Shown here in pieces: positions 1-24,995 of a stretch of 24,995 bases of DNA (within the stretch, counting starts at the first letter, position 1; each line of letters begins with the position of its first letter). The notes beneath the pieces were generated by a model that was given only the letters and a program-made list of their open reading frames with translations, had not been told where the DNA came from and made no database searches. The position numbers were made by a program, and so were the translations under genes. Source of the stretch: a virus. The stretch is from IMG/VR virus record IMGVR_UViG_3300033155_000852, positions 1-24,995 of that record. The stretch is one strand, 5' to 3'.

Positions 1-20
1 CACGTACAGCTTCGTTGAGC

Positions 21-37
21 GCCCTACGGGGCTTTTT
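21..37 (+). terminator. Stem-loop terminator with UACG loop
   Basis: GCCC pairs with GGGC around a UACG tetraloop, then five T residues follow. C(UNCG)G loops are exceptionally stable and common in intrinsic terminators. The sequence GGCGATGG follows directly, as in the other cassettes of this region. It probably ends a gene lying upstream of the window. Confidence 0.55.
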
Positions 38-63
38 GGCGATGGGTAGCTCATAAAGTAGCT

Positions 64-82
64 CTTCGGCCTACGGGCCAAG
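64..82 (+). other. Stem-loop with UACG loop, no T-run
   Basis: CTT-c-GGCC pairs with GGCC-AAG around a UACG tetraloop, with one bulged C. No clear T-run follows, so this may be an RNA-stabilising or leader hairpin rather than a terminator. Confidence 0.4.
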
Positions 83-115
83 GGTTTCGGTCGAATCGTT
101 ACCTGAAAGCGGATG

Positions 116-134
116 CCTCCTATGGGGGTCTTTT
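116..134 (+). terminator. Stem-loop terminator, cassette type
   Basis: CCTCC pairs with GGGGG around a three-base loop, with one G-U pair. TCTTTT follows, then GCCGATGTTA. The layout matches the downstream cassettes, though the stem is weaker. Confidence 0.4.
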
Positions 135-213
135 GCCGATGTTATAAAGAGTTGTTTTGATTGGACTTAGGATTTTTTTCCGGTCCATCATCGCTTCCTC
201 TTTATATAGGTAA

Positions 214-246
214 GAGAGCAAGTTAGCTCTCGTATCTCAAGATACG
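214..246. promoter_or_regulatory. Tandem inverted repeats upstream of DUF932 gene
   Basis: Two perfect inverted repeats abut. GAGAGC and GCTCTC (214-219, 226-231) are separated by six bases. CGTATCT and AGATACG (231-237, 240-246) are separated by CA. An AT-rich TATATA lies just upstream at 203-208. The arrangement could be a regulator-binding site over a promoter, or a pair of leader hairpins in the mRNA of the next gene. Nothing in the sequence decides between these. Confidence 0.4.
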
Positions 247-290
247 CGCCCATATTCTTGGGATTTAATTTTAAGGCGCATGAGGTAGTT

Positions 291-1253
291 ATGACTAAGC
301 AAACTTTTACATCTGCAAGTTCCCGCCCTTGGCAGGGGATTGGTACGACTGTGCAAACAGTTATGAAAGTTTCTGAGGCTTTGCTTTTGGGTGGACTCGA
401 CTGGAATGTCGAGAAACGCCCGATCTTCGCTGGCGACAGCGCGGGTAAAGACAGCTTCCCAACCTCTACCCCGATTAATAATCACTTCGCAACCGTGCGC
501 TCTGACAATCAGAGCGTTCTCGGTATCGTTGGGAATCGTTATGAAGTCGTTCAAAACGTTGCGGCGTTTGACTTCTTTGATTCTGCTGTTGGCGAAGGCA
601 CTGCTTGCATCGACACTGTCGGCTCGTTTGGACAAGGCAAGACTGTTTTTATGCTGGCTAAAATACCAGAGGTTGTAGAACCTTTTCCGGGTGACCCAAT
701 CGAACGGTATCTTTTGTTTAGCAATTCTCATGATGGTTCAAGTGCCGTGAAAGTGCTTTTTACGAATGTGAGAATTATCTGTCAGAATACTCTTTCTACG
801 GCGATTAAAACCGCTAAGAGGAGTGTTTCTATACGGCATACGCAGGGGGCAGTTGGTCGCTTGAAACAAGCGCATCTCATCCTCGCTCAAGAAGAGCAAT
901 ACTGGAAGCGTCTTAAAGGCGCGTATCAGTATCTTCAACGGCGAGATGTCAATCGCGAGGACGTTGCAAAATTCGTTACTGAAATGTTCCCTGGTAAGCT
1001 CGATAAAAAGTCGGGTGAAACAAAGGTTTCAACGATAACGAAGAAACGTCGGCAAGCCGTTGTGAAAGCGTTCGAGACGGCTCCTGGTCAAGATTTGGCT
1101 GGGACGAACGCCTGGGGTCTGTTTAATGGCCTAACTTACTGGCTCGATCATGAGCGCGAACTGTCCAAGGATTCAAACCTTTGGGAAAGCAGTGTGCTTG
1201 GATCGGGGGATAAAATCCGTCAAAGGGGATTCGATTATCTAATCGGTCTCTGA
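291..1253 (+). CDS. DUF932 (phage/plasmid-like TIGR03299) protein
   Basis: This 320-residue protein matches the DUF932 family, widespread in phages and plasmids and of unknown molecular function. Family hallmarks are the N-terminal W-Q-G-I-G-T-T-V segment, GGLDWNVE shortly after it, a central NVRIICQNTLSTAI segment typical of the family core, and a C-terminal NGLTYWLDHER region. I start it at ATG 291, which has GAGG six bases upstream, rather than at the in-frame TTG at 258, which has no ribosome site. It is the first and largest gene of the cassette-separated small-gene block and ends just before a UUCG stem-loop. Family members often sit among replication or accessory genes, so its place beside the structural genes probably marks a module border. 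Confidence 0.85.
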   Translation: MTKQTFTSASSRPWQGIGTTVQTVMKVSEALLLGGLDWNVEKRPIFAGDSAGKDSFPTSTPINNHFATVRSDNQSVLGIVGNRYEVVQNVAAFDFFDSAVGEGTACIDTVGSFGQGKTVFMLAKIPEVVEPFPGDPIERYLLFSNSHDGSSAVKVLFTNVRIICQNTLSTAIKTAKRSVSIRHTQGAVGRLKQAHLILAQEEQYWKRLKGAYQYLQRRDVNREDVAKFVTEMFPGKLDKKSGETKVSTITKKRRQAVVKAFETAPGQDLAGTNAWGLFNGLTYWLDHERELSKDSNLWESSVLGSGDKIRQRGFDYLIGL

Positions 1254-1264
1254 GACAGGCAGAA

Positions 1265-1284
1265 AGCCCCTTCGGGGGCTTTTC
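1265..1284 (+). terminator. Terminator after DUF932 gene (UUCG loop)
   Basis: AGCCCC pairs with GGGGCT around a UUCG tetraloop, followed by TTTT. This is a classic compact intrinsic terminator. It begins 11 bases after the DUF932 stop codon and is followed by TGATGTTAATTCAATTAA. Confidence 0.8.
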
Positions 1285-1291
1285 TGTGATG

Positions 1292-1304
1292 TTAATTCAA
1301 TTAA
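1292..1304 (+). repeat. Palindromic spacer repeat, copy 1
   Basis: TTAATTCAATTAA is a perfect 6-1-6 inverted repeat between the terminator and the AGGAGA ribosome site of the next gene. The same 13 bases recur at 2030-2042, with an expanded version at 2269-2295 and a variant near 1515-1527. It may be an early-promoter element, a protein-binding site, or an unstructured spacer that keeps the ribosome site open. Confidence 0.65.
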
Positions 1305-1317
1305 ATTAGGAGAGAAA

Positions 1318-1497
1318 ATGCACGAAAACTTTTGCAAACGCTGCACACAACACGTCCAAGAGCCATACCCTGCGGGGCTTTGCCCGGATTGCTATGCGCT
1401 GATATCTTTCGGGAAAGCCTCCCGTCGAGAATGGCGAATGAACTCATTCGAGGAATGGGTTGAAGAGCAATACGCAAAGGAAAAGCTGCCCCATTAA
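1318..1497 (+). CDS. Small zinc-ribbon-like protein (59 aa)
   Basis: ATG 1318 is preceded by AGGAGA at 1308-1313, and the reading frame runs 59 codons to TAA at 1495-1497. Two CxxC knuckles (C6-C9 and C22-C25) are spaced as in a small zinc ribbon. The second half is charged, with W and E residues suggesting a short helix. The stop codon lies in the loop of the stem-loop at 1488-1502. No family is recognised. The cassette architecture, good ribosome site and cysteine pattern support a real gene. Such phage mini-proteins often bind host factors, but that is general knowledge rather than evidence here. Confidence 0.7.
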   Translation: MHENFCKRCTQHVQEPYPAGLCPDCYALISFGKASRREWRMNSFEEWVEEQYAKEKLPH

Positions 1498-1505
1498 GGG
1501 GCTTT
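1488..1505 (+). terminator. Stem-loop enclosing the stop codon
   Basis: GCCCC (1488-1492) pairs with GGGGC (1498-1502) around ATTAA, which contains the TAA stop of the 59-residue gene. TTTAA follows, then GGCGATGTTA. The T-run is short, so termination may be partial. Confidence 0.6.
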
Positions 1506-1529
1506 AAGGCGATGTTACTCAATTTAACG

Positions 1530-1542
1530 GCCCCATAGGGGC
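1530..1542 (+). other. Second stem-loop just upstream of a ribosome site
   Basis: GCCCC and GGGGC flank ATA, directly before AGGACAAG and the TTG start at 1555. There is no T-run. The hairpin could insulate or mask the next ribosome site. Confidence 0.45.
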
Positions 1543-1554
1543 AGGACAAGTCAA

Positions 1555-1782
1555 TTGAATACACGCTGCACGTTTTGCACTTTTCAATTCCCGGCTGCTG
1601 AAACAAAGCACGGGGATGACTGCCCTCATTGTGTTTTGGGGAGGTTGGAAGGCTGGGAAGAGCGGATTGTTCGTCAAGCGCAGGAACAAGAGGATGAGCT
1701 TGTTGAGAATCAAGCTCGCGCTTTCCGGCCAAACCGCGCCGATCCACGCCACTTCGACCCGATACCGTGGCACTTGCTGTAA
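1555..1782 (+). CDS. Small zinc-ribbon-like protein, TTG start (75 aa)
   Basis: The frame opens with TTG at 1555, nine bases after AGGA, and contains no internal ATG, so the TTG start is the best reading. The protein has CxxC at residues 5-8 and CPHC at 23-26, the four-cysteine pattern of a zinc ribbon. An acidic E/Q-rich helix follows, then an R/P/H-rich tail. It resembles the preceding 59-residue protein in layout (CxxC, a 12-14 residue gap, CxxC, charged helix) but not in detailed sequence, so the two may be distant paralogues. Function is unknown. Confidence 0.65.
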   Translation: MNTRCTFCTFQFPAAETKHGDDCPHCVLGRLEGWEERIVRQAQEQEDELVENQARAFRPNRADPRHFDPIPWHLL

Positions 1783-1799
1783 GCCCTTTAGGGGGCTTT
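1781..1799 (+). terminator. Stem-loop terminator after 75-aa gene
   Basis: AAGCCC pairs with GGGCTT around a loop, and its 5' arm overlaps the TAA stop at 1780-1782. TTAAGCCGATGA follows. It shares the cassette layout but lacks a long T-run. Confidence 0.5.
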
Positions 1800-1987
1800 A
1801 AGCCGATGAGATTACCTTCCTTAAAGTTCACTTCAATCCGAGAGTGGACACGTCTACGGTCTGTGTGAATGGGCTTATAAGCGTTGGTTGAAAGGGGCTT
1901 CGGCCTCCGAGTAAAAGATCAAACAGCTATGAGTATCGGATGCTCGCTGCTTGGCTCGTTCAAATTGCTTCCTTTGGTTCCGAGATA
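1800..1987 (+). other. Non-coding gap between small genes
   Basis: No reading frame longer than about 20 codons with a ribosome site is visible here. Near 1898 a GGGGC-UUCG-GCCUC hairpin with one G-U pair stands without a T-run. An open frame from ATG 1940 runs into the next gene but only as an upstream extension without a ribosome site. The stretch may be the remains of a deleted small gene or a short structured RNA. Confidence 0.4.
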
Positions 1988-2022
1988 GGCTCTGCCTCTC
2001 TGGGAGAGCCAAGGGGCTTTTT
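1988..2022 (+). terminator. Stem-loop terminator with TTTTT
   Basis: GGCTCT (1988-1993) can pair with AGAGCC (2005-2010). Alternatives are CTCTC with GAGAG inside it, or GCC with GGC just before the T-run. GGGGCTTTTTAGCGATGTTAATTCAATT follows in the cassette pattern. The competing folds make the exact stem uncertain. Confidence 0.5.
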
Positions 2023-2029
2023 AGCGATG

Positions 2030-2042
2030 TTAATTCAATTAA
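2030..2042 (+). repeat. Palindromic spacer repeat, copy 2
   Basis: This is an exact second copy of TTAATTCAATTAA. It lies between the preceding T-run and the AAAGGAG ribosome site of the gene at 2057. Confidence 0.65.
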
Positions 2043-2056
2043 TAAAGGAGATTGAA

Positions 2057-2251
2057 ATGGACAGAGAGAAGTGTGAGATGATCCTTGAGAGGGTTGTCTT
2101 CGGCGTCAGCAATGGCTGGGAACCAGAGAATCTGGAGAAGTTCCTCTTTGGTCTTGAAGACCTTTGGGAGCAGAGCGGTCGAAGTCAAAGAGCAGGGGAG
2201 TTAAAGACTCTTGTTTTTCAGCACTTCTATCCAGGTCTGAAAGCCTACTAG
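2057..2251 (+). CDS. Small acidic hypothetical protein (64 aa)
   Basis: ATG 2057 follows AAAGGAG at 2044-2050 with good spacing. An open frame extends upstream to 1940, but that part is cassette DNA and lacks a ribosome site. The 64-residue product is mostly predicted helix with hydrophobic and acidic residues alternating (ILERVVFGV, LEKFLFGLEDLWEQ). It has no cysteine knuckles or signal peptide. No family is recognised. The stop codon sits in the loop of the next stem-loop, as in the 59-residue gene upstream. Confidence 0.65.
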   Translation: MDREKCEMILERVVFGVSNGWEPENLEKFLFGLEDLWEQSGRSQRAGELKTLVFQHFYPGLKAY

Positions 2252-2261
2252 GGGGCTTTTT
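2241..2261 (+). terminator. Stem-loop terminator enclosing the stop codon
   Basis: AAGCC pairs with GGCTT, the TAG stop (2249-2251) lies in the loop, and the T-run is TTTTT. AGCGATGTTAATTCAATT follows. Confidence 0.6.
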
Positions 2262-2268
2262 AGCGATG

Positions 2269-2295
2269 TTAATTCAATTCAATTTAATTCAATTA
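2269..2295 (+). repeat. Expanded palindromic spacer repeat
   Basis: TTAATTCAATT occurs at 2269-2279 and again at 2284-2294, separated by CAAT. It looks like an in-place duplication of the 13-base spacer element, perhaps by slippage. AGGAGA follows immediately. Confidence 0.6.
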
Positions 2296-2306
2296 GGAGA
2301 CTAATT

Positions 2307-2654
2307 ATGGGTTTAGATCAATTTGGTTTTATTGACGGCGACGAGGTTTGTTCGTGGCGAAAGCACGGACGGCTTCAAGGTTGGATGTGCGCTCTGGCGA
2401 AAGCTAAAGGGCTGATTGAGTCCGACGAGGACTTTAATTGTGTGAGTCTGGAGCTTGACGAAAAGGATCTGACGGCTCTTGAAACGGCTGTTCACGAGTC
2501 GAAGTTGCCTCGGACGAGCGGATTCTTTTTTGGGGCCGACAGTTACGACAAGGATAAGTTTCGGCGGCTTTTTGCCACGGATATCCTTTTTATTGATCAG
2601 GCGAAAGCTGCGCTGGCACGAGGCGGGAAAGTTGAGTATTCGTGTTGGTTTTGA
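2307..2654 (+). CDS. Conserved phage hypothetical protein (115 aa)
   Basis: ATG 2307 has AGGAGA at 2295-2300. The product contains an N-terminal SWRKHGRLQGWM segment, a central VSLELDEKDLTALE segment, TSGFFFGAD, and a C-terminal VEYSCWF. From memory this pattern (WRKH near the start, GFFFG mid-protein, a short aromatic C-terminus) recurs in small early or accessory proteins of many large phages, with no known function. It is the last gene of the small-gene block and is followed by a strong terminator, which separates this block from the late structural operon. Confidence 0.7.
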   Translation: MGLDQFGFIDGDEVCSWRKHGRLQGWMCALAKAKGLIESDEDFNCVSLELDEKDLTALETAVHESKLPRTSGFFFGADSYDKDKFRRLFATDILFIDQAKAALARGGKVEYSCWF

Positions 2655-2659
2655 AAACT

Positions 2660-2680
2660 GCCCCTTCGGGGGCTTATTTT
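2660..2680 (+). terminator. Terminator before portal gene (UUCG loop)
   Basis: GCCCC pairs with GGGGC around UUCG, followed by TTATTTTCGTTTTGATTTTTT. This is a strong intrinsic terminator closing the accessory block. Unlike the upstream copies it is not followed by the GCGATGTTAATTC spacer. Confidence 0.8.
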
Positions 2681-2722
2681 CGTTTTGATTTTTTGGCGGA
2701 AGAGCCATTGGTGAGTGTAACG

Positions 2723-2731
2723 TGTTATTAT
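2723..2731 (+). promoter_or_regulatory. Possible extended -10 promoter before portal gene
   Basis: TGT-TATTAT matches the extended -10 form TGnTATAAT at five of six hexamer positions. It sits between the terminator and the AGAGGAGG ribosome site of the portal gene. No good -35 lies at normal spacing, so this is only a candidate. Its place after a strong terminator, where the late operon needs a new start, is the main argument for it. Confidence 0.25.
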
Positions 2732-2748
2732 GAGCAAGAGGAGGCCAA

Positions 2749-5700
2749 ATGGCAATTACGGATCGGATCTTAAACGGGCTTCGCTCGGTCTTCGGGCGCG
2801 AGCGGGACGAGAGGCAAGCGGCGGTATCACCATCGTCAGAGATACAACCGTTGGCGACACCGTCATCTTATTCTTCTTACGACGGGGGTGAGTATGGTGG
2901 CTTGCTGGCAGTATCTCAGAATTTGCTTGCGCGATATGCTGATTATGAGTGCATAACAGGGGATACTCAGGTTATGACGCTTGAAGGTTCTCGTTCCATC
3001 GAGTCTCTGGCGCAGGCTTGTGAGATTGACCCTGGTTATCGCTTCCCTGTCTATACTTGGGATCATACTGAAAAACGTATAACAGTAGGTCTTGGCGAAG
3101 CTGCCCGCTTTATAAAAGTTGCCGAAGTTTACCTCGTGCGATTGGACGACGGCCAGTCTTTTCGCGCAACAGGCAATCACCAATGGATGCTTCGTAATGG
3201 CGAATATGTGGACACGACGGCGCTGTCGCCAGGTACTTCGTTGATGCCTTTATACCTATCTAAATGTAGTCATAAATATGTTCAGTATAGAGAGAATGAT
3301 GACTATCATAAAGGCGGTTTAACTCGGAAAGATAAGCAGCGTACAAGACCTGTTTCCCGTATGGTGGCAGAGTGGAAATTAGGGTGTAGAATTGCGCCTA
3401 AGACTTGGGTTACATTTATTGACGGTGATAGATCTAATTGCAACCCTGACAACCTTGAAATAACTACCGACAAGCAACCCGCCCGTAGTAAAAGCTGGGA
3501 GCCTTGGGTTAAAGCCATCATAAACGCCAAAGCTTTTATTAAAGAAAATAATAGGTTAGATAATAAAAATAGGCTTAATCATAAGGTTGTGTCAGTAGAA
3601 AAGGTAGGCAAGGAACCCGTATTTTGCCTAGAGGTGCCGGGAACGCATAACTACGCGGTCGGTAACGAGACTGGCGGTGTTTTCACGCATAACTCGATGG
3701 ATGACTACCCTGAGATTAATTGCTTTGCCGAAGGGTCTCTCGTTACTATCGTTAGAGATTCCATAATGACCGCCGTGCCTATAGAAAATATAGTTTCTGA
3801 GGGCATGGCTTTCACCACCATTGGCTATAACCGAAAAAGTCAAACGTTAGTTAGGGCGCAAGCGATAGACCCTCGACTATCAGGGAGAGACGCAGAAGTT
3901 CTGGCACTAAAGTTATCAAATGGGCGCACTCTTCGAGTTACTCCAGATCATAAGATTTTAGTCTACGGAAAAGGTTACGTTGAGGTTAAAGACCTAGTAA
4001 AAGGTGCTTGTCTAGTAGGAATGAGCGCGGGTTATGATCCTCTAAAAACTTCAGCCTTTATCTCTCCAAATAGCGGTAAGGTTGTATTACTAGAAGACCC
4101 AATACCTGATGGTAAATGTATGGTCTTCGACGTGACGACCAATACTCATAATTTGACTGTTGAGGGTGTAATCTGTCACAATTCGGCAAACCATTACTTC
4201 GCTTCCGATTCGACTCAGCCAAATGCGGATACTGGAAGGGTTGTATGGGTAGAATCGAAGGACGAGGCGATAAAGGATGCTTCAGATACGTTACTAAAAC
4301 GACGCCTTCGTTTAGATGACGAAATGTTTTCGATGGCCTATACCCTCGTAAAGTATGGAAACGATTTTGAAGAAGTGCTGGTTACAGATAATGGTGTGGT
4401 TGGGTTAAATTACCTTCCACCCGCTACTATGCGCCGAGTTGAGTTAGCGAACGGGTCTTTAGCTGGGTTCCTTCAGGATGTTACAGGCCAATTTTCAGAC
4501 GATATGCCGACTCTTAGACAGAAACTAGCTCAACCGCAAACGATGCCCGATACGACAGCGTTATTTGAGGATTGGCAGGTTGTCCACACGAGGCTTAGGA
4601 CTCGCCATAGACGATCACCATACGGTTATGGGGTTGCTGATGGGGCTAGGTGGATCTGGAAGCGGTTGATTCTTCTTGAGGACGCGATGTTGATGTATAA
4701 GTTGACTCGCGCCCCGGCTAGATTTGCATTCTATATAGATGTGACAGATATACCAGCATCTAGGGTTGAGTCGTTCCTCCAACGCGCCAAACGAGACTTG
4801 AAGAAGAAGAAGTATATAGACCCCAATACGGGTCGCCTCAACATGCGCTACAACCCTCTTGCAAGCGATGAAGACTTCTTTCTTCCGGTGCGCGACGGTA
4901 AAGAGCTTGCGCGAGTTGATATCCTTTCCGGCCCCGATTATCAGGCTATCGATGACGTAAATTATTTCCAGCGGAAACTACATGGTGTATTGAAGGTACC
5001 TAAATCCTGGCTCGGACAAGAGGAGGCAATACCCTCTCGTGCAATCCTCTCGAATGAGGATGTTAGGTCGGCACGAGTAACCCTTGGTATTCAAAATGTC
5101 ATGCGCCACGGTATTGAAAGGATTGTGAGAATAGATATGGCTGCTAGGGGGGTCTCAAACCCATGGCAACCAGAATTTGATGTCGTTATGACTATGCCCT
5201 CTGGTATATGGTCTTTAGCTCATATGGAACTAAAAAACGCACTCGCTGACTACGCTTCAAGAATAGAGCCGTGGGTATCAAAGGATTTTATTCGTAAGGA
5301 TCTTCTTAAACTTTCTGATACTCAAATCGGGGTTATTGATAAACAAAAAGAACGCGAGAAAGAAATCGAAATGCAAGCCCAGGGCGGTGGTGGTGGCGGC
5401 TTCGGTGCCGACATCGAAATTCGTGGAAATGCTTTGACTGAGGAACAGGTCAATAGTTTAAGTAAACCTGAGTTGAGTAAGGTTAAAGGGGAGATTAAGA
5501 GGTTAGAGGATCGGCTAGATAGAAGGTCTCGTGGGATGGAGGATCGTATTATGGAGCGTTTTGATCAGGCGTTGCAAAAAGATCCTGAATTTGCCAAGAG
5601 GCACCATGATCGATTGGCATTCTTTTCTTTACTGAACAATTCAATGAAGACAAACGGCACATCCCCTCCCGTGTCGAATTCGATGCCCATAAAAGGGTAG
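2749..5700 (+). CDS. Portal protein precursor with two inteins
   Basis: The 983-residue precursor encodes the head portal vertex protein, through which DNA is packaged and the neck attached. ATG 2749 follows AGAGGAGG. Extein 1 (residues 1-67) ends in ARYADYE. Nine residues (316-324, SMDDYPEIN) separate the two inteins. Extein 3 begins at S479 and continues with SANHYFASDSTQ, then the portal body. Removing residues 68-315 and 325-478 rebuilds ADYE-SMDDYPEIN-SANHYFA, the Y-x-x-M-D-x-Y-P-E-I segment typical of gp20-like portals, and leaves about 581 residues, a normal portal size. The C-terminal part has a six-glycine linker near QGGGGGGFG, then a charged helix and a Ser/Pro-rich tail. It heads the late gene cluster, before the prohead core and protease genes. 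Confidence 0.88.
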   Translation: MAITDRILNGLRSVFGRERDERQAAVSPSSEIQPLATPSSYSSYDGGEYGGLLAVSQNLLARYADYECITGDTQVMTLEGSRSIESLAQACEIDPGYRFPVYTWDHTEKRITVGLGEAARFIKVAEVYLVRLDDGQSFRATGNHQWMLRNGEYVDTTALSPGTSLMPLYLSKCSHKYVQYRENDDYHKGGLTRKDKQRTRPVSRMVAEWKLGCRIAPKTWVTFIDGDRSNCNPDNLEITTDKQPARSKSWEPWVKAIINAKAFIKENNRLDNKNRLNHKVVSVEKVGKEPVFCLEVPGTHNYAVGNETGGVFTHNSMDDYPEINCFAEGSLVTIVRDSIMTAVPIENIVSEGMAFTTIGYNRKSQTLVRAQAIDPRLSGRDAEVLALKLSNGRTLRVTPDHKILVYGKGYVEVKDLVKGACLVGMSAGYDPLKTSAFISPNSGKVVLLEDPIPDGKCMVFDVTTNTHNLTVEGVICHNSANHYFASDSTQPNADTGRVVWVESKDEAIKDASDTLLKRRLRLDDEMFSMAYTLVKYGNDFEEVLVTDNGVVGLNYLPPATMRRVELANGSLAGFLQDVTGQFSDDMPTLRQKLAQPQTMPDTTALFEDWQVVHTRLRTRHRRSPYGYGVADGARWIWKRLILLEDAMLMYKLTRAPARFAFYIDVTDIPASRVESFLQRAKRDLKKKKYIDPNTGRLNMRYNPLASDEDFFLPVRDGKELARVDILSGPDYQAIDDVNYFQRKLHGVLKVPKSWLGQEEAIPSRAILSNEDVRSARVTLGIQNVMRHGIERIVRIDMAARGVSNPWQPEFDVVMTMPSGIWSLAHMELKNALADYASRIEPWVSKDFIRKDLLKLSDTQIGVIDKQKEREKEIEMQAQGGGGGGFGADIEIRGNALTEEQVNSLSKPELSKVKGEIKRLEDRLDRRSRGMEDRIMERFDQALQKDPEFAKRHHDRLAFFSLLNNSMKTNGTSPPVSNSMPIKG
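2950..3693 (+). other. Intein 1 in portal (248 aa)
   Basis: The intein starts at Cys68 in the block A sequence CITGDTQVMTLEG and has block B with TGNH (residues 141-144). It ends with block F/G features: GTHNYAV, then VFTHN followed by Ser+1. These are the residues needed for class 1 splicing: Cys1, TxxH, penultimate His314, Asn315 and Ser+1. Residues about 170-275 form an insert with HNH endonuclease character. Nothing essential for splicing looks broken. Confidence 0.9.
3355..3468 (+). other. Decayed HNH endonuclease segment in intein 1
   Basis: Residues 203-240 follow the HNH_3-type pattern: SRMVAEWKLG, then WVTFIDGDRSNCNPDNLEI. In active members the segment reads roughly VxHIDGD with His before IDGD, and HR before the first helix. 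Here the positions are F and SR. The DGD, N and DNL positions remain. I infer loss of the catalytic His and probably of nuclease activity. An unusual but active variant is possible. Confidence 0.6.
3721..4182 (+). other. Intein 2 in portal (mini-intein, 154 aa)
   Basis: It starts at Cys325 (CFAEGSLVTIVRDS), has block B with TPDH at 398-401, block F with DVTTNTHNLTVEG, and ends VICHN followed by Ser479. It keeps Cys1, TxxH, His477, Asn478 and Ser+1. At 154 residues it has room only for the splicing fold and no endonuclease domain. It is clearly different from intein 1 in sequence, so the pair did not arise by recent duplication. Confidence 0.9.
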
Positions 5701-5760
5701 ATATAGCACTCTTTTAATAAACCTATAGACTTTTAGTACAAGTTTTGCCAAGCTTTTATT

Positions 5761-6639
5761 ATGACTGTGAAACAAACTGATACCTCTGTAGCAGAACACC
5801 TCCGAGCGATTCGTGGGGCAGACGACGTTATATCCCGTCTCCAAGAAAATTCCATCGCTGGAAAATCCGACCGAATAGCGAAAGCATTAGGCGCAGAACC
5901 TCGTTTTGCAAACGCAAAACTTAATGGTGTCTACGGGAAGATAACCCTGGCGCTCGCGACCAATGAGCGCGGAGAGACTTTTCAAGTTAAAGTCCAAGAA
6001 GATAATGAGAACATCGTCTTAGGTAAGGTTTCTGTCTGCGGAATGTCAGTACCGGCGCAAGATGTCGCCGAAGAAATTCTAAAGACAGCCTCGTATGCAG
6101 CGGAAGCGATACTTAATGAGGATGACGAAAAAACGCCGGAACTATTATCAGTAATAGCTCGCTCTCTTGATACTGGTGGTGACCTTAGACGCAGGGTAGA
6201 GCTAGAGCTTGATTTACAGACCGTAAAAAGCGGGCGATGGTATGACTCGGTAGTCGCCGAGAACTATCAAGGCGAAGAGCCAGACTTGCCAAGTGTTGAG
6301 ATTGACGAGAGCGGCGGTCATGATCCAATGACGCTTGTGAAAGCGTCTATTAGTGTTTTGGAAGATCGGTTGCGCTCTGAGTTGGCAAAAGCTGGCGAGG
6401 CGTTCACCGAGGCCAAAAACAATGATAAAGTTATCGAAAAAACAGTTTTGGACGCGGCGGCTTCGGTTGTCGAGGATATGAAGAGAGCTATTAGTTCTTT
6501 AAGTAGTGTTGACAAGACTAACGAGCAGGAAATGGGTAAGGTTTATGACAGTGTCGCAAACCAAGCCCCGCGCCTGATTAAAGGTACGCGGTTCGTTGTT
6601 CAACTTGTCCAGTCCCAAGAAGGAGGACTTGAACGATGA
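5761..6639 (+). CDS. Hypothetical head-region protein (292 aa)
   Basis: No family is recognised. The protein is rich in Glu, Ala and Lys, with a globular-looking middle (about residues 45-115, containing LNGVYGKITLALAT) and a helical, coiled-coil-like C-terminal third. It lies between portal and the acidic core-like protein and its stop overlaps the next start (ATGA at 6636-6639), so the two are probably translationally coupled. T4-like phages carry small prohead-core genes at this position (gp67, gp68), which is positional evidence only. Unlike nearly every other gene here, it has no recognisable ribosome site: the 15 bases before ATG 5761 read GCCAAGCTTTTATT. No alternative upstream start exists before a stop at 5734. 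Confidence 0.7.
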   Translation: MTVKQTDTSVAEHLRAIRGADDVISRLQENSIAGKSDRIAKALGAEPRFANAKLNGVYGKITLALATNERGETFQVKVQEDNENIVLGKVSVCGMSVPAQDVAEEILKTASYAAEAILNEDDEKTPELLSVIARSLDTGGDLRRRVELELDLQTVKSGRWYDSVVAENYQGEEPDLPSVEIDESGGHDPMTLVKASISVLEDRLRSELAKAGEAFTEAKNNDKVIEKTVLDAAASVVEDMKRAISSLSSVDKTNEQEMGKVYDSVANQAPRLIKGTRFVVQLVQSQEGGLER

Positions 6640-7967
6640 TACGGATTCCATACGGCACCACTCAACTAACAACATTAGCCGAAGATATGGCTCTACTCCG
6701 CAAAACAGTTGGTTACAAACCGCTGCGCGAAGAAAAAGAGTTGCTCGGCGAGCAGAACGAAGAAACACTTTCAGAAGAATCTCAGTACGAGATTGAAGAA
6801 GACGAAGATGTTGATTCTTTCTATTCTGACGGGGATCTTGGTGAGGACGAAGACGAGGATATTTCCGCTGTCTTTGACGAAGACGAGTACTACCAGGAAG
6901 ACGATGAGCTTGACGAAGACGAAGAAGAGATTGACGAAGACTATGAGCTAACAGAAGAACAAGCTCAGGAATACTCGGATCTTCTCGAAGCTTTTGCAGA
7001 GCTTGATGAAGAAGAGATTGATGGGCTTACACAAGAAGCTCTTGACATGGTTATGGAAGCAGCCAACGCTCTTGGTTTGATTACTGAGCGCCGTACGGCA
7101 GGGAAAGCACCAAAAAAGGGTGATGAGGATGCATTTAAGGCCAAGGGTAAGAATACCCATGGCAGAATGCGAAGAAAGACCCCTCTAGGCGTTCCCTTTA
7201 GTCCTCAAGGGAAACTTCTCACGCATCTTTGGAAAAGCTTTAATAAGCCCAAAGACATGACGCACCGCATGGTGGGGAAGATGGGTGGCAAAGGCTCGGA
7301 GAACGCGACAAAGCCTCAAAAACAGACATTAGCTCTCCGCGCTATTAGTAGGATGGCTGGTGAAGGGTATACAGCACGAGGTATGCTTGCCAAGTATGGA
7401 AAATTGGCACTGGAAAAGGTCGAGGAATTGAGAGAGTTGCCTTCGTCTGAGCGGCCTGGTAAAGCGCGATCTTGGCTCAGTTCTAGGGGCGGGAAGATGA
7501 CAGGCGATAGACTTAGGATACGTGGTGCAAGAACAGATCGCCGGGAATCTACTGATGATCTTCATAATCTGATTGAGGAGTTTCGTTCGATAGTGACGGA
7601 GCCGCTTGCAGAGAATTATGAGGAAGAAGAAGCGCAGTTTGATTATGACGCTTGTGAGGCGATCATAGAGGGTTTCCAGAATATCGGCGCTTCGGCTGAA
7701 GAGATGTCAGGTCGTATTAGTGATCATATGCGTTCTTCAATCGACGAAGATGAAGATCCACGGGACGATCCAAGATTTGAGATTGGGTCGTACTTTGAGG
7801 GAATTGCGCGAGACGCCGGAGCTTGTCTTGACAAGATTATAAGTTACGACGAAGACGGCGATCCTTATTTTAATGAAGGTGTTGATCCAGACACCGCTCT
7901 TGAAGACCTTCAAACAATCACCAGTGATTTCGAGAGAGGGATCACGACTATGGAAGAGTTAGAGTGA
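6636..7967 (+). CDS. Acidic/basic prohead-core-like protein (443 aa)
   Basis: Residues about 46-130 are dominated by Asp and Glu. Residues about 150-300 are strongly basic and Gly/Arg/Lys-rich, and the C-terminal third is acidic again. No known domain is recognised. An acidic protein between portal and prohead protease matches the position and composition of T4 gp67, a prohead core protein cleaved during maturation, but this one is far larger. Candidate protease sites of the (L/I)xE form include LLE-A at residue 118, between the acidic and basic blocks, and IIE-G at 345. I infer a scaffold/core or internal head role. The start overlaps the preceding stop and is preceded by GAAGGAGG. Confidence 0.7.
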   Translation: MIRIPYGTTQLTTLAEDMALLRKTVGYKPLREEKELLGEQNEETLSEESQYEIEEDEDVDSFYSDGDLGEDEDEDISAVFDEDEYYQEDDELDEDEEEIDEDYELTEEQAQEYSDLLEAFAELDEEEIDGLTQEALDMVMEAANALGLITERRTAGKAPKKGDEDAFKAKGKNTHGRMRRKTPLGVPFSPQGKLLTHLWKSFNKPKDMTHRMVGKMGGKGSENATKPQKQTLALRAISRMAGEGYTARGMLAKYGKLALEKVEELRELPSSERPGKARSWLSSRGGKMTGDRLRIRGARTDRRESTDDLHNLIEEFRSIVTEPLAENYEEEEAQFDYDACEAIIEGFQNIGASAEEMSGRISDHMRSSIDEDEDPRDDPRFEIGSYFEGIARDAGACLDKIISYDEDGDPYFNEGVDPDTALEDLQTITSDFERGITTMEELE

Positions 7968-8007
7968 TATCTAGCTTTTCTTTGGTGCTATAAAGATTGG
8001 AGAACGA

Positions 8008-9771
8008 ATGAGCATAAAGACAGCAAATGACCGTCGTGTTTTAATTGAAAACATAGGCTTGGTATCTTTTAAGCTTGACGAAGAGACGCAACCAGGGCGT
8101 TTATTTGTTGAAGGTAAATGCGGTCAAGTAGACGTGCCGACAGCTAACGGTCGTACGTATCCTCGCTCTGTAATGGAAGTGCAGGTTGATAAGCTTAATA
8201 AACGTATTAAAGAAGGTTATCCCGTTTTGGGTTCCCTTGATCATCCTTCTGATGGCAAGTCAAAGTTAAGGGATGCCTCTCACTTGTTACACAAGGTATG
8301 GATAGAGAACAACGGGTCGATTCATCTTCGCGCCGAAGTTCTTGAAGAAACAGACAATGGGCAGGTTGCCGGTGCTGTTTTGCGCCGAGTAAAGAAAATT
8401 GGCATGTCTTCTCGTGGGATGGGTTCAACCCGAACAGGTCCAGACGGGAAAGAGATTGTTAATGAAGACTATCGGCTCGCAACTTTTGACTTTGTTGCTG
8501 ACCCTGCTGTTAATGACGCTTATCCGGCTATATTTGCCGAGGATGTAAATGGTACCGAGGTACCAGTCGAGGCTATTAAACAACAGTTTCCAGATCAAAT
8601 TAAAGCAATCGAAGAAGCTGCTCACCAAACGGCCCAGCGTGTTGTAACTTTGGATCTTGAATCTCAGCGCGAAGTCATGGTTCAAACCACTTTGGATGAG
8701 TATAAAGACCAGATCCATACAACTGTATACGAAGAGGCTAAGGCTGATCTTCGTGATGACTTTGGTGTGAAACTTGTTCGTGCTTTACAGGATCATCGCA
8801 AAGAGATTGAGGAAGAAATTCGTCAAGAGATTGCGGCAGATCCAACTACAGTGAGCGCAAAGCTAACACTTGAAAAGCTTGCTGAAATGCTTATTCCGTT
8901 CCGGCCTAAAGGTGACGCTAAATCCTTGCTTGCGGATAAGGAAGAAGAGATTGAAGGTCTTCGGGAACAAGTTCGTGAGGCTGGAGAGCTGGAATTTGAT
9001 TCTAAGGGTAAGCTTGTTGAGTTAGCTAAGAAGGCTCGCACCCTCGCTTTTGAGAATCATATTATGAAAGCGACTGTTGGCCGAGATGACGCCGAGTACA
9101 TTCGCGAAATGGTTGGTGATATTAGTACTGTCGAGACTGCTCAACAATTGCAAGATCGCCTAGACACGGCTCTTGAGAGCGCAGACGCTAATAAGGAAGA
9201 GGCGCAGAGGACTGTGAAAACAGAACGCGCCAGGGCTAACAAAGAGCTTAATAAATTTCAGGGACGCGAGAAAAAATTGCGTAATGAAGTTAAAGAGCGA
9301 AATGAGCGTATTGCTGAAAGCGTGGAACAGATTACTAATAAGTTCCAAGAGCGTTTTGAGACAATCGAGTCAACAAATCATGATCTGCGGGGCCAAAACG
9401 ACAAGCTTGTTGGAGCTTTGGAACGCGCAGAGCGGCTGATACATAGGTATGACGACCGTGAATATGCGTCTCGTCGTACTGTCGGCCACCCTGATCGTGA
9501 AGGAATCCTTGAAGACGTCCGTTCCGGGCGTGTGAAAGGAAAAGACGGAATTAATCGTTTAGCGAAGCGAAGAGACTTGCGGGGTGAGGAACCCGGTGGA
9601 GTCAATGAGCGAGTGAGACGGTCCATGAGCCGGGGGCGTGAATTCGCTCCGCAACATGAAACATTAACTGAATCTAACAATAGTCAACAAGGCAATATTG
9701 CAGACTTAGCAGAGTTTGGATTGCATGTTGACGATATTCTCCCCCTGAGCCGTGGCAAACAGGGGTTATAA
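8008..9771 (+). CDS. Prohead protease (T4 gp21-like, S80/U9) fused to coiled-coil scaffold
   Basis: Residues about 25-180 carry the T4 gp21-type prohead protease signature: TANGRTYP at 45-52, LGSLDHPS with the probable catalytic His79, IGMSSRGMG with the probable catalytic Ser134/135, and FDFVADPA with Asp161/165. The remaining 400 residues are highly charged, helical and coiled-coil rich, ending in a disordered Arg/Gly/Ser stretch. This looks like a scaffold domain, the role played by the separate gp22 in T4. No separate scaffold gene lies before the capsid gene. The enzyme would cleave core and capsid proteins after (L/I)xE inside the prohead. ATG 8008 follows GGAGAA at 7999-8004. Confidence 0.88.
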   Translation: MSIKTANDRRVLIENIGLVSFKLDEETQPGRLFVEGKCGQVDVPTANGRTYPRSVMEVQVDKLNKRIKEGYPVLGSLDHPSDGKSKLRDASHLLHKVWIENNGSIHLRAEVLEETDNGQVAGAVLRRVKKIGMSSRGMGSTRTGPDGKEIVNEDYRLATFDFVADPAVNDAYPAIFAEDVNGTEVPVEAIKQQFPDQIKAIEEAAHQTAQRVVTLDLESQREVMVQTTLDEYKDQIHTTVYEEAKADLRDDFGVKLVRALQDHRKEIEEEIRQEIAADPTTVSAKLTLEKLAEMLIPFRPKGDAKSLLADKEEEIEGLREQVREAGELEFDSKGKLVELAKKARTLAFENHIMKATVGRDDAEYIREMVGDISTVETAQQLQDRLDTALESADANKEEAQRTVKTERARANKELNKFQGREKKLRNEVKERNERIAESVEQITNKFQERFETIESTNHDLRGQNDKLVGALERAERLIHRYDDREYASRRTVGHPDREGILEDVRSGRVKGKDGINRLAKRRDLRGEEPGGVNERVRRSMSRGREFAPQHETLTESNNSQQGNIADLAEFGLHVDDILPLSRGKQGL

Positions 9772-9790
9772 GCAAGATAAGGAGTTTATT

Positions 9791-11230
9791 ATGTCAAGCT
9801 TGCTGGAAGCCCGTGACATGCTATCCGTTCGTGCAGATGGTAGTCCCATGACTAACAAGAATTTTGTTAGTCAACTCGTGACTAAATGGGGTCGTTTACT
9901 AGAAGGTATCGAAGATGAATTGCCTAGCTTTTCACCTTCAGGTCAAGGCGACTACCTTAAAGCCATGACCGCGTTTATGCTTGAATCTCAAATGAATCAT
10001 CTTCGGTCGTTATCTGAAGAGACTCGTGCGCTTCAAGTTGGTCCTTTTATGAAGTTTGTCTTCCCTGTTATCCGCAGGGCGGCTGTGAGACTGGTTGCTA
10101 CCAGTATCGCTTCAGTTCAACCAATGGTCGGACCAGTTGGGGGTGTTGCTTTCTACCGTCCTCGCTATACCGATAACAAAGGCCAAGTTGTTGCCGGTTC
10201 TGAAATCAATAAAACCTTCAACAAATGGTATTCATCTGACTTTGTTGATGGTGAAATGTTTGCTACTGGCGACGGTGTAACCACTAACTTCACGCCAACA
10301 TTGCAATGGCGTCCAATAACAGCGGCGTCTGTCAGTATTCGCTCTGGAACTCCAACCGGAACATTGCTTGCAACAGACAATGGTGCTGGCGGTGTCATTA
10401 ACCCAGCCGGTGCTGTTATCGGAACCATCAACTACACGACAGGGGCTGCAACCTTTACATTTGCTGCCGCTCCCGCCGCTGCTACTCAGTTGTTCCTTGT
10501 TTATCGTTACAATAACGAAGCTAATTCTCAGATTCCTCAGATTCAGTTGGATATTGAGTTAAAAGAGATTCGCGCCGAATCCCGTAAGCTCAAAACTCTT
10601 GCATCTGTCGAGGCAAGCGACGACCTTCGCGCTCTTTGGGGCCGCGATATTGACGCTGACCTTGTGGCAACAATGGCCGATGAGCTTACAAGCGAAATCG
10701 ACCGTGAAATCCTTGGAACAGCGTTTAATGCTGTCGAGCCTGAAGCAAGGGTTACTTGGGATCGTGCGACACCAAGCGGAATTTCTGATCCTGAACACCT
10801 TCGTTCGCTTGCCATTCAAATGTCTCGCGCTTCTCAGTTTATTCATCGTCGGACTCAACGTGGCCGCGCAAACTGGGCTGTTACTTCTTCTGAAGTTGCT
10901 GCTTTGCTTGAAACAATGCAGAGCTTCCAGGCAGTAGACCCAGGGCATACCTATCAAGGTGGTGTTGGTCGCGCAGGAGTTTTGAATCGTCAGTGGATGA
11001 TTTATATTGATCCTCAGTTCCCCGCTGATAAGATCCTTATGGGTTATCAAGGCTCGTCGATCTTGGATACCGGATTGATCTATTCGCCATACATTCCTAT
11101 GGAAATTACTCCGGCGTTTATTGATCCTAATGACTTCACCATCCGCAGAGCAGTGCGTACTCGTCATAAAGTGACCCTGACTCGCCCCGAATTCTTTGCT
11201 ATGGTTGACATTAACAATCTCACAAACTGA
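9791..11230 (+). CDS. Major capsid protein (T4 gp23-like)
   Basis: This 479-residue shell protein has gp23-type features in its second half, including INRE-like EIDREIL, SRASQFIHRRTQRGRANW, and a C-terminal YSPYIPMEITPAFIDPNDF region. The start is ATG 9791 with AAGGAG six bases upstream, not the upstream GTG 9752 inside the protease gene. The N-terminal portion has candidate prohead protease sites LLE-A at residue 6 and LLE-G at 38. Gp23 loses 65 N-terminal residues in T4, so trimming is expected. Residues about 155-242 form a Gly/Thr/Ala-rich beta insertion that also occurs in the sheath protein and probably faces outward. A strong terminator follows the stop codon. Confidence 0.92.
   Translation: MSSLLEARDMLSVRADGSPMTNKNFVSQLVTKWGRLLEGIEDELPSFSPSGQGDYLKAMTAFMLESQMNHLRSLSEETRALQVGPFMKFVFPVIRRAAVRLVATSIASVQPMVGPVGGVAFYRPRYTDNKGQVVAGSEINKTFNKWYSSDFVDGEMFATGDGVTTNFTPTLQWRPITAASVSIRSGTPTGTLLATDNGAGGVINPAGAVIGTINYTTGAATFTFAAAPAAATQLFLVYRYNNEANSQIPQIQLDIELKEIRAESRKLKTLASVEASDDLRALWGRDIDADLVATMADELTSEIDREILGTAFNAVEPEARVTWDRATPSGISDPEHLRSLAIQMSRASQFIHRRTQRGRANWAVTSSEVAALLETMQSFQAVDPGHTYQGGVGRAGVLNRQWMIYIDPQFPADKILMGYQGSSILDTGLIYSPYIPMEITPAFIDPNDFTIRRAVRTRHKVTLTRPEFFAMVDINNLTN
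10286..10513 (+). repeat. Beta-rich insertion in capsid protein, shared with sheath
   Basis: Residues 166-241 of the capsid protein carry WRPITAASVSIRSG, ATDNGAGG, GTINYTTGAATFTF and an LVYRYN ending. The same order occurs twice in the tail sheath. It looks like a small Ig-like or decoration-type module inserted in a loop. Confidence 0.6.
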
Positions 11231-11252
11231 TTCGGTGTTTAGTAACTAGACG

Positions 11253-11293
11253 AAAAAAGGAGGCGTAGCGGCAATCGTCGTTGCGCCTTTTTT
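11253..11293 (+). terminator. Strong terminator after capsid gene
   Basis: AAAAAAGG at 11253-11260 pairs with CCTTTTTT at 11286-11293. Inner pairing includes GGC with GCC and GCAA with TTGC around TCGTCG. It lies 22 bases after the capsid stop and ends in six T residues. The A-rich 5' arm would let it work on both strands. It probably sets capsid mRNA apart from the lower-expressed genes downstream. Confidence 0.85.
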
Positions 11294-11309
11294 AATAGAG
11301 GGTAGAAAT

Positions 11310-11831
11310 ATGATGAGACAACCCTTACAACTGGTTGAATCTGCTGATAGAGATATGCGAAGGCGACAGCGGGCGGTAATAATGGACCCTGAAAACCGTC
11401 GTCTGCGGATTAAAAAACAAAGAGAGATGGACCGTCTCATGGGCCGTCACCGGAGCATCAAGGACTTGGGGTTAAATCTTCGAGCTAACGCAATATTGAG
11501 TGCTGCTAACATTGACACCATTGGGGAACTGGTTGCGAAAAGCAGTGGGGAGTTGCTAAAGCTGAGACAAATGGGTGAGTTTACTCTTAACACAGTCAAG
11601 GAGAGATTGGCTAAGTTTGGGTTGTCCATACGTGAAGGTGTTGAAGAAAACGACGACTTGAATGAAGCTACAGGGATACGTGGTTTAACGCCGTTATTGC
11701 AGGCGCGTCAACAGTTGGTGTCTATGCAAGGGTATCTAACAGACGTTGGCGACAAGAAGAAGCTATCTGCTGTAAATAAGGCACTGATGTGCGTATCCAG
11801 AGCAATAAGAGTACTGCGGTTGGGGGGATAA
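11310..11831 (+). CDS. RNA polymerase alpha-CTD-like protein with capsid-targeting-like N-terminus
   Basis: Residues about 50-107 align without gaps to the bacterial RNA polymerase alpha C-terminal domain: IKDLGLNLRANAIL corresponds to the first helix with R265, IDTIGELV to IHYIGDLV, then ELLK, MGEFTLNTVKERLAKFGLS. R58 matches R265 and G89 matches G296. The positions of N268, C269 and K298 are changed to A, I and F, so UP-element DNA contacts may be reduced. The N-terminus RQPLQLVE-SA resembles the leaders of the cargo proteins downstream and ends at a candidate prohead-protease site. Residues 14-48 are Arg-rich, and the C-terminal 60 residues are helical. GAGGGT at 11298-11303 serves ATG 11310, or ATG 11313. 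I infer a virion-carried protein that meets host transcription. A purely structural role for this helix-hairpin fold is the alternative. Confidence 0.75.
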   Translation: MMRQPLQLVESADRDMRRRQRAVIMDPENRRLRIKKQREMDRLMGRHRSIKDLGLNLRANAILSAANIDTIGELVAKSSGELLKLRQMGEFTLNTVKERLAKFGLSIREGVEENDDLNEATGIRGLTPLLQARQQLVSMQGYLTDVGDKKKLSAVNKALMCVSRAIRVLRLGG

Positions 11832-11834
11832 GAT

Positions 11835-12596
11835 ATGGCTAAAAATACCGAGGAAGTTAAAGCTTATGTTTTGCGCAAGCTAGGCTTAGGTATTGTTGAC
11901 GTTGAGCTAACTCCAGACCACCTTAATGATATGATTGATGATACTAACCGCTGGTATGCTTTTCGTGCGGGACAAAAAGACTTTCTCCGTATAACAGGAG
12001 ACCCACAAACTCAACGTTATATACTCCCACCGCATGTGTTAGAAGTGTTAAGTATACGGATACAATCAACTGGGTTGGGGTCGTCTGCTCTCGGTACTGA
12101 CGACTTTTCTTATGCCTATTCGTTTATGTTCGGTTCCTGGTATTCTGGGAGTCAATATGGAGGATCGAGCTTAGGTTCTAATTATACAATGTCACCATAC
12201 CCTTATTCCGACCTAGTTCAAAGGCTACAATTCCTTGAAACTATCGGGAGAATTTGGGGGGGTGACCCTGAATGGGAATGGCGACCAACAACAAAAGAGC
12301 TGTTTATTGCACCGTCTTCGCAAGTTACAGGAGTAGTTTTAGTAGAAGTTTTTACAAGTCTTATTCGATCAGAATTACTCGACCCTGAAGGGGAGGACTT
12401 TTATCTTCGATGGGCGTTGGCCGAAGCAATGGAGACACTTGGTAACATCCGTACAAAACACGATTCGTTTCCTACTGTTGGTGGTGATAGGGGGATGAAC
12501 GGTGACGCTTTGCTTGCCGAGGCTAGGGAAAGAAAAGAAAAATTAGATCTTCAAGTTTTGGATAGAATTAGAAGTACCCCGATAATTATAGGTTGA
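11835..12596 (+). CDS. Neck / head-tail connector protein (253 aa)
   Basis: The N-terminal half has the pattern of phage connector or neck proteins found after capsid genes in T4-superfamily phages: VLRKLGLGIVDVELT, a helical DDTNRWYAF, then RYILPPHVLEVLSI. A Ser/Gly/Tyr-rich insertion (about residues 80-120) and a WEWRPTTKELFIAPS beta segment follow. The helical C-terminal part (LRWALAEAMETLGNIR) is typical of adaptor proteins. It starts four bases after the preceding stop with GGGGGG upstream. The exact T4 counterpart (gp13-like) is inferred from position and pattern, not proven. Confidence 0.6.
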   Translation: MAKNTEEVKAYVLRKLGLGIVDVELTPDHLNDMIDDTNRWYAFRAGQKDFLRITGDPQTQRYILPPHVLEVLSIRIQSTGLGSSALGTDDFSYAYSFMFGSWYSGSQYGGSSLGSNYTMSPYPYSDLVQRLQFLETIGRIWGGDPEWEWRPTTKELFIAPSSQVTGVVLVEVFTSLIRSELLDPEGEDFYLRWALAEAMETLGNIRTKHDSFPTVGGDRGMNGDALLAEARERKEKLDLQVLDRIRSTPIIIG

Positions 12597-12602
12597 GTTA
12601 TT

Positions 12603-14138
12603 GTGAGACGGCTATATTTGAAATTATTAGAAGATCAACGCTTTAAGCAGGAGACCGGCAAAAAGTTTCCTTCTTTGATGTCATTACCTATTGTTAAGAA
12701 AAGCGTCAAAGACCCGTTTTCTTTGGTTCATTTCTCCTCTCTTCCAAATAAATTGGGTATCAATCCTAATAGTGGGTTTAATACTCCTATGGGTGTTTAC
12801 TCATATATCTTGACACCCGCTGTTTATAAAGACATCACTCAAGACCGCCGATCAGAATTGTCGGAATTTGGTACGGATAGGGCATACATACATCTATCGT
12901 CAGTTAAGCCTAAGTATCGAAAGAATATTGTGGTTATCAACACGAAAGGCGTCGGAAAGGGCTACACCAAGAAGAGGTACTGGAAGGATCTTAGAGCATT
13001 AGCTAAGGTGGCTCTGGAGGGAAAGGTAATTCGTCGTCATATTGGTGTTGAGCGTAAAGTTAAAGCTGTCGCCGAACGAATGGATTACTTGAGTGCGGGT
13101 TCTTTCATTCGTAGCTGGTTTGGAAAGCTTTGGTATATAACTAAAAAACTATCTGTCAACATAACTAATTGGTCTAAGATCCTTAGATCTATTGGTATTT
13201 ATGGGGTTTTTGATTATGGGGCTGGATTGATACATACCTCTGAAATGCAACAGGCTGTGTTACTCAGGGGCGACTTGATTAATAGAATAGGATCAGGCGT
13301 TAATCCTTTGTTTGCACCGTCAAGCAGCCTAACAGATATAAGGGGTTTTAATTCTTTCTTAAAAGAACTTATCCGCGTGGTAAATCATAATAATAAGAGA
13401 TTAAAGAGACAAGATTTTAAGCTATACCACGAAATAGACCCTGCTAATGCTAGTCTTTCCCCACATGGGTTGAGGGACCAAATATTAGTCCAATCACTTA
13501 ATCCTAAGAGGAATCTGTTCACGGTAGATATATCTGTAGAAAAAGTTCATAAAAAGGATGTATTGCTATCTTTAATCTACAAATCTGCCACAGGAATTAT
13601 TGGAAATAAAGAAACAATATGGGCCAAGAGTTATCAACAAATGACCCGAAAATTGTATAAATTTATCAGGCCGTTTATTGACCAAGGTATTGAGTTTGTG
13701 ACCAAGCAACATGCTGTCATTGACTTCATGAATCTAGCCGAGAAGAGGGCAAGAAAACTCCTCATAACTGGAGGTGGGGGTGGAAGTGTTTCGTGGGATT
13801 CTGGCGGTAAAAACCTTTCTTATTTGAATGTTGAGCTTGCAGGTCTCAATATTATTGTTGAATTCACCATAAAGCGCGTAGGGTCGAATATAAGGATGAG
13901 CTATACAGCTAAAAAGAACAAGTCCCACTTCGGTAAGGTTCAGAAGGATCTGAACCCTATTTCAGATATAGTAACATCGCTTTTGCGGGATAATATGCCA
14001 GACAATATTGATTTAGAATCAGGGTATAAGGAAGCTGTTAATGTCTTCATCGGCGGTTTTAAGAAGTTTTTACGCGAATTACCGACTGATCAAGGGTATC
14101 CGATGGGCATAGGGACGGTTCAACCAGAAATTGAATAG
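12603..14138 (+). CDS. Unknown virion-cluster protein with H...Y motif (511 aa)
   Basis: The start is GTG 12603 with GGTTGAG upstream. The N-terminus RRLYLKLLE-D ends in a candidate (L/I)xE cleavage site. Residues about 38-105 contain LVHFSSLPNKLGINP, a short gap, TPMGVYSYIL, then DRAYIHLSS. I recall this HFS...KLGINP...TPxGxYxY pattern from unannotated proteins of many large phages. The His and Tyr strand layout is compatible with an ADP-ribosyltransferase-like fold of the H-Y-E class, but I cannot identify the Glu and hold this as a weak hypothesis. The middle is basic, a five-glycine linker sits near residue 393, and a beta-rich domain follows. Base composition is more AT-rich than the capsid gene. 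Confidence 0.55.
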   Translation: MRRLYLKLLEDQRFKQETGKKFPSLMSLPIVKKSVKDPFSLVHFSSLPNKLGINPNSGFNTPMGVYSYILTPAVYKDITQDRRSELSEFGTDRAYIHLSSVKPKYRKNIVVINTKGVGKGYTKKRYWKDLRALAKVALEGKVIRRHIGVERKVKAVAERMDYLSAGSFIRSWFGKLWYITKKLSVNITNWSKILRSIGIYGVFDYGAGLIHTSEMQQAVLLRGDLINRIGSGVNPLFAPSSSLTDIRGFNSFLKELIRVVNHNNKRLKRQDFKLYHEIDPANASLSPHGLRDQILVQSLNPKRNLFTVDISVEKVHKKDVLLSLIYKSATGIIGNKETIWAKSYQQMTRKLYKFIRPFIDQGIEFVTKQHAVIDFMNLAEKRARKLLITGGGGGSVSWDSGGKNLSYLNVELAGLNIIVEFTIKRVGSNIRMSYTAKKNKSHFGKVQKDLNPISDIVTSLLRDNMPDNIDLESGYKEAVNVFIGGFKKFLRELPTDQGYPMGIGTVQPEIE

Positions 14139-14160
14139 TTACTAGGCATTGTGATACACT
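14131..14160 (+). promoter_or_regulatory. Possible sigma70-like promoter
   Basis: TTGAAT and TACACT are separated by 18 bases, with TG one base before the -10 (extended -10). They overlap the end of the 511-residue gene and precede the 54-base gap before ATG 14192. Matches are four of six at each hexamer. Confidence 0.3.
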
Positions 14161-14191
14161 AATGTTATAAAGTTTATACAGGAGAATTACT

Positions 14192-16453
14192 ATGAGCCAA
14201 CCACATGTAGGTATCTTTCGCGGCGGATCTTTCATGCAATTTGAAGATCTGATGGCCCTAACCGAAGAACCAGTTCTTATCTTTGAGAGTTTTGATGATC
14301 TTATGGAAGGCGACCCTTTTGATATTTACAAAGGGAATAAAGATGCCGTGGCCGCTGCCCTTAAAGGTGACTTGGATGGATACCTTGTTGCATTAGGTAT
14401 GGACTCCGAGAGGTTAAAGCGGTGGGATACCGCCTTCATGAAAGGCCAAATGCAAAATGTTGCTGATTTTGCTAAGGCTGATAACAAAGAAGGTATCGCG
14501 GCACCATCCAAATCGGCTGTTACCCCGCTAAAAAAGGTCAGCAAAAAATCTAAGGCTGCACCTCGCTACAAAGGCCCGATAAAACGTGGTTTTGGCTACG
14601 TGTCTCTTGCCAAGTCTTTGAAACAACTTAGAGGCAAGAAACTCTACAAAATTATTGATCCCGGTATTCTTGGTGTTATTGCTAAGAAAATCGACAAAGC
14701 TCGTCCGGCGAAAATGGGCAAAAGAGGAGCGAGTAAAACTCGTAAAGTAGGGATGTCATCGGGGGTTGCTAAGAAGATAGCAATGTGGGTTCACACAAAG
14801 CTACTTAAGCGTTATCCGTTCTCCGAGAAGAAAGCAGGAGCGCCCGAAGATCGCGATTCGCGAATCATGAATAAGGCTTTGTATACTCGCGGGCTTTCTT
14901 TAATACTTAAGGATCTTCTTTCTAAGGTAGGGGGCCAAAACGCCGAGGAACGAAAAGCTGAACGCTTAAAAGCTAAATCTCAATTCGATGATTTTAAGAA
15001 GAAGCTTCGTCTGGTCGAATGGGCAATACTTCGGGATCTGGAATATCTCGGCGAAAGCACCTATCGAGAATTTATGATTCTTATTAATGACTGCGAAGCA
15101 TTGGTGGAATCAGCAATTAATGGACTCAACTCCCTCGAAGAATGCAGGGACGACGGCGCAGTTGATCACCTTGAAGAGTCTTTTGATTTTGTAATGTTAG
15201 ATATAAGAGAGCCGGTTCATCTTAAGATTGCTAAGGAGCTTGAAGATAAATACTTTGGTGATGTTCATTTTAACCCAGAGAAGACGAGTGATCTGGATTT
15301 TAGAAAGTGGTTATCAAAAATCCCCAATAATAATGTTTCTGATCAAGGGAGTGACCACAAATTCTTAATGGCCGAGAGAGCGCGTCGAACTAAGATTTGG
15401 ATGAAGTCACCAAAGTATAAGAAGATGAAGGCTAAAAATGCTGCTGGCCTGAAAGCAGCGAATCGTAAGAAGAGACGTAAAAAAGAGGAATCAGTCTGGA
15501 TCGACGATGCAGGGCAGATTGAAGAAAGTTTACCTTTCGAGAAACCTCAATACGCAGACGATTTTGCGGCTGGGTTTAAGAGGGGTAAAGCGGCTGTCGC
15601 TCGTAATCCTAACGTTTCTCTTACAGATGTAGAGCGAAGCTATAAGCGGGTCTCCAATAAGCACGGCAGTTGGTGGAAGAATGGTTACAGTGCGGCTATT
15701 GATATAGCTAACGGAGCTTCTGCGATGCCCGGAGCAAAGATTGCGAAGAAAATGGGTCTCGTTGAGTCTGTTTGGATCGACGATGACGACCGTGAATACT
15801 ACGGCGAAGACGCGCCGGAAGATGTGATAGACGAGGTTCGCCCAGACTTATCAACAGGCGCGAAGAGCAAGTATGTCTTCCCCAATCGCGAGGCATGGCC
15901 TATTGGTGATCGTAAGCACGGGCGCATTGCGCTTAAATACATCGTCGCAGGCAGGGGTAAGGCAAAAGATTGGGCAAAGGTTTTAGAGGCTGTTCTTGAT
16001 AGATACCCAGACATGAAAGTTGACCACGCCGATCTTGTTAAAAAGGCGAAGTCAATGTCTGAGGGTATGTATGCCGATGAGGATTACTTCAATATCGGCG
16101 AAGACCGCGTCAATATTGGTTATGCTCTTGGTGAGGGGCTGACCGCTCAGTCTTTGGATAATGTAAATAGTCTTCTTAACGAGAGACTTAATCCAACGCC
16201 CCAGGAACGGCCAATCTTTGAATCTAATGACTATCACAAGCTTGGAGCGCAGCTTCAGCACTGGGCGCAGGGGGATGCCGATCCGATCTTTCGCGCCGGA
16301 GCAAGATTGTTTTCAGGTCGAAAGCCGTGGCGTCGGGATGTCTGCGATGCAATCGAGTCGTTACAGAAGATTATGATGACTCCGCAATACGCCGATCACG
16401 AGGTCGAGTTACGTGGCATTGTTTCCAGGTTACGTAATGTTTGTCTCGGTTAG
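14192..16453 (+). CDS. Large unknown virion-cluster protein with internal repeats (753 aa)
   Basis: ATG 14192 follows AGGAGA. No family is recognised. The protein alternates acidic segments with basic Lys-rich blocks (residues about 105-220 and 395-432). ESVWIDD occurs at 433-439 and again at 525-531. IFES occurs at 30-33 and 675-678. Candidate (L/I)xE sites include IFE-S at 32, LME-G at 39, LVE-S at 306, IEE-S at 445, LVE-S at 525 and IFE-S at 677. Segments such as FAAGFKRGKAAVARNP, with GSWWKNGYSAA some 30 residues on, look like small helical modules. Repeated cleavable joints between basic modules suggest an internal head polyprotein trimmed by the prohead protease. This is inference, since LxE triplets are also common by chance in helices. 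Confidence 0.6.
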   Translation: MSQPHVGIFRGGSFMQFEDLMALTEEPVLIFESFDDLMEGDPFDIYKGNKDAVAAALKGDLDGYLVALGMDSERLKRWDTAFMKGQMQNVADFAKADNKEGIAAPSKSAVTPLKKVSKKSKAAPRYKGPIKRGFGYVSLAKSLKQLRGKKLYKIIDPGILGVIAKKIDKARPAKMGKRGASKTRKVGMSSGVAKKIAMWVHTKLLKRYPFSEKKAGAPEDRDSRIMNKALYTRGLSLILKDLLSKVGGQNAEERKAERLKAKSQFDDFKKKLRLVEWAILRDLEYLGESTYREFMILINDCEALVESAINGLNSLEECRDDGAVDHLEESFDFVMLDIREPVHLKIAKELEDKYFGDVHFNPEKTSDLDFRKWLSKIPNNNVSDQGSDHKFLMAERARRTKIWMKSPKYKKMKAKNAAGLKAANRKKRRKKEESVWIDDAGQIEESLPFEKPQYADDFAAGFKRGKAAVARNPNVSLTDVERSYKRVSNKHGSWWKNGYSAAIDIANGASAMPGAKIAKKMGLVESVWIDDDDREYYGEDAPEDVIDEVRPDLSTGAKSKYVFPNREAWPIGDRKHGRIALKYIVAGRGKAKDWAKVLEAVLDRYPDMKVDHADLVKKAKSMSEGMYADEDYFNIGEDRVNIGYALGEGLTAQSLDNVNSLLNERLNPTPQERPIFESNDYHKLGAQLQHWAQGDADPIFRAGARLFSGRKPWRRDVCDAIESLQKIMMTPQYADHEVELRGIVSRLRNVCLG

Positions 16454-16462
16454 GAGATTTTT

Positions 16463-17008
16463 ATGCTTTATAGATCACCGCTTTATCTTCTTGAAGCGGA
16501 AAAAGGTAGCGAGATTGATCAGGCGTTTGATAACACACCGTCTGGGTATCAGGGTAAAGTGCTTGCTATGCGAAATCCTAGTAGGTCTTCATCAGGCTCG
16601 ACATTTCTTAGGAAACAGACGTGGTCTGCTCTCAAGGGGGCAGGTTGGAAGCCTTATAGACACCCGAATATAAAATCCCCGGCAAAAGGTTACATTGCAA
16701 AAGTGCCTGGGCGCATGGGTCTAGTCAAGACAAGTTCTCTTCCTGCAAATGCTAAGGTTAAACTTGTTGACCCTAAAAAGACGGGACAGGTATCCGCAGA
16801 GGTTAGCGGCGTCCCTGGTGAGAAGGTTAATTTCACTGTTGCTTTAGTAGGGCCAGGAGACGGGGGTAAGCCTATGATATGGACCTTGCATCCTGGTGAT
16901 CCTATTGGGCCAAGTGAAGTGGCGGCAAAAGGTAAGGTTGGTCAGGTTATTACTCCTAAGCAGGCGAAAAAACTTGGTTTTGACTACGCTAAGGTTTCAG
17001 GTAGTTAA
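16463..17008 (+). CDS. Candidate capsid-targeted protein, RSPLYLLE leader (181 aa)
   Basis: TAGGAGA precedes ATG 16463. The N-terminus MLYRSPLYLLE-AEKG shares its first ten positions with the next gene and ends at a candidate prohead-protease site, LLE-A. A basic Ser/Gly-rich linker follows. The C-terminal 70 residues form a compact-looking domain containing NFTVALVGPGDGGKP, MIWTLHPGDPIGPS and TPKQAKKLGFDYAKV. I recognise no named family, but the TLHPGDP plus KLGFDYAKV layout looks like a real small domain rather than disorder. Together with the leader it suggests a packaged effector or enzyme. That is inference. Confidence 0.65.
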   Translation: MLYRSPLYLLEAEKGSEIDQAFDNTPSGYQGKVLAMRNPSRSSSGSTFLRKQTWSALKGAGWKPYRHPNIKSPAKGYIAKVPGRMGLVKTSSLPANAKVKLVDPKKTGQVSAEVSGVPGEKVNFTVALVGPGDGGKPMIWTLHPGDPIGPSEVAAKGKVGQVITPKQAKKLGFDYAKVSGS

Positions 17009-17017
17009 GGTAACTAT

Positions 17018-17584
17018 ATGTTTTATAGATCACCACTGTATTTGATAGATGAAGGGCTAATGTCCTTAATTTCTAAAGGGATTAAGGCCGCTCGCTCTAA
17101 AGTTAAGACAAAACCGTCAAAACCTTCAAAACCCCCTGGTTGTCCAGAAGGCGAGAAGATGGTTTTTGGAAAATGTAGGGTTACAGGAGCCGGTAAAAAG
17201 AGGAGTGCAGTTAAAGTCCCGTCCCCAGAAAGTTTTGTTAAAAACATGGTCAAGATGCTCGGCAAAGCAGGGAAAGGTGTAAAAGGTAAAAACGAGGATC
17301 ATATTGCTTATTATCAGGCAAATGCTAGTAGAGCTATTAACAAGTACTTTGATTCACCGCAATTCGAGGCTCTGGCTAAGTCTAAAACACTATCAGAGAA
17401 GGTTGTGTGGGACGGCATCGAGAAGGGTCTTACTGTTTATATTAAAAATGGTAATATCGAAGATGTAATCGCAGGGGCTTATGCTGATTATGAAATTGAA
17501 GGAGTTATCGCTAAGTTTGTTACTGAATTTGCGAAGGCTGTTGTTAAAGCAATCAATATGATTGGCGGGTTTGCGCCGGAGTAG
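17018..17584 (+). CDS. Candidate capsid-targeted protein, RSPLYLIDE leader (188 aa)
   Basis: ATG 17018 follows TAAGGTAA, which overlaps the preceding stop. The N-terminus MFYRSPLYLIDE-GLM matches the leader of the gene before it, and the DNA of the two leaders shares the 13-base run TTTATAGATCACC. The bodies are unrelated. Residues about 20-70 are Lys/Pro/Ser-rich with CPEGEKMVFGKC, a possible two-cysteine loop. The C-terminal half is helical and amphipathic (EKVVWDGIEKGLTVYI, VIAKFVTEFAKAVVKAI) and could contact membrane or protein. Function is unknown. Confidence 0.65.
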   Translation: MFYRSPLYLIDEGLMSLISKGIKAARSKVKTKPSKPSKPPGCPEGEKMVFGKCRVTGAGKKRSAVKVPSPESFVKNMVKMLGKAGKGVKGKNEDHIAYYQANASRAINKYFDSPQFEALAKSKTLSEKVVWDGIEKGLTVYIKNGNIEDVIAGAYADYEIEGVIAKFVTEFAKAVVKAINMIGGFAPE

Positions 17585-17597
17585 GTTAGGACATCAA

Positions 17598-17777
17598 ATG
17601 GATAACGCGCCCCCGGAGTTAAGAGAAGGAATGGTGGTGTTTGTAAGCCCTGAAGGAATGGATTGGTCTGGTCACGCCCGGATCGTAGGATTCGAGGATA
17701 ACCAGGTAAAACTTAAGATTAGAAACGGTCTCATGACTATTTCTGTCGATCCTTCGAGTCTTTATTTACAGGAGTAA
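17598..17777 (+). CDS. Small beta-barrel-like protein (59 aa)
   Basis: ATG 17598 has TTAGGA seven bases upstream, which favours it over an in-frame start at 17562 inside the previous gene. The 59 residues read as a single beta domain: EGMVVFVSPEG, then ARIVGFEDNQVKLKI, then ISVDPSSLYLQE. This hydrophobic alternation with glycine turns resembles SH3- or KOW-like folds, though I cannot assign a family. No leader motif is present. Confidence 0.6.
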   Translation: MDNAPPELREGMVVFVSPEGMDWSGHARIVGFEDNQVKLKIRNGLMTISVDPSSLYLQE

Positions 17778-17780
17778 TTG

Positions 17781-18194
17781 GTGCCGAAAACGAAGTTACC
17801 AGTAAAGGGGTTGAAGCCTTGGGATGGCATACGCAATCCTAAAATGCTGTGCGGTCTTCTTAAGATGGGCGTAGCTTCGTTAATTTGGAAGTTTAATAAA
17901 GAGAAAAAACGAGCTTACGACCCTTCGATATGCAGTGGACAGTTTATTAAGGCGTATAAGATAATAGGGGCTTCTCTTGTGAGAGGTGGTTATATCAAGT
18001 CGCCGGAGAGTATACAGGGTCAAATTAAAGAGACACCAAAAGGAAAAGCAAGAGTGCTGGAATTAAAGCGTTCTAATACTTTAGATAAGTTAGAACATTT
18101 GAAACGAGCGCAGCTTGCGTTAGACTATTTAGAGGAAGTGCTTCCTAAATTAAAAGAAGATTTGGAAGCCGGAATAATCAAGGAGACACCATGA
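17781..18194 (+). CDS. Basic hypothetical protein (137 aa)
   Basis: GTG 17781 lies six bases after GGAG (17771-17774). The in-frame TTG at 17778 is too close to it. The product is Lys-rich, with a conserved-looking MLCGLLKMGVASLIWKFN segment and a helical C-terminus (LKRAQLALDYLEEVLPKLKEDL). No family is recognised. Its TGA stop overlaps the next ATG (ATGA at 18191-18194), suggesting coupled translation. Confidence 0.6.
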   Translation: MPKTKLPVKGLKPWDGIRNPKMLCGLLKMGVASLIWKFNKEKKRAYDPSICSGQFIKAYKIIGASLVRGGYIKSPESIQGQIKETPKGKARVLELKRSNTLDKLEHLKRAQLALDYLEEVLPKLKEDLEAGIIKETP

Positions 18195-18976
18195 GTAGTT
18201 TACGACAGCTTTTTGAAGAAGCTATGATGTATGAGAAGAAGAAGAAGAAGGGTGCTAGTGGGCTAAAGACCAACAAACAGATTATAGCTTTCAGGTCTAA
18301 GAAAGCCGGGGATGGTTCTTTCAAAGGAAACCCTTGGCACGCCGGTAAGACTGGTCGCTTCACGAAGTTCAAGCGCGAGCAGGACCAGACCGCTTCGTTT
18401 GGCGTCAATACAGGTAGTAAGTACCGTAGGTACGGTAAAACATGGAAGCAAGTTACTAAGGATTGTGGTAGCGATAAAAGCACTCCAGAAACAGGAATCA
18501 AGGGTAACCCGGCAGGAAGAACTCCAAAAGGAAGCCCACAAAGGTCGGCAATCAATGTTTGGTCTAAGGGGCCATCTCCGAAAAGAGGAAATTGTACCAC
18601 CGATAGCTTTGGCCCTGGATTGGGTAAAGGAACCCCAGAAGGTAAGAAACAGGCTCTTAATCTTCAAGGTACTGATAAAGAGAAAGATGAGAAAGAGAAG
18701 AAGAAACAGCAACGGCCCGGTGGTCGGAAAAAAGGAGCCGCAGTAACAGCTTCTTATGATTCTGATGACTTATTCCTCTCTCGTCTATTCGAGGGTGGTG
18801 AACAACAGCATCCACTCGCTTATGTAGACGGTGCGCGTGAGGCTTCTAGGGAAGCTTTAGAGGCACTTTACGCTATGCCTAACGCCGATGATTATGACGA
18901 GGTAGTCGAGGCCGCAGAACACCTTGATTATGCTGCTCAACTACTTGATTATGAAGAAGGTTATGACGAGGACTAA
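18191..18976 (+). CDS. Low-complexity basic protein, candidate internal head protein (261 aa)
   Basis: AGGAGA precedes ATG 18191. The N-terminus MSSLRQLFEEAM is a short amphipathic helix with LFE, then a KKKKKG stretch. Residues about 20-185 are disordered, basic and rich in Lys, Gly, Ser, Thr and Pro, with an RFTKFKREQDQTASFG segment. After residue 190 the protein turns acidic and helical (SRLFEGG, then GAREASREALEALYAMPNADD). LFE occurs at both borders of the basic part, and cleavage there by the prohead protease would release a basic peptide. I infer an internal, DNA-contacting head protein. No database family is recognised. Confidence 0.6.
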   Translation: MSSLRQLFEEAMMYEKKKKKGASGLKTNKQIIAFRSKKAGDGSFKGNPWHAGKTGRFTKFKREQDQTASFGVNTGSKYRRYGKTWKQVTKDCGSDKSTPETGIKGNPAGRTPKGSPQRSAINVWSKGPSPKRGNCTTDSFGPGLGKGTPEGKKQALNLQGTDKEKDEKEKKKQQRPGGRKKGAAVTASYDSDDLFLSRLFEGGEQQHPLAYVDGAREASREALEALYAMPNADDYDEVVEAAEHLDYAAQLLDYEEGYDED

Positions 18977-19012
18977 TTAATGATCCTGTGATAGCCCCGC
19001 AGGGTGATTAAG

Positions 19013-19669
19013 ATGAGTCATAATCAAGTTACTGGTTTCCCTGATACCTTTTTTGGTCCTAACGATAAATCTTATATTGATAGGATAAACAAGGACGTCA
19101 CGCGCTTGCGTGGCGTTGATTGTTTGTACTATCCTCTTTTGGATCAGACGCGCAGGATTGATAGCGACCGACCTGTTATTTATAAGCCGACGCTTGATGT
19201 TTTTGATCGCAAGCGTCATTCGGGCGACCCTCTCTACGGCGAACCATCTATCGTGCGCGACCGTCTTAGCTCAGTTAAACGTAGTGTTGAACCAGATTGG
19301 GCTTATGGTGATCCTATTACTATCCGAGGGATAGCTATGGACCCTTCTTCGGACGAACAGCAGGACGAGCGCGGAACTATGTATAATCGCGGGTTGATGT
19401 TTGATCTTGCGCGAATAGTGGCCGAAGAAGAGGGTATTGCTTCGTATTTAGCGAAGCCGATAAGACCAAGACAAGGCGACGTGATACAATTTACAAGTCA
19501 GCTTGATGGATTTTTTGAAGCAGAGGATGTGTCAAGGGATGAGTCTAGGTTTGGCGGGACAGGTTTTTTTGCTGTCTATAAAATTACCCTTTACCAAACC
19601 TCAAAATACATCGCTTCTCGGAAGGTATTACCCTCGCCGGGAGCAGTTGTACCGGAGGATGTAGCATGA
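19013..19669 (+). CDS. Neck protein, gp14-like by pattern (218 aa)
   Basis: ATG 19013 follows AGGGTGA. I prefer it to GTG 19004, which lies within that ribosome site. Features typical of phage neck or connector proteins are YIDRINKDVTRLRG, LDVFDRKRHSGDPLYGEPS, and the C-terminal RPRQGDVIQFTSQLDGFFEA, with GFFAVYKITLYQTS beyond. GD-V/L-I followed by F-E and an aromatic beta strand is the pattern of T4-like gp14 neck proteins. Its place between head and tail genes agrees. The assignment rests on pattern memory, not an alignment. Confidence 0.55.
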   Translation: MSHNQVTGFPDTFFGPNDKSYIDRINKDVTRLRGVDCLYYPLLDQTRRIDSDRPVIYKPTLDVFDRKRHSGDPLYGEPSIVRDRLSSVKRSVEPDWAYGDPITIRGIAMDPSSDEQQDERGTMYNRGLMFDLARIVAEEEGIASYLAKPIRPRQGDVIQFTSQLDGFFEAEDVSRDESRFGGTGFFAVYKITLYQTSKYIASRKVLPSPGAVVPEDVA

Positions 19670-20142
19670 GCTTAGAACGATCACCACTACAGATTTATAT
19701 TGAAGGTAAAGGCCGCAAGTCTCAGCGGAGACGGCAAGTAAAGAGAAGTCGGAAAAGACAAGTCAGGAAGGTACCAAAGCGTCGGAAGTCTACAACGCCA
19801 AAAAGAAAACTTAGTCAAGATGAGAAAAACAAGAGAATTTCTAAAGGTGTTCATAAATCGCGTTTTAAGATATCTCTGGGATTAAAGAAACCAGGAGCGC
19901 AAAGAAAACGCGCAAAAACGCATAAAGAAAATCTCCGAAAAAATAAGGTAGAGGTTGGCGGTAAGTTGGTTGCTAAGTCGCAAGCAAAAAGGGAACGGAA
20001 AAAAGTTGACCGTCGCCAAAGAAAGTCGCGCACAGGAGCTTATACTAATCGTCGAGGGATAAAGCAATCTTCACGAAGAGAGGCTTATAATATAATTGTC
20101 GAGGCGTTTCAGGCGTCGAATAGTTTATCAACGCCTTGGTAA
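19666..20142 (+). CDS. Extremely basic protein, candidate packaged DNA-binding protein (158 aa)
   Basis: The start overlaps the previous stop (ATGA), with GGAGG upstream. The N-terminus LERSPLQIYIE-GKG shares RSPL with the two leader proteins upstream and has a possible cleavage site after Glu. The body is dominated by Lys and Arg (for example RKSQRRRQVKRSRKRQVRK), with little hydrophobic content until the final helix YNIIVEAFQA. The composition recalls protamine- or histone-tail-like proteins and T4 internal proteins that bind packaged DNA. It is followed by a 98-base gap with a possible promoter. Confidence 0.7.
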   Translation: MSLERSPLQIYIEGKGRKSQRRRQVKRSRKRQVRKVPKRRKSTTPKRKLSQDEKNKRISKGVHKSRFKISLGLKKPGAQRKRAKTHKENLRKNKVEVGGKLVAKSQAKRERKKVDRRQRKSRTGAYTNRRGIKQSSRREAYNIIVEAFQASNSLSTPW

Positions 20143-20154
20143 TTCAATAAGTTC

Positions 20155-20184
20155 TTGTGTAATCGTGCTATTCTTAAGTATGCT
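20155..20184 (+). promoter_or_regulatory. Possible weak sigma70-like promoter
   Basis: TTGTGT and TATGCT lie 18 bases apart in the 98-base gap before ATG 20241. A second -10-like TACTAT starts at 20184. The gap is long for this tightly packed cluster. Hexamer matches are only three and four of six. Confidence 0.25.
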
Positions 20185-20240
20185 ACTATGGTTATAGAAC
20201 TACACGCAGATAGTTTCTGGTGTCGAATAAGGAGACTGAG

Positions 20241-20576
20241 ATGAGCTTTCTCGAAGAGATAATTAACGAAGATTACAGTGTACCAGCCGAAGCGGAAGCT
20301 ATGCGGCGTGGGGATAGTAATGCGTGGCTTCGGCGACATAACGCCTCTAAGCCTCGTATGTATCCTAGTAATGTAGCGGGTCAATGGGAGTATGTTCCGG
20401 TAAGTACACGTAATGGTGACTTCTCCAAGTGGAATCCTCCTGGCCGTATGACTACATTCGATCCTGATCGTAAAATAGGTGTTTCTGTTCGCCAAGAAGA
20501 TGTTGACCCGGTGGAAGAAGTATCGGAACGTATTAACAATATCGTTGACGTAATATTTTCAGACGATGGTGAGTGA
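20241..20576 (+). CDS. Hypothetical virion-cluster protein (111 aa)
   Basis: ATG 20241 follows AAGGAGA. An in-frame start at 20220 has no ribosome site. The N-terminus MSFLEEIINE-D is a short acidic helix with a candidate (I/L)xE site, reminiscent of leaders on packaged phage proteins. The middle is Arg/Trp/Asn-rich (AWLRRHNASKPRMYPS, GQWEYVPVSTRNGDF), and the C-terminus is acidic. No family is recognised. The stop overlaps the next start (TGATG). Confidence 0.6.
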   Translation: MSFLEEIINEDYSVPAEAEAMRRGDSNAWLRRHNASKPRMYPSNVAGQWEYVPVSTRNGDFSKWNPPGRMTTFDPDRKIGVSVRQEDVDPVEEVSERINNIVDVIFSDDGE

Positions 20577-20941
20577 TGGGTATAGTCGAGACTTCTCGCG
20601 CAAATTTGCTTCGTATTTTGGCTCGTGAAATTCCACGAAGACCAAGCGACGGCGCAGTTGCCGAGGGAGCCGACGCCCAGGAAGATAAACATAAAAATCC
20701 TGCGTGGGTTCGCCGTTGTGTGGCGTCATATGTCCAAAAAGGTGGCTTGAAGAAGAAAGCTCCTGGGGGTCTCAACAGGGACGACGTGAGCAAGGCATTT
20801 GCTATCTGTCGCGCTCAATATAACGAGTTTGACAACCCTGAAGAAAAAAATGCCGAGGCCAAGAGTAAGAAAAAGTTCAAAACTCGAATGGGCCAGTATG
20901 AGAAAATCCTCGCCAAAGCTAAAATGTCTTACCCTCCATGA
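20576..20941 (+). CDS. Basic hypothetical phage protein (121 aa)
   Basis: The start is ATG 20576 in a TGATG overlap. GTG 20573 is an alternative. After a helical, basic N-terminus (NLLRILAREIPRR) comes NPAWVRRCVASYVQKGG, KKKAPGGLNRDDVSKAFAICRAQYNE and a Lys-rich C-terminal helix. The W-V-R-R-C-V...AFAICRAQ pattern resembles a small domain I have seen in other phage hypothetical proteins, with no known role. It may contain a Cys pair, but no zinc motif is complete. Confidence 0.55.
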   Translation: MGIVETSRANLLRILAREIPRRPSDGAVAEGADAQEDKHKNPAWVRRCVASYVQKGGLKKKAPGGLNRDDVSKAFAICRAQYNEFDNPEEKNAEAKSKKKFKTRMGQYEKILAKAKMSYPP

Positions 20942-20977
20942 AAGAAGCATTAAACAGGCGGTCGCCTGTAGGAGCGT

Positions 20978-21646
20978 ATGGTGGCGAAGATAAAGATTAA
21001 AAACATTAGTAAGATCATTCCTACTATTAAGAGAGCTGTTGGCGCATTACAAAAAGATATCAGTCTTAATTTAGCAGAAAAAATTCGCGAAGAAGTTGTC
21101 AACAAGATTCCCGATAAAGGCGGTTGGTACAAGATATACAGGGAGTCTATTAAGGTTATCGAAGACAACAATACAATTAAAGTTGTCGGCAAACCTGAAG
21201 TATCAATGACAACCCTGCCCGCCGCCGAAACTGTTTTATTTATTGAAGGCGTGGGCGGTATAGCGGCTGTGTTACAAGTGTACAACCCTTGGCCTATTGA
21301 TATGTTGCCCGCGATTCAAGGCGGGGTTACAGTGTCTGTCAGGGCTGTTCCTTCTAGTCTAAAAGAGACAAACACCCTTCGAGAAGAGTTATACCCTCAG
21401 ATGGGGAAAATAAGGACAGAATTAGAAAACGCAGGCGCAACAATAGTAGAAAATGGGATGCCCAAAATAAACGGCAAGATTTATGTAGACATGGGCTTTT
21501 TATCTAAGCGCCTTGAATTTGGGATAGGCCCGTTCCCACCAATACCCCATTGGCGTCCGGCTATTAATAAGGCTAAGAGCTTAATGAATGATATAATTAA
21601 GGATTCTAAGAGTCTAAATAAAGAGATAGAGAAGGGTCTTAAGTGA
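20978..21646 (+). CDS. Tail-completion/neck protein, HK97 gp10-like by pattern (222 aa)
   Basis: AGGAG at 20970-20974 serves ATG 20978, or possibly GTG 20981, which has better spacing. The N-terminal helix (LQKDISLNLAEKIREEVVNKIPDKGGWYKIYRESI) followed by beta strands, and the C-terminal PIPHWRPAINKAKSLM, recall HK97-gp10-type neck or tail-completion proteins, which end in a Pro-x-x-Arg-Pro-Ala helix. It sits immediately before the tail-terminator-like gene, and their GTGA overlap suggests coupled translation. Confidence 0.5.
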   Translation: MVAKIKIKNISKIIPTIKRAVGALQKDISLNLAEKIREEVVNKIPDKGGWYKIYRESIKVIEDNNTIKVVGKPEVSMTTLPAAETVLFIEGVGGIAAVLQVYNPWPIDMLPAIQGGVTVSVRAVPSSLKETNTLREELYPQMGKIRTELENAGATIVENGMPKINGKIYVDMGFLSKRLEFGIGPFPPIPHWRPAINKAKSLMNDIIKDSKSLNKEIEKGLK

Positions 21647-22428
21647 GTGGCCGTACGCATGAGTCAAGAATAGGCGACTTGGATTTTAGGGATTGGGATA
21701 AAGCGGTTCTTCTAAGCGTGGGTTCTGTGTACGACGAGACCGAAAATCGTTATTATGTCCCCATCCCTCAAATAATTATTGGAGAGAATACACCGGAAGA
21801 GTTTGTGATAGATCGTGCTTCGATTATCTTCAAAAAGTCCGAACCAACTCACTTAGAATTTGATCTCCCAGCTTTTCGCATAAGCAGGGATGACGTCTCG
21901 ATTGCTCAAAGATTACTAGGTATTGTAGAGCAATACAGAATACCGTGCGAAGGCGCGACAGCGGTTTCTTATGGTGATTGCTTAGGGGCTACAGATTATG
22001 AAACCAAACCCCAAGCGCGGCCTTATGATTTCTCATATACATTTGAAGTGTGGTCAAGATACCGTAATGTTGCGCAAGTGTTGATCCAGATATTGATGGC
22101 GAGGTTCCCCGTTCATGGTAATATATCAGTGGTTGATTCGTTAAATGTTGAGCGTGAGTATTATGTATCTCAAGAAGGTGTTTCAGATTTAACAGAAATA
22201 TCTAATCTTGTTGATCGTATTGTCGGCTATAGTATGAGTATTAGGATTCAAGGAGAGATGACGTTGGATAGTGTTCCTGTCTGTAACACAGCCTTTACTG
22301 GCGATACGTTTATAACTCCTATTGACCCGTTAAATCCCGGCGTTGATCCTGGTCCTGGCGGTCTCTACGCTGACGGTAAGCCAGAGTTGACTTTGGAAGC
22401 TTTAGAAGGATCTAATAATGGCTGCTAA
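21643..22428 (+). CDS. Tail terminator / sheath-stabiliser-like protein (261 aa)
   Basis: GTG 21643 overlaps the previous TGA (GTGA), with GAAGGG upstream. The core has PYDFSYTFEVWSRYRNVAQV, ILMARFPVHGNISVVDS, EREYYVSQEG and IVGYSMSIRIQGEM. This beta-helix-beta layout, with a paired R-Y-R and a late G-Y-S-M-S-I-R strand, fits phage proteins at the head-proximal end of contractile tails (T4 gp15/gp3 region). A Pro/Gly-rich tail follows residue 215. Position directly upstream of the sheath supports this. The family name is inferred. Confidence 0.55.
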   Translation: MSGRTHESRIGDLDFRDWDKAVLLSVGSVYDETENRYYVPIPQIIIGENTPEEFVIDRASIIFKKSEPTHLEFDLPAFRISRDDVSIAQRLLGIVEQYRIPCEGATAVSYGDCLGATDYETKPQARPYDFSYTFEVWSRYRNVAQVLIQILMARFPVHGNISVVDSLNVEREYYVSQEGVSDLTEISNLVDRIVGYSMSIRIQGEMTLDSVPVCNTAFTGDTFITPIDPLNPGVDPGPGGLYADGKPELTLEALEGSNNGC

Positions 22429-22663
22429 AGAATGGTATCAGGTTAGACCGGGGCCATCTGTTATGGTTGAGTTCTCAAACAATGACGCCAAGATTCTTAC
22501 TTCAAACTCGGTTTTTGAAGAATTACCAACGAATAAATGTATTATTCGATTGCTTCGCGGGAAACGTCCTCGTCTTCGTAAAATGGGGCCGAGTGAAATT
22601 GAAGTATCAGAAGATAATGATGAAGACATTGTTGTCGTGCTGCCGGATGAAGTGGTCAGCTAA
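22418..22663 (+). CDS. Small hypothetical tail-region protein (81 aa)
   Basis: ATG 22418 overlaps the previous gene by 11 bases and follows AGAAGGA. The product has a beta-like N-terminal half (YQVRPGPSVMVEFSNND), a basic middle (RLLRGKRPRLRKMG) and an acidic C-terminus. No family is recognised. Its place between a tail-terminator-like gene and the sheath suggests a small tail component. Confidence 0.6.
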   Translation: MAAKEWYQVRPGPSVMVEFSNNDAKILTSNSVFEELPTNKCIIRLLRGKRPRLRKMGPSEIEVSEDNDEDIVVVLPDEVVS

Positions 22664-22676
22664 GGAGGGTCGATAA

Positions 22677-24788
22677 ATGGTACAAGAATATTTATCTCCA
22701 GGTGCGTATGGACAAGAGATAACACCCGCGACTTTGTCGGCGGGATTATCCCCTTCAATATGCGGAATGGTGGGCTGGACAACAAAAGGTCCGGCTAATA
22801 CCGCTATTCGTGTCCGAGGCGTTGAGGAATTCAGACGCCGGTTCGGAGACTTAAACAATGTCGGTACTGTTGCAATCTGTTCACGGGCATTCTTTGGCAA
22901 CGGCGGGCAAGATCTTGTCGTTGTGAGAGTAACCCCGGCAGACGCAGTCTCGGCGGCTGTTGATGTCGATGCGCCAGCTAAGTGGACTTTTACAGCTAAG
23001 GGCGCAGGTGTTTGGGGCAATGACCTTGCTGTTCTTGTTCGGGGTAATAACAATTATCTTGATAGGACAGCGGGCGCTGAAACCTATACAAGATTTGACG
23101 TTCTTGTTCTTCAGCCCTTTGACTTTGACGCGACTATTGAAGTTGCTTCGGAAGTTTACGAAGCCGTTCAATTTACAGATTCTACAGGTGCAAGCTATTT
23201 CCCCAATGTTATTGACGACGACAGAGCTTCATCTCAGCTTCTCGACGTGTTAGTTGGTCTTGGTGGTAACCCTGCCGCACTCGCCGGAACAAATATTGCC
23301 GGAGTAAGTGTTGGAACAGGTCCAGGCGCGAATTATACAGGCACATTCGCTGCACTTCCGATTCTTGATTTAACAGTTGTAATATCTGCGAATTTAGCCG
23401 CCCCTTTCGTGTCAGGCCCGACCATTATTCATACCGACGTTGGCGGGCTTACTCATGATCTTTCCACGACTCCTATTACAACTGCCCTACCGCTTCTTCC
23501 AGGCGCAACAACTATTGACGTGGATATTGGTGCTGGCCCTGTCACACAAACCGACGATGGCGTGGGGAACTTTCCTGTTTCCCCTGAGCTTCCTGCCGGT
23601 GGAACTGTTAATTACGTAACAGGCGCTCTCACTGGAGTAACAGCCGCGCTTTTGGCTGCTTCGACGATTTCTGAGACCCATAACCAAGCTGCCGGTGTTG
23701 CTTTAGACGATGGGCTTGGGAATCTTATTGGTACCGTTGACCCTAGTGGTACAAATACGATCAATTATACAACCGGCGCATTTGACGTTACATTCTTGCC
23801 AGTTATCGGCGCAGTGCCAGTCATAGCAAGTTATCGTCAGCAACCGACTCAGGTAAGATTTGATCTTGCAGGTGGGACAGACGGAACCAGTGTTGGCCGC
23901 AGTGTTGTTTCTGCGCCTGCTTTAGAAGCTTCCAAGCTTGGTATCTATGCGTTTGACTCGTTCGAGGAACCATTGAATGTTGTTGTCCCCGATTTTGAGG
24001 GTAGCACGTCAGTTCAAGCGGATTTGATTACCTTCGCGAAAGCTCGCCAGGATCGTTATTTGATCTTAGGTATGAGTAACGCCGCTACTGTTGCCGAGAC
24101 TGTTCAATATGTTCTCGTAACCCAGGCTGGGGTTTTTGACGAGGCTATCGCTTCGTTTTATTACCCCAATGTTCGTTATGTTCGCGAGGATACGGATGTC
24201 GTGCAGACGGTGCCTGTGACAGCTTTTGTTGCGGGCGTTTATGCTCGTACTGCTGAAATCAAAAACATAGGTAAGTCGCCCGCTGGTATCGAAGACGGAG
24301 CGGTAGCCGGTCCTGGTGTTGTTGGTCCAGAACTAGACTTGGATTTATCGGCGCGAGATACTCTTTACCAAGCGCGAATAAATCCTGTTTATAGGTCTCT
24401 AGCAACAGGATACGCGGTTTGGGGCGACAGGACGCTTTCTCTTGAGCTACGTTGGCGTAATGCTAACTCTCGATTGTTGCATAACTTCCTGATGTTCCGA
24501 ATTCAGCGTCTTTTGTCTGCGCAAGTATTTGAGAGTAATGGGCCAGGACTTTGGGCTTTGATTCAACAGTCAATCTCAGGGTTTATGACTTCGTTGTTTG
24601 AACTTGGTTACTTTTCTGGTCTATCAGCGTCCCAGGCGTACTTCGTGCGTTGCGATGACACCAATAACAACTCCTCGACAATATCAGCGCGGCAAGTTTA
24701 TGTGGATATTGGGTTTGCGCCAAACACGCCTGCCGAATTTATTATCTTCCGTTTACAGCAACCTGTGACAACTGGCACTGTTGTATAA
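22677..24788 (+). CDS. Tail sheath protein (703 aa)
   Basis: AAGGAGG precedes ATG 22677. The N-terminus (YLSPGAYGQEITPATLSAGL, then GMVGWTTKGPAN and VEEFRRRFGDL) and the C-terminal domain (INPVYRSLATGYAVWGDRTL, RWRNANSRLLHNF, VFESNGPGLW) are typical of contractile tail sheaths. Subunits stack around the tube and contract on infection. At 703 residues it is somewhat longer than T4 gp18. Residues about 245-390 hold two copies of the GTINYTTGA-type beta module also found in the capsid protein, probably exposed on the tail surface. Confidence 0.92.
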   Translation: MVQEYLSPGAYGQEITPATLSAGLSPSICGMVGWTTKGPANTAIRVRGVEEFRRRFGDLNNVGTVAICSRAFFGNGGQDLVVVRVTPADAVSAAVDVDAPAKWTFTAKGAGVWGNDLAVLVRGNNNYLDRTAGAETYTRFDVLVLQPFDFDATIEVASEVYEAVQFTDSTGASYFPNVIDDDRASSQLLDVLVGLGGNPAALAGTNIAGVSVGTGPGANYTGTFAALPILDLTVVISANLAAPFVSGPTIIHTDVGGLTHDLSTTPITTALPLLPGATTIDVDIGAGPVTQTDDGVGNFPVSPELPAGGTVNYVTGALTGVTAALLAASTISETHNQAAGVALDDGLGNLIGTVDPSGTNTINYTTGAFDVTFLPVIGAVPVIASYRQQPTQVRFDLAGGTDGTSVGRSVVSAPALEASKLGIYAFDSFEEPLNVVVPDFEGSTSVQADLITFAKARQDRYLILGMSNAATVAETVQYVLVTQAGVFDEAIASFYYPNVRYVREDTDVVQTVPVTAFVAGVYARTAEIKNIGKSPAGIEDGAVAGPGVVGPELDLDLSARDTLYQARINPVYRSLATGYAVWGDRTLSLELRWRNANSRLLHNFLMFRIQRLLSAQVFESNGPGLWALIQQSISGFMTSLFELGYFSGLSASQAYFVRCDDTNNNSSTISARQVYVDIGFAPNTPAEFIIFRLQQPVTTGTVV
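23451..23651 (+). repeat. Sheath beta module, copy 1
   Basis: Residues 259-325 carry TTPITTALPLLPGATTIDVD, QTDDGVGN and GGTVNYVTGALTGV. They follow the same order as capsid residues 166-222 (PIT, SVSIRSG, TDNGAGG, GTINYTTGA). Confidence 0.55.
23700..23840 (+). repeat. Sheath beta module, copy 2 (partial)
   Basis: Residues 342-388 carry ALDDGLGNLIG, TINYTTGAFDVTF and VIASYRQ. They match the second half of the capsid module (TDNGAGG, GTINYTTGAATFTF, LVYRYN) closely, while the first half is absent or diverged. Confidence 0.55.
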
Positions 24789-24807
24789 TTTAATAAGGAG
24801 GTGAGGC

Positions 24808-24995
24808 ATGGCCCGCTCGATTAATACCGACCCGTTTCAAAACTTTCGCTTTCATTTACTTGAAGCACCGGGGCAAGACGGGAAAACTTTCCTTGATAAA
24901 GCTGCTGGCTTTATGTCCATCAATGTCCCTGAACTTACGCTTGAAATGGCTGAGTATAAGACTGGTATTGATAAGTTTAAGAAGAAGTATCCCGG
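24808..24995 (+). CDS. Tail tube protein, N-terminal part (runs off window)
   Basis: AAGGAGGTGA at 24794-24803, complementary to the full anti-Shine-Dalgarno sequence, precedes ATG 24808, so high expression is expected. The first 62 residues contain NTDPFQNFRFHLLEA, AAGFMSINVPELTLEMAEYK and GIDKFKKKYP. This is the F-x-F strand, S-I-x-V-P-E and E-Y-K-x-G pattern of contractile-phage tail tube proteins (T4 gp19-like). Its place right after the sheath agrees. The gene continues beyond the window. Confidence 0.8.
   Translation, partial: MARSINTDPFQNFRFHLLEAPGQDGKTFLDKAAGFMSINVPELTLEMAEYKTGIDKFKKKYP

Follow-up and report, generated by a model that had tools for sequence, protein, structure and literature searches.

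The gene at positions 11310 to 11831 of a viral metagenome record encodes a protein in which an RNA polymerase alpha-CTD-like domain follows a putative capsid-targeting leader. Judging from this leader, the protein is likely packaged in the virion. Because the leader is the same as in several likely virion-cargo proteins, the head of the phage may contain the alpha-domain, which would then enter the host along with the DNA. Our preferred reading of the locus, to which we assign a probability of about 0.42, is that of a packaged internal head protein which is injected and acts on host transcription via protein contacts.

The head gene cluster

The window, that is, the whole 24,995-base stretch of the viral metagenome record that was analysed, contains a T4-type module consisting of portal, S77 protease, gp23-type capsid, neck, sheath and tube genes. 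Its source is a T4-related and probably large phage. The alpha-CTD-like gene belongs to the late head cluster; it follows the capsid gene, precedes a neck gene (phrog_211) and has the ribosome-site-like sequence GAGGGT upstream. The features of this part of the cluster are as follows:

8008..9771, + strand: T4-type prohead protease (Peptidase_S77) with a long C-terminal extension (PF03420, E=9.5e-17; phrog_207, 5.1e-35)
9752..11230, + strand: major capsid protein, gp23-like, with propeptide site LLE-G; start probably ATG 9791 (PF07068, 1.1e-59)
11256..11293, + strand: strong intrinsic-terminator-like hairpin directly 3' of the capsid gene and before the 11310 gene (17-pair stem, -24.8 kcal/mol, z -4.8)
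11310..11831, + strand: alpha-CTD-like protein gene (open reading frame, 173 aa; PF03118, E=4.8e-11; identical in contigs L001-L003)
11457..11630, + strand: alpha-CTD-like domain, residues 50-107 (gap-free RpoA alignment; fold match)
11685..11822, + strand: C-terminal helical hairpin, residues 126-171 (AF2 with and without alignment)

A sigma-70 promoter scan of the region of the 11310 gene gave no excess over shuffled sequences, and no Rfam families were found in the window.

Some other genes have unusual features of their own. The T4-type portal gene (window positions 2749-5700) apparently contains two inteins about nine extein residues apart, as splicing-domain matches occur in two stretches, one of them with an HNH endonuclease. 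Positions 14192-16453 encode a basic protein of 753 aa without a family assignment; it has at least six L/I-x-E-[AGS] sites and may be a core protein that is cut in pieces. In L035, two similar tail-tube-like genes are arranged in tandem (314-835 and 862-1338), the second of which has an exact internal repeat (TEGNWPYPHKVPLTKA, present twice).

An alpha-CTD-like domain without an alpha-NTD

In the Pfam profile search, PF03118 matched residues 45-101 of the protein with E=4.8e-11 and 42.7 bits, compared with a cut-off of 23.8, and no further domain was found. Among PDB sequences the top match is Francisella RNAP alpha-2 (E=1.3e-8), and the other hits listed are likewise RNAP alpha chains. An AF2 model whose input alignment contained Chlamydiota RpoA tails reached a pLDDT of about 75-84 for residues 51-100. 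With Foldseek, this model superposed on solved alpha-CTDs with an rmsd of 0.5-0.8 A over 60 residues (target TM 0.86-0.88); since RpoA relatives in the input lean the model towards the alpha-CTD fold, model and sequence match are not independent lines of evidence. When AF2 was run on the single sequence, the pLDDT in the alpha-CTD region was about 34-50 and the domain was not confidently modelled, and the evidence for the fold is thus the alignment-based model together with the profile matches. On these grounds we assign the protein to the alpha-CTD family PF03118. The likeness had been claimed in a first-pass annotation of this DNA, and both the Pfam match and the RpoA-informed model bear it out.

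In both AF2 runs the domain is flanked by two N-terminal helices and the C-terminal hairpin, for which blastp returned no relative in the related contigs. The net charge of the protein is +12. The 173-aa reading frame has no alpha-NTD, and RpoA models align by their C-terminal part only, far below their cut-offs. Lacking this N-terminal dimerisation and assembly domain, the protein is not an RNA polymerase alpha subunit and cannot join RNAP as one.

Residues kept and lost

We aligned residues 50-107 without gaps to Salmonella RpoA, which served as a stand-in for that of E. coli. R265 (R58 in the phage protein) and G296 (G89) are kept, while N268, C269 and K298 are replaced by A61, I62 and F91, exactly as the first-pass annotation had stated. 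Further replacements are N294 to Q87, K297 to E90, S299 to T92, E302 to T95 and E261 to G54. Of the seven residues of the 265 determinant (R265, N268, C269, G296, K298, S299 and E302), R265 and G296 alone are thus retained. We then compared ten alpha-CTDs, five of them free-standing or unplaced and five from cellular or apparently cellular rpoA genes. R265 and G296 are the only invariant positions among the ten, and N268, N294 and S299 are kept in the nine other sequences, cellular and phage alike, and replaced only in the 11310-11831 protein.

The DNA-contact, sigma-facing and activator surfaces of the E. coli alpha-CTD are well established. Because the losses of N268, N294 and S299 and the exchanges K297 to E and K298 to F strip most of the DNA-contact face, binding of UP elements, which had been proposed from the first reading of the sequence, is unlikely, and by its residues the domain does not look like a functional UP-element-binding alpha-CTD. 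The sigma-facing surface is partly kept: D259 is retained as D52, and D258 and E261 are changed to K51 and G54. On the activator surface, V287 is replaced by G80.

A shared N-terminal leader on basic proteins

The first ten residues of the protein end in a T4-like site, LVE-S, at residue 10. A motif scan of N-termini found similar leaders on three proteins encoded further downstream, so that the following leader regions and leader-bearing genes can be listed:

11310..11339, + strand: putative capsid-targeting leader MMRQPLQLVE of the alpha-CTD-like protein, residues 1-10, predicted cut before Ser11 (shared motif)
16463..17008, + strand: basic protein, leader MLYRSPLYLLE followed by A
17018..17584, + strand: basic protein, leader MFYRSPLYLIDE followed by G
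19666..20142, + strand: very basic protein (net +45), leader MSLERSPLQIYIE followed by G

The N-terminal motif R.PL.[LIVM].{0,3}E is thus present in 4 of the 26 window proteins. With residue composition held, the chance is about 1e-4 per protein and about 1e-12 for the four, a figure that is optimistic in that the motif was shaped on the same sequences. Related contigs provide an independent test. Three of them (G005, G006 and G011), whose capsid proteins are 61-65% identical, have at least six leader N-termini, each on a basic protein: ERTPLLLER (twice) and RRTPLLIEG in G005, ERTPLLLER in G006, and ERTPLLLER and NRTPLLLET in G011. All ten leader-bearing proteins, four in the window and six in the three related contigs, are basic. 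Unrelated phage and bacterial DNA (168 kb, 605 reading frames) yielded no N-terminus with such a leader. One further hit, RRAPLLLE in LR756511, was rejected as a chance match, as it lies antisense to the capsid gene there and is followed by a stop.

The first ten residues of T4 IPIII suffice for capsid targeting, and the T4 protease gp21 cleaves after L/I-x-E (PMC9026906). The short N-terminal leader ending in L/I-x-E therefore agrees, as far as the sequence goes, with what is expected of a T4-type capsid-targeted internal protein. The same phage encodes a cognate prohead protease with a predicted L/I-x-E specificity: LLE-G is found at the expected propeptide position in all capsid proteins compared, most of which also carry an earlier I/V/L-x-E-S or LLE-A. 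A packaging-type leader resembling those of genes further downstream had been noticed before; with its recurrence in three related contigs, the S77 protease in the window and the conserved LLE-G site, the support is stronger than was claimed then.

Distribution and other candidate cargo

The alpha-CTD-like gene is known from one phage species and is identical in all four contigs of it, which differ at other sites. When diverged relatives were sought in IMG/VR with the gene itself, the neck gene, the genes at 12603 and 19004 and the tail sheath, the gene turned up in contigs of the same species and nowhere else. Ten diverse alpha-CTDs, taken as the basis of a profile search, had no sufficiently conserved stretch in common. 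Relatives whose capsid protein is 61-73% identical likewise lack the gene in their contigs, which are fragments. The human fecal records MT839913 and MT836419, hits in the phage collection and candidates for phage alpha-CTD relatives, were discarded, as they hold full-length bacterial rpoA genes (322 and 327 codons). The best genome matches are to Chlamydiota rpoA at 40-41%, but the peptide ANIDTIGE had served as the seed of this search, and the matches are therefore no evidence of a chlamydial host.

In the relatives, the stretch that follows the capsid gene appears to vary in content and to code for enzyme-like putative cargo. In G005, a minus-strand gene (59882-60442, across L038/L039) codes for a protein that bears the leader (MNLRRTPLLIEG) and has two H-x-T motifs; this protein matches the 2H-type phosphodiesterase family PF08302 below the cut-off (E=2.2e-4) and is a candidate for an injected enzyme acting on RNA or cyclic nucleotides. 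Relatives also have a gene for a tRNA CCA-adding enzyme within their capsid cluster (L007 12391-14079 by family match, L008 14478-15956 by similar sequence). In G005 it is found two genes behind the capsid gene (phrog_2244, E=1.3e-64) and its product has the N-terminus MYQAHTLLILED; the similar protein of G006 begins with MFTPRTLLILEQ. These N-termini are leader-like (HTLLILED, PRTLLILEQ), and the enzyme might be virion cargo. Because of the 2H phosphodiesterase-like protein and the leader-like CCA-adding enzyme, the leader may mark functional cargo.

Two other observations concern the relatives. Proteins downstream of the capsid gene in L036-L042 and L009 share a second motif, S-L-[FHY]-[DA]-[RQ]-[VI]-[FV], at their ends and inside (e.g. 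SLFDRIVEG, SLHDRIFEG), which might be a further signal for targeting or cleavage. In G005, a 74-kb phage contig, 22 tRNA genes and a tmRNA gene are predicted (L039 3634-13028).

Proposed mode of action and its alternatives

The preferred reading can be broken down into steps of decreasing certainty. By its sequence, the protein has an alpha-CTD-like domain placed between a basic N-terminal helical region and the C-terminal helical hairpin. Its first ten residues are, as the sequences strongly suggest, a capsid-targeting leader common to other probable cargo of the clade. This leader would put the protein in the prohead core, where the S77 protease would cut after LVE and leave Ser11 as the mature start. 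T4 Alt and the IP proteins are ejected (PMC9026906, PMC2988021), and by analogy the alpha-CTD-like protein would be ejected together with the DNA. In the last and least certain step the domain might, through protein contacts, stand in for the host alpha-CTD or compete with it for sigma, activators or other partners, by which host promoters would be weakened or phage early promoters favoured. On the boldest reading, which we consider less likely than not, a virion-delivered decoy alpha-CTD, not an enzyme like Alt, would alter host transcription before any phage gene is read.

The main rival is a packaged architectural protein, which would have the same leader but would stay in the head or coat the DNA. 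Its helix-hairpin-helix domain and basic tails would help to order the prohead core or the DNA inside the head, and it would play no part in host transcription. The charge of the protein and of its leader-bearing neighbours, all basic and one at +45, would fit such a role, as would the DNA-binding nature of the alpha-CTD fold in a protein without other domains; T4 IPIII, too, affects head assembly (PMC9026906). However, the DNA-contact face is lost, and the gene is absent, as far as the fragments show, from relatives that build similar heads. We regard this role as somewhat unlikely.

Less probable still is an unpackaged, intracellular late regulator of host or phage transcription, for which the likeness of the leader would be coincidental or have another role. 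Other phages do have free-standing alpha-CTD proteins without such a leader, and the terminator-like hairpin splits the gene from the capsid gene and permits separate regulation. Against this, a leader with L-x-E at residue 10 is rarely expected by chance in a single protein, and it recurs in the basic proteins of relatives.

The protein could also be a packaged counter-defence decoy: its domain would resemble that of a defence protein, for instance the alpha-CTD-like domain carried by the BREX kinase PglW (PMC12839542), and would disarm the defence after injection. T4 IPI, which counters a restriction enzyme, would be a precedent (PMC9026906), and the profile match to PglW has an E-value of 3e-6. 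This match is unspecific, though, since cellular alpha-CTDs score PglW about equally (up to 22-23 bits), and the phage protein reaches 47-50 bits with the best RpoA model versus 18-23 bits with PglW. We therefore rejected a mimic closer to PglW than to RpoA, and hold the decoy of a defence protein to be very improbable. Hardly any weight is given to a captured, functionless and drifting fragment of host rpoA, to which the occurrence in one phage species and the replaced determinant residues might point, since the 173-codon frame is intact and free of stops and frameshifts, includes a leader and an extra C-terminal hairpin, shows no mutation in four contigs that differ elsewhere, and keeps at 40% identity a fold core that drift would have destroyed.

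If the preferred reading, an injected head protein acting on host transcription, is true, it would be a case of host takeover by mimicry at injection, and the protein would be a natural tool for finding out which contacts of the alpha-CTD are important. As a tag, the leader makes it possible to list the probable cargo of an uncultured T4-like phage clade by sequence alone and to pick candidate effectors, e.g. the 2H phosphodiesterase-like protein.

Comparison with known systems

With the bacterial RNAP alpha-CTD (PF03118) the phage protein shares the fold, the gap-free alignment and the equivalents of R265 and G296, but it is without an alpha-NTD, most of its DNA contacts are replaced, and a leader and a C-terminal hairpin have been added. 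PglW of type 2 BREX has an alpha-CTD-like domain as well, with a weak match, but is a kinase-nuclease of 1400-1600 residues and matches no more specifically than it does any alpha-CTD.

T4 IPI-IPIII and Alt have a ten-residue N-terminal leader ending in L/I-x-E as well, with T4-type prohead protease and capsid genes nearby in the phage, and the IPs are also small and basic. They differ in that the leader described here follows the pattern R-x-P-L-x-L and that an alpha-CTD-like domain makes up the putative cargo. Alt is injected and modifies Arg265 of alpha (PMC2988021), and Rac of phiKMV-like phages leads to cleavage of the alpha subunit (PMC7552054), whereas the 11310-11831 protein copies the alpha domain itself.

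Free-standing alpha-CTDs are annotated in Bacillus phage Goe8, Microbacterium phage Mazun (gp26), Ruegeria phage V16, uncultured Caudovirales and Rhodococcus phage Finch, and several named BFVD entries exist. Among the open-access papers searched, none dealt with their function, which is no proof that none exists. Having an alpha-CTD and no alpha-NTD, the 11310-11831 protein fits this class by sequence: its PF03118-type domain, like theirs, is not part of an RNAP subunit. However, the three that were compared keep N268, N294 and S299, and no such leader was seen in the loci examined. Goe8 has two alpha-CTD copies near both genome ends, whereas the gene described here is located in the head cluster. 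Thus, while free-standing phage alpha-CTDs as such were already known from annotation, an alpha-CTD as apparent capsid cargo is new.
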